DNA of 64,000 nucleotides, from the NCBI GenBank assembly GCA_030272155.1, contig CP126203.1:186001-250000 (forward strand), written 5' to 3'. This stretch comes from Tetradesmus obliquus. Taxonomy: Eukaryota; Chlorophyta; Chlorophyceae; Sphaeropleales; Scenedesmaceae. Shown in pieces: positions 1-64,000 of the stretch (positions are counted from its first letter, which is position 1; every line of letters starts with the position of its first letter). The notes below the pieces were generated by a model, which saw only the letters and a program-made list of their open reading frames with translations, was not told the DNA's origin and did not search any database. Made by a program: the position numbers and the translations under genes.

Positions 1-1
1 A

Positions 2-3000
2 GGTGCAGGTGACGACGCGGCCATACAGCCGTGGCTGGACCGGCTGGCCAGCAACCTGAAGCGCGAGCACGTGCTGCGCGTGATGCTCAACAGCTTTGTG
101 TGGTGCACCATCTTCACGCCCGTGCAGTGCGCCAAGGCGGCCGTGTACAGGTGGGTGACAGGAGAGGCGTCCACTTACTGCTGCTTTAGCCAACATGCGT
201 GTACAGGTGGGTGACAGGAGAGGCGTCCACTTACTGCTGCTTTAGCCAACATGCGTGTACAGGTGGGTGACAGGAGAGGCGTCCACTTACTGCTGCTTTA
301 GCCAACATGCGTGTACAGGTGGGTGACAGGAGAGGCGTCCACTTACTGCTGCTTCAGCCAACATGCGTGTACAGGTGGGTGACAGGAGAGGCGTCCACTT
401 ACTGCTGCTTTAGCCAACATGCGTGTACAGGTGGGTGACAGGAGAGGCGTCCACTTACTGCTGCTTTAGCCAACATGCGTGTACAGGTGGGTGACAGGAG
501 AGGCGTCCACTTACTGCTGCTTCAGCCAACATGCGTGTACAGGTGGGTGACAGGAGAGGCGTCCACTTACTGCTGCTTCAGCCAACATGCGTGTACAGGT
601 GGGTGACAGGAGAGGCGTCCACTTACTGCTGCTTTAGCCAACATGCGTGTGCAGGTGGGTGACAGGAGAGGCGTCCACTTACTGCTGCTTTAGCCAACAT
701 GCGTGTGCAGGTGTGCGTAGCTGCGACTTGTGGGTATGTGCATTGCGCCAAGGCCGTGTACAGGTGCGTCATGCGTCGGGAGGATGTTGGGTGTACAGTT
801 ACACGCGGTCTGCCAGCTCAACTGTAGGCAGCAACGACGGTGCTGCCATGCATGTCCTTGCTGGTGTTGGCGGACATGATAGTGGCAGACACTGGCGATC
901 ATGATAGTAGCATTGCTGCTACGCCGCCTGCAGTCAGTCGAGCACTTTGCACTGACATCCTGCTGACATCGCTGTTGCTTGCTCTGGTCCTTTGCTGCCG
1001 CTGCAGCCACCCCTGGTATGTGGACGTGCACGCCATCGTGTGTGTGATGTGTGAGGACGCGCTCACGCAGCCTGCCAGCGGGCAGCGCGCGCTGGTGTTC
1101 CCGCACCGCCTGCAGACCAGCCCGCTGCAGCAGATGCAGCAGATGGTGATGTGAGCGCATCGCGGAGTGCTGCGGCCGCTGCTGCTATTGGGCCGGCGCT
1201 GCACCAAGCTGCATGCAACGCCTGCAGCAGCACGGTAGCTGCTGTGGAAGGCAACTGTCTGTGCAGCTACGGAGCGTTGGTGCTGGGAGCTGTGTGAAGG
1301 TGCTCAAGGGATGTTTGTGGTTGTAAGAGGTAGTGGTTGCTATGCAACATCTGTCCTGCATGCAGAGTGAATCAGCATGCTGAATGGATGTGGGGTATGT
1401 GCATCGGCAAGCACAGCAGAGGCATTGTAGCTTCGCATGATTTTGTCTGGTTGTCATCCGACAGCTGTCCCATGTGGTGGGTGCAGCTTTGTGGGGCAGT
1501 GGCTTCTGTTCAAACCACCTTTGAAACCGCACCGCTGCGCGCAAAGAACGTGTGTCGGGGCCCTTAGCCAAGCATAACTGAGTTTTGACAACACTCTGCT
1601 GCGTGCAGCGGTGTCTGTTTTGTTTATGTTTGTCTGTCAGTGCGTGTGCAGCGATGAACTCAGTTGTCAAGCACAGCACGTGGTGGCGCGCCCTGGCGGT
1701 TGGGTGGGCGGCGTAGAGTTGGAGTATGCCTTATGTTGACGTGTGAGTAACTCGGCGGGTGCATTGGGGTGGGTTTGTGAGCATCAGCAACTCCGTTGCA
1801 TACTGTTGCTGCAGGCTGCTACATGCTGCGTGTTGCCAGGCGAAGGTATATCGTTGTGTAGTGTTGACCACGGCAGCTGCAACTTCAAGGCATGCCGAGT
1901 GCGCTCCACGTGCTGTGGTGTTGTGGCCTGTAGGGCTCTGCAGCGTTGTCGCGCTCAACATACATGTGTGCAGTTTCAGCATGTCTCACAAGATGCCTTC
2001 TTTAGTTCTGGAGCTTTGCCAGTCGCCTGTGGCAGGCCTTGCTGCACCAGCCTGTCAGTTGTAAACACAAGTAGTGGGGCAGTACGCAGCTGCTTTTTGG
2101 TGGCAAGTACAAACCTGTGCTAATGCTGCGCATACCAAGTGCAATGGTAATGACAAGAACTGTGTTTATGTTTTTCGGTTCCATGCGCTGCGGTTCCATG
2201 CGCTGCGGTTCCATGCGCTGCGGTGTTATGGAAAGAGCTGGTGGCACCGTTTGGCCATAGTGTGCGGCACTTGCTGCATCTCTTGCCCGCAAAGTGGGAC
2301 GCATGTGGCACAGCCTGCAGTACAGACAGCTTGGCTGTCTTTGGCAACATCCCCTTTCTGCAGTTGATACTGTTGGGCGTGTTCCAAACCAACCAGCCTG
2401 CTGCGCATTTTGGTGATGCACCCATCAGCGCAGCAGAGACAGCATTGCGTGCTGGTGGTTGCTGGTGGCTGCCGGTGGTGGCTCGTGGCTCACACATTGC
2501 CTGATGTGTGTTTGGGCTCATGGCAAGACTCTGGCAGCAGCTGCGCGGCATACGCGCTGCTGCTCGCATGACGCGCCTGCAGACTCGCGCAGTTGTGTTG
2601 CCTGCATGCTGTGTGGGTGTGCTTGTACACGTGGTTGGCGGACGGCAGCAGCAACCGTGTGAGTCAACGCCCCACAGGCATGGCGCGCCTGTGTGGCTGT
2701 GGTGCGGTCGGCACTGACCCGTCAGCGCTTCAGGGATTTACTATATGCTAGTAGCCTGGCAGCTTGCTGTTGCTTGCAGGCTGTTTCGTTTCTGGGCGTC
2801 ACTCTCAAGTACATGCATTGATTAATTCAGCGCTTGCTGCCATGTTGTGGGCAGCAAAGGGAGTTGTTGTCCTGGGCTGGCAACGGGGCGTGGTTTGTCA
2901 GCCTGGCAATGAAAGGTTGACGTTTGCTAAGCTGCAGTTGGCGCACACCTTTATATGCTCCTCCCCTGTTGCTGTCGTTGCGTGCTGTTCTTTGAAGCTA

Positions 3001-3298
3001 GTATGCTAGCTGAGGTGTTATGTTGTTGCACATGCAGATCACACTCTGTGTCTGCTGTCACGCACTTGATAATCACTTTGTCGGCATGCGCAGATGCTAG
3101 GCAGTACTGCAATTGCGCACCTCTGGCTGTGTGTTGTGCGCAGGTTAGAAGCAGGTTATGAGGGTGATTAAAAGGTAGAGGGTGGCGTTGAGCTTACCCA
3201 GCTATTTGCATTTCAGCGCCAGAGACGATGCGCTTCAAACTTGGGATGACAGCTGGGGTGCGTTGCCCATTGCCATGATGGCCTGGGGCCCCTTCTAG
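2..3298 (+). CDS. 3' part of an unrecognised gene (last three exons)
   Basis: Three exons join in phase: (before 2)-150, 1007-1150 and 3217-3298 (TAG at 3296). The first ends TAC AG|GTGGGT (phase 2), the second starts after CTGCAG at 1006 and ends at a GTGAGC donor (phase 2), and the third follows TTTCAG at 3216. The reading frame is open throughout and ends about 120 residues into the visible part. The peptide is rich in Trp, His and Leu, for example QPWLDRLASNLKREHVL, HPWYVDVHAIVCVMCEDAL and the C-terminus MMAWGPF. I do not recognise the family, and the 5' end lies outside the window. A simpler reading would stop at TGA 1152-1154, but the in-phase GTGAGC donor and the clean third exon favour continuation. 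The second intron is long (2,066 bp) and the first carries a donor-containing minisatellite. A TGTAA signal lies 33 bp after the stop. Confidence 0.6.
145..704 (+). repeat. 56-bp minisatellite, 10 copies, carrying the exon end and splice donor
   Basis: The word GTACAGGTGGGTGACAGGAG recurs at exactly 56-bp steps (145, 201, 257, 313, 369, 425, 481, 537, 593, then GTGCAG at 649), with a truncated copy at 705. The copies differ at only a few bases (TTTAGCC/TTCAGCC, TACAG/TGCAG). The first copy begins inside the real exon, so each unit contains the last bases of the exon plus its GTGGGT donor. Further on, near 734-757, a more diverged piece repeats a longer part of the exon end (GCCAAGGCCGTGTACAG) followed by GTGCGT. 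Confidence 0.95.
2179..2222 (+). repeat. 15-bp direct repeat, three copies
   Basis: CGGTTCCATGCGCTG is repeated three times head to tail inside the long second intron of the first gene. No function is visible. Confidence 0.85.
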
Positions 3299-3330
3299 CC
3301 ACGTGAGTACGCATTATGTTATGTTGTGCT

Positions 3331-3335
3331 TGTAA
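3331..3335 (+). terminator. TGTAA polyadenylation-type signal
   Basis: TGTAA is the usual poly(A) signal of chlorophyte nuclear genes. This one lies 33 bp beyond the TAG of the first gene, a plausible distance. Confidence 0.5.
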
Positions 3336-4173
3336 TGTGTGACCTGCAACTATTCATACGTTGGTGACTGTTCCTCATGCATCAAGAGGTAGCCTCAGAC
3401 TGTACACATGTGCAACGATGCGAAGTGACGAATTGGCACCGATGCCTGCGCCTATGGCGACAGTGGTGGGGGCCGCTCCCAAGTATGCTCGGGTGCTTAG
3501 CATGTAACTCGTGGTTTTAGCGTTACAGGCCGCAGATGGCGCACATAGGCATGCCTGTGGTGCTTCCGTACTCATAGCACTGCATGTACAGCCGCTCTAC
3601 TGAATGATCCAGTGTGGGCCAGCCTGGGGCTGAGCCTGAGGGGCTGCAGCATAGCCCTGCTCGCATGCATGCACGCATATAGCATTCACGTCTCACGTAT
3701 AAAAACTCACTCTGAAAGTGCTTCTTAGCTGGCGATGAGATGGTGCTTGAACGGCCGGCACTGAAAGTGGCAGTACAGACGGAGCACCAGAGCCTTTTCA
3801 TGCACTCGAGGGGCCCTGCGCCGCATTACGTTGCCCAAAACCTCATTTTGTGAAACTTGTCTTCGTATATCAGAACCGGAGCGCGTTTGCGCGGCTAGCT
3901 AAGCTCCAAGCAGCCCAGGGGTTTAAAAAGGCAGTGGGTCACTCCGTCAGCAGGTGAACGGTTTGCCATTGGTTGTCTGTCTGATAGTAATAAACGCGAT
4001 CTTCTGTCATCTTCACGATCACCACTGGTTCAAGCCTGCTTGCAGCTCTGGGCTCAAGCTGCTTTGGTCAATTGCTTGCATCAGTTGTGCTTTGATTCCT
4101 ATTATTTGCTGAAGCGTAGGATGCGCCATTAAACGCAGCTGACAGCTTACCTAGCAGTGAACGCTCCACCTCA
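3336..4173. other. intergenic region before the acyltransferase gene
   Basis: I see no exon that keeps phase or resembles a known protein. It should hold the promoter of the acyltransferase gene that starts at 4174. No convincing TATA box at the right distance was found. Confidence 0.5.
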
Positions 4174-7100
4174 GTGACAATGCTGCACAGCAGGGCAGGT
4201 GCAAGCATCTGCTCGCATAGATCCCATCCACGAGTTAATGTTACGCATCTTCGAAAGCAGCCGGTGATCAAGGCCGCCTGCAGCAGTCAGCAGGGAGCAG
4301 CGCCTGCTGCTTTACATCGAGCGCGGGCACTGGGCGCAGCTTGCAGTGCAGCAGAAGCATTCAGCACACAAAATCCAGCCAATGAATCATTTACCGGATG
4401 CAGCAGGCGCAGCAGTGTGGTTTGCCAGGCAGCAGCTGCTGCTATGCCTATAGCAGACGGGCCTTCAGGTACGAATCCGTCAGGCACACGTCATTGCTTA
4501 CCATGTAAACACAAGGAACATAGTAAAACATCATTGAATTGAATACCATACTCCCCTTAGCCTACAACAGCTCCATCACAGTCTGGCAGCGCCCAGCCCA
4601 CTGATAACTCAACAGCGTGGACACCCTCCCATACCTGCAGCTCTGAAATCTGTAGGCAAATCTGCTGCATGAACACCTTGCTTCTGTTACGTGAAGTATT
4701 CCCTTCTGCTGCTCCGTATTCATTGCTGTTCACCCATCAACCAGCCTTTGTGCTTTCCTGCAAGGCCTGGTCTGACTTAGCTCCCCGCACAATTCTGCAG
4801 TTGCAGCTGGTCTGTACATCAGCTGTACCAGGTGCAGCACACTACTCCTGCGCCGCACTTGCGGCTGCTCTGCTGCAATACGCACATGCCCTGCCACCTC
4901 CAGATGGCCCCTTGGTGCCCTGCCAGGTAACATCCAGCATTTGCAACTGCTCTGTCCGCAGGCCTGAGCAAGGTGCTGGCCAACATCCGCGCGTGCATGT
5001 TTGGTGCGTGGACGTTCATGCTGGCCATCCCGCTGTTCATCGTCATGATGAGCATGGCGCTGCCGGTGCTGGCGCTGGACAAGTTCAGGTGCGCAGCAGC
5101 AGCAGCGGCGGCAGCGGCAGCAACAGCAGCAGCAACAGCAGCAACAGCAGCAGCAGCAGTTGAACAGCAGCAGTAGCAGCGGCGGCGGCGGCAGCAGCAG
5201 CAGCAGCAGCAGCAGCAGTTACATCACAAGCATTGAGAGTGAAGTTGATGTCTGGAGTGTGCCATGTATGTTCTTGCAACTTTGAGCCTGTGGAAGGCAA
5301 GTCTGGTGCGGAGCAGGGCAGCTGACTAGGCAGCAGCTGCACAGCTGCGCATCAAGCAGTGCACATGTGCTGTTGAGGCTGCGCGAGCGCACTGGGTTCA
5401 GTACTGCAGCTTTGCATCACCAGTACTTCGTCAACTTCTTGTTTGCTGGAATAGAAGTGACCGCACCAGCACCAGCGGTGCCAGAGTCTATCAGCTGCAC
5501 TGTGTACAGACGGTCAAACAGTCACCTGGGCAACCGACAGCTGCTGTTGTGCTGCTGTCTGCTGGCTGTGCTTGCTGCGCAGGCGACTAGCGCAGCACTT
5601 TGTAAACAACCTTTGGGCCATTGCCAGCACAACGCCATTCTACAGCGTACAGGTAGGGGCAAGGGCTGTGTGCTGACTAGGCTTTATGGGCGCGGAGGTT
5701 GTGCCGAGTGTAGTAGTGGCTGTATTGCCGGAGGTGCAGCAGCGCTGCAGCCTACAACTGCAGCAGCCAGGGCTGAATAGCGGTTGTAAGGACTGGCAGA
5801 CTCTTCAAAGACGACACTAAGAACAGCACTGCTCTGCACTGCAAGTACAGCGAACTGTGTTGTCATGCAGCCCAGCAGCTAGAGCAGTAGTGACAAAACC
5901 TGTGACATGATGCAGCCTGCTGTCATGCGTGGCTACTGCTGTGCAGCCAGTCTGGCCAGCGCTGCCTGCCACTGCTGTACTCTGTGCGATGCCAGGCATT
6001 GCGCAGCAGCAGCTGTGGCAGTGCCCATGCCTGATGTGCTGCTGCCTGGTGCTGCTGCTGCAGATTGAGGGCCGGGAAAACCTGCCACCTGCATCGACAC
6101 CAGCCGTGTATGTAGCCAACCACCAGAGCTTCATGGTGGGTGGCCCGATGCAGCAATCAATTGGTTGCTTTACACTGCTATCACACTTGAATCACAAAAC
6201 GCAGCGTGCCAACATGTTAGGCCAGCTTTAGCCAACCACCAGAGCTTCGTGGTGGGTGGCATGAACACCTGCACAGCAATCAGTCATACATCACACTTGA
6301 TTATCACTTTACAGCGTAGCAGCAGCTGAGCAGCGCTGCTGCTGCCACTCTCACAGACTGGCTGGGGACCCTGACCCACACGCAAAGTTGTTGCAGCGTG
6401 CCAGCAGCCGAGCAGCACTGCTGCCGCCGCCAGCACGCAAACGTGTTGCAGATCGGGAAGCGCTGCGGCTACTGCCTTGGGCAGTCACACAACCACTGAC
6501 TTGGGTACCAGCTCCAATACACACTGCATGTCCGCTCCGTACTTGCCAAGTTTCATTTCCTCAAGTGTGTCTCTGTTGGGTGCCGTCTGCTGCTGCTGCT
6601 GCTGCTGTCGTGGCTTCTTGCCTGCAGGACATCTACAGCTTGTTCCACCTGCAGCGGCCGTTCAAGTTCATCAGCAAGACATCAAACTTCCTCATCCCCA
6701 TCGTGGGCTGGTCCATGTTCCTCACAGGTGGGCGGCGGCAGCAGCAGCAGCAGCATCATGAGGCAGCAGCGATGGAAGGCATGCAGGGTCAGCAGCCACG
6801 TGGCAGCAGCAGCTGTACAGCAGCAGTGATGCATGGCAGTGGCCTGGGCGGCAACAGTGTGGCAGCAGCAGTAGGGATGTTGCATGCGGCAGGCCGGCAG
6901 GCAAGCAGCCCTGCAGCAACAACACGTTGGTTCCCTTCATCCTGCTGTATGGCTGACGCTATGCGGGGTTCCACAGGTTCTGCTATGCGCCGCCTGTGCT
7001 CAGCATGCAGCTGAAGGCCGCATCATGCTCCACCATGCGTTACTTCACACTGGGCCGTTTTGCTCTACTCTGTGCCGTGCCGCGCACCACGACTGCAGGC

Positions 7101-7241
7101 CACATCATGCTCAGCCATGTGTGACACACCATGTCATTCCAATGTTTCGCTGCGCCGCATGCCGTCTGCTGCAGGGCATATCTTGCTCAATTGCCTGGAC
7201 CGCCGCAGCCAGCTCAAGTGCCACACAATGCCGTATCAATG

Positions 7242-7277
<36 letters not shown>

Positions 7278-8681
7278 TGCTGCTGCTGCTGCTGCTGCTG
7301 CTATATACTTCGACTGCAGGCCACATTATGCTGAACCGCGTGGACCGCCGCAGCCAGCTCAAGTGCCTGCAGAGCTGCATCGAGATGCTCAGCCAGGGCG
7401 CCAGCTGCCTCTTCTTCCCTGAGGGCACGCGCAGCAAGGACAAGGTGCTGGGGGGCTTCAAGAAGGGCGCGTTCAGCGTGGCAGTCAAGGCAGGGGTGCC
7501 CGTGGTGCCCATCACACTGGTCGGCACAGGTGCGTGGCATCAAGATTCATTGATGATGTAGGAACGGCTGCAAGCCAGCATCCAGCACAGCAAGGCAGGG
7601 TCCAAGGTAGGCTTTGGTTTGAGGTTTTAGGGCGGTTGGGGCTCAAGGTTTGACGCCAGCTGCCTCTTCTTCCCTGAGGGCACGCGCAGCAAGGACAAGG
7701 TGCTGGGGGCCTTCAAGAAGGGCGCCTTCAGCGTGGCAGTGAAAGCCGGCGTGCCAGTGGTACCCATCACGCTGGTCGGCACAGGTGCGATTACCAATAC
7801 AATGATGCTGCTGACACAGCAGCGTGATTTAGGGCAGCAGGACAGTGAGCAGGCAGGATAGGGGAGGGGGGTGCAGACGGCTGCAGGACTTGGGGTTGAA
7901 GTTTGAACCTTGGGGGTGTTCAGTGTCGGGGAGGGGCAAGCAGGCACAAGGTGCTGGGGGGCTTCAAGAAGGGCGCCTTCAGCGTGGCAGTCAAGGCAGG
8001 GGTGCCAGTGGTGCCCATCACACTGGTCGGCACAGGTGCGTGGCATCAGGGTTGCGTTGATTGTGCAGGGCTAGCAGTGGGACGTAGGGCAGCAGGCAGC
8101 AGCGCAGCAGGGCAGCAGGGCAGGGCCCAGCGGTGTGTGAGGACCGATGGTTTCAGGCAGCGGCGGCTGTGGTGCGTGAAAGGGCAAGTGTGGGGTGGTT
8201 GAGAGGAGCTGGCCGGCATGCATGGATTCACCTGCTGCTGCTGCTGCTGCTGCTGCTGCAGGCGACATCATGCCGTCGGGGCGCGAGGGCCAGATGTATG
8301 CGGGTAGGGTCAAGATCGTGGTGCACCCCATGATCCCTGCAAAGGGCATGGACGCAGACAAGGTGAGGATGGCGAGCAGCGCAGCGGGCTGCTAGCTGTT
8401 TCTGATGCTTCTCTTAGGACACCGTGAGCTTACGGCGGCCCTCGCGCACTTGCCACCATGCAGAGCTGGTGCAGCAGGCCTCACAGTCTGCAGCTCAGAC
8501 AAACTTGAGGCCTGACATGCTTTGCTCTGATGCTGGCGTTTTGACATATGCCCTGTCATCTGCTCTGCCCGCTGCCATGGCTGCTGCGTGTGTGCAGGTG
8601 TGTGCTGAGGCGCGCAAAGCAGTTGCCAGCGCGCTGCCTCCAGAGCTGGTGGGCTCAGACTCAGTCACAGACAGCATGTGA
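4174..8681 (+). CDS. LPAAT1: plastid 1-acyl-sn-glycerol-3-phosphate acyltransferase (LPAAT)
   Basis: Eight exons join in phase: 4174-4468, 4962-5088, 5583-5652, 6064-6135, 6628-6727, 7320-7529, 8262-8362, 8598-8681 (TGA), giving 352 residues. The family transfers an acyl chain to lysophosphatidic acid to make phosphatidic acid. Residues 1-95 are Ala/Ser/Arg-rich, like a chloroplast transit peptide, followed by a hydrophobic segment (FMLAIPLFIVMMSMALPVLA). The catalytic HX4D motif is H184-D189 (NHQSFMD), split across the exon 4/5 junction. The substrate motif FFPEGTRS is at 253-260, and VPVVPITLVGTG follows. Overall it matches the plant and Chlamydomonas plastid LPAAT type, so a role in chloroplast glycerolipid synthesis is likely. 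The start is the first ATG of an open exon that splices in phase. Introns 4, 5 and 6 contain broken copies of neighbouring exons. Confidence 0.92.
5093..5219 (+). repeat. CAG/CGG triplet tract in LPAAT intron 2
   Basis: Starts just after the GTGCGC donor of exon 2 and consists almost entirely of CAG, CAA and CGG triplets. It is open in several frames on both strands and gives spurious poly-Ser/poly-Ala/poly-Leu readings. Confidence 0.9.
6232..6259 (+). repeat. partial copy of LPAAT exon 4 end plus donor
   Basis: Repeats the end of exon 4 (6110-6144) almost exactly: AGCCAACCACCAGAGCTTC, then G/A TGGTGGGTGGC. It lies about 115 bp downstream in the intron and is preceded by an in-frame TAG, so it is not a usable exon. 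Confidence 0.85.
7016..7212 (+). repeat. three decayed copies of the start of LPAAT exon 6
   Basis: Exon 6 begins CGACTGCAG|GCCACATTATGC. Upstream copies occur at 7016 (GGCCGCATCATGCTCCACC), at 7091 (CGACTGCAGGCCACATCATG) and at 7169-7212 (CTGCAGGGCATATCTTGCTC, then GGACCGCCGCAGCCAGCTCA). The last preserves about 40 bases of coding sequence. All lie in intron 5, before the real exon. Confidence 0.85.
7243..7302 (+). repeat. (CTG)n tract just upstream of LPAAT exon 6
   Basis: About twenty CTG triplets with one CTC interruption end 17 bp before the acceptor at 7319. The tract occupies the position of the polypyrimidine tract. Confidence 0.9.
7651..8035 (+). repeat. two partial copies of LPAAT exon 6 with donors
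   Basis: Two more copies of the 3' part of exon 6 follow the real one (7320-7529). The first is about 7651-7784, starting at the residues ASCLFFPEGTRSKDK. The second is about 7946-8035, starting at KVLGGFKKGAF. Both end in the same GTCGGCACAG|GTGCG donor as the true exon, at spacings of 255 and 251 bp. Neither has a good acceptor, and skipping from exon 5 into them breaks phase, so I treat them as non-coding duplicates. All three copies keep the coding frame intact, which suggests they are recent. Confidence 0.85.
8232..8261 (+). repeat. (CTG)9-CAG directly at the acceptor of LPAAT exon 7
   Basis: Nine CTG triplets run straight into CAG| at 8261, with no separate polypyrimidine tract. Confidence 0.9.
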
Positions 8682-9945
8682 GCGCAGCAGCAGCAGCGGC
8701 GGCTGCAGCGGTGATGGCTGCAGCGGGGGCTGTAGCAGAGGACACTTTGCTGCGGCGGCGGTGATGGGTGCAGAGTGACGCGATGCAGCTGCAGCTGCGC
8801 TGGCTGGCTGCCCTGGTTGGCACGGCTGCATGCTGGCAGCAGCTCGGTTGTGCTCCTGTCTGTCCTGGGCCCCTGCAAGTGCATTGTGGGCTGAGCAGCA
8901 GGGCCAGCAAGGCAATGCTGGTGTTGTTTCTGCTGCAGGAGCTTTGCATAGCTGTGCACGCTTGTGTGAATAGCGAGGTGGTTTTACAGAGGCGAAGGGT
9001 TACATGAATCAGGGGAGCGTGCAGGGAAGGTACGGCAGGGTTGCAACAGCTCTGATATTCTGTGGTGCTGGATTCTGTTTCTGCGGGTGGTAAGGACGCC
9101 CAAGAGTGGTAAGGACGCCCAAAGCGTGTGTGTGGATGCTGCACTGTGCGCAGCTATGTCGTGACTTTCGAGTTTGTTTGGATTGGGCTGCCGTGCATGA
9201 TGTTGCGCTGCAGATGCAGGCAATTGGCAGCGGCTAGCAGATGCTAGTCATTGGATGAGGGCATCTGGGTTGTCGAGCACCCCAGCCTTGCCTCTGCAGA
9301 TACAGGGACACGTGTCTAGTCACTGACTAGCCTTGCAACAGCCACTGCATGCAGCATCTGCAATCGATTGAGAGATATCTGGTGTTCGTGCCGTGTGGCC
9401 TGGCTGCAATCTGCACGGCGTTGATGCGGCAGCTCACCCTGATGTTTGTCAGTTGGCATATGCCGGGGCATGTAGGTCGTGCGCCTGCAGCTGTGGTGGC
9501 GCTGGCAGCTGCCAGCTGTTTCTTGTCAGGTGTGCAGGTTTTAGTTCGTCTGGTCAGCTGCTGTTACCTGACAGTAATAGATCTTCACTGTGAAATGTTC
9601 AAACCAGAGTGACGCAGCTGGCTGCATTGTCATCATGTTTGAGCAGGCTGCCGCAGCACGTCGCTGATGCTGTTGGTATACACGCAGCTGCTATGCACGC
9701 AGCTGCTATGCACTGGCAGTGCAGCGTATCATGATTGCCATTGTAACGTGCAGTGCACGCGGTGGCAGCATGTGTAATGGTATCTTTTGATGTTCTTTGC
9801 CCGTCTTCAAGTGGCTCAGGCAACACGTGTAACCGACTAACAGTCTTCCAGGTGCACAACTTCTCGTCACACATGGATCACACATGTTTGATGCAAAGCT
9901 GTCCTGCCACCGGATCTAGCAGCAGTACACCTGCAGAATCACTCA
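8682..9945. other. LPAAT 3' flank and intergenic region
   Basis: No coding exon recognised. TGTAA occurs at 9742-9746 and again near 9772, which would give a 3' UTR of about 1.1 kb if used. Small direct repeats are present: an 18-bp GTGGTAAGGACGCCCAA pair near 9089-9121 and CACGCAGCTGCTATG twice near 9683-9711. Confidence 0.45.
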
Positions 9946-10910
9946 CGCGGTGCCCTTGCCCTGCGCCAGCTGCTGATGATCAACTCCCAGCTGCTACCGG
10001 ATACCACGATTTGTGTGTTACACGACAGACACAGCCCGTTTTCGAGCCAATGACAGGCTCATTGGGCAACCACTAAATCAACCATCCTCCGCTACGCACA
10101 ACCCAGCAGCAGCCCACGCAAAATGCAACCACTCACACGCTGCCCTGGCCCTGCGCTGGAGGTCCGATACCGCAACCAGTACGCCTCGGCCGCAGCCCTT
10201 GCCCTGCGCAAGCTGCTGTTGGATGACCAGCATCAAATCCAGCAGCAGCCCACGTGAGGCACAACCACTCACGCGCAGCCCTTGCCCTGCGCCAGCTGCT
10301 GCTGCTGCTGCTGCTGAATCACTGCCAACACATCCAGCAGTTACGCGCCGTTGCCCTGCGCCAGCTGCTATTTCAAGGCCCGCCAAGACGTCCAGCAGCA
10401 GCCCAGCAGCCGCCTCAGGCGCTGCCCTTGCCCTGCGCCAGCTGCCTCTGGATGATGTGCATCGAGCCACGTGAGGCATAATCACTCACGTGCTGCCCAT
10501 GCCCTGCGCCAGCTGCTGTTGCTCAACCACCATCACATTCAGCAGCACTCCAGCAGCCCTCTCAACCGCTGCCTTGCCGTGCGCCAGCTGCTGCTAGATG
10601 ATGTGCATCACATTCAGCAGCAGTGCAGCGTCAGCCTCAGCAGCTGCCCTGCTCAAGCTGCTGCTTCATGACTGCCATTGCCTCCAGCAGCAGCGCAGCA
10701 GCCGCCCCACCTTTGGAGGCGGCTGTAAGCCCTTGCCAGCACACAGGCTGGTGCTGTTCTGCCCAGCTAGCCGCTGCCCTTGGCCTGCGCAAGCTGCTGC
10801 TGGATGATGTGCATGACATCTGGAAGCAACCCACGCAAGGCGCAACCACTCACGCGCTGCCGTTTCCCTGCGCTAGCTGCCGCTGAATGCTCGCCACCGC
10901 ACCCAGCAGC
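9946..10910 (-). repeat. array of about 12 decayed copies of the uS7 exon
   Basis: On the minus strand, the uS7 exon end (encoding LLLDAMHIIQQQLAQGKG) recurs downstream of the gene about every 62-85 bp. On the plus strand the core CTGCGCCAGCTGCTG, or a close variant, is seen near 9960, 10203, 10287, 10355, 10430, 10503, 10575, 10648, 10783 and 10868, with weaker pieces near 10140 and 10720. Several copies keep the amino-acid pattern (LLLDLMLVIQQQLAQGKG, LLPDVMHIIQQQLAQAKG, LLLEAMAVMKQQLEQG). Many are followed by GCGC|GTGAGTGG, a perfect splice donor. None has an acceptor. Confidence 0.85.
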
Positions 10911-10914
10911 AGCC

Positions 10915-11953
10915 TCAGGCGCTGCCTTTGCCCTGCGCCAGCTGCTGCTGGATGATGTGCATGGCGTCCAGCAGCAGCCGCCGCGCACGGCTCTTCTTGC
11001 CGTCTTTTGTCAGCAGCCCCACCAGCTTGTCCAGGGCCTCGGCGTCTGCTGCTGTCAGCGGCTCGCGGCCAGGCTGCTGCTGCTGCTGCTGCTGGACGGC
11101 GGTGCCTGCAGAAGCAGCGGACCCGAGCTTGGGCATGCCAGGGGACGCCTCTCCCACCAGGGACCTGCGGCAAGGTGAAATGACGTTGCAAGTGACAGCA
11201 AGACGTGGATTGAGGTTGCATGATGAACCATAGTCACGCGGTGACAGTGACAGCACGTGTAGCTGAGAACCAACAGCAACGGCACCAAGAGCAGCTACCA
11301 CCCCTGCACCAGCAACAACATGCAGCTGTTTGGGTTACAACAGTCCTTGTCAGCACCCACCTGGACAGGCTGTACGCGTCCACCGTTACTTCTGCCGCCT
11401 CCTGCTTCACCTCATGAGCCAGTGGCACCCGCAGCACCTCAGGCGGCAGCTCAACAGCAGCAGCAGCCAGCCGCCGCCCACGCTGCTGCAGCTGCCTGGC
11501 GCTGCTGCTGCTGCTGCTGTCGCCTGGGGCTGCCTCTGCTGCCTGCGGTTGCTGCTGTGCTGCTGTTTGTGCAAAGGTCTCTGGGTAGCCTGTGTTTGAG
11601 ATGTGCTTGGGGACTGTGACAAACGGCGCAGCTGCAGGGATTGCTGCTTGATGTGCAGGTTGCTCAGGGTTTGAAGCTGCTTCTGCTGCTGCTGATGTAC
11701 TGCTGCCGCCTGCTGCATCACTGCTGCTTGCTGTACTGCTGCTGCCACTGCTGCTGCTGCTGCTGCCATCGGTTTGGCTATACAAGCGGCTGCCTGTGGT
11801 GTGGAGTAAGCTGTTGTGCAGATGCTGGAAACCAGCAACTACAGCGGTGAATGGCTGAAGAGGCAGGAGGCTGCTGCTGCTGCTACTGCTGCTGGTGCTG
11901 GTGACTCGAGTGACCTGCATGCAGGGCATCACCTGGTGAGTTGACATGATCAC
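10915..11953 (-). CDS. probable mitochondrial ribosomal protein uS7, N-terminal half only
   Basis: Two exons join in phase: 11953-11361 (ends at GTCCAG|GTGGGT) and 11164-10915 (after CCGCAG). They encode about 280 residues. The N-terminus is Ser/Thr/Arg-bearing and low-complexity, as in organelle-targeted algal proteins. The recognisable part is at the C-terminus: LDKLVGLLTKDGKKSRARR followed by LLLDAMHIIQQQLA, which matches the start of the S7 RNA-binding fold. About 110 further residues expected for uS7 (the Gly-rich loop and the basic C-terminal helix) are absent, and the frame stops at TGA right after GKGSA. I found no downstream exon supplying them. The gene is either truncated, spliced from an exon I cannot see, or misassembled. 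Since plastid S7 is normally plastid-encoded, a mitochondrial role is likelier. The exact start is uncertain because several in-frame Met codons lie in the first 12 residues. Confidence 0.55.
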
Positions 11954-13584
11954 AGCCCCTGAATGAAAGGGAATTGCAAAAAACGTCAGGGGTTCTCACC
12001 GTAGCATCCAGCCATGCTTGTGCTACTCGTCGAGCAAGCATTGCTCCTGAGCTCCACGCTGCGTGCTTTGAATATGAAGCGAGATCTGCTGAAATTGTTA
12101 CCCTCTGACCGCTCAAACGCTAGTGGATGTTCAGGGAGACATCACGCTGCAGCTAATGCAGTGCCACCGGAGTGCCAGTGCAGTGCCAGCAGGTGCAGGT
12201 GTTAGTGTGTTAGTTCGGCCTGTACCTGAGCAGTGCTCAGTGTCACGCCGGGATAATTGCAGCGTTAAAGTGTACTGATGTAGCACTTGAACTTGCCGTT
12301 GCATGCTGAGTACTGCTGATGCTGCCCTGTGGAGCCCTGGATGGCCAAGTCTGGCTGATCAGCAAAACGTCACACCTGTTGCACATGATTTCTGGCATGC
12401 AAGATTGCCATTTCCAAACGGCTGCAGGATTTTGAAAAACAGAGTTACATGCATAGCTGCATGGAACTTCATGCTATGCCTCTCCTCTTGTAGAGGCTAG
12501 ACTGGACCATCTGCACAGTCAGCCGCTGGTCGCGGCGACCCCTGTGCAAGAGGCCAGGCTGGCCTGCCGCAGCCTGCATTCACGGTGTGCTATGCTGTGG
12601 AGCAGCTGCTGCTGAAGGAAATGCATGCACTTACTGTATGATGTAGATGCATGTGCTGACTGTGGCTGATTTCAGCGCAAAACTTCTGATGCTGAAGGGC
12701 ACTGCAGTGGTAGAGTAGCACCACAATGAACGTCTTGGAAGTGCGACGAGCTTTTACAGGTGCATGTGTGAGGTTCAGGACCATGCTTGTGCGACTCTTG
12801 ACTGGCAGTCCTGACAGCCAGGCTGCAGCTACCCACTGGGGGCCAGTGCACCCTGCTGCGCACTTCGCAGCAGGGCAAAAACGTACAGATAGAGACACCA
12901 GTACTTGAGGGGCAATTGTGTTTGGTCAAATGGTTGGACGAACGAGTTTCAGGCTTCGAAGACGCGGCACAATCGGCTGGTGCTGCTGCCTGATTCAGTG
13001 AAGGTACTGGTGGCAGTACAGTGCCTGACGCTGGAGTGATGATACAGAATGACAGTAAAAACTCAGCAACTAAGCATGATGAGCGTTTGAATGGCGACAA
13101 AATCATCGCAGGCTTGCCGTGTAGGCGTAGCAGCATTTGCAGGTATCACGTGCACTGTTAGGCGGGCGCACACCGAATAAGCTACTTACCCTGGGCACTT
13201 CACCCGCACCATGCACTCTACAGTCACCCGCGCGACTCCTTGTTGCTTCTGGTTTGCCTGAGCACCCTGCCGAGCAGCTCAACCTCCGCAGTCGAGGCAA
13301 CGCCTGCTTCATACCAGGTGTGCCTTCAATCATCCCAAGCACAGCTTGTTCGCTTATCTGTAGGAATGCTTTTACGTTTATGTCACAGTAGCAGACGCTG
13401 CCGCATCCTTGGCTGTTGGAGCGATCTGAGCAGCAGGTTCACAGCCACTGGGGTTGTGGTGTCCCCGGCCAGTGCCTTGCGCTCTGCGTCAATTCGCTAG
13501 CTTTTGTCAGCCTCATTATACGTTTTAAGCTGTGTTTGTGTCGCACATGCGTGCCTGTGCTTGTGTATGCAGAGTGCAGCAACC
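11954..13584. other. intergenic region between divergent uS7 and carrier genes
   Basis: Should hold both promoters, because the flanking genes point away from each other. I found no exon with coding character and acceptable splice sites. Short open frames on both strands here look random. Confidence 0.45.
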
Positions 13585-15860
13585 ATGGCAGACAACAAGG
13601 TTTGGCAGGCAGTGAAGCCCTACCTCAATGGAGGTGCAAGCGGCATGATGGCCACATGCATCATCCAGCCTATTGACATGGTCAAGGTCAGGCTGCAGCT
13701 GGGAGCAACAGGCGGCCCGGTGAGTGCAGCAGCGGCTCCAGCACTCCACTGCGCAGCAGCAGCTGCTGCAGTGCACGCTGCAGTATGTTTGAACCAGCAG
13801 CAGCATGTGCATCTGCGCAGCATGCCAGGGTGAGGCAGCTGTTTGCTATATTATTGCCTGCATACCTGTCACCAACAGCAGTTGATCAGGGGGTTTGGCC
13901 ATTTAGTGATCAGCATTGCTCCAGCAGTAAGTGTGCCATGCTGTACACATGCTCCCTAGCAAGCTGCTAGCATCCACGCTCTTTGCGATTCTTCGCTCAC
14001 TGTTTGGCCGCAACACGCAAAACTCTACTAGTCTTCCTCCCCTCTTACATCTCCTTGTGCTCGCACCTTCATTTCAACGCAGCTGGGTGTGGCCAAGGAC
14101 ATCATTGCCAAGGACGGCTTTGGCTCCCTGTACAAGGGCCTGTCCGCAGGCCTGCTGCGCCAGGCCACCTACACAACCGCACGCCTGGGCATCTTCCAGC
14201 AAATCACAGACATGGCAAAGAAGGCCAATGACGGCAAGAACCTGCCACTGTGGCAGAAGGCAGCATGCGGCCTCACTGCGGGTGGCCTGGGTGCACTGGT
14301 CGGCAACCCTGCAGACCTGACGCTCATCCGTATGCAGGTGGGTGTAGCAGACTGGCACTAGACAGACATTTTTAAGGCGTTGCAAGGGCTGCTGGCAGCC
14401 TGCAGGGTGATTTCCTTCATGCTTTTGCTGAGCTGCTTGTGGACAGCTGCTGTTGGGCTGCTGTGCTGTAAGCTTGCAGGACATGGTTGCATTAGTACCT
14501 GGTTGCTGATTTCAATTGTGCCACTGGTTCCTTACGCTGATCATGCTGCTGCTGTTGTATATCCTGCAGGCTGACAACACGCTGCCAGCAGAGCAGCGAC
14601 GCAACTACAAGAACGTGGTGGATGCCATGGTGAGAGGGGTGGAGGCCGGCTTGCAGCTGCGCTATGCTGCAGAGGCAGGCAGGCACCATGCAGGGGGCCA
14701 TGCAGGCAGGCCACATGCATGAGCAGCAGGCAGCAAGCCGCGAGCCTGCCTGCAGCTTACATGTCTAGCATCGTCTGGGCGCAGTAGCTGCTCCATTGGT
14801 CACCTGCCTGCCTGCTGCAGTGACGCATGCCGAGTCTTTGGCGCTTGCGTCTGCTGACTGGTTTGCATGTGTGCGGCACTCTCGCTGGCTGTCTGCAGAC
14901 ACGCATTGTCAAGGAGGACGGTGTGGGCGGCCTGTTCCGTGGTGGCGGCCCCACCGTGGTGCGCGCCATGTCCCTGAACATGGGCATGCTTGCCTCAAAC
15001 GACCAGGCCAAGGAGATGCTGCAAGCTGCAGGCTTCCAGGGGCAGACAGCAGTGCTGGGCGGCGCCATGATTGCAGGTGCGAGGCAGGCAGTTGCGCAGC
15101 GCCTGCAGCAGGCTTCAATGTGTAGCTGTATGTTGCAGCACATTTGCTAGTGGACAGCGAGGATGTGGAGGATGAGCGCAGTGCCTTGTGAGTGCAACAG
15201 CAGCAGCCTCTACAACTGCTGTGCTGGTTTCGAGTTGAGCTGTCTTCGTGTGGGGTGAGGTGCTGTATTGTCACACAGATGGTGCCCATGCCATCTGCTC
15301 TTCAGGCAAACGTATGCTGAGCCTCTGTCGCCTTGCTGTTATGTACCGTGCCGCCTGTTTTGTGTGCTGCTGCCTCTGCCAACAGGCTTCTTCGCCAGCG
15401 CGTGCAGTCTGCCGTTTGACTTTGTCAAGACGCGCATGCAGAAGATGACACCCAACCCCGATGGCACCATGCCCTACAAGGGCCCCATTGACTGCGCGAT
15501 GCAGACGCTAAAGAAGGAGGGCCCGCTCACCTTCTACACAGGCTTCCCCACATACCTCATTCGGTGAGTTGCCGGCACTTTGACCAACGCTCCTTGATGT
15601 GCGGTTGCTTTGGGGGTCAAATTGCTGCTGTGCAACTGCATGTCCTTGGCGCCCCACACGCCTCATCCCGCCATCTTCTACAGAGCCCTGGGCATGGAAA
15701 TCTGCTGATTACATTCATGCATGTCCTTGTTCGCATGTCACTGACTTTTGTGTTGGTCTTTCCCCTGCCGCTTTGCTTCTGCAGCATTGGCCCCCACGTG
15801 GTGTTCACCCTGATGTTCCTGGATGCACTCAACGTGTACCAGAAGCAGGCAGGCCTGTGA
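13585..15860 (+). CDS. mitochondrial dicarboxylate/tricarboxylate (oxoglutarate-malate) carrier, copy 1
   Basis: Six exons join in phase: 13585-13719, 14083-14337, 14570-14629, 14899-15076, 15386-15563, 15785-15860 (TGA), giving 293 residues. It is an SLC25 carrier of the inner mitochondrial membrane with the three expected signatures: PIDMVKVRLQ (from P29), PADLTLIRMQ (121-130) and PFDFVKTRMQ (from P219). Segments such as KGLSAGLLRQATYTTARLG and ADNTLPAEQRRNYKN closely match plant DTC and animal oxoglutarate carriers, which exchange 2-oxoglutarate, malate and related acids. The ATG is in a good context (AACCATGG) and the length fits the family. A tandem paralogue follows 1.8 kb downstream. 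Confidence 0.95.
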
Positions 15861-17697
15861 TATGGCAGCAACAGCAGCGCCTGAGCGTCGCAGCAGCAGC
15901 TGCTGCTGCACCAAGGGCTGCAGGCAGCGGCCCAGCAGCAGACTGGCACAGCATGCTGCCAGGCTGCTGCAGGGGGCACAGCAGCTGGTGCTGGTGCTGT
16001 GTTTGCTTGCAGGAAAGGATCCTGCAAGCCTGTAGCAGTGTGCAGGATGGCTTGCACACGTTTCCTGCAAGGGCTGAGACCAATAAACATATCGCTTCTC
16101 ATTTGGTGCAGCTGCAGCAGCAAGCGGCCCAAACAGCTTGTATGTGTCAGGTAGCATGTGTGCTTTCGGCATCGGCTGCCACACAGTAGTTACGTGGGGC
16201 ACGTGTATGCATCAGAGTGTATACGTTCGTATTCTTCAATGGGTGCCGCAAGGTTGCGCATGTGAGCTTGTGTGCATGGGTGAGGTGCAGCACGACCTTG
16301 TGCGTTGCTTTTGGTGCATGTGATCTACCATTTGCACAGGCAACAGCGGGCTGGTGCGGCAGCACCTGGCACATCATGGTGCATGCAGCTTACAGAATTG
16401 CCAGGTGACGGCATGCAGTCGCCGTGACGAGACTGGCGACTTCAATAGGACATGGTTCGCCTTGCGTGTCTGCTTCTGCTTGTGACCTACTGCTTGCCAG
16501 TGCCAAGCGTTGGCAACAAGCGGTGTTGTGTTATCTGCTGGTGCAGTGGCATGGTGCCTTGCAGGACACTTGCAAACATGCTGATGATGAAAAGGGACAT
16601 CACACACTGTCCTGGCAGGGTCTGCAATGGCAGTGCACCACTCTCAATTTGCATCAGGGTTGTGGACGATTTCACACTACCTTGCAGCAGCATCATTGTG
16701 TGGGTGCTTATTTGGGGCAAGGTGTTGTCGAATGCTTGTACTTCATGTGTTGTACTTGCTGGTGCATACCTGGAGGGTTTTGACCGCTGGGGTCGACTGG
16801 TTGGGACTGGTTGGGTCAGGCCCAACTTGGTCAGACAGCATAGGCAGCTCATTTGCAGCATGCCAGGTGGGCATGCGGCATCCAGATGTATGGTTCCTGT
16901 AGCGTGTGGTTCTCTACGTCTTAGCGTGCTGCATGGAACTTTCCTTGCTCTCACGTCGAGCAGCAGAGGTACCTGCCTGCTGACGAGTGCTGAGGCAACG
17001 GATGCAGCACGTGGCTTGTAGACGGACTATGTAAACACTCGTGTACACAGACAATGTTTAAGCACCAATGTGCGAAGCCATGCTGTTGTAGGGGCAATTA
17101 CTAGTCGTTACTAAATAACACTTGTTCATGTAGCTGCCAGGCCTCGAGTCTGATGCAGCTGAGCTCTCCACCACCTTTCCTGCACCTTGATCAGCCTTTC
17201 TGGGACCCGTGCAGCCTTACTGCCGGCCCATCACACTCGGTCATCCGCTTTCAGTGTTGCCTGACCGCGAGGTGGGCTTTGAATCGCATGATTAAGCATT
17301 CCAATCATATTAGGCCGATTTGCTTTTTTGAGTGCAGCCTTTGCGCCAGGCTGTTTCCCGCACCTGCAGCGCCACTTGCAGTTGCCTTTCTAGCGACGTC
17401 CATAGAGTCTTTGAAAACAGTCGCAGTAGTATGAAATCTGCTTTTGAAATGATCTAAGTGCGGTTGTGCTTCGACTCTGCATCTAATTTGGCATTGGTGC
17501 TTCTGGACAGTGAAGTAGGCACTCACCATTTCACCAAGCACAATTGCTACGTAACAGCGCTTTTCGACGGTCATTAGTGCAGCATCAGGGTAGTGGCGGT
17601 CATTAAGCTGCAGTTCTTGCAGTCAACTTGCAACCAGGCTGATTGGTGCTTCTGATGGCTTTGTTGTTGTCTGCCTGACCTGCAGACCATTCCCTCC
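15861..17697. other. intergenic region between the two carrier genes
   Basis: Holds the 3' end of copy 1 and the promoter of copy 2. Candidate 3' signals are AATAAA at 16081 and a distant TGTAA at 17030. No supported exon. Open frames of up to 190 codons on the plus strand here show no family resemblance and no clear splice structure. Confidence 0.45.
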
Positions 17698-19826
17698 ATG
17701 TCTGCAGTTGCCGTCAACAGCACAATGGCAGACAATCAGGTAAGGCCGCAGGAGGCCGTGATCTCCAGCACTGTTTGTCCTGCAGGATTTACTGGCTCGA
17801 CAGATGTATGCACGAGGCACAGGGTGGTTTTGTGCAGCTGGCAGTACGCCCACCTGCATGCATCAGCTGGGGCTGCCTAGCAACAGCAGCAGCATGTTCC
17901 CTGGACTGACGCCCCTCTTTATGTACATGCAGAGCATGCTTTCAGACTGCGCACACAGCACTGTCTGCATGTCCTGTTCAAACTGCCTCATCTGTTTGAC
18001 TTGTTTGACTTGGTTCCTGCAGGTGTGGAAGGCTGTCAAGCCCTACATGAATGGTGGCCTGTCAGGCATGGGTGCCACCATCATCATCCAGCCCATTGAC
18101 ATGGTCAAGGTCAGGCTGCAGCTGGGAGCAACAGGTGGCCCGGTGAGTGCACCAGCGGCACACAGTGCACGAGTGCGGTGCTGCTGCTGCAGTAATGCTT
18201 GCAGGACAGTGCGTAGTCGCAACTGTCTTGCTCACATGTCTGCAAGGTGTTACAGCTGCAAGGTGAATAAGCAGTCTGTGCATCCCATGTTTGATGATAC
18301 CTGTCCACCTCCAAGATGATGTGTGTGTGTGTGAGGCGCTTGCGCAAGGGTACCCACAGTGCGTGTGCTTCTGCTCAGCGTGCTAAGCTTTCCTGCCGTC
18401 ACCCTGCTGCTGCTGCTGCTGCTGCTGCGACCTCTGCATGTCTGCAGCTGGGTGTGGCCAAGGACATCATTGCCAAGGACGGCTTTGGCTCCCTGTACAA
18501 GGGCCTGTCTGCAGGCCTGCTGCGCCAGGCCACCTACACAACCGCACGCCTGGGCATCTTCTCCCAGCTGACAGAGGTTGCAAAGAAGGCCAATGACGGC
18601 AAGAACCTGCCGCTGTGGCAGAAGGCAGCGTGCGGCCTGGCTGCTGGTGGCCTGGGTGCTCTGGTTGGCACGCCAGCAGATCTGACCCTGCTGCGCATGC
18701 AGGTGGGTTGGCGTGCTTTCACTTGGTTGTGGCTATGCAAACAACATGGTCAAAGCAAGGCATGCATCAAGCAATGTCGGCAATCATTCATGGCTGAGCC
18801 ACCCTTCAAAAACTGCAGCAGCACAGGCCACACCAGCAACGAGCGCCGTGGTTGTTGTGCAGATGCCGTTGATGCGTGCAACTAGTACACTCCTGTGCTG
18901 AAACAGCTGCTCATCTGGCTGTCCTGCAGGCCGACAACACGCTGCCAGTGGAGCAGCGCCGCAACTACAAGGGCGTGGGTGATGCCATGGTGAGCCACGC
19001 AGCGCTTTGAGTTGTCTCTGCTGCTGCGACAGCGCGGCGTGCTGTCAGCCGGACGCCGCAGCACGCATGCACCTGCAGCAGTTGGCAAAGCCAGGCACAA
19101 GCTGTTATTTGGCACCAGGCCGAGGTCTGTCGTTCCCTGAGGTTTTGGGGCGCACTTTGTACGACCCAGGCGCAATTCACGCTGGAGCTTGGAGCTCACC
19201 GTTCGTGCCTGCTGTGCTTTCCTGCAGACGCGTATTGTGAAGGAGGACGGCGTGGCCGGCCTGTTCCGTGGTGGCGGCCCCACTGTGGTGCGCGCCATGG
19301 CGCTCAACATGGGCATGCTTGCCTCCAACGATCAGGCCAAGGAGATGATCCAGGCAGCCGGTTTTGAGAAGGGCAGCATGATCCCCGTCATTGGCGGCTC
19401 CCTCATCGCAGGTGCGCGGCAGCAGCGGCAGCAGCATGCTTTGTCAGCCGTGTCAGCAGCAAGAGCAGCAGCAGCGCCGATGTGCATGGCAGCTGCAGCA
19501 GCTGGGATCGCTGAGGTCTGAGTATGAATACAAGTGTTGTCTGTAACACTGTAGCAAGGATGGGGTCGCCAAGTGGCCGATCCGCACATGCCTTCAATTC
19601 TTGGGGCCCAAGTAATCCTGTTGCTTGTCCTCATGCCGAGTTTCTGTGGTGTACGCAGTGATCCTCAACGGATCAGGTTTGCAGCAGATGTGACTGACAC
19701 ACATGTAGGCAAGCTATCGGCTCATGTTCACATTCTGCAGTCCCTGTTGGCGGCGCCTGCTGTCCTGCAGGCAGCATCAGGCATGCAGCTGTTACAGTGG
19801 CATTGTTCATTTGCTGACATGCTTTT

Positions 19827-19864
<38 letters not shown>

Positions 19865-20409
19865 CCTTTGCCACCATGACCAGGCTTCTTCGCCAGCGCG
19901 TGCAGTCTGCCGTTTGACTTCGTCAAGACGCGCATGCAGAAGATGACGGCCAACGCTGATGGCACCATGCCCTACAAGGGCCCCATTGACTGCGCGATGC
20001 AGACGCTCAAGAAGGAGGGGCCCCTCGCCTTCTACACAGGCTTCCCCACATACATCGTGCGGTGAGTTGCTGCGGCGGCAGCGGCTGTTGTATCTCTAGG
20101 TGCCAGAGGGCGATTGCTTTGCATATAGAGAAGGAACCAGTGCATGGTCAATACTCTTCAGTCACCTGAGCTGCGGCGTTGTGACTGCTCAACGCCTAAT
20201 CATCCATGCGCCATAGACAGCGGGAAGAAGTTGGCATCGCACCGTCACGTCAAGCGTGTTGCCTTGCACTCACTCAAATGTGCTTCTTTCCTGTCCCTGC
20301 TGTCCTGCCTGCCTCTGTGGTTGCTATGTGCAGCATTGCACCCCACGCAGTGTTCACCCTGCTGTTCCTGGATGCCCTGCCCAAGCTGCAGAAGAGCGTT
20401 GGCCTGTAA
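17698..20409 (+). CDS. mitochondrial dicarboxylate/tricarboxylate (oxoglutarate-malate) carrier, copy 2
   Basis: Seven exons join in phase: 17698-17739, 18023-18142, 18448-18702, 18930-18989, 19228-19411, 19884-20061, 20334-20409 (TAA), giving 304 residues, or 295 if the second in-frame ATG at 17725 is used (MADNQ aligns with MADNK of copy 1). It has the same three carrier signatures as copy 1 (PIDMVKVRLQ, PADLTLLRMQ, PFDFVKTRMQ) and is nearly identical to it in the middle. Exon lengths match copy 1 exactly except that exon 5 is 6 bp longer and the first coding exon is split by an extra 283-bp intron. This is a tandem gene duplication. Substrate is inferred from the family only. Confidence 0.95.
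18404..18428 (+). repeat. (CTG)8 tract before carrier 2 exon 3
   Basis: Pure CTG run 19 bp before the acceptor at 18447. The corresponding intron of carrier copy 1 lacks it. Confidence 0.9.
19829..19861 (+). repeat. (CTG)11 tract before carrier 2 exon 6
   Basis: Pure triplet run about 22 bp before the acceptor at 19883. It is absent from the equivalent intron of copy 1. Confidence 0.9.
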
Positions 20410-21645
20410 GCACAAAACTCAATGCTGAAGTGCTGGCGGTTTGGCTGGAAGCAGCAGCGGCTATGCTTGACAACATCAGCCAGTGTATGTCGCGCCGCAG
20501 TTATGTGTATGTGAGGTTTTGACGTGTCATGTGTTGTCATGCGGCTGTTGCATGTGTGTGTATGAACCAGGTGTGTGAGTGCTGGCAGCTTGAGCAAGTG
20601 CACGTAGTGTGTTTGTGTCTCACACTCGTGTCTGTTTGATCCGTGAGGAAACGCCTGTTGCTGCAATTGCAGATTGTTTACCCAGTAGGCAGATGTTTGG
20701 CTGATACTCGGGCGGGCTTTGCACAGAAACACGCGATGGTGTGACGTGCTTTATGCATGCTTCCACTGCACCGTCGTGATGCTGCTGTTCCCGCTGAAAT
20801 TTTGTGGCTGTGGCCATGTTTGCAATGCAACAGCAGCAGCTGCAGCCAGTTTTCGCTACTAGCATGCCCATGTAGGCCAAATTGTCTGTTCACATTGGCT
20901 TGGCGGATTGGGGAAGGGTTGCAGGGGAGCAGCACTTGCGTGGGTGTGAGCGTGTTGAGTGTGTGTAGGCCTGAGTTGCAGATGGGTTTGTGCTGAACCC
21001 CACGACTTGTAAGAGAGAGTGTGGCGCCAACGCTCCGTGTTTTAGTATACAGAGTTGATGCAAGATGTTTGCCGGCAGCATGGCTTCACCCGGCAGCAGC
21101 AGCTGCAGCACCGCACCCTGCTCACACCAGCTGAGACTGGACAGCCATGTGCTGAATTGCCTTCATAACTGGCTGCCGTGGTCTGGTCAAGCAGACGTGT
21201 GCCTCTTCAATGTGCCAAGCTTAACAAAAGATCCTACAACGTTTGCTGTAGTGCTTGCCCGCCAGACGACACGCCGACGCGGTGACAGCTCCTTGCAAGT
21301 GACTGCGAGTGACCCTGTCATGCCATGCGCAGTACATTCCATGCGTGCATCAGTGGCTAGCAACCACTCCTCCAACAATTGTTTCAAAAGTACTTGTTCG
21401 TGTTTCCTGTTGAATCTGTCCGAGAAGCGACAGCTGGCTGGAGCGCAAAAGCACCACAAAAGGGTATCGCAGTTGCATCGAGCGCACCAGGCAGTGAACT
21501 CATCCCGTGCTGAATACTTCGTCAGCAGAATAGTTTGATATACTGTTCACTGTGAACCGCTGAAGTCAGCACACTCAGAGTGGGTGATGAGCGGGAAGTG
21601 AGGGCAGGCGCAGCGGGTGCACCGGCGACACAGCAGAACAGCGCG
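20410..21645. other. intergenic region before the Ser-rich secreted protein gene
   Basis: A TGTAA at 21009-21013 would give carrier copy 2 a 600-bp 3' UTR. A 157-codon open frame at 21065-21538 (+) has no recognisable domain and sits where the promoter and 5' UTR of the next gene should be, so it is not called. Confidence 0.45.
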
Positions 21646-23233
21646 ATGGAGCCAGTCACATCCACATCGTGTGGAACAAAGTTGCTAGGTACAGCTAGGC
21701 GGCGATGGCGAGGTCATCTGCTGGCACTGCTGCTGCTGCTCTCTATCAGTAAGTACAGACAGCTGCTGGTAACCAGGGCCCGGCTGTAAATCTGCAAATG
21801 CACAGATGAGCAGCACAATACAGCACAAAGAATCTTCACAGCTGAATCTGCATCAGCAGAGGTGACAGTTGCAGCTGTCATGAAGTGCCAGCTACCCTCA
21901 GCACACAAAAGCACTGCGAGGAGGTGCAGCCACCATCATGAAGTGCCAGCTACCCTCAGCACACAAAAGCACTGGGAGGAGGTGCAGCCATCATGAGCAG
22001 ACACCTTTTCAACACGACCGCACGACTGCGTGATTCACAGATTTGGATTCATGTCATTTATGCTGCACTGTCCTGCAACAGGTGGCTCACTGGCGCGTCG
22101 GACAATGTTCCAAGCAGAAGCCAACCCAGACAGCAGCGGCAGCAGCGGCAGCAGCAGCAGCAGTGACCCTGCAAGCAGCAGCACAAGCAGTACCGAACCA
22201 AGTTTTGTCAGCGTACCATCAGCAGCAGCACCAACAGCAGCAGATGCTGCCGGCAGCAGCAGTGGTGGCAACGACACTGACTTGAACGCCAACCTCGGCA
22301 ACTTTCTGGGGAACCAGATCGGGCAGCTGCTGCGTCAACTCCCGAAGAACATGACGCTCCCAAAGCGCAACCCTTTCAACTTCACACTTCCAGAGAACTT
22401 CACGATGCCAAAGCTCTCAGATATCAAGCTCGAAAACGGCATGACAGCGCTGGAATTTGCAAAGGCGCTCATGACGGGAACCATCTCATCCAACACGGCT
22501 GACACCAACACACCAGACAAGGGCTTGTCAGACGTGCAGTCCGGCGCACTCAACATCAACCCGTTCGTTGATGGCGCAGCAATGTCGAATGCACTGACGC
22601 TGGCAGGCAGGGACGCAACTGCCAACTCCCGGGGCATTGTGTTTGGCCTCGTTGGCACAGGCAGATCTTCCAATGAGGCTACTGCCCTAGGCATGACAGG
22701 AGCCAAAGCCAGCACTGACACCTTTGTGATCAATGGCGGCGGCCTGAACCAAAATGCAATGGGCAGCAACTTGGCGGTTACCCCCCAAGGCCCAGCTGAC
22801 ACAAGCGTAAGGTCGGCTGCATTTAACATTGCGGGAGGAGTGACTACTGGAGGCTTGACCAACGCAGTCGGAAAGAAAGCAGCAGACAGTGCTGGCCTTG
22901 CAGCAGGCATGACAGGTGCGGCACATTGAGGATATGAACTCCAGATGTGAGCGCTCGTTGCACATCAAAATCGCTGTCACATATCGCTATGGTATGTTTC
23001 TATGCGGGGTGTGCTGGTCACATGACCAAATCCTGTGTTCTTTGCCATGCACAGCTGGGCCCGCCAAGCACAACTCTGCACAACACATTGCTAGTGCATA
23101 GTCACCAACCTGCGCTGCAGACGTCTCCTGGCAGTTCTCTGTACACAACACAGTGCTAGCGCATAGTCACCAACCTGCGCTGCAGACGTCTCCTGACAGT
23201 TCGCTCACCTTATATACATTACATCATGCAATA

Positions 23234-23270
<37 letters not shown>

Positions 23271-25289
23271 GGCTGCTGCTGGCAGGCCTAGGTGACTCCT
23301 ATAGCTCGCTGTTCTCCAACAGCCTCACCGAGGGTGATGCCAGCAGCAACGCAGGCCTCATCGCAGGCACGCTCACAGGGGCCTCCAAGGGCACGGTGGG
23401 CTCACTGGCCACAAGCGCAAAGAGGAGCGCAGAGAGCCAGGCGCTGGCCACATCCAAGTCAGGTGGGTGAGCTGTTGACTGTTTCATGCACCATTGGTGT
23501 CAATTTGTGTGCATTGCAGCCTCGACTCTGTGAGAACAACCTGGGCTGCGCTGGCGCTGGCCACCTCCAAGTCAGGTGGGAGAGCGGTGGGCTGGTTTGT
23601 GTCTTGCAGCGATGGTGTGCATTCAATGCAAACTGCAGCTTTGGCACTGCTAGTGCAACCTGGGCGGCCGCGGATAAGTATAACATCCCGCTGACGAGCT
23701 CAGACGCCGCTGCACCGCTGGCCCATCAACCGCCTCTGGTACCATGCCTGCATCTATGCCAGGTTGTCACAGCCGTGTGCTGTGCTCGCATGTGTGTGCC
23801 TGCCGCTGCTTTATGGACCTAGCCATAACGCCTGTTGTAGCCATCGGCTGATTTCAGCATCAGCAGCTGGTAACATGCCTGCAACCTTGATACATATAAC
23901 ACACACTGCGTGTGCTGTGTACCCATATGTGTGCTTGCACGTACCTGTTCGGTGTCCATCTACCGTATACAGCCATCGGCTCCTCCACCTCCAAGAGCGC
24001 CTCCATGAGCACAGCAGCGCAAAACGCCACAAGCAAGGTGGGCAGTGACGCCTTCAGCGGCGTGGGAAATGCAGCAAGCATCTCCTCCACCACTGCCAGC
24101 GGCTTGCGCGCAGACGCAGCAGCAGACAGCAAGGCCCACAGCGAGGCCGGCGCAGCCAACTCCTTTGCCATTTCAAAGGCCCAGGGCGTTACATCTGCAT
24201 CTGCAGCGTCAAATGCGACGTCGCAGCCGAGCGCAAAGGGCATCCGGCGCGCGCCGGTGCTGCTGACGCAGCTGCGCCTGCCGTCGCTCACGCTGAGCAG
24301 CAGCAAGAGCAGCAGCAGCACGTTCCAGCCGAAGGACAAGAACGGCGCAGCGCCCAACTTCCTCCCAGCCATCCCTTCATTCCTGAATCAACAGACAGCA
24401 GCATCTAGAAGCCTCCCCACCACTCTACCGCTGCTTGGCGAGGCACTGGCAAGCACAGTGGGCCTCAAAATGCTGCTGCCATCGACACCGCGCATCATCC
24501 CTCAACTTCCCACGCTCAACCAAACGATTGAGGTGCAGGCGGCGCCTGCCTGCAATGAAACGGAGATCAACATGAACCGCACGGCGAATGAGACGCGGCT
24601 GAGCTGCAATGCCACTCTCAATGCCACCAGCGGCAACACCAGCGACCCCACTGCCTCGCTGCCAGGGCTGCGCTTCTTTGATAACCTCAAGGTAGGCCGC
24701 TGCTGGCTTTGCATTGCCAATGCGGCAGCTGGTCTTGTAAACAGGCACACTATGCGACGTTGCGGCATTGCTCAGTAGCGCTTGACTATGAATGTTGTGC
24801 TCTGCTGAAGCTGACGCGTATTATTTGACATGTTGCATGCTGCCCTTCTCCCCTGCTGTCACGCTGTTGCTGCTGCAGGCGATGCGTGACAAGTTTGATG
24901 CAGAGAACAAGGAGAACGCGACAGCATCATCTCCATCTCCGGACGATCTGCCAGCATCAAACTTCCAGCGCCGAGCAGCGCAGAAAGCCTCTTCAGCTAA
25001 AGAATGGTTCAAGAAAGCTAGCGCAGAAAGCGGAGGAGGGGCAGGCAACAGCGGCGGCAGCAGCAGCAGCAGCAGCAGCAGTAATGGCGGGCAAGCTGCC
25101 AGCGGAAGTGGCCAAGGGGATGGGGAGGCGAAGACAGGCGACGGCAAAGGAAATGGCAGTACCGGCAGCGGTGGCAGCAGCGGCAGCGCAACGAAGGTAT
25201 CACCAAAGCCAGAAACAGGAGGGAGCAAAAGTGGCAGTGTGAAAGCCAGCGCCAAGCCATTCATCGGCCCTGCCCGGCCACCTAGCTGA
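21646..25289 (+). CDS. secreted Ser/Ala-rich, N-glycosylation-rich protein of unknown family
   Basis: Five exons join in phase: 21646-21748, 22082-22915, 23286-23462, 23973-24691, 24879-25289 (TGA), giving 747 residues. Exon 1 is a classical signal peptide: a basic stretch (RRRWRGH) then LLALLLLLSI. An in-frame ATG at 21580 would add 22 residues and bury the signal, so 21646 is preferred. The body is rich in Ser, Ala, Gly, Asn and Thr, with clustered N-glycosylation sites (NMT, NFT, NFT near residues 120-145, and five or more in NETEINMNRTANETRLSC and the following residues). The tail is a low-complexity Ser/Gly/Lys region. There is no second membrane segment. I recognise no domain. A cell-wall or extracellular-matrix role fits the composition but is inference. 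Confidence 0.75.
21879..21996 (+). repeat. 58-bp tandem duplication in intron 1
   Basis: The segment containing TGAAGTGCCAGCTACCCTCA is present at 21881 and again at 21939 with two or three differences. Confidence 0.9.
23090..23208 (+). repeat. 65-bp tandem duplication in intron 2
   Basis: GCTAGTGCATAGTCACCAAC and the following 30 bases recur 65 bp later as GCTAGCGCATAGTCACCAAC. Confidence 0.9.
23236..23281 (+). repeat. (CTG)n tract before exon 3 of the Ser-rich gene
   Basis: About 15 triplets, mostly CTG, end 4 bp before the GGCAG acceptor at 23285. Confidence 0.9.
23549..23576 (+). repeat. partial copy of exon 3 end plus donor in intron 3
   Basis: GCTGGCCACCTCCAAGTCAG followed by GTGGGAGAG repeats the end of exon 3 (GCTGGCCACATCCAAGTCAG|GTGGGTGAG at 23443-23471), 114 bp downstream. 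A possible acceptor at 23519 would give an exon with an in-frame TGA, so it is not coding. Confidence 0.85.
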
Positions 25290-26100
25290 GCGGCAGCCGC
25301 TGCAGCGCAATTGCTGCAATGTTTTGTGATGTGTATAGTGTGTTTGCATAGAACCCACATTCATGGCGAGGATGCGACCGCAGTCACTGTGACATAGCTT
25401 GGCCAGATCTGGCGCTCGCCACTGGGCGCCGGTCTGAGCCCACTGGGCAGCTGCCGCAGCTGTTGCGGCAAGCGACTAAATTGACCCTTTGCAAGTAACA
25501 TCCAGCCTAGCTTTGAATGATATAAGTCTTTGCCGTTGATGAAGCATATAAGATAAGTTGCAACCGTAGCACTATGCTGACTGGCGCATAGGCGTTGCCG
25601 CCGTGTCCTGAGGCAGCACTGCCTTGGCAGGCCCTGCAGCAGTGCCAGAGTGACACCCGGGACACGTCTGGAGATGCAGCTGAACAATCCGGATGATGCA
25701 ACATCATATGCAACGACTACGGCGTCCTGAACTACTTGAACGTGGTTCCCGTCTGATTGCTGCAGCACGCTATGCAGGCCGTGACGAACGGCCTCAGCAA
25801 GGATAGTGTCCAGGGTTTGTTCTTGCTGACACAAGCTTGCCCGGACTTCATGCTCGCAGTTTAACCAGCACTTCCTAATACAAATCCATGCATCAATGCC
25901 TCCGTGCAGCCTGAATGGCTGCACTTCAGGGTGTCACTCTTCGAGGCTGTGCCAGTGTTACGGGGTTTCCTTTGCGTCAAGCTCCTTATATGATGATGTG
26001 TGCTGTTGTTGCTGCAGTAATGGCGTTATGCTCGTGCCTGTGAAATGGCCGTCGTGGCAGGAGGTCGGGGGCAGCCTGAACTTTTTTCCGACCTAGCACC
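25290..26100. other. intergenic region; one weak minus-strand open frame
   Basis: Separates two plus-strand genes. A 187-codon open frame at 25924-25361 (-) begins MQPFRLHGG and has mixed composition rather than the poly-Ser/Ala bias of shadow frames, but it shows no family motif, splice site or poly(A) signal. It could be a small hypothetical gene (about 0.25 confidence). Confidence 0.4.
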
Positions 26101-27257
26101 ATGCTTTCGGCCCTTTGTTGCATCTTAGCAGTCATACTTTTGATCATCTTGGCTGTACCCGGCTTCTTGTTCGCGGCCGTCTGCCTGTATCTACTGGCTT
26201 GCCAGCTCAGGACACCGTTGTTGTCTCTCTTCGAGGATGTCTGCGCGTATCTGTTCGTTGAAGCACGCATACGGCGCTTTCTGGCCCGAATCAGCCATCT
26301 GGAGCCTTTGAAGTTTCACCAGTACTACCACGGTGGGCACTAACAGCACTACTGCTGATGCTGCTACTGCTTGCTCGACTCTGCTATTTGCTAGCCTGAA
26401 CGAGCACAAGTACCATCAGAGCTCATATCATCTGTTCATTTTACCCGAAAGTCGGCCTCAACTGCACTACTGCCTGCCAGCAACCCTGCATTCGGCCGAC
26501 TCATGCTTCCTGCTGCACACCCTGCCTCCCCCCACGCCATCCCCTGCAGGCGCAAAACCAACCAGCCATGACTTGTTCAAGGGCCTCTCCATCGTGTGCG
26601 ACTGGTGGCACACGCAGCAGAGCCCGCCAGGCATTCCTGCAAGCGTGGTGGTGTACATGCGGCTCACTTGCAGGACACTATCACAGCTCGAGCAGCTGGC
26701 AGCAACTCACCTCACGCTGCGCGCACCGCTAGCAGCAGCAGGCGTAGCAGGTGCAGTCAGCAGCCCGGCTCGATGGCGCAGCGTGCGTGCAGTCTCGTAC
26801 CTTCATAGGCCCGAGCAGCTGCCAACGCTGATGCTGTTTGCTGCTGTGTGGCCCAACCTGCGGCAGCTGCATGTCAGTAAGCCGCAGTTCTTGCAGCTGC
26901 TGCACACCACAGCAGCAGCAGCAGCATCCAAGGCAGGCACAGCAGCAGCAGCAGCAGCAGCAGCAGCACCAGGCGGCATCCTCAGCCGCAGCCCTAGCAA
27001 GCAGCTGCTGCAGCTGCAGACAGACTTCACAGATTGGCTTGCAGGACCCGTGGCTGCAGCAGCAGCAGGCGGCAGCCTGGCTCCGCTGCTGAACTTCAGT
27101 GGTGGTGCACTGGCAGCCGCACTTGCTGCTACTGCGGCCGCTGCAGCCGCCGCTGCAGGCAGTGGTGCTGTGGAGGCGCTGCCTCAGCTGCACACAGCCC
27201 TTGCAGGAGCTGCTGCTGCTGTTGTGCAGTTGACCACAACATCCATTACGTCTTTCT

Positions 27258-27294
<37 letters not shown>

Positions 27295-27977
27295 CGGCAG
27301 TGGCAGCAACACCCACAGCAGTGGCAGCATCCAAATTGGCAGCACTGACGGTGAGGGCAGCACTCGCAGCAGCAGTACACTGCACGGCCGCATGGCCTCA
27401 GCAGGTGCTACTGCTGCTGCTACTGCGCTTTCCAGCTACAGCCCTGACGGGGCAGCGCTGCACCTGGTAGCAGGCATAGTACTATCCGGCTGCCACTGGC
27501 CGCACCTGCAATCTCTCAGCCTGCCTAGGCTGGGCCTAACACCTGCAGCAGCGCAGCTGCTGGCGCAGGCTGCTGCGCAGTGGCCGCTGCTGCGGCTGTT
27601 GAATGCGTCACATAACAAGCTGGGAGCGGCCGGGCTGCAGGATTTGCTGCTGGCGGCCGCCAGCCACTGGCAGCAGTTGGAGGTGCTGGATGTGCGGGGT
27701 GACAAAGGGGCAGCAGCAGCACAGGCAGGTGCAGCTGAGGAGCCGCAGCAGCAGCGGCAGCAGCAGGTGGGGCTGGTGCCGGCTGTTGCAGCTGCAGCTG
27801 CCGTAGCAGTTGGGCTGTGCTGTGATCCCTGGATTAATAGCAGCAACAACAGCAGCAGCAACAGCAGCAGCAGCAGCAGCAGCAGCAAGAAGTGTGTGGT
27901 GATCGGAGGTCACATGCATGCCGCAACCAGCCACCCGCATGGGCCTGTGTCGGCAACGCTATTGCTTGCAGGATCTA

Positions 27978-28022
<45 letters not shown>

Positions 28023-28114
28023 CACACTGGCTCGGGCCGCTGGGTGGTTGCTGCAGTGTGGTTGATAGCGGCAGTAGCAGGAAGCTGCCACCGCTGCACT
28101 TGCTAGTGCTGTGA
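26101..28114 (+). CDS. membrane-anchored, Ala/Ser-rich LRR-like protein
   Basis: Two exons join in phase: 26101-26332 (CCACG|GTGGGC) and 26550-28114 (after CCTGCAG; TGA), giving 598 residues. Residues 1-35 form a strong hydrophobic anchor (MLSALCCILAVILLIILAVP). Around residues 110-150 is an F-box-like stretch (VVVYMRLTCRTLSQLEQLAA), followed by WPNLRQLHV. Around 390-450 are leucine-rich repeats of the ribonuclease-inhibitor kind (WPHLQSLSLPRLGL, WPLLRLLNASHNKLG, WQQLEVLDVRGD). The rest is long Ala, Ser and Gln runs from CAG/CTG triplets. The family has many algal members of unknown role. Without the splice, the downstream exon is also open from an ATG at 26333, giving a 593-residue alternative that lacks the anchor. 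Confidence 0.7.
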
Positions 28115-30789
28115 AGGCGCGCGATGTCACATTCTTTGGGAGCGTGGCGGCAGAGTTGCTGTCAGCATCCTTTGTAGATGATGCTTGCCTGTTGGCATTG
28201 TTTGGGATTAGCCCGGGCTCTGAGCAGCAATTGCTGCATGAGCTTGACCTGGCTTTCTTGCTTGTTCTGTGCAGCTTGACCTACAGCTTGAAGAAGTGTA
28301 GAATATTGTTGCGTTGTGTCAGCGCTATTGTTCTGATGGTCTTTTCACCTGCAAAGTCGCCTCACGGGCTGCGTCCTTTGGTGGCGTTGTCAGCGTTTAC
28401 AACATTTGAAGTCACTTGTTTCACTTCTTTTGCTCGTCAAGCTCAGACCCTTGCTGGCATGGTCTCTGTTTTCTGCGCAGGCGTTGCTGGACTTCGTTTC
28501 CCGGCCAAGGGTTTGTTGATGCACTGCTCTCCAGGCCGTGTCTGTTCCTGTTGCTGCTGCTTGACATGTGCTTTTGCGCGGTTGAGGTGATCAAATCTTC
28601 TGGACCGTCAGTCTGTTGGGTGTTCATGCAGTGCTGCTGGCGTGTTTCCATGAGCATGCGGTCAGGTTCAATGCAGGTCGCTTGCAGTGCTGGCTTGCAG
28701 AACTGTCCTCTGTTGTGCCGAAAAGCAAGCATGTTAGTGTCCTGTCTCTGCTGGTGTCACCAGTGCAGCTGTGGGGCTTGGGACACTGCGAATGGTGCAG
28801 CCGTTTGGCCTCAGTCTGTGTGCCGGGCACAGTGGATGGGCTATGGTTGCTAGATCTGTTTCCTTCCTAGGCGGGATACAAGTGTGCCCCAGCAGCCTCC
28901 ATGCCACAATGCTGCATCGATGCTTGTGCTTGACAGAGGCTGTCAGCCGTAGGTTTGTGACCATCAGCGCACCTTTATACATGTCCGCCTAGAGCTGTCA
29001 GCTTCGGTGGCTGGCAGCAGCCTGCTGTTCAACGATGTGGTGCTGTGCAGATTCAATGGTGTTGTCACGGTGATTATGGGTTTGTTTGGCGCTGTGCTGC
29101 CAAGTGGTGGCCTCGGCCCTGCCAGGGCACTGAGTGCAACAGCAGGCCATATGCCAGATCTCGCTGGAGTGTAACCAACCGTACGGCTTCTAGAAGATCT
29201 GAGATGCAGCGCGTTTGGTGGTCTGGGATGTGCTTGGTGCTTTTGACAGTGCCGCTGCCACGCACACGGTGTGTAGTTGTGCTTGGTCTGTCAATCTGCC
29301 ATGCACTGGCTCCCCACTAGTGGGCAGTACTGCCGTTGAAGGGGCGGCCTCTGCCATGGCAGTTCACCGTGAACTGTGGTCGGACCACAATGACAGGCAC
29401 CAAAGTTACCATGTAGGGCTAAATCAATGCTACCGGTGACACCGGCCCTGTACGAGCCACACATGATGCTCTCTGCAGAACGTTTGCACAGCATACACGG
29501 TTATACACAGGAGCGGGAGCAGTGGACACGCCAGGCAGAACCTGCACCGGCGCACGGCCAACAAACATGCCACATGTAGCGTGGCTGCGCCGCAGCAACA
29601 AGGCCCAGCGCCATCGACTGTGCATCAACAGTGCCACCGCACAGGACTGACACAAAACTTTCAAAGCATTCTGCAACACCAGCCATCAAGCGCATGATTC
29701 TGCTGCAAGTATAACAGCAGATGACACACGCCCTGCAAATCCAATGACTGGTGGCACACCCAAGCATCTGCCCACATTGAGAGGTAAGCATGATGTACGT
29801 CCCTGGCACCACTCGCAAAAAGTAAGACAACGTAACACACACATTTTATTTAATTGTTGGGTCACCTTTTGGAGGAAGGCTTCCCAAACACAACTGAAAC
29901 CTGACAGTGCCCGCAAAGGGGCACTTCAACATCTGTTGTACCTGAAGATTCCATGACAGACATGCGTTCAATCACAGCTAGTATGTGATGTAGTGAAAAG
30001 GCTGAACCACTGTGCTCTATAGGAGTGCTTTGCAGAACATCTACAGACAAATGCCTGGCGGACCAGCTGCCAGTATTTGCTACAGCGCAGCAGCGCCCAC
30101 TCTCATCGCCTGACTGCTTAAGCCGGCAGGACACTGTTTCAGCCGCCATACAGCCTTTCGATTACTCACTGTCGGGTGCACAAGCAACCGGAGGTGTCTC
30201 AGGCTGGTTGTTCACTCGGAAAACATCATCAGGCTGATCAGCAGAACTGCCACAGGGGCAGTGCGCATGTAACTGCACGGCCGCAAAAAGTCATGCTGCT
30301 CGTATTCAGCCCTGTACGCCAACAGTGCGTTTAGTGGTGCCCAAATCAATCAATCAATCACATGCGCAGCATCTTTGACTCGTGCACATGCTGTACGTGC
30401 CTGCCGCTGCCAGTCTGACAATCATCCGCACAAGTGTGTTGCACCCGCGAGGGCGCTCAGGCAAGAGATATCCTGCCGCACTGCCAGTCAATCAATGTCT
30501 GCACCAGCTGCAAACACAGCAGCACATAAGCCAGGCCACTGCCTAGCAGTGACACAACATTCACCCAGCCCTTGACAGGGGTGTCCATCCATCAACATCA
30601 CGAGGATCATGCAGAGACTTCTGCGTTGTGCAACGCTGAACCCGGTCATCTCACATTTCTCAGACTCATACGCAGCACACTAGCTCATGTGAATGCATCA
30701 TATCATATGCATCACACATGCTCGTGTAATTGTACCAACAGTGCTGCACACAAGCATGAGCAACGGGTCGTATGCCAACCGCCCACAAA

Positions 30790-30960
30790 CCGACGCCAGT
30801 GTGTCCATCGTAGCGTGCAGCGATGCCGCAAGTACCACAACTCAGCCCACAAGCCGAGGCCAGTGATTTTGGCGCAGTGTGCAGCGATGCCGCAAGTATA
30901 AAAACTCACTCCACAAGCCGAGGCCAGCGCGTCTGGTGCAGTGTGCAGCGATGCTGAAGG
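30790..30960. repeat. 64-bp degenerate tandem repeat, three copies
   Basis: CCGAGGCCAG (CCGACGCCAG in the first) recurs at 30790, 30854 and 30918, each followed about 25 bp later by GTGCAGCGATG. Confidence 0.8.
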
Positions 30961-31002
30961 TACAATGATTCAGCCCGCAAGCTGACGCAAATGCTGTCCT
31001 GA

Positions 31003-31290
31003 CACAAAACAACGCCCGCAGCCCTTTTCAGCGCAGGCCCTGTGCCTGCAGCCGACTCAAGTGTTAGGCACACGAGCTCCTGGAGCGTCATGCCCTCAGC
31101 ATTAGTGACAATGCTCTCCTGAGACAAAACAACGCCGGCAGCCCTTTCAGCGCAGGCCCTGGGCCTGCAGCTGACCCAAGTGTTAGGCACAGTGGCATAG
31201 CAAATGCTGTCCTATGACAAAACAACGCCTACTGCTCTTCCAACGCAGTCCCTGTGCCTGCAGCTGACCCAAGTACCAGGTGCAGCAGCT
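31003..31290. repeat. degenerate repeat of about 90-120 bp, three copies
   Basis: The core ACAAAACAACGCC, then a CAGCGCAGGCCCTG-like segment and CTGCAGC(C/T)GAC(C/T)CAAGT, recurs near 31005, 31125 and 31217. Confidence 0.75.
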
Positions 31291-32272
31291 CTTGATGCAT
31301 CATGCCCTCAGCTGCTGCAGCCAAGCAGCATGTCACCACAGTGTTGTTGGCGTGCCATGCTAGGTCATGACATAGAACACAACGCGAGCAGCCATTCCAT
31401 GGCATGCAAGTGTGCTCATGGTCAAGCAAACAACGCCATTGAGCAGCAATGTTTCTGCAGTGCACAATGATCGCATGCACCAGCCACTGACATACCCTAT
31501 TGTCGAGACACTGGTACCTCTATCATGCAAGTGTAAAGCAACAGTCAGATACATACGTTTTTGAATCATGAACCACAAAGCCATCTGTCCGTTGATTCGT
31601 GCATTGCAACACGGGACATACCAGGACTCGCAGCCGAGACTATTATGCATACCTCATGCAACAGCACACTACAGCATATGCTACGCACTAGCTGTGCAGC
31701 TGCTGCATCCCAGCTTGCGCCGTCAGGCAAGCACAGCCGTTTATTGCAAACATAGGCAACAGGTAGATAACGCCTCGCCACATAACACAACCACATCCGC
31801 AAACAAGCACGGAGGCCTATGCAAGTGAACACTGAAACTGCCCAACTCACAGCTGCGATCCACGTTTGTACCTAGCTACTGCCATATGCCCAAGCAAGCT
31901 GCATCGCAGACAGCAGACACACTGTCGCCCCTCTTCACCCCAGCTTATGCAGGTTGGTTGCTCTTGAGGCTCTTTGGAAGTCAAACCAACACCAAGTCCA
32001 ATGCATAACCCAACAAGCATGCCCATAGCCATGCAGCAGCACATGGAGCAGCTGTGTTATGCCCCCACCTCCATAACACGCAGCACATCAATCATCCGTT
32101 GTATCTTGATCACATGCAGCACATCAATCATCCTTTGTATCTTAATCACAAACTTCCTAAACTTCGCAACGCGTATCTCAATCAAGTAGCAAGCACGTGG
32201 AGCAAGCGCATCCCTCAGGGGACTCTGTTATACCCCACTAAACCCAACCTACCCTGCCAGGTCCCAAAACAC

Positions 32273-33216
32273 TCACTTGCGGCCCGAGCATGTGGCAGCA
32301 AAGTGAGCGCTGCACTGATACTCATGGAAGTTCTTCTGCGCCTGCGCAGACGCAGAGTGAGGGAACTTGCCACGAGGCCTGCAGGAAGCAGGCTCACATT
32401 TCCCACTCGGCGCACAGAACAGCCCACTGCCGCACTCGCCATACCCACCACAGGTAGCACCTGCTGGCTTGCACGTGCTGCGCGGAGCGCACACTCCCAC
32501 ACCGCCCTTTCCGACAATGCAGTCGAGTCCATCGCAGCACTTGGTGCCGCCGGCAGTGAGGCCGCACATGCCGCCAGCCCCCGAGCACTGCGGCTTGTCG
32601 GTGCAGACGGGCAGGCAGTAGCTCTTGCCAAAGCGGCCGGACTGCTGGCAGCTGAAGCCGGGGCAGCAGGAGTCCTTGCCGGGTGTGCATTGCTGGCACT
32701 TGCTCTGGCAGGGCTGCAGGGCAAAAGATAGAGTGGAGCAGAAGAGGTGTGCAGGTAGGCTTGTGTGAGACGTTACAGACGGTGATTGGCTGACATCGCA
32801 GTGTGAGTGTTGCATGTGCAGAATTGCCAGCGTGTGGGAGTGCACCATTGCTGGACTGACGCGGTGTTAGCACAGCTGTCAAGCGTTTTCCTGGGCAAGT
32901 GGCTTCACAGCTCACAACACATTCTGCACAGCTGAGGCACTTGAAACATTTATGCAACGCTCACCCTGGGGCAGTAGTTCTGGTCAAAGCAGGTGGTGCT
33001 GGCATCCCAGCTGCCAGGGCAGGCATCCTTGGTGGTTATCCAGCACTGGGCCGCCATGCTGCCGCCGCCACTGCAGCAGGCGCCCGTGCAGAACTTGCCA
33101 CTGAAGCAGGCAGTCAGGTCAGCGGACCATGTGCCTCCTGCCCTCTGGCAGGGGATCTTTGCCACACCAGCCTTACAGCCGAAGCTGCCGTCGCAGCAGG
33201 ATCCAAGCACTGGCTC
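32273..33216 (-). other. Cys-rich C-terminal region of gene A
   Basis: Two exons, 84 and 146 residues. The first has pairs such as GSCCDG, TGACCSG and the end TTCFDQNYCPR. The second has knottin-like spacing (KDSCCPGFSCQQSGRFG, GTKCCDGLDC, SGLFCAPSGKC). At least 30 cysteines suggest a compact disulfide-bonded extracellular end. Lengths (252 and 441 bp) are identical in gene B. Confidence 0.7.
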
Positions 33217-36200
33217 CTGTGTTGGCAGGTGTGTTTGCGGTTGCAGGCAGCGGCAGCACAGTCGCAGGAGAAGATGTTGTTGCTTTGTGGACCAATGACA
33301 GCATGGGTGTAGTGTACAGGAGCTGAATCAGAACATTCAAGATAGCTGCTGAAAAGATGCAGTTGGCAGAGCAGGACAATGGGCCACACGCCTCGCTTAG
33401 AACAACCACTCTGGCTCACCACCTGAGTGTGCGTATCAAATAATTAATACAATTCAAAAGCTTGGGCAGCATCCACTCACCCACACAACCACAGTTTCAG
33501 TTGTCTTGATCGCCGTGTTGGCAGCAGTCCTGCACGGCTTGAAGGTGGCGCCGGCAGTGCTTGTGATTGTGCCGGCCTGCGCTGCGCGTGTCGTGTACTG
33601 CAGCGTCACCGGGGCGCTGATGGAAGCAAAGTTACACTGCAGGATTTGCTGTCCTTTTACAGCGGTGAACTTGCAGCTGCCGCCGGCAGGTGGCTTGGTC
33701 AGTGTGGGGCTGGACAGGAAGGTCGGCACAGGGTTTCCAGCGTATGCATTTAGCACCGTCCCGTTGGAGGGTGTGAGAGTGAGTGTCCAGGTGAGCAGGG
33801 AGCCCTTGCCGGCCCTGCGGGGGCTACCGCTGATTGTCATGCCTAGGGTGGCAGCACAGGCTTCGGGCTGGGGCTGAATGATGACCTTCTCAACCTGCAG
33901 GACGCAGCAAATAGCATGCAGGAGGAAGGTCAGGCACCACACTGTGGTTGCATAATCAAGATCTTTATATTGATAAGCATGTATCAGGCAGGTTGTCAAC
34001 CTTCAGCCAAGCTGGCAAGCAAGGGCCCATGCACTACAGCAAAGACCGCTCACCGTGACTGTAGCCGGGTTGGAGGTTTTGGAGCAGGTTGGGTCGGCCA
34101 CGCCCTGCTGGCTCGGCTTGTCGCAGCCGACACTTGCCACGTTGCTGAGCAGGCCGAGCTTTGAGCCATCGGCCAGGCAGCGGATGGTTATGGTGCGAGT
34201 CTCTCCAGCAGGAATGGCACCCAGTGCGCAGCGCATGAGCCGGGGGTTGGCCTCAGCAAAGGTGCAGGCTGCAGCAGCAAGGTGGGACAGCAGTTTAGTG
34301 TGGGTGTGAAAGTGCTGAAGCACAAGAAGCATGTCGTTATGTAACAAGCTGGGGTATGTTTGTTGCTGAAGATGCAGGCTGCAGCAGATTTGCATCTGCA
34401 GACAGCAGAGCAAGGCAGGACCATTAGAACAGCCAATTAGCTCCGAAGCAACCCAAGATGTGCCGACATGGCATGCAACTTGCAGCAGCTGAAGCTGTGC
34501 AGAGCCAGGCGTCTTTGCAATGTGTGCTTCTGCACCCCATCCTGCACCATGTCTCCTGCCAAAATGCAAAGCACATGCTGACATCATGCATCAGCAGCCT
34601 CCTCACCTGTCGGTCCCACAGATGGTGTAACAGTCCAGCGGTCTGTGTACGGCTTCAGGCCAACCGGCAGCGTGTCAGTGACGATCACATTCTGAGCTGT
34701 CACACCATCGAGGCCTCCGTCATTCTTGACTTGGATTGTGAACAGCACTTCGTCGTTCACGCTGACCTTGGCGTCGTTCACGCTCTTGCGGATTGTGAGG
34801 CTGGGCGCAGACTGGGCCGATACTTCCTGCAGGCAGCAAGGAGCAGCAGGCACAAGAACAGCCTTAGACACCCCTCCCTTAACTTACACTGGTGGCGAGT
34901 AACAACACACCACGCGTAGCTCAATCATTCATTCATACAGCCTCAGGCAATTGAGAACTGCTGTGGTGTACAGCACTTGCAGGAGTGGTGGGTGAGCAAC
35001 AATTCGCGTCAGCTGCGCAACAATCCGCATCATATACTGCCCTGCTTTGAATCGAAGTACTCGGTGTACGCTGTTCTGCGCTGTGCTCGTGTGTCCACTG
35101 CATCACTCACACAGCAGATGGCGGCGTTGACTGGGCTCTTGCCGGCTGCCCTGGGGTTGTAGGCAAAGCCATCCGCACACTTGTCAAACGGCTTGCCGCC
35201 CGGCGCCGTCTCGCCGCATGTCGCCACAAACACATTCACGGGCGCGCTTGCTGCAGAGCTGTCTCCGGCGCCGCTGAGTTGAGCTGTGTTTGTAAAGCTG
35301 CCCTTAGACTGTCCCACTGTAGTAAGCTTGATAGTTTGAGGGAAGGGACCAGTTAAAATGCAGCTGGCCACCAGATCTGTGACGGTGCAGGGTGCTGCGG
35401 GTGTGGCGCGCACAAACTTGAGGCCGCTGGCAGCTGGAAGGGTGTCGATCAGGGTTAGGCTGTTTGCTGTGCCTGTGATGACGCTGGCTGTCAGTGTGAA
35501 GTCAAACTCCTCGCCTGCGTTGACCACCCTGCCTGGGCCGGCCTTGTCCAGCTTGATCTTTGTCTGCAGGTGGCAAGACGTTCGGTGTGGAATGTGAAGG
35601 TAAGATGGGCAGGACAGCAAGTGACAAAGCATGAACACACTGAAGTGACGTATGCCGCTGCTTGATGCTGATCTGTCTCTGCAGCAGCTGTTTGCCCGCT
35701 GCATTGGGCGCAAAGCATGACTTGAGCAACATGATGTTCCTCTTTCTCAGTAGACCAGCTGATGAGGGCTGACAAATCTTGTGTGCTCACCGCTTCAGCA
35801 GGTGGCAGTGGCAGCGGCAGCAGGGTAACAGGCACTGTGGCCTCCTTGTCCTTCACGCCTGGTGCGGTGCTCGACACGCGGGCGGTGTTGACAAAGGTGC
35901 CAGCTTCTGTGCCGGTGACAGTGAACTGCAGCACCTTGGTGTCACTCTCACCCACGTTGGCCCAGGTGCACTTCACGCGCTGAGGAGTCTCCCTTGTACA
36001 CGCTGCGCAAGCAGGGCACAGGCAGCAATGGTAAGACGCTTGTTGCGTAAATTAGCTACTGCTGGTGGTCAAACGCAACTGATGCAGCAGTCTAGCTCTT
36101 GCAAGCAACATCATGTTGGCCAATGCTGAACAACAACATACTGGCTACTAGCTAGTAGCACAATGGGCAGCTGCATCACTCCACAGCACCCACCAGCATC

Positions 36201-39200
36201 AGGCAAGGGCAGGCCAAATACAGCTTTGCTGTCACTGGCTAGCGCTCGCAAGCAGCATCTTACTGGCCAGTGCTAAAAGCTAGCACAGCTGGCAATTGCA
36301 TACCCCACAACATTTCACAGCACTCACCGGCATCAGGCAGGGGCAGGTCAAAGGCAGCATTGTTGTTGCTCAGCTCCTCCACCAGCACCAGAGGGGAGGC
36401 CGGCCGGCTGCCTGGTGCCACGCCAGCTGTCACCGTGAAGGTGATGGGGCTAGCGATGGTGGCCTGTGAGGGGCCAACCTTGGTCACTGCCAGCTCTGCG
36501 GGGCCTGGCTCGGGAGCCTGAAGGGGTTGTGCAACAATTGCAGCAGATCAAACAGAGCAGCAGCGTTTAGTTGTACATGGCATTTGGTCACCTGGCGAAC
36601 AGGTCAGCCTTGGTCACTGCCAGCTCTGCGGGCCCTGGCTCGGGAGCCTGCAGGGCTGAATTTTGAGAAAAAGCCGGAGGTTAGGTTCAGCAGCAAGAGT
36701 GAGTGATACATGGCTTCTGTTCACCTGCCCTTGGCCACCTGCAGCTCTGGGAGCTCTGGGAGATATAGAAAAAACAACAACAGATCAGATGCAGCAGCAA
36801 GGCTGAGTGATGGCATGTGAATAAATGCGCTTTGTCATATCAACACACGGATTTGTTTGCGCAGTAGCATTAGCGCCCCTGTTTCAAGCTTGGTTATGTA
36901 TCACCCTATCTGTGTCGCTGTAGAACAGCATAACAACACTCAGGCTGCAGCTGCGGCTGCCAGCCACTCACCGTGACCTCAACATTCACAGTGGCCTGGT
37001 TGTTGGATGGATTGACGTCATCGGCGCGGCTGCTGACTGCGGTGTTGGTGTACACACGCGCCTTGCGTGCCACTGTGGTGTATGAGACAGTGTAGGCTTG
37101 GCCGGGCAGCAACACCAGACCCAGCCAGTTGCAGGCAAAGCCCTGCAGGCTGCTGCGCTGGCAGTTGCCTGCATTTGAGGTGGCAGCAGATGATGGGGCA
37201 GGACAAGGTAACCTTAGTTTTGATGCAAAGCAAGGATCACACATCATTGCAGCAGCAGCATGGCCTTTTTCGTCTAAGGCTGGGCTGCATGTTGTCGCTT
37301 GCAGCGATAGTGTGACATGAGGCTGCCTGGAAAGCACAAAAGTGTGACAATGCCAGATGAGGCTGCCTGGAAAGCACAAAAGTATGACAATGCCAGATGA
37401 GGCTGCCTGGAAAGCACAAACGTGTGACAATGCCAGATGAGGCTGCCTGGAAAGCACAAAAGTATGACAATGCCAGTGCTGATAGTTGATAGGCTGTTTG
37501 CTAGCTCTACATTCTGTCCTGAAGCAGTCAATGGATTTTCGTTGTCTCTGCGCTTACCGCTTGGCACTGATTCAATGTCTCCAAGGATCTCCAGTCCTGT
37601 GGGGCTCATCGTATCAACAAGCTCAGGGTTCACAACAGCAGCGCCCGGTGCAGCAGTCAGCGTCACCGTAAAGACAAAGGTGGGAGGGTCACCGGCATCC
37701 ATGACGCCGGACGCCTTGCCGACAGTTTTTGTGACGATCACATCTGTGGGTGTTGGCGGCAGGGTTGGCTGGATGACTGTGACAGTCTCACTGTCGCTGG
37801 CAGTGCGGCTGGTTGAGTCTGTGATGACAGCTGCGTTGGTGAAGCTTCCAGTGCTGCTTGCCACGGCAGGGACAGTGATGGTCACAGCGTCATTTGTGCT
37901 CCAGCTGCCGGTGAGCTGGCACACCAGCTGGCTGGCAGAAGCGCCGGCCACGCATGCTGCAGGTGGCAAGCAGGCAAGTACAAAACATGGCAGCAGCAGC
38001 AGCAGCAGCAGCAGCAGTGTTTAGAACCATTCACCCATCTACTTCTTACATGAAGTGCATTTGTATACTAGCTGTACTCGAGCACCTGCACAGGAACACG
38101 GCTGCCTGCCTTTCACCTAATGGCATGTGCTCCTGCATTCTCATCCATTGTAACAACTACAGCAAGCACATCTGAGGGCATTACTATGTGCATCGAGAAG
38201 AGGGACTCACTTCCGGTCCTGCTGCCTCCAGCTGTCTGCGTCCACACAGGGGTGCGGCCAGGTGCAAAGGCCAGGCCATCTCCCATGGTATCAGTCACAA
38301 TGACGCCCGTTGCAGCGCCCACAAATGTGACGGCGATGCTGAAGTCGAATGGCACATTGGCCACGGCAATGCCTGGGCTGCTTTTGTCGATGGTGAATGG
38401 CGTGATGGGCGGCGTAGGCGTAACAGGAGGAACAACGGCGTTCTGCAGGCAGGTACAACACAGCACAACAGCAGCAGCAGGATGGTTCGATCGCCTGTGT
38501 GGATGGCAGGGGATGAGGCAGACGCTGCACCTGTGTTAATCAAGGTGTGAGTGGCTGGCAGAAGCAGCCACGTGCGTCAGCAAGGAGCAAGCTGATCCCT
38601 TGACCAAGGCTGTGTCTAAGTGCACATTACCGTCGCATGAGTCAGCCAAGCAAGCCGATTGAGGGTTGCAAGACAGCACTCACAGCTTCGCAGCAGGCTG
38701 TTTGCTGGTCCTGTGTGCTGAGGCCCTGGATAAAGATGCTCCCTGGGCTGGCCTTGCGTGTGGTGCCCGGTGCACAGTTGAATGGAGGGCTGCCACTCAG
38801 TGCGCCGTTGGTGTCCGCACATGACGCAGCCTGTATGGAGCAGCAGGCAGCGAGGTAGCAGCAAGCTGATGCATCAGCACGTGTGTCCCAAGTTGGACAT
38901 AACCTACACTGAAGCATAATTGATATTCAAGTGCAGCTGATGTGACCTGCGTCACCATGCCTGCTTTGCATACGTGGTTTGGATCAGGTGTTTGCAGTAA
39001 GTGTGCAGCAGTGCTGCTCAGTACTCACCGCCTCACAGCAGGCGGACTGCTTGTCGCCTTGCAAAGTAAGGCTCTGGATGATGATGCTGCCTGGGTTGGC
39101 CTTGAGCGTTGTCCCAAGATCGCACTGGAGCTGGAGGCTGCTGGGCAGAGCGCCGTTGGTGTCCGCACAAGTCGCAGCCTGCGACAATATTGCAGCAGCA

Positions 39201-42200
39201 CAGCATGGCGTGAATGTCGTAAACGGGAACACTGCCAGTACACATGCGTTGGCGCGGCACGGCAGAGCAGCATAACGAAGCACTATGTTCTGCAGTCTTG
39301 GCTGTACCTCCCGCCGTCCCTGCAGTGACGCCAACACAGCGGCTTTTGCAGTCCACCAGCACAGCTAGTGAAATCAGGACTCGCCAAGGTTATGCAACAG
39401 CCTGACGTACGTACTTGGGTGCACCCAAAGGGCAAACAAGTGCGGGGCGTGGCATGCACTTGTGCGAAGCATGCGGCGCTTTCTTCAGCTCACCTCCTCA
39501 CAGCAGGCGGATGTCTTGTTTGCCACGTTTTCAATCTCAAGGTTGTCCACGCCCGATTTGCCTATGTAGCCAGGAGGACAGCCGAAAGGCACACCATTGG
39601 AATCACCGCAAGTCTCCACCTGTCGCAGCACAGCATGGCAGCCTGTCAGCCTGGCAAACGGCCGCCCTGCATGCTGTGCGGACACACTGCATGGACAGCT
39701 GCATGCAATATTGTCACCATGCTGGCCGCTGTGAAGCAGGGAGTCGCTATCCTCCTGCGCAGTCTTTGATAGTTCATGCCGTGCAATCCTTGGTCATCTC
39801 GAGCTGGCGCTTTGAACTGATTCGAATCAGTGTGAGTCACACACTTGAGAGCTTGAGCTTCTGCTGTGTCAGAACAGATGCCCACACCTGCGTGTGGCAG
39901 CAGCACTAGGTGCAAACAGATGTGCACATAATGCAGAGCCAGCCCTGTGGAAGCCGGCCCCACCCACCTTTACGCAGCAGGCATCCCTCCGGGAGTCGTC
40001 AAGCGTGCTGAGGTTTTCGATGACAACCGTGCTCGCAGCCGCTTTGTCCTTGTACCCGGAAGGACAGACGAAGGCGTTTTGTGCTCCATTTGCTCCATCG
40101 GCATCTCCACAGGTGGCAGCCTATCATGCAACACAGCAGCAAGCAGACAATGAACAGGTCGTGGCCGTCTGTTAGCACCGGCACCGGACTGTCACACTTT
40201 AGCCGCTTTTGCAGCAAATCTTTGCTTTCAACAGCTAAGCTTGGCCCAGTGCTGGCTGTGCCACTGCCTGCATCCTTGCAACGACTGTCAACACACAATG
40301 CTGACCCAGGAGACGATTGAATTGCATGACACCAGGTGGGCCGAGCACATTCTGCATGGTCACCACAGTCTGCCACACATTATATAGCTATAAACAATTT
40401 TGAACACAGTCAATGCTCGCTGCCGCTCTCACAGAGCAGACCAACACAGAAGCTGCCGAAGCAAGTAGAGTGCATTGCAGAACAGCACTGCAAGCAGGCG
40501 CAGCTTACCGCCTCGCAGCAGGCAGCATTCTTGGCATCATCGTTCATTGTTTGTATCACAGTAGCTGCCACGTTTGCCTTCGGCCTGAAACCCGGGCGGC
40601 ATGCATAATCGGAGTCTCCAGCTTCGGCGCCGTTGGCATCACCGCAAGTGGCGGCCTGCGTTGCGCACCACAGCAAGCGGGGCAAGTAACAGCATGTAAC
40701 AGATGTAATGGCAGTAGGCGGCAAGCAAAGCAGCAGCTCTGCAGCCATGCCCTGGCTAGAACCTCAATCAGCTGCTAGCCTGCCTACATCGAAAGCGGCT
40801 TGCACGCTCGCAGCACTTGCAAATGCAAGCTATGCTGGGAGATCAGGTGCAAAAGGTTCCTTTCTGTGAAGCCCATTGCAAAGCCGTGTTGAAATACACA
40901 GCACCAGCCACCGCAGAGCCTGCTGCACTCACCAGCTCGCAGCAGGCGTCAATCTTTTCGGCGTCTGTCAGGGCCTGGATAACGAATGAGTCCACGCCAG
41001 TTTTACGCCTGTAGACACCTGTGCAGCTGTAGGGGGCTGCACTGCCATTCGCGCCATCGGCATCTCCACACGTGTTGGCCTGACAGGGGCACGCATGAGA
41101 CACACAGTTTGCAGCACAATGGTGAGCGTGCTTAGTTTCCAGCCTGTTCTACGGTGACCACAAGCACGCACCATGCATGGCAGGTAGTGAGCAGCATGCA
41201 AACATGGCCCATGTCCGACCCACATATGTCAGGCTTGCGCATTATGCTTCTACAACTGCGGCGCCTGCGCTGTACACTGCCGGCAGCAGCACAAACAGCT
41301 CGACATCAAAACAAAACAGCTGCTGTGAGCTGTCGCCGTAGCCTGCACATGCTGTGCGCTGAGCGGCAGGCGAACATTCCCACTCACCGCCTCGCAGCAC
41401 GTGGCAGTTTTCTGATCGATTTCCAGTCCCTGAATAGGGCTGCTGGCCACACCGGACTTGGCCCTGAAGCCGTCAGGGCAGTTGTAAGCGTCATTGTTGC
41501 CGTCAGCTCCGTCCGCATCTCCACACGTGGCAGCCTGATGCGGATCAGCCACACAGCAGCCAGCAGCATCATGCGGAAACACATGAGGACACACACAGCA
41601 GTTGCATGTGCGAGTACATGTGCGCATTGTAGTAAACTTACACATGCGTGGGACGGCGTTCAGGAGAGCATACATTTGTGCGCTTGCGGCTCCATGCATG
41701 CACACCTAGAACCACACTTGCCTGCATGTGCAGCTTGTTATCTCAACGTTGCACTCAGCGGGACAGAACAAGCTCTTACACACTTGCTCAGCAGGCTCTG
41801 CACGACCCAGATGCACCCACCAGCTCACAGCAGGTGTCCCTTTTGTCATCAGCAGTCAATGCGGAGATGTCTTTGGTGCCAGCCCCAGGCTTGGCTCTGT
41901 AGTTTCCAAGTGCAGCACAGTCGAATGCAGTCTGCCCAGCGCCATTACCGTCGATGTCTCCACAAGTGGGATTGTTGGACACCTGCAGCAACGGACAGCA
42001 TCTGATGGTGTAACCGCCAAGTCTGAGCGTGTGCGACTTCATCACGTCCGGCAATATTAGCATCAATATCATATTGTGTACAAAACAACTATCATATTGT
42101 GATGACTGTTACAGGGCCACAGTAGCATCAACCACACCAGCAGGCAAATTACCAACACAAACGCGACTGGAGGCAGCTGGCAGGCCGTGCAACAAACTTG

Positions 42201-44112
42201 CCCAATGTGTAACATCAGCAACAGTCTGTCCAGGCACCTGCATGCCTGCAAATCTCCAATGCATGCATAGTAATATAAATCCAGCACGAGAGCACATCCA
42301 GGCAAGTGCTGTCCACAAGCAAGGCAACTTGGGACAGCTTGCAAGTGCTCAGCAGCACCTTGCACCAGCCGCAGCAAGCTACATACCGGGTCGCAGCAGG
42401 CAGCATCCTTGGCAGCATCGGTCAAGCTGTCAATGACGATGGTGTCACGACTTGGCTTATTCTGGAAGTTAGCAGGGCAGGTATGTCCTGCGGTCCCAGA
42501 TTGTGCACCATCAACATCTGCGCAGGTGGCGGACTGCAGCACAGCCCACAACAGCCCACAACAGCGGCACAGCACAGCAGGGCAAAGTGAGTGCCAGAAC
42601 GTCAAGCAACGCCAACGATGAAATCTATGAGTACAATCAAAGGCAGAGCATGGCTGTATCTGCAAAAGTCAAGCGAACAGTACAGCGCTTTGCAAAGCTC
42701 TCTGCTGCATTTCAAGTGTTTCAGCAGCATCTCGCTGCAGTCTCTGCTCAGTGTAACATGTTATAATCAAATTAAGCTGTGTGAAACAACACAAAGTGCA
42801 CATCAGCAGGCATGCAAAGAGCCGCTGCAGCAGGGCAACAGCAAGCAGCAGCAACAGCACCAGCAGCTGAAAGGCAGTGTCCCAGGTGTATGTGGGTGTG
42901 AGCTGCGTTGCAGCTACAGCTGCTGGCGCTCACCCGCTCACAACACTTATCGCGCTGAGCGGTTAAAGCCAGGCCTTGGATGACCTCAGAAGACACGTCA
43001 CTCTTTGGTTTGTAGCCAGGTGGGCAGCTGTATGCATTCGGCGAGCCGTTAGCACCGTCAGCATCTGCACACGTGGCAGCCTGGAAACAGCAGCGGCAGC
43101 ACAACTGGCTTTCAGGACAGATGCTCAAATTGCAAGATGCCACACGGCATTCTGGTGCTCAGCCGAGCTCATGCAGTGTCATGTCGCCTCTTCAGCCTGC
43201 TGAAGCACATGCCAAGGCTGGCAGCTAGACAAGCAGCACAGCTCCCCCTCAAAGCTGCTTCGAGTGCATCACATTTGCAGGAGGAAGCAACTATCATGCG
43301 CATGTCTCGACATTAATCCTGCTTTAGGTAGCCGCATACCCACCAGCTCGCAGCAGGTATTCTGGCGGGCGAGCTCCAGCAAGTCCTGAATCGAAGTAGC
43401 GCTGACGCTGGTTTTGGCCCTGTAGCCGGGTGGGCAGCTGTATGGGTCAGGTGTTGGTGTGCCTCCGTTGCGGTCTCCGCAGGTGTCCCCCTGGCGGGTT
43501 CAGATGGCGCAGTGCGGCAAGCAGGTCAGGTGCCAAGCATGCACTGTATTTTCCGTTGTGTGGCGCATGCATCAGTGACCAGGTGCTTCAAACTATGTTT
43601 GGTTGCATGCCACAGCGGCTTCAGGCTCTGCTGGCTGTTTCAGTTAGCAAAGCATTGCGGCTAGCATATAAGATACTCAAGGCACGTGGCTTGGCAACCA
43701 GCCACATATGTTGGCGATCTAAAGCGCTTGCATGCGGTACATGTGTTCCAGCGTACAGCGTAGCAGCGCCTAGACATACCATATGCTGTGCTGCTGAACA
43801 CTGCAACTGCGCAGCAGGTGCACGTGCATTCCAGGCGGCAGTGCCGCTCACTGCAGTGGCATGTGCCAGCTCTACGCATGTGCCAGCTCTACACATGTGC
43901 CAGCTCTACGCATGTGCTGCGCCTGCACTCACCAGTTCACAGCATGCGTCCCTTCTGACGGTGCCGGTTGTGGACAGGGTTGAAATGTCGAGCGTGCTCA
44001 CTCCGGCCTTCGCTCTGTATCCGGAGGTGCAGGTGAAGGCGCCCTGCGGTCCAGACGGGCCGTCAACATCGCCACAAGTGGCAGACTGGTGGACGATAAG
44101 AGCAGCAGCAGC

Positions 44113-44157
<45 letters not shown>

Positions 44158-46502
44158 CAGCAGCAGCAGCAACAGCGGCGGCAGCAACAGTAGCAGGCTA
44201 TTCAGCAAGGAAACACAAGGCACATTTGAGATCCTGGGCATGCTGTATTGTTTTCTGATTGGTTATTGGGGTCATTTGTCAGTGCAGCTTTAACAGCAAT
44301 CATGCATGCAGTTTGTACCCCTCACCCCATCTCTAGTGACACAGCCGGGCCTAAACTTGGTGGCTATAACGACAATGCATGGGCTTGGCAGCTGCCTGTG
44401 CATGCCTGAAACAGGGGACGCTATGCTGCATGGTGCGTGCGTGCTTACCATACATCCACCACATCTGGCTTGAAGGAGCATGTGGAGGCTGAGTTGTGTA
44501 CATGTTGCATATGTTGCAAAAACATCATACCACTGTTGCGACCACCCAAGGTACTCACCGAGCCTGAGCAGACCCATAGGGAATGGTGTGGTATTGTTTT
44601 GTGCGCATGGCAGGAGCGACATTAGCAGCAGCAGTACAGCGTCAGTGGTAGCTGTGATGAAGAGCAGGCCATATCATGCTCAGGGCAAGCACTGTAAAGC
44701 AGTGGCAAGCTTTCGCAGGCAGTTGCTATATTTGTGCTGCAGACCTGGGACAGTAGTGGCCCAAGCTGGACACATGCCGAAGCCAGCCTCCCTGCTGTCA
44801 TACAATGCAGCCAGCAGCAGGCGATTTCAGCACTGTATACCCCGCTGACATGCAATCCGCGCAGCAGCACGTTGCGTTGCAGGAGAAATGGCATGCGCGC
44901 AAGCATCTGCCCGCGTCCAAAGTGCATTTTCAGCAGTACTCACAGGCTGGGATGGTGCCGACAGCACCAGTGGTCTTGGCAGAGCCGCTTCCGCCATTGG
45001 TGCTCTGTGTCCGCACAAACCAGTCGGTGTTGGACAGCAGCGCTGGCGCGTTGAGGTTGATCCCTGGGGCAAACAGGATGAAGCTGAAGGACTGTACGGT
45101 GCCGTCACCGGCGCCGCCCGCGTTTGCGTTGACGGCTGCAGAGCAGGGTCAGGAGGCAGGGTGAGTAAGGACATGGCATCCGGTGTTTGGTGCAGTTTCG
45201 TTCTCTGAAGGTGTGTGCGTGCACTGCACGTGTTTGCACACTGTCCAGGGGTGGTGTCTGTAGCTTTCAATAAAAGCTGGCTTATCAAACACAGCCCGCA
45301 ATGGATGGGGATTGTGTGGTGCTTGCAGGTGCCACAGTTGCACACATGCCAGCCTCTGTCGCACTTCCGGTGCTTCCCATACTCAGCAACCAAAGCTGCT
45401 GCTACCAACTTTTTCTACTGCCATAAGTTTTCAAAACAATGCAAACTGCTACATAGTATATGTGGCTTTCAAACAGTCCTGCACGTTCGGCTTACCAACG
45501 TCAAATGGTGTCTTGATGGCGGCGTCACCAGCTGCGTCCATGCCCAGGTCGTTCTGCTTGGTCACAATGTCTTGGCCTACCAGGAACCGCGGCGTTGTGA
45601 ACGAGTTGGCGCCAGCCTTTTTGGCCAGCAGCGTGATCCCTGTGACGGTGAGGCCACTTGGAATGGTGACGCCATCTTTTATGTCAAATGCGACTCCCTC
45701 ACAATCCTCGGTGCCAGAGTCCGAGGTGGGATCGATTGTCACAGTGATCTGCAGGGCAGCAGCAGGGCAGGGCAGCAGCAGCACAGCCATACGCTCAGTG
45801 CTCAAGTGAAATGGTCGATTGTTGATGGCCAAACCACAGCAGCTGCGGATGTTATATACAACATGTTACTTATCCACAAGGAATAGATGTGTCAGTAAGC
45901 CCTCGGCAGTCAGGTGTCATCCAGGTGCAGCACGCTCCAAGCTCTGCTGTGATGTGCTTTACTGTACTGTGCTCTGCTCTGCTGTGTCAGTTCTCTGAGC
46001 ACCCAACATGTCAGATGTAGGGACCACTGCCACAGAAAGCGAGACTGCACATGGATCTGCCGAGCACCTAGCTGGGCTGTAGCGCAGCACTAACCTTGAT
46101 GTCGTCCTTGTTATCATTGTTGAAGTCTGCACAGTGCTCAATCTTCACATCATACTTCTCATCAGTGGTGCCCGACCATCCAGTCAACTTGGTGGTGAAC
46201 ACCGTTGGGGTGACAGCTGCAGACAAAAAATGTTGATATCAGAAAGTGTCGTTACCCAGACAACCATCGAGCAGCAGTTTGGAGGATGCACTGCGTTGCC
46301 GGGCTAATGCATGATCAGCAGTAAAAAACTTGCAGGATGCAGAGCCTCTGCTGCAAGGTCAACTGGTGCACGGCCAATGCATGCTCAGCGTATCAAACTT
46401 GCTGGAGTGCAGCCCCTCACCTTGAGCCACAGAAGCGGCTGTGGCCAGAGGCAGCACAGCAGCCGCCAGCGCTGCCAGCAGCAGCAGCCATGCAGGCGCC
46501 AT
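32273..46502 (-). CDS. gene A: giant secreted protein with Cys-repeat modules and DUF11-like domains
   Basis: At least 27 exons from ATG 46502 to a stop ending at 32273, about 1,880 residues. Exon 1 (46502-46421) is a signal peptide (MAPAWLLLLAALAAAVLPLA). Exons 46216-46095, 45748-45496 and 45135-44944 encode an N-terminal region with a DFNNDNKDD acidic loop. Twelve exons (44085 to 38684) each encode one 42-54-residue Cys module. Nine exons (38442 to 33481) encode DUF11-like Ig-fold repeats with motifs such as VTDTLPVGLKPYTDRW and NTAQLSG. Two Cys-rich exons (33216-32965, 32713-32273) end the protein. Phases agree everywhere except between 44944 and 44085, where two bases are missing; a 20-bp micro-exon at 44468-44449 would repair this. 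DUF11 domains are typical of large surface proteins, so a cell-wall or matrix protein is likely. There is no membrane anchor at the C-terminus. Gene B is its tandem paralogue. Confidence 0.85.
36188..36225 (-). repeat. copy of a gene A exon end plus donor
   Basis: The end of exon 36517-36328 (CTGCCCCTGCCTGATGCCG|GTGAGTGC) is repeated about 133 bp downstream as CTGCCCTTGCCTGATGCTG|GTGGGTGC, inside the next intron. Confidence 0.8.
36602..36650 (-). repeat. copy of a gene A exon start plus acceptor
   Basis: Upstream of exon 36517-36328 its first ~45 bases (CAG|GCTCCCGAGCCAGG, then GAGCTGGCAGTGACCAAGG) are repeated at 36650-36602. A weaker further copy of the CAGAGCTGCAGGT kind lies near 36735-36760. 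No donor follows in phase. Confidence 0.85.
37317..37476 (-). repeat. 40-bp minisatellite, four copies, in a gene A intron
   Basis: ATGAGGCTGCCTGGAAAGCA recurs at 37317, 37357, 37397 and 37437. The unit is 40 bp with single-base differences. It lies between exons 37956-37558 and 37168-36972. Confidence 0.95.
38684..44085 (-). repeat. twelve one-exon Cys-repeat modules of gene A
   Basis: Exons at 44085-43933, 43490-43344, 43080-42934, 42533-42387, 41982-41821, 41534-41388, 41079-40933, 40655-40509, 40120-39968, 39619-39494, 39178-39029 and 38830-38684. Seven are exactly 147 bp and all are multiples of three with phase 0 at both ends. The consensus is A-x-T-C-(G/A)-D-x-(D/N)-G-A, then (Y/F)-x-C-P-x-G-(Y/F)-(R/K)-x-K, then a hydrophobic V-I-x-x-L patch and A-C-C-E at the end, so four cysteines per module. 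The D-x-D-G-x-(G/N) start resembles a calcium-binding loop. Modules differ substantially in sequence, so they are old. Confidence 0.9.
43858..43912 (-). repeat. 18-bp tandem repeat in a gene A intron
   Basis: GCATGTGCCAGCTCTAC is repeated three times with a partial fourth copy, just downstream (on the minus strand) of the first Cys module. Confidence 0.9.
44099..44171 (-). repeat. (CTG)n tract before the first Cys-module exon of gene A
   Basis: CAG run on the plus strand (CTG on the coding strand), about 24 triplets, ending 9 bp before the acceptor of exon 44085-43933. Confidence 0.9.
44449..44468 (-). other. possible 20-bp micro-exon of gene A
   Basis: Between exon 45135-44944 (phase 1 end) and the first module (phase 0 start) two bases are missing from the frame. 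A 20-bp segment here, TTCAAG|CCAGATG...GTATG|GTAAGC, would restore phase and add the residues SRCGGCM. The donor is good, the acceptor fair. It is a candidate only. Confidence 0.3.
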
Positions 46503-49500
46503 CTTCTTCTGGTGGCAGCAGCATGGGAACAGCAGCAGCAGCAGCAGCAGCACAGCAGCAGCAAGTTGCTGTGAGATGTTTGTAAAAGTGTGGCGGTTAC
46601 CAAAACTCTGGCGGGGAGTAATTCTGGTAGTTACTGTGCTTGCCCTTGGACGCTGCAGAGTCCAGCTGGACCAGCCGTCGTTCCGCACGATGGCCGAGGG
46701 ACCCTGCCATCCCATGAACTACAGCAGAATCATAGATGCACTTCACTCTGCACAATTGATCACTCTGCAGCCCTCAACGTGGCACAGATCCATAAGCAGA
46801 GCACCAGTGGCCAGCAGCAGATCGAGGGTGGCAAGGAGCGGCGTGCTCGTGCTCAACAATCAACATCCATGGCATAAGCAGACGTCCGGTGAAGCGTTCT
46901 TTTGTTTATCGAGTCGTGCAAACGCTCACCGAGGTCACCATACGATTGCGCCTGTCAGGGCCTTCCAACAGCTTCAGTGTTCTCTTGGCAGCGCTCTTTA
47001 GCTTCTGCATTCATCAAGGACAGGAAATCAGCGAGAAACTAAGGTCCATGGCAACGAAGCTGATCGAGAAGTGCACGCATGGATGTCTGCTGAGCTGCCT
47101 GCAGCTTCTCTGCACTTACGGGTGGCCACTGCCTGTGATGGCTGCTGTTAGGCACTGAAATCTTACCTCTGTTTGATTTGCTATCAATTGAAGGATTTCC
47201 AGCACTGATATGACAGTCGGCTACAGAAAGAGTACAGTCAACCTCTTGCTGCTGATGCCCCGGAGCACAACAAACGAACGCTGAACAGGCTAAAACGGTA
47301 GTCCAACACTATCTGAGCGGCTTGCGTGTAAACAGAAGTACCTGCGGGCGCTAGCTGGCTGATCCGGGTACGGACCATCAGAAGGGTCGGTAACGCCGAT
47401 CACATTTGCATCTTCGAGATTCATTGGTCACGGCCGCAAATAGACGCCACATTAAAATGTGAAAGGAAGATAAAGTATTGTAAGCTGCACGAGCTGCGAA
47501 GTACAGGCTGTTTTAAGTCTGGTCACCCTTTAGGACAAGACACGCAACTTGACCCCAGCATCATGTTCTGCTGTGTGGCAGGCGAAAGAGCACACGCATC
47601 CTTAATGATGGTTGTAGAGGCCTTTGACATACGTGAGAAATCAGTTTGTTTCAATCAGCAGCGATGCTACTATCGGGTCGCATCAGCCGTGTCTACGAAC
47701 GTGATGTGTATAGCTTTATCCTTCAAGCTTTAAATGGAGCTCAAGGTATGAAAGCCATTTGTTCTGGTGAAAAGCCGGCAGGCAAGCTGCAGGTGGTGCA
47801 GAGGTCTGGACAGGCGGACCCTGCGTGAAACGCCCGTGCATTCAAAGTAGATACGCCTCAGTATTTTGTTTACATGTGTGTCGATTAGAGCAAGTGTTGG
47901 TAGCTCTCGCCGTTCTGCGACCACGTTGTAATGATCACAATACTTCGCAGCCAGCCAACTGGGTTTGCTTGCCTCCTTGGAAGATTTATACCAGTGCTTT
48001 TTGTGAACTGGTACAATTTTACGTTACTTGAAGCTTCTGCAACATTGCAGGTAAAAGGGTTCGTAGTTCAGCAGGCCTTGACCACCTGCTCTGACGGCAA
48101 GTCCTTAAATCAAGCATGAAGTCGCTGACAGTAATCCATTAGAATTGGTTTCACATGTGCGCTGCTGTTTTAGCCAGTGAACGCGCAGCACCCGTCCGAT
48201 CCCGCAGTACTTACTGTGGTGTTGCGTGCAACACTACTCTAGAAGCCCCATGATCATGGGCTCATGAGCTAGTGTGCTGTCTAAGTAGAACTACGTAGAT
48301 GGACTTTGATCCTTCGGGCATGTTACTCTGAGTCTTAGGGTACATGTTCGTTGGTACGTAGGCAGGGCAGGCCATGTTAACGGGCCTTCGTCCCCAAGTC
48401 CAGTATTGTTACACCAGCCCAGCTTGCCCAGCGCAAGATGTGGCCACGGTGACAGAGACTTGCTGCTGCAGCACGCGCCTGCCAACTTGGTCGAACACTG
48501 GCTGTTGTTAAGCAAACAACGAATTACCTGTTGTTCCTTTCAACACAACCAAGAATGCAAGATGACAGTTGGTTAATCGGCGCTGATGGTCATCAGAGGT
48601 TGTGCCACAGATGCAGTTGCAGTGCACTGCACGTGGGCTGGGCCAAGTTGTAGCTGTCTCAGTTGTGACAGACTGCAACTTACTTCTGCAAGAGGTGACT
48701 GTGCGTGAGTTGGTGTAGCTTCAAGAGCATAACAGGGCAACGTTAGGCATGCAGCCTGCCGGCAGCGCCGCCGCAGTCCGACAGTGGCACTGCAGTGGCT
48801 GCCGTAGCGTTGCGGCAACACAGTGTTGGCGCTGTCGCGGGCTAGTTGTAAGGGTGTAAGCATATGAATGCTTGTTACAGTTGATGTCAAGCAAAGGCGG
48901 GCTAGTTACAAGTTACAAGTCCTACGCATCAGAAGCAGGCAAGCCTGCTTGAGCCTAGTCGCGGGCTAACCACAGCATGACATGTAATGGCGCGTATTTG
49001 GGTACATATCTGTACTCTCCACTCAACGTATGTTGTACCGCGTACAAAATACCTCACGTATTGCGTGTTGTGTCGAGCAACCCTGGTATGTGCAGTCCCT
49101 CCCCCATCCCTATCCTATCCTTAGTCACCCTTGCACAGCGCTGAAAGACCTTGCGCTAACTTCGCGCCGCAAAGTGCGGGACTTGGCAAAAGACCAAAAG
49201 AGGTACACCGCCGCACCATACACATTGTGGCAACAACCGGCCACAGGTTTATTCCAGGATGGCACAACAGCCTCATAACTGCACAACAACTTGCATCCTC
49301 AAATGTGCACAGCAACTCGCCAAGTGTGGTTTAACCAGCAGTGAATGCTCAGCTGCTGTCATAACACACAAGCTGTCAGCATTGTACGACAGACCCCCAG
49401 ATATCAACATGGGATCCCGCGCTGCACGACACACATGGGATCCCGCGCTGGAGACACAGCTGTGCAGCTGCAGCTGCCTGACCTTGCATTGCATGGTATC

Positions 49501-52339
49501 ATGATATGTATCTCAGCATAACCGCGCTTTTCAGCAAATATATTCACCTTACGTACAGCTACCTTGCCTGCATGCATTGATACTGCGCCCCAAGCCCGGC
49601 TACATCCGCATGATCAGCAGAGTGTGGCCCATACCCAAACAACACAACCGTTGAAGGTGACCACCTTCAGCACATTGACATGCACTGGCACAAAACACGA
49701 GGCATGCATTGTGTGTGAGCAGGCAGTTTTTGCGGAACAAGCGGCTGTGAGAAGCCGTCACAACGGCCGTATTTGATGCAATCGATAGAGCACCTTGCAC
49801 AGCATTCAAACATGCAGGTAGGTGCTGTGATGTGAGTCCTTGCATCACCCAACACGTTGTAGACTGCGTCGCCCATAACAATACGCAGCAAAGTATGCTG
49901 CCGCTGACTGCATGACTACATGTTGCACACCTTCAAGTACTACTGGTAGACTCAAGCGGCAGACACAGCACAGCATACTGCACCAGCTAGAAAGTGCAGT
50001 GCAGGGAAATGCAGTGCAGCGTGCTAGGCTAACCTGATGTAATACGCTGCAGGACACTCATCCCATTCTGATCACAGGGGCTGGAGCACCAGAGCATGTT
50101 TGACAGTGCCACATGCCTCAATACCCCAAGAACCCACAATAATACTGCTCGTGACTGCGCTACTCGAAACACATGCATGTGCTATCAACAGGCTGTGCGC
50201 TGCTCGGTTGCAACCGTTGCCTACGACGAGAGCCAAAACAACATCGCAATGCAACCAGTGCTAGCAGTGTCAACAGCACACCTGGCCCAGGGGAGTTGGG
50301 CATCACACCTCCTAGCGCAGCTATCATATTTGCATCTTGCCCCTCAACTTGCAGGCAGCGCAGCATGCTCTGCAGACGCCCGTTTGTAGTTGTATCTAAA
50401 GACAGCAACACACCAGGTTTGATCATTGGCGCCAGCTGACAGGCTGCCCGACACATGTATGACGCATGCATAATTGGTTAGCCTGCGCGGCAGCCTATCA
50501 ACCACAGAAGTACTCAATCCACAGCAGGACATACACAGTGCTGTCAAAACCTGGTGGTTAGGGTCACAGTTATCATGCTGTGCAGTCACACCATCCTGTT
50601 TCAACACCACGCCAATGCATTTTCATGCATATGCCAGCATTGCTGCACCGTCACACTCATGCACTGTAAAAGGTGAGCTCAGGCAAGCAATCCTCAAGAG
50701 CAGTCCTGCCGACATCTTGCCTGCTGGCAGGCCATGCAGTTTGTAAGAACAGCCTGCATCTGTGATATCTGAATCAGGAACATCAACACAACACGGGACT
50801 CGCAACAAGGGGCGTCAAAGCATGGAAACACACGGAGCATGGCATGCAACCTGAGTAACATGCTGTATCACAGCTGGAAGCTGTATGGCAGGCAGCAGTA
50901 GCATACGTCACGTCTGCAGCATGCTAGTGACAGCGCCACATGAGTGATCCAGAAGCAACTCTGCAATGAACCTACACAAGAGTTCTCAATGCATGTGGCT
51001 CAGAGGCGCAACTAAGCCACCAACAACAGCGCAAGAGGGGCCATGCCACTCACTCCTGCTTTGGTGAACAGCAGGCGATCATACACATCTGAACAGCAGT
51101 CACAAAGCATCAGAGCCTGATGCAGCTGCCCCTCAAAGCATGCGTTGTCATACACATGACATTTGCAGTTATGTCATGTACAGTCATGTGCAGTTCATGT
51201 GTTGTTATGAACTGCACTGTGGACAGTCATGGTTGTCCGTGCAGGCTGGCAAAAATCAGCACCAGCAAAAGCAGAACAGTCGTGAAATGGGGCCTGACAG
51301 CAGTCACGATCAAAGCACTTGCAAATGCCAGATGGAGCCGCAGAAGCCATGACATCACAAGCACGCTAAGCCCTTGCTGTGGGCAGTTGAGACGAAGCCA
51401 GCAGTCCTAAAGACAGTCGACACAAGGCTGTTCAGTCATAAACAGGCAATCCATGCATATTTGATTGTGCAGAACGGCTGTGCCGTGTGAATCCTACAAG
51501 GTGGTGGACCGTTTCATGAACAGACGGCCTAATGCGTGTATGGCAGGCAGGCAGCTGTTGTATGAACTCTGACGATTCAGCAAGCCGCACGCACATCTCT
51601 CAAGCAGTGGTGACTGTAGGACTGCCGCCAGAAACAGCTATTCAAACCTGATGCAGACTCGGTGTGAGTTGTGGTGTGGTTAAGCATCCAACGTACATGC
51701 AGCCCCGCTGCTTGATGGGCTGCTTGTTTTTAGCACTAGCATTCAAATGCCAGCGTCAATGCCACCAAGCAAAACAGGCATTGCAGTGAAAAGTGCCAGA
51801 CGTTCACCCCAGTGGGTCTGGCAGAAGCTAACACCATGCTCATGCATGTTTGAGTGCTGAGCCACGTGGCACAGCACCTGAAACCGAATTGTTATTCGAT
51901 GTGGATGCAGAGTCATCCCCGAACAGGAACCCGAGCACAAGCGCTGGCAGCATAACGACACAACACTGGCTCAACACTCGCTGGCTGGAACAGCATGCAG
52001 CATACTGTATGCATCTGCTGCTGCCAGTCGCTGCTGCAGCAGCAGCAGCAGCCTGCACTCAACAAAGACCTAGCCGCTGTGTAATCCCTACCAGCCAGGC
52101 AGTTACGGATACATCATCACTCTGGCCCATCACGCAAAAGCACACAGCACAGCAAAACCTCAGCAGTATGTTCAAACCCGACATGCCAGCATGTGTGCTG
52201 GCTGCCACTGGCAACCACACACCAGCCACACAAACCAGCCCAGATTGTTTTATTGCCCGCAACCCGCAAAGCCTCATCGCCAACTTCACAAACATGCTAC
52301 CTCGTAACAAGAGCATCACAGTGCAGCCAGTTGCAAAGC
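46503..52339. other. 5.8 kb between gene A and gene B without a supported gene
   Basis: The part next to 46502 should be the promoter and 5' UTR of gene A; a CAG run lies at 46533-46562. The rest has lower CAG/CTG content than the genes. Many open frames of 60-100 codons occur on both strands, none with family resemblance. One at 47667 (+), reading MLLSGRISRVYERDVYSFIL and ending before a GTATG, looks mildly protein-like but lacks a matching next exon. Confidence 0.4.
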
Positions 52340-55300
52340 TCACAGCGCGGAGCACGATGCAGCATGGAATGCATTGCACTGGTAATCCTGGATATTCTTC
52401 TGCGCCTGTGCAGACGCAGACCTCGGGTACTTCCCCTTGCTCTTGCAGGCCGCCAGCTCGCACTTGCCGTTCATCGCGCAATACAGCCCGCTGCCGCACT
52501 CGCCAAACCCTTTGCAAGCGCTGCCGCGCGGCTTACACGTGTTTTGCGGCGCGCAAACACTCACGCCGCCGTCAGCCACAATGCAATCCAAACCTCCGCA
52601 GCACTTCACACCGCCTGCAGTGAGGCCGCAGAAGCCGCCCGGCCCTGCGCAGTGAGGCTTGTATGGCACGCAGTCTGGCACGCAGTAGTAACGGCCGTAG
52701 CGGCCGGACTGCTGGCAGCTGTAGCCCGGGCAGCAGGTGTCGGATGCAGGGCTGCACTGCATGCACTTGCCCAGGCAGGGCTGCGGCAGCAGAGGCAGCA
52801 GCAGCAGGCAGGGACGCTTTTGTGAGAGAGAAATGTGATGCAATGGATGTGCAAGGATGATGAGCCAGCACACGTGTCTATTCTATGGAGTTGGTGATGG
52901 CATACAAACTGATCATGACTTGGCTGCCTTGTTAGGGACACAAAAAAGCTCGCCGCACAAAGCCTGCTGCATGTGCTGCTGGCACCACCCATGCTCACCC
53001 TGGGGCAGTAATTCTAGTCGAAGCAGTTTGGTGTGCAGCCTGGCTGCTGCCATAACTAACCATGAAGTCACCCATGCATATCCCATGCATTCAAAACCGC
53101 AGATCGCTGCAAGGCTCACCCTGGGGCAGTAGTTCTGGTCGAAGCAGGTGCTGCTGCCGTCCCACTTGCCAGGGCAGGCCGCCTTGACTGTCATCCAGCA
53201 CTGAGCCTTGTTGCTGTTGCCGTTGGTGCAGCAGGCGCCGGTGCAGAACCTTCCGGTGTAGCAGGCATCCATGTCTGGCGACCACATGCCTCCGGCCCTC
53301 TGGCAGGGGATCTTGGCTACGCCGGCGCTGCAGCCGTAGTCCTTGTCGCAGCAGGACCCCAGCACGGGCTCCTGCAGGGGTGACAAGGATGCAGGAGGAC
53401 ACACAGAAGGAGATGCAGCGGCATTATCAGGCTTGCAGAAAGGGCATGCGGCATGACGTGAGTAAAGCTGACTGCGATGCAGGCATGCTGTCCATGTGTA
53501 GCACATTGTACCAGCAGATGTGCTGAAGACGCTCATGCTCATGCTCATGCGCACCCCGATGCAACGACAACCTGCTGGAACAACAGTTTGACGGAATACA
53601 ACAGCTGTTGCTGGTATCAGCTGTTGATCTGACACATGTTGCTACTACATCAGCTGATTTGCATGCACAAAATAAAACAAAGGCACGCCACATGTTGCAG
53701 CAGCTCACCCAGACTGTGACGGTGTCCATGTTCTTGACGGTGTTGGGGGCGCTGCCAACCTTGCAGGGCTTATACATCGCACTCGCAATGTCTGTTATGG
53801 TGCCGGCTGTGGCGCCAACAGCTGTAAACTGCATGGAAACTGGCTTGCTGAAGGAGGCTGTGAAGATGCAGCGCAGTACGTTGTTGCTGCCTTTTGTAAC
53901 GAAGCTGCACTTTGCTCCGGCAAAGGGCTTTGTGATGATGGGCTTTGTCAGCATGGGTGGAATCAGGTTATCCATCACCACGCTGTACACGGTGCCTTTG
54001 GGATGAGTGTGATGTTCCAAGTGAAGATCCCGCCCTGTGCAGCACAGTCAGCAGCAAGCACAAAGAATTTACAACGGGAAAATGAGACTGCAGCACAGCT
54101 ACCGTCGCAGCATGCGTGCACATCAAACCGAAGATGAAAGAAAACAGCTGTCCCATGTGGTGCTTTGTGCACAAGCTAGTTGCTGCAAGTAAACATCAGG
54201 CTGCTTGGACCTGTCGTCCGCACTCAAACACTCACCTTGCCTGCCTTCTTTGGGACCCCCACCACGCTGATGCCCAGCGTGGAGTTGCAGACCTCAGGAA
54301 CCTTCTCAACCTGCAGCACATCCCGGCAGCAGCAGCAGCAGTAGGTGGTTGATGTTGTGGTGGAATAACTTTGGGACACTCAGCAGTTGGAGCTCTGTAA
54401 CATGTTTAGCATGGCAAGACAGTGCACATCGATGCGTTCAAAATATGCAACACAGCGCAGCACCAGCAGCAGCACCAGCAGCAGCACCAGCAGCAGCACT
54501 GGCTGGAATAAGCCAGGACGGCTCACCGTGACAACAGCTGGCGGGGAGGTCTTCTTGCACTTAAGGTCAACCATCCAGTCAACAACGACACATGCACTCT
54601 GGCAGCAGCAGTGGTTGCGAGAAACATCCTGTTGCACACGCTCCATGCCAGATGTCGCACACGCCCCAAACCAGCAGCGCTGGCGACTCACCGTGACAAC
54701 GGCTGGTGGCGAGGTCTTCTTGCACTTGGGGTCCACCGTGCCCTGGCCCGGCGTGTCGCAGTTGACGACAGCAACATTGGACAGCTTGCCGATTTGTGAG
54801 CCATCCGCAAGGCAAGGAATGGCGATGGTACGCGTGTCACCCATGGCGATGGTGCCCAGCGCGCAGGTCAGCTTGCGCGTGTTGGCGGCATCAAAAGTGC
54901 AAGCTGCAGCATAAGATACGCGGTGCAGCAGAATGCCATTGTCAATGTGTTTTTGGAAGTGCAGGGTGCAGGTAACCTTGCGCATGTTGGCGGCATCAAA
55001 GGCAACAGGTGCAGGCTGCAGGCATGAAGGGCAGCATCTGATATCAGCATAGTGAGTACTGTCAGCATGCACATGGCGGAAGTTTTGCAGGGAACATGTG
55101 TAGAATAAATCTGTACATGTGCAGGAGAAGTTTCGGTTATTGCTGTAACATTTGTTGTGTGCGCGTGCACCAAGCAGCCACTGCACCCCTCAAAGGGCTG
55201 CTGTAAATTACACTAGCAGCTTCAGCATCTGCTTGCTGAAGCTGCACATACGTCCCACCCTTTTCCTAGCAGCTGGGGCATTGTGCAACCTGCTGCTGTT

Positions 55301-58300
55301 ACAACCCACCATTGGGGCCAACATCTGGTGTGACGCTCCAGCGGTCAGTGTAGGGCTTCAGCCCAGCCGGCAGCGTGTCAGAGACAACCACCTTCTCCGC
55401 AATTGTGTCGGAGAGGCCTGCCTGGTGTGTGACTTGGATGGTGAAGGTGACGTCCTGTCCGACCTGCACCTTGGCGTCACTCACACGCTTCACCACGATA
55501 ATGTCTGGTGCCGATTGCGCTTTGAGGGTCTGCAGTTAAAAAAGTGTGCGGCAGCAAGTGGTTGTGGACGGCTGTAGTGCAAACTGCACTGCAGGTGCTA
55601 GCTGCTTTGGAATATGTGTTGCAAGAGACAGGCATACACACAGCATTGCGCACTGCTGAATCAGTGTTGCAGCTGCTGAGCAGGCAGATGCAAGAACTCC
55701 TATACTGCACAAGGAGGGCGAAGAGCAGCTTGACCAACCCGCATGCCACTCACGCAGCAGTTGATGTCGTTGGCTGGTGACTTGCCAGCAAACCTCGAAT
55801 CGTACTCATACCCAGCCGGGCACTTATTGTACGGCTTGCCCCCTGGCATCACCTCACCACATGTAGACAAAAACACCGTGACATTCGCAGAATCTGTGGG
55901 GTTCCCTTGGCCGGATAGCAGCGCCACATTTTCAAACGTGCCTGCAACCGTGCCAACAGCTGTCAGCTTGACTGTCTGAGGCCATGGGCCAGTCAGCTTG
56001 CAGCTGAGCAGGGATGCTGTGACCTCGCAGGCCGCTGCAGGGGTGGCACGGAGGAAGGTAATGCCGCTGCCGACTGGTGGTGTGTCGACGAGGGTCACAG
56101 ATGGCATTGTGCCTGACACCAGGTTTGCTGTGAGGGTGAAGTCAAACTCCTCATTGACAGCAACAACCCTGCCGGGACCGTCCTTGAGCAGGGTAAACTT
56201 GACCTGCAGGGGCAAGTGGGAGAAGATCGGGTGCAGCGGTTGGCAATGATGCGCACATGGGCATGTGTCTGAAGTGTGCTGCGCATGTCAGGCTGACGGC
56301 TGAGCTGGTGAACTGCCCATCTGGCGTTTCACACATGTCAGCTGTTGCTTTGCAGCACACAACGCTGTAGGGAGCTGCCGTTGTCAGCCGACCTGCACAT
56401 CCTAATCCCTGCTGCGCGTTGTGCCTACTTGCCCTGCCTGCCAGGCTGCAACTACCTAGGTACTACGCTAAAGGCGGCTGCTTCAGCATTGCACTGACCA
56501 CCAACCACAAAAAATAGCAACATTGTAACATTCCAGCCAGCTGGCTGGTCTGCAGGCCCTAGGGCTCAGGGCCACAGCTGCAGCTGCGCACCTCCGCTGG
56601 CGGCACCTCTGCATTCAGAATGACAGTCTTCTCAGCCGACTTGGGCGTGGCATTTGCGCTAGACACCGTTGCCACATTCTTGATGGTTTCGGCATCGCTG
56701 CCTTTCACAGTGAACTGCAGCGTCTTGGTGTCACCCGCACCCACATTGTTCCAAGTGCAGGTGGCGCGCTGCTTGTTGTCCAGCTTGCAGTCTGCAGCAG
56801 TGCAGCGGTACACACAGCAATGCTACATCCTTTGAACGGCTGCTGCTCTATTGACACTTCATTTGGGTTCTACAAAATGGCCAAGGCTTGACCCTTGAGA
56901 CAGCCGCTGCATCCTGAAGGCCGCCTAGCCGAGTTTGTCATGCATGCTGCATGCTGGTAGCAAGGACTGGGCCTAGTGATGCGAGAGGATCTCACTCGGT
57001 GGGTCAGGCAGTGGTTCCACAAACTCCGCCTTGGGTGAGTCCAGCTGCTCCACAAGTGTCAGCACAGCAGCAGGCGTGCTGTTGGGCGCCACGCCGGCAG
57101 TGACAACAAAGATGACAGGTGCATTGACCAGGGCCACATCAGGGCCTGTCTTGCTGACAGCAAGCTCTGGCGGGCCGGGCTGGGGCTCCTGCAGGTGGAG
57201 CGGCAGCAGGCAAATGGAAAAGGTTAGAGGAAGCAGGTACATGTGGATGGTTTCACTGCCTGACGTAGACTGTTAGACCTGGCACCAACTCCTGCAGCCA
57301 AAAATGCGAGTAGACAGGCACACAAAATGAGAGAAAGGGAGGCTGCTTTGATTGCTATTGCGGACGGAGGTGAGCACATGGTTATGGAAAGTCTCATAAC
57401 TGACTGAACATGGCGAATCATGTATGCGCACGCAGCTTTTAAAGCGGCAAGGTGTAATTGGGGTACTCACCGTGACAGTGACTGTCACAGCCGCCTCGTT
57501 GTTGTTGGGATCCTTGTCACCCGCGGGAGCGCTCTTAGCAGTGTTGACAAACGTGCCAGCTTGCCTGGCCACTGCCGTGTAAGTCACTGTCACACTCTGC
57601 CCTGCCTCCAGCCTCATCCCCAGCCAGCCGCAACTGAAGGCCTGCAGGCTTGTCTTTTGGCAAAAGGCTGCATGCAGTGCGGCAGTGGCAGCACACACAA
57701 CCAACAACTAACCATCTGGTTGGAAGCCAGCACGAAGAGTTCTTTTTTTGCAATGGGGTGCTTAACAGCTGCTGCAGGCTATGGCGTATCACCTTTGTTG
57801 CCAGCACTTCTGCTGTTTGCCACCATTTTGCTTGCCCCTCAAGGTGCAAATGCATGCCGATGCATGCAGGCGCCAACCCATCTACCACTACTACCAACCA
57901 CTCGAGAATGTGCGGCAGGAACAACCCAATTGCAACACACATTGTGACATGATGTAGGCATGACATTGATCCTCAGTCAAGCAGGGCTCACCGCTTGGTT
58001 GAACAGCCCCGAGGAGCTCCAGGCCTGTTGAGCTGATGCTGTCAATGACAGTGGGGTTCACCACAACAGAGCCTGCTGCAGCCGTGAGTGTCACTGTGAA
58101 GTCAAAGGTGGGGTTGTCACCCTGGCCAATGACTGCAGAGACCCTGTTGACTGTCTTAGTGACAATGACGTCAATAACATCCTGCAAACAAAGCAAGAGC
58201 ACCACCACCATGCCTGGTTATTAGCAACATCAGATCGAGCAGCGCAGGCTGTCACATGCTGTCATACAGTCTGCTTGCAGATCAGGCAAGGTGCACAAAT

Positions 58301-61300
58301 CCACTGTAACGGCTTGTCCTGAAACAGCTGCTGCAGTCATAGCTCACTCACCGCTGGTATGTTTGCAAAGACAACCACAGTGTGATCGTCACTGGCTGAA
58401 TGAGGAGGGGCTGCGTTGTCATACACAGTAGCAGTGTTGACTCCAAAGGCTTGTGCGCCTGACGCCACTGCCGGAACAGTGATGAGCACTGTGTTGCCCA
58501 AAATCCAGCCATCACCCAGGTCACAGCGCAGTGTGTTTTCCACGGGAGCATTGCAGGCTGCAGCAATAACAACGCAATGCAGCCACATGTGGGGCAAGAA
58601 AGACACGGCAGAGCAGCAGCAGCAGCAATGCAGGGGGTTAGCAGGTGCAGATCTCTAGAGCTGCAATGCACATCCTTTTGTAATGTGGTGCGATGGCCAT
58701 GCGGCTGTTGGGCCTGGAGCTGCACACATGTGCAAGGCGTGCAGCTACTCGGCATTACGGCAATCACAATCGACCGTCTCTGCAATCCATGAAAGTTGTC
58801 ATCAAGCAGCTGAAGATAAGTCACCCACGTCCAGACCCGCCAGCTCCCTGCCAGCTGGCAGCAGCTGCCCCAAACGAAGGCCATAACCCAGCTGGTCCAC
58901 GGCACGCACTAGCCACCAGAACGACATGACAGAACCGCAGCTGCACATGTGTGACAACTGGCACAGCCACGCAACACACATGCTTTGCTGCAATCCAACA
59001 CCAGGCGCCAGCTGAGGAAGCTCAAGAAGTAAAAAATTGACGTACCTCCAGACCTGCCAGCGCCCTGCCAGCTGGCAGCAGTTGCACCGAATGACAGGCC
59101 AGTGCCCAACGTGTCCACCACATACACACCAGAGGCAGGCCCCAAAAAGTTGACTGTGATTGTGAAGGTGAACGGCACACCTGCGATGACTGTGGCTGGG
59201 CCATCTTTTTGCAGCAGCAGCGGGTTCAGGACTGTGATTGGGGGTGGGATCAGATTCTGCAGCACAGAACAATGAAAACACAGCAGATTGGCAGACAGCA
59301 GGCAGGTGCCCAGTGCACGTGCAATCAGCTGTGCTAGCTTGCAAAACGGCTCAAATGGGCACTATACAAAACAAAGACTACAGAATGTCAGCATTTGATG
59401 CATCACATATGACAGAATGCCATGCTGCACAGATGACCCTGTTGGACAATAGTCTTGGCTGGCTCAGCTCTGTGTACTTATGGTCATATATAGCGAGGAT
59501 CATCCGTTCATGTAAATGAACGACAATTCTGCATGTACGTTGTGAGAAGCAGCATCGCAATTGATGTGATGGTGTTGTGCTCAATGCCTGCACAACATCA
59601 AGGTAGCACTTGCGGCAACAGCTGTAACTACATTATTGTGCTTGCAAGCATTGTGTTATGACCTGATCGCAGCATCTGTCTCTCCAGTTGTTGTTGACAT
59701 TGTTGATGCCTGTCAGCTCAGTGGTAGCAAAATCGGCCTTGCGGCTCCAGCCGTCAGGACAGGTGACGGCTGGCGTGCCTGCTGTAATCCCGTTGGTGTC
59801 AGAGCACGTGGGGACCTGCCGCAGGGCGCCGGCACGCCAGCGGAGCACATGAAACACATGCAGCTTGAACACGTGCATTGTGTTAGGTACCCATCCTGGC
59901 ATCGCAGATGCCTTTGCCATATGCACACTTGCTTGCTTTTGATCTCATGCAGCGCTGCCGCTGCAGGGCTGCCTGTAACAGGCAGTTCTCACAGCGCCTA
60001 CAAAGATATGAGCTGTTGATGATGATCCATTGGTGTGCTGCGACTAGTTGAGGCAGCACTAGCACAGCCACCATACGCAGCTGCAGTGAATGTTGTGTGT
60101 CCCAGCTGTGTCCATGCCCTCACCTGAACGCAGCATGCGTCCCTCCGGTCGTCACGAACATCTGCTGGCAGGGGGGTTAGTTCTGGGTTGGCTATGGGGT
60201 CATAGCCGCCAGGGCACTCAAAGGCTGTCACGCTGCCTGCAGCACCGTTCATATCGGCACACGTGGCATCCTGGGGCAGGCAACCAGCACAGCAGCACAG
60301 TGGCAGGGCCGTCAAAGCAGAACACCAGGCTGCAGTGTAATCAGCAGCCTTGGGTGCCGCAATGCACGACAAGCAGTGTGCAGTGGGGAGGGGCAGCATC
60401 TGCCACCCAACTTGATGACGCCAGGTCCCACATGTAACTTGCATCAACATTGCCAGCCACCATCCTATACTGGTCCTGGCCTGACCGAAGGGTATGGTTG
60501 GTGGAGGTCACATGTGCTGTCTGCCCAGCACAGAACAGCATGTGTTCAAACTGGCCTCCTGCACTGCTTGGATCTCAGCTGCTTCACTTGGTGTCAACAC
60601 TACTGTTGCAGGTGAAAAACGGTCCGCTGGTACGGCAGCACACCGCCGACCTGCATGCACCAGCAGTTCTGTGGAGTGCAGCTCCGGCGGCGCAAGGAGC
60701 CAAGCCTTTCATCAATGGATGGGTGCTGAGCACTCACCTGATCGCAGCACGTGGCCACCCAGCGATCACTCGCTATGACTGTCAGCTCAATGGTGGAGTA
60801 GCCGGTCTTTTGGGTGGAGCCGCCAGGGCAGGTGACGGCTGTCCCACCGTCATCAGCGCCATTGGTGTCAGCACACGTTGGGACCTGTCACGGGACAGCA
60901 GCAAAGCGGCAGTGTAGCATGGAACGCATGCAGCATGCAGCAGTGCATCTGGTCGGGCATCTTCCTGTGCATGTCCTTTGTTGCTGGCGCATGCGTCACA
61001 CTGTGTTCTGCAGCCATCCAGCGCTGCTACTGCAGGCTTGGATGCATGGCTGCCAGTGACGGACAGTGAAAACAGCATACACAGACTTGCGCTGTTGGAG
61101 TCGCACATCCACGTATGCTGCATACCCTGAAGCAGCGCCGGCACAACCAGCTGATTGCCAGCAGCGGCCCCAGCAAAACCAGCACGTGCCTTCACGTGTG
61201 CGCTTGGTCATGAACACTGCTGCTGCTGTGTGTGTTTTTGTTGCTGTGTGTTTCTGTTGCTACTGTCAGGCTCACACACCAGCCGTATCCCTGACACACG

Positions 61301-64000
61301 CGCACCAGGCTGCGAAACCTGAGCAAACCACAGTGCCTGACAGCATTCAACACAATGAGCGCTGCCAGCAGCTGGCTGTGCTGTGTGCCCCAGCTGTGCG
61401 CCGCGCCCTCACCTGGTTGCAGCATGCGCCCCTCTGATTGTTTACATCCGCTGGCAGGGGGATGGTGCCTAGGTCGGCTTTGGGGTCATAGCCGCCAGGG
61501 CATTCATATTCTGTCACGCCGTCTGCGGCACCATTCATGTCGGCACACGTGGCACCCTGGGGCAGGCAGCCAGCGCAGCAGCACAACGGCATAGCTTTCA
61601 AAGCAGAAATGCAGGCTGCAACGCCGTCAGCAGTTTTGAGCGCCACACAGCATTGTGCAGTGGGAAGGGACAGCATCTGCCACCCACTATCTTGGTGCAA
61701 GGACCCACGTGTAACCATCATGTCTCATTGCTAGCCTCCAACCTACACCTGTCACCGCCGACATGCAGTGTGGAGTGCAGCTCCGGCGGCGCAAGGAGCC
61801 AAGCCTTTCATCAATGGATGGGTGCTGAGCACTCACCTGATCGCAGCACGTGGCCACCCAGCGATCACTCGCTATGACTGTCAGCTCAATGGTGGAGTAG
61901 CCGGTCTTTTGGGTGGAGCCGCCAGGGCAGGTGACGGCTGTCCCACCGTCATCAGCGCCATTGGTGTCAGCACACGTTGGGACCTGTCACGGGACAGCAG
62001 CAAAGCGGCAGTGTAGCATGGAAAGCATGCAGCATGCAGCAGTGCATCTGGTCGGGCATCTTCCTGTGCATGTCCTTTGTTGCTGGCGCATGCGTCACAC
62101 TGTGTTCTGCAGCCATCCAGCGCTGCTACTGCAGGCTTGGATGCACGGCTGCCAGTGACGGACAGTGAAAACAGCATACACAGACTTGCGCTGTTGGAGT
62201 CGCACATCCACGTATGCTGCATACCCTGAAGCAGCGCCGGCACAACCAGCTGATTGCCAGCAGCGGCCCCAGCAAAACCAGCACGTGCCTTCACGTGTGC
62301 GCTTGGTCATGAACACTGCTGCTGCTGTGTGTGTTTTTGTTGCTGTGTGTTTCTGTTGCTACTGTCAGGCTCACACACCAGCCGTATCCCTGACACACGC
62401 GCACCAGGCTGCGAAACCTGAGCAAACCACAGTGCCTGACAGCATTCAACACAATGAGCGCTGCCAGCAGCTGGCTGTGCTGTGTGCCCCAGCTGTGCGC
62501 CGCGCCCTCACCTGGTTGCAGCATGCGCCCCTCTGATTGTTTACATCCGCTGGCAGGGGGATGGTGCCTAGGTCGGCTTTGGGGTCATAGCCGCCAGGGC
62601 ATTCATATTCTGTCACGCCGTCTGCGGCACCATTCATGTCGGCACACGTGGCACCCTGGGGCAGGCAGCCAGCGCAGCAGCACAACGGCATAGCTTTCAA
62701 AGCAGAAATGCAGGCTGCAACGCCGTCAGCAGTTTTGAGCGCCACACAGCATTGTGCAGTGGGAAGGGACAGCATCTGCCACCCACTATCTTGGTGCAAG
62801 GACCCACGTGTAACCATCATGTCTCATTGCTAGCCTCCAACCTACACCTGTCACCGCCGACATGCAGTGTGGAGTGCAGCTCCGGCGGCGCAAGGAGCCA
62901 AGCCTTTCATCAATGGATGGGTGCTGAGCACTCACCTGATCGCAGCACGTGGCCACCCAGCGATCACTCGCTATGACTGTCAGCTCAATGGTGGAGTAGC
63001 CGGTCTTTTGGGTGGAGCCGCCAGGGCAGGTGACGGCTGTCCCACCGTCATCAGCGCCATTGGTGTCAGCACACGTTGGGACCTGTCACGGGACAGCAGC
63101 AAAGCGGCAGTGTAGCATGGAAAGCATGCAGCATGCAGCAGTGCATCTGGTCGGGCATCTTCCTGTGCATGTCCTTTGTTGCTGGCGCATGCGTCACACT
63201 GTGTTCTGCAGCCATCCAGCGCTGCTACTGCAGGCTTGGATGCACGGCTGCCAGTGACGGACAGTGAAAACAGCATACACAGACTTGCGCTGTTGGAGTC
63301 GCACATCCACGTATGCTGCATACCCTGAAGCAGCGCCGGCACAACCAGCTGATTGCCAGCAGCGGCCCCAGCAAAACCAGCACGTGCCTTCACGTGTGCG
63401 CTTGGTCATGAACACTGCTGCTGCTGTGTGTGTTTTTGTTGCTGTGTGTTTCTGTTGCTACTGTCAGGCTCACACACCAGCCGTATCCCTGACACACGCG
63501 CACCAGGCTGCGAAACCTGAGCAAACCACAGTGCCTGACAGCATTCAACACAATGAGCGCTGCCAGCAGCTGGCTGTGCTGTGTGCCCCAGCTGTGCGCC
63601 CTCACCTGGTTGCAGCATGCGCCCCTCTGACTGTTTACATCCGCTGGCAGGGGGATGGTGCCTAGGTCGGCTTTGGGGTCATAGCCGCCAGGGCATTCAT
63701 ATTCTGTCACGCCGTCTGCGGCACCATTCATGTCGGCACACGTGGCACCCTGGGGCAGGCAGCCAGCGCAGCAGCACAACGGCATAGCTTTCAAAGCAGA
63801 AATGCAGGCTGCAACGCCGTCAGCAGTTTTGAGCGCCACACAGCATTGTGCAGTGGGAAGGGACAGCATCTGCCACCCACTATCTTGGTGCAAGGACCCA
63901 CGTGTAACCATCATGTCTCATTGCTAGCCTCCAACCTACACCTGTCACCGCCGACATGCAGTGTGGAGTGCAGCTCCGGCAGCGCAAGGAGCCAAGCCTT
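52340..64000 (-). CDS. gene B: tandem paralogue of gene A, 5' end outside the window
   Basis: Twenty-one exons are visible, about 1,450 residues, ending at a stop at 52340. In coding order: eight Cys-module exons (63749-63606, 63082-62936, 62655-62512, 61983-61837, 61556-61413, 60884-60738, 60270-60124, 59815-59663); DUF11-like exons (59256-59046, 58557-58352, 58181-57992, 57667-57471, 57188-56996, 56791-56592, 56203-55754, 55529-55310, 54903-54692, 54310-54236, 54034-53709); and two Cys-rich exons (53371-53120, 52780-52340). Phases agree throughout except in 54034-53709, which is one base out of frame. Domain order matches gene A, and several exon lengths are identical (441, 252, 220, 197 bp). 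The role is inferred as an extracellular matrix or wall protein, as for gene A. The signal peptide is not in the window. Confidence 0.82.
52985..53032 (-). pseudogene. decayed copy of a gene B exon end plus donor
   Basis: Repeats the end of exon 53371-53120 (TGCTTCGACCAGAACTAC, then TGCCCCAGG|GTGAGC) 121 bp downstream, but CAG has become TAG, giving an in-frame stop. The donor GTGAGC is intact. Confidence 0.85.
53985..54034 (-). other. apparent one-base frameshift in gene B
   Basis: Exon 54034-53709 starts in phase 0 with GGIFTWNITLIP, matching the gene A segment KGSLLTWTLTLTP. The remainder that matches gene A (KGTVYSVVMDN onward to the donor) lies in another frame. The exon is 326 bp, which is not a multiple of three, while both neighbours require phase 0. 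The shift falls near TCATCCCAAAGGCACC. It may be a real disabling change or a sequencing error in a short A/G run. Confidence 0.7.
54527..54580 (-). repeat. copy of a gene B exon end plus donor
   Basis: The end of exon 54903-54692 (AAGTGCAAGAAGACCTC, then GTTGTCACG|GTGAG) recurs 165 bp downstream with the reading frame preserved (DLKCKKTSPPAVVT) and an intact donor. Confidence 0.85.
54968..55019 (-). repeat. copy of a gene B exon start
   Basis: CTGCAG|CCTGCACCTGTTGCC, then TTTGATGCCGCCAACATGCG repeats the start of exon 54903-54692 about 116 bp upstream, with an acceptor and a following GTTACC donor-like site. Confidence 0.8.
58815..58875 (-). repeat. copy of a gene B exon end plus donor
   Basis: The end of exon 59256-59046 (GCTGCCAGCTGGCAGGGCGC, then GGTCTGGAG|GTACG) recurs about 223 bp downstream as GCTGCCAGCTGGCAGGGAGC, then GGTCTGGACGTGGGTG. 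Confidence 0.8.
59663..60270 (-). repeat. older diverged pair of Cys-module exons in gene B
   Basis: Exon 60270-60124 (DATCADMNGAAGSVTAFECP) is the same type as the ADMNGAADG exons of the 1.1-kb array, and 59815-59663 (VPTCSDTNGITAG) is the same type as its ADTNGADDG exons. The order is the same, so this is an earlier copy of the two-exon unit, now well diverged. Confidence 0.8.
60671..64000 (-). repeat. 1.1-kb tandem array of a two-exon Cys-module cassette
   Basis: The word GTGGAGTGCAGCTCCGG recurs at 60671, 61770, 62869 and 63963, spacing 1099, 1099 and 1094 bp, and whole units are nearly identical. Each unit carries two in-phase exons: one type with ATCADMNGAADG (144 bp) and one with PTCADTNGADDGG (147 bp). 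Units 2 and 3 share variants absent from unit 1 (GGAAAGCATG versus GGAACGCATG; GATGCACGG versus GATGCATGG). Unit 3 has a 5-bp intronic deletion near 63600 and an N-to-S change. The fourth unit continues past the window edge. Confidence 0.95.

Follow-up and report, generated by a model that had tools for sequence, protein, structure and literature searches.

Probable recent multiplication of an in-frame exon pair in a Tetradesmus obliquus gene for a Cys-rich repeat protein

Near-identical stretches of about 1.1 kb, each holding two exons, stand in tandem in one gene of the green alga Tetradesmus obliquus. Has an exon pair multiplied here recently, or have the units of an old array been kept alike? 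The gene, hereafter called gene B, lies in the window, by which we mean the whole stretch of DNA analysed (64,000 nt; GCA_030272155.1, contig CP126203.1, positions 186,001-250,000). Our genome-wide searches covered the 17 contigs and 104,662,953 bases of this one assembly, in which the window's contig is called C13. The available part of PMC12571836 gives the assembly as 104.70 Mb in 17 contigs with 56.5% G+C; G+C is 56.4% in the 87 kb that we read. One exon of a D1 protease (family S41) in our reading is identical to PDB 1fc6, a structure from Scenedesmus obliquus, at 62 of 62 residues, and another S41-protease exon has a distant likeness to the same structure. Gene drafts were made with a home-made splice model, whose output had doubtful 13- and 20-bp exons inside the introns of the array and lacked the signal-peptide start. 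We relied on the drafts for the module exons and the DUF11 stretches only.

Units of the gene B array

The window and the 23 kb past its edge were compared with themselves, with limits of at least 90% identity and at least 150 bp. The only kilobase-scale tandem array in this stretch is that of gene B, which comprises three direct units of 1,099, 1,099 and 1,094 bp on the minus strand (60670-63961). Unit 1 (60670..61768) consists of exon B1 (61413..61556), an intron, exon A1 (60738..60884) and flanking intron. Unit 2 (61769..62867) contains exons A2 (61837..61983) and B2 (62512..62655). Unit 3 (62868..63961) contains exons A3 (62936..63082) and B3 (63606..63749), and has a 5-bp intronic deletion beside the B3 donor. 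Elsewhere, window positions 142-713 form a minisatellite of ten 56-bp copies with 99% matches, and the self-comparison also gave dispersed pairs at 14079/18444 and 15383/19881 and a 195-bp-spaced pair at about 70.3 kb.

The units are remarkably alike. Two substitutions separate units 1 and 2 (distance 0.0018; Poisson 95% limits 0.0002-0.0066), one substitution and the 5-bp deletion separate units 2 and 3, and three substitutions and the same deletion separate units 1 and 3. The array introns (280 bp and 523-528 bp) match as closely as the exons. A reading of the sequence alone had described three near-identical units of about 1,099 bp, introns included, and at two to four events per pair this is confirmed. 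The same reading had each unit adding 97 residues in frame, and indeed it does: exon A spans 49 codons (147 bp) and exon B 48 codons (144 bp). On the minus strand, each exon follows an AG acceptor, is followed by a GT donor and is phase 0-0, which keeps the frame, and each codes for exactly one Cys-rich module. The likeness, phase and layout of the units are beyond chance.

At the protein level, A1, A2 and A3 are the same, B1 equals B2, and B3 differs by one Asn-to-Ser change. Phase 0-0 exons stay in frame in any subset and would in that respect suit a Dscam-like gene, in which exons have been expanded so that one or another can be chosen for different isoforms. However, the exon copies of a Dscam-like set differ from each other, and copies as nearly identical as these would offer choice without variety. 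We regard such a function as scarcely credible for gene B, and all copies are presumably retained in its mRNA.

The sequence-only reading also had a fourth unit starting at the window edge. A unit does begin there (63962..64000 within the window, minus strand) and runs beyond the edge, but it is near-identical to about 64170 only, and diverged from there on. This near-identical part is the first ~208 bp (one mismatch), made up of exon A less 6 bp and 68 bp of intron; exon A4 itself lies beyond the edge (64030-64176 in window numbering, minus strand). Overall the unit is 77% alike, and its B-to-A intron agrees at 72% of aligned positions. When unit 4 serves as outgroup, a single change is private to unit 1, and one substitution and the deletion are private to unit 3; a C-to-A change at unit position 256 is the one derived base that units 2 and 3 share. 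That base lends weak support to the proposal from the sequence alone that the youngest pair is units 2 and 3 or that these two have been homogenised; units 1 and 2 are just as close, at two events, as units 2 and 3.

The Cys-rich modules and their ages

Gene B begins with a signal-peptide-like start, followed by Cys-rich "TCAD...CC" modules and then DUF11 repeats. Starts of this kind were recognized by eye in gene B (near 67976 in window numbering, outside the window) and in gene A. On the strength of its start, the gene B protein is probably secreted, and it is plausibly located at the cell surface, in the wall or in the extracellular matrix. The DUF11-type stretches occupy the 3' part of the gene (54527..59361, minus strand, exon limits approximate; C13:241347 and C13:243480). 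Among ten reading frames there, two score above the 24.6-bit Pfam cut-off for DUF11 (PF01345; 27.5 and 40.9 bits), five are weaker and three have no match. Further Cys-rich frames at 52343-53641 could either close gene B at its 3' end or be part of another gene, and one of them has a sub-cut-off match to Toxin_12 (E 0.01).

Gene A has 12 module exons (38684..44085, minus strand), all diverged and in the same phase as those of gene B. The draft proteins A and B align at 33% over 1,130 columns, so that tandem paralogy of the two genes seems likely. Gene A showed no near-identical array in the self-comparison at the limits given above (at least 90%, at least 150 bp).

We found 23 modules in total, 11 in gene B and 12 in gene A. 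An alignment of 20 of them, which omits three identical young copies, has six invariant positions: C4, D6, G9, C19, C46 and C47. The module also has a D-x-[DN]-G motif, which we take to resemble calcium-binding loops. Module A has no Pfam match, and a Pfam assignment for module B was rejected because its single match was at chance level (E 0.057, under the cut-off). CCP or sushi domains have a conserved Trp and four separated Cys. We rejected this identity for the module, which has adjacent C46 and C47 and no invariant Trp in 20 modules. We likewise set aside the CCP profile matches in PDB, the best of which had E 1e-4; they covered 18-33 positions and no stretch passed alone. An AlphaFold model of the module has a mean pLDDT of 89.3, and a Foldseek search with it returned no matches at E<=10, which is weak evidence for a model of 49 residues.

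The same Cys module occurs elsewhere in the genome at C5:5485303 (E 1.7e-4), C1:10409768 (E 0.036) and C16:1184186 (E 0.095), and on reading these loci we found clear module copies at all three. Near the C1 gene there are long minisatellite arrays with 36- and 66-bp offsets (positions 1-4031 of C1:10405001-10415000). A search with a gene A module gave 30 pattern matches in viral_contigs and 183 in genome_contigs, none of them confirmed; the two collections cover viruses, bacteria and archaea, and the result bears little on algae.

Not all modules of gene B are young. Older, diverged A and B modules flank the array on both sides: A0 (59663..59815, minus strand) and B0 (60124..60270, minus strand) on the downstream side, and B4 and A5 on the other. 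The array is the youngest layer of an older module series, and module ages are graded within the gene. Compared with B2 or A2, the older copies have dS 0.35-0.73 and dN/dS 0.32-0.57, and A5 compared with A0 has dS 0.33 and dN/dS 1.0, values that are rough for exons this short. The old modules look mostly constrained, and the young layer is new.

Arrays in related genes

Does gene B stand alone? A whole-genome search with DUF11 gave 40 listed matches from 63 scored candidates. Fourteen of the 40 are in neighbour pairs that cover the same profile range with scores no more than 0.3 bits apart, and they fall at three loci. Each locus contains an array. On C5 (823-6312 of C5:1285001-1292500) a two-exon cassette is repeated in a 948-bp unit, with 5.79 copies. 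Among the five full units, one carries two changes and the other four match at 100%, and the partial copy that ends the array is 98.8% identical to the first. On C17 (605-3919 of C17:2363801-2369300) the unit is 891 bp, again with a two-exon cassette, and is present in 3.72 copies, the three full units being 98.8-99.8% alike. On C10 (839-5491 of C10:5053201-5061000) a 685-bp unit contains a single-exon cassette and a GCA microsatellite. Five of the six units read there are 97.8-100% alike, and the first is 86-88% alike.

The cassettes of C5, C17 and C10 code for 160, 162 and 149 aa, in each case a DUF11 domain followed by a ...C...CC module. Their exons are 175 and 305 bp (C5), 175 and 311 bp (C17) and 447 bp (C10, one exon). 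The exons are phase 0 with GT donors, and a cassette is a whole number of codons: 97 in gene B, 160 in C5, 162 in C17 and 149 in C10. Thus young in-frame cassette arrays are present in at least three DUF11/Cys-module genes related to gene B.

These parallels bear on the possibility that the gene B array is an artefact of assembly, with one unit falsely duplicated or two haplotypes joined end to end. The units are few and near-identical, and the identity of four of five full C5 units fits an artefact too. However, the units of gene B can be told apart by private variants and by a deletion, their contig measures 5.02 Mb and starts with CCCTAAA telomere repeats, and one class of genes contains four arrays, each with its own unit and every cassette in frame. 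An artefact is therefore quite unlikely.

Are young arrays a general property of repeat genes? Two control families were screened by almost the same rule for neighbours (matches on one strand, within 0.31 bits and 3 kb of each other). None of the 149 WD40 matches listed qualified (150 of 515 candidates scored). Six of the 140 Ephrin_rec_like matches listed qualified (150 of 623 candidates scored), all in one array of seven exons spaced ~360 bp apart (C10:2491901-2494700). Its copies are 62-87% alike, and so the evenly spaced array proved old; we rejected the idea that all extracellular repeat genes have young arrays. A limit of 6 kb in place of 3 kb let 15 of the 140 listed Ephrin_rec_like matches qualify; the extra nine, about 5 kb apart on C14, are probably whole-gene duplicates. 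Equal-score Ephrin_rec_like matches occur at C14:527172-546948 and C8:1401929-1451007 with spacings of ~4.9 kb and 34.5 kb, and these sets look like recent duplicates of whole genes or segments. SRCR and He_PIG had no match in this genome; SRCR had none in 14 control genomes either, so that its lack of matches here does not establish absence. The controls, two families in one genome, hint that young arrays are enriched in DUF11/Cys-module genes.

Each of the C5 and C17 arrays is uniform within and different from the other. Between the two, cassette exons agree at 71-73% and introns at 45-54% of aligned positions, whereas within a locus the figures are 98-100%; each array therefore became uniform independently. 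This pattern also fits the main rival explanation of the gene B array, namely concerted evolution without recent growth, in which a long-standing number of units would be kept alike through gene conversion or balanced crossovers.

Array edges and the origin of the units

The ends of the arrays carry information on how they arose. We worked out the edge positions by hand at three of the four loci (gene B, C5 and C17). Beyond the whole units, the periodic stretch continues for ~208 bp in gene B, 750 bp in C5 and ~642 bp in C17. In C5 and C17 this excess is one whole exon-intron-exon cassette, and the edges fall 0-20 bp from exon ends. On the upstream side the edge is 6 bp inside A4 in gene B, ~11 bp inside exon X in C5 and at the first X acceptor in C17. 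The downstream edge lies 68 bp (gene B), 13 bp (C5) and 12-20 bp (C17) past the last donor.

Blunt tandem duplication within introns, by replication slippage or end joining and with exon homology irrelevant, would also give direct in-frame copies, as any tandem duplication through phase-0 introns does. Yet it leaves an overhang of a few bases, far short of the excess seen at these three loci. The ~208-bp excess of gene B thus argues for recombination or conversion between homologous exons, and blunt duplication is highly improbable. Such recombination or conversion would stop where the flanking introns are unrelated and leave an excess of just this kind.

Concerted evolution is harder to set aside. 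Near-identity alone cannot distinguish recent growth from homogenisation, so the very recent expansion of a two-exon cassette proposed from the sequence alone holds as one or the other. Conversion also accounts for the near-identical A4 block, with edges that end where the flanking introns are unrelated. However, concerted evolution alone leaves unexplained why units 1-3 share one layout while the introns of units 4 and 0 have diverged, and growth together with conversion is simpler. We consider concerted evolution alone unlikely. The gene B array is probably a real, young, in-frame multiplication of an exon pair by unequal crossing-over and gene conversion in a gene for a secreted modular protein.

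Such a multiplication could have proceeded as follows. A and B module exons would already have alternated in the ancestral gene B. Unequal crossing-over between exon-A copies, A1 and A4, which share the ~208 near-identical bp, would have duplicated the 1.1-kb stretch between them. Later crossovers in the 1.1-kb homology, together with gene conversion, would have given three near-identical units. For the near-identical A4 block, this scheme needs a first duplication that was itself recent, or else a conversion at an earlier time. From the sequence, copy-number polymorphism of the array is plausible, and copy number may continue to change.

Arrays of this type are known: intron-containing cassettes are repeated in other genes for secreted proteins. 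In the available parts of the sources, LPA KIV-2 has a 5.6-kb unit with exons of 160 and 182 bp in 1 to >40 copies (PMC6314250), and SmPoMuc of Schistosoma mansoni has ~1-kb exon-and-intron units with introns >94% identical in secreted mucin genes (PMC2576457). Like LPA KIV-2, the gene B array has a two-exon, intron-containing unit repeated in tandem and in frame in a gene for a secreted protein; LPA KIV-2 differs in being human, in coding for a kringle domain and in its proven copy-number polymorphism, and gene B in its green-algal host, a Cys module outside Pfam, units of smaller size, evidence from one assembly, and parallel arrays that bring the loci to four. SmPoMuc shares the ~1-kb intron-containing units in a secreted-protein gene, but it belongs to a parasite, has a 27-bp exon between microsatellites, and its variation was demonstrated by Southern blot and transcripts, whereas the gene B array has two domain-coding exons per unit and is known here from one assembly. 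With its near-identical tandem units of exons and introns and a frame-neutral unit of 97 codons, the array has two features of an intragenic multi-exon VNTR of the LPA KIV-2 type. Gene B resembles DUF11 proteins in its 3' half, as do the C5, C17 and C10 cassettes, which code for DUF11-type domains; unlike in those proteins, its own cassette is not DUF11, and DUF11 is here coupled to Cys modules. Among the titles and starts of abstracts listed in our searches, we found no description of the gene B array and, for DUF11 in green algae, none of such genes. New features are the organism group, a module family absent from Pfam, and the occurrence of such arrays at four loci in a single class of genes.

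Changes in the array would probably act on length, in a secreted protein that is rich in Cys and built of repeats. With module exons of phase 0-0, the protein would grow or shrink in steps of 97 residues and stay in frame. If copy number differs between strains, secreted algal proteins would here have a source of length variation that can be counted. Assemblies from short reads probably tend to collapse near-identical arrays of this kind.

Exon duplication and shuffling are normally deduced from old remains, and here four related genes of one compact algal genome seem to have been caught early in the process. Their cassettes are frame-neutral, the modules of one gene differ in age by degrees, and at three loci the breakpoints can be read. 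We tentatively raise the possibility that Tetradesmus has a class of 'accordion' genes, coding for large secreted proteins of the DUF11/Cys-module type, in which recombination seeded at exon boundaries keeps multiplying, removing and homogenising the exon cassettes. If so, several wall or matrix proteins would vary in length from strain to strain, perhaps with effects on colony form, adhesion, and attack by grazers or parasites.
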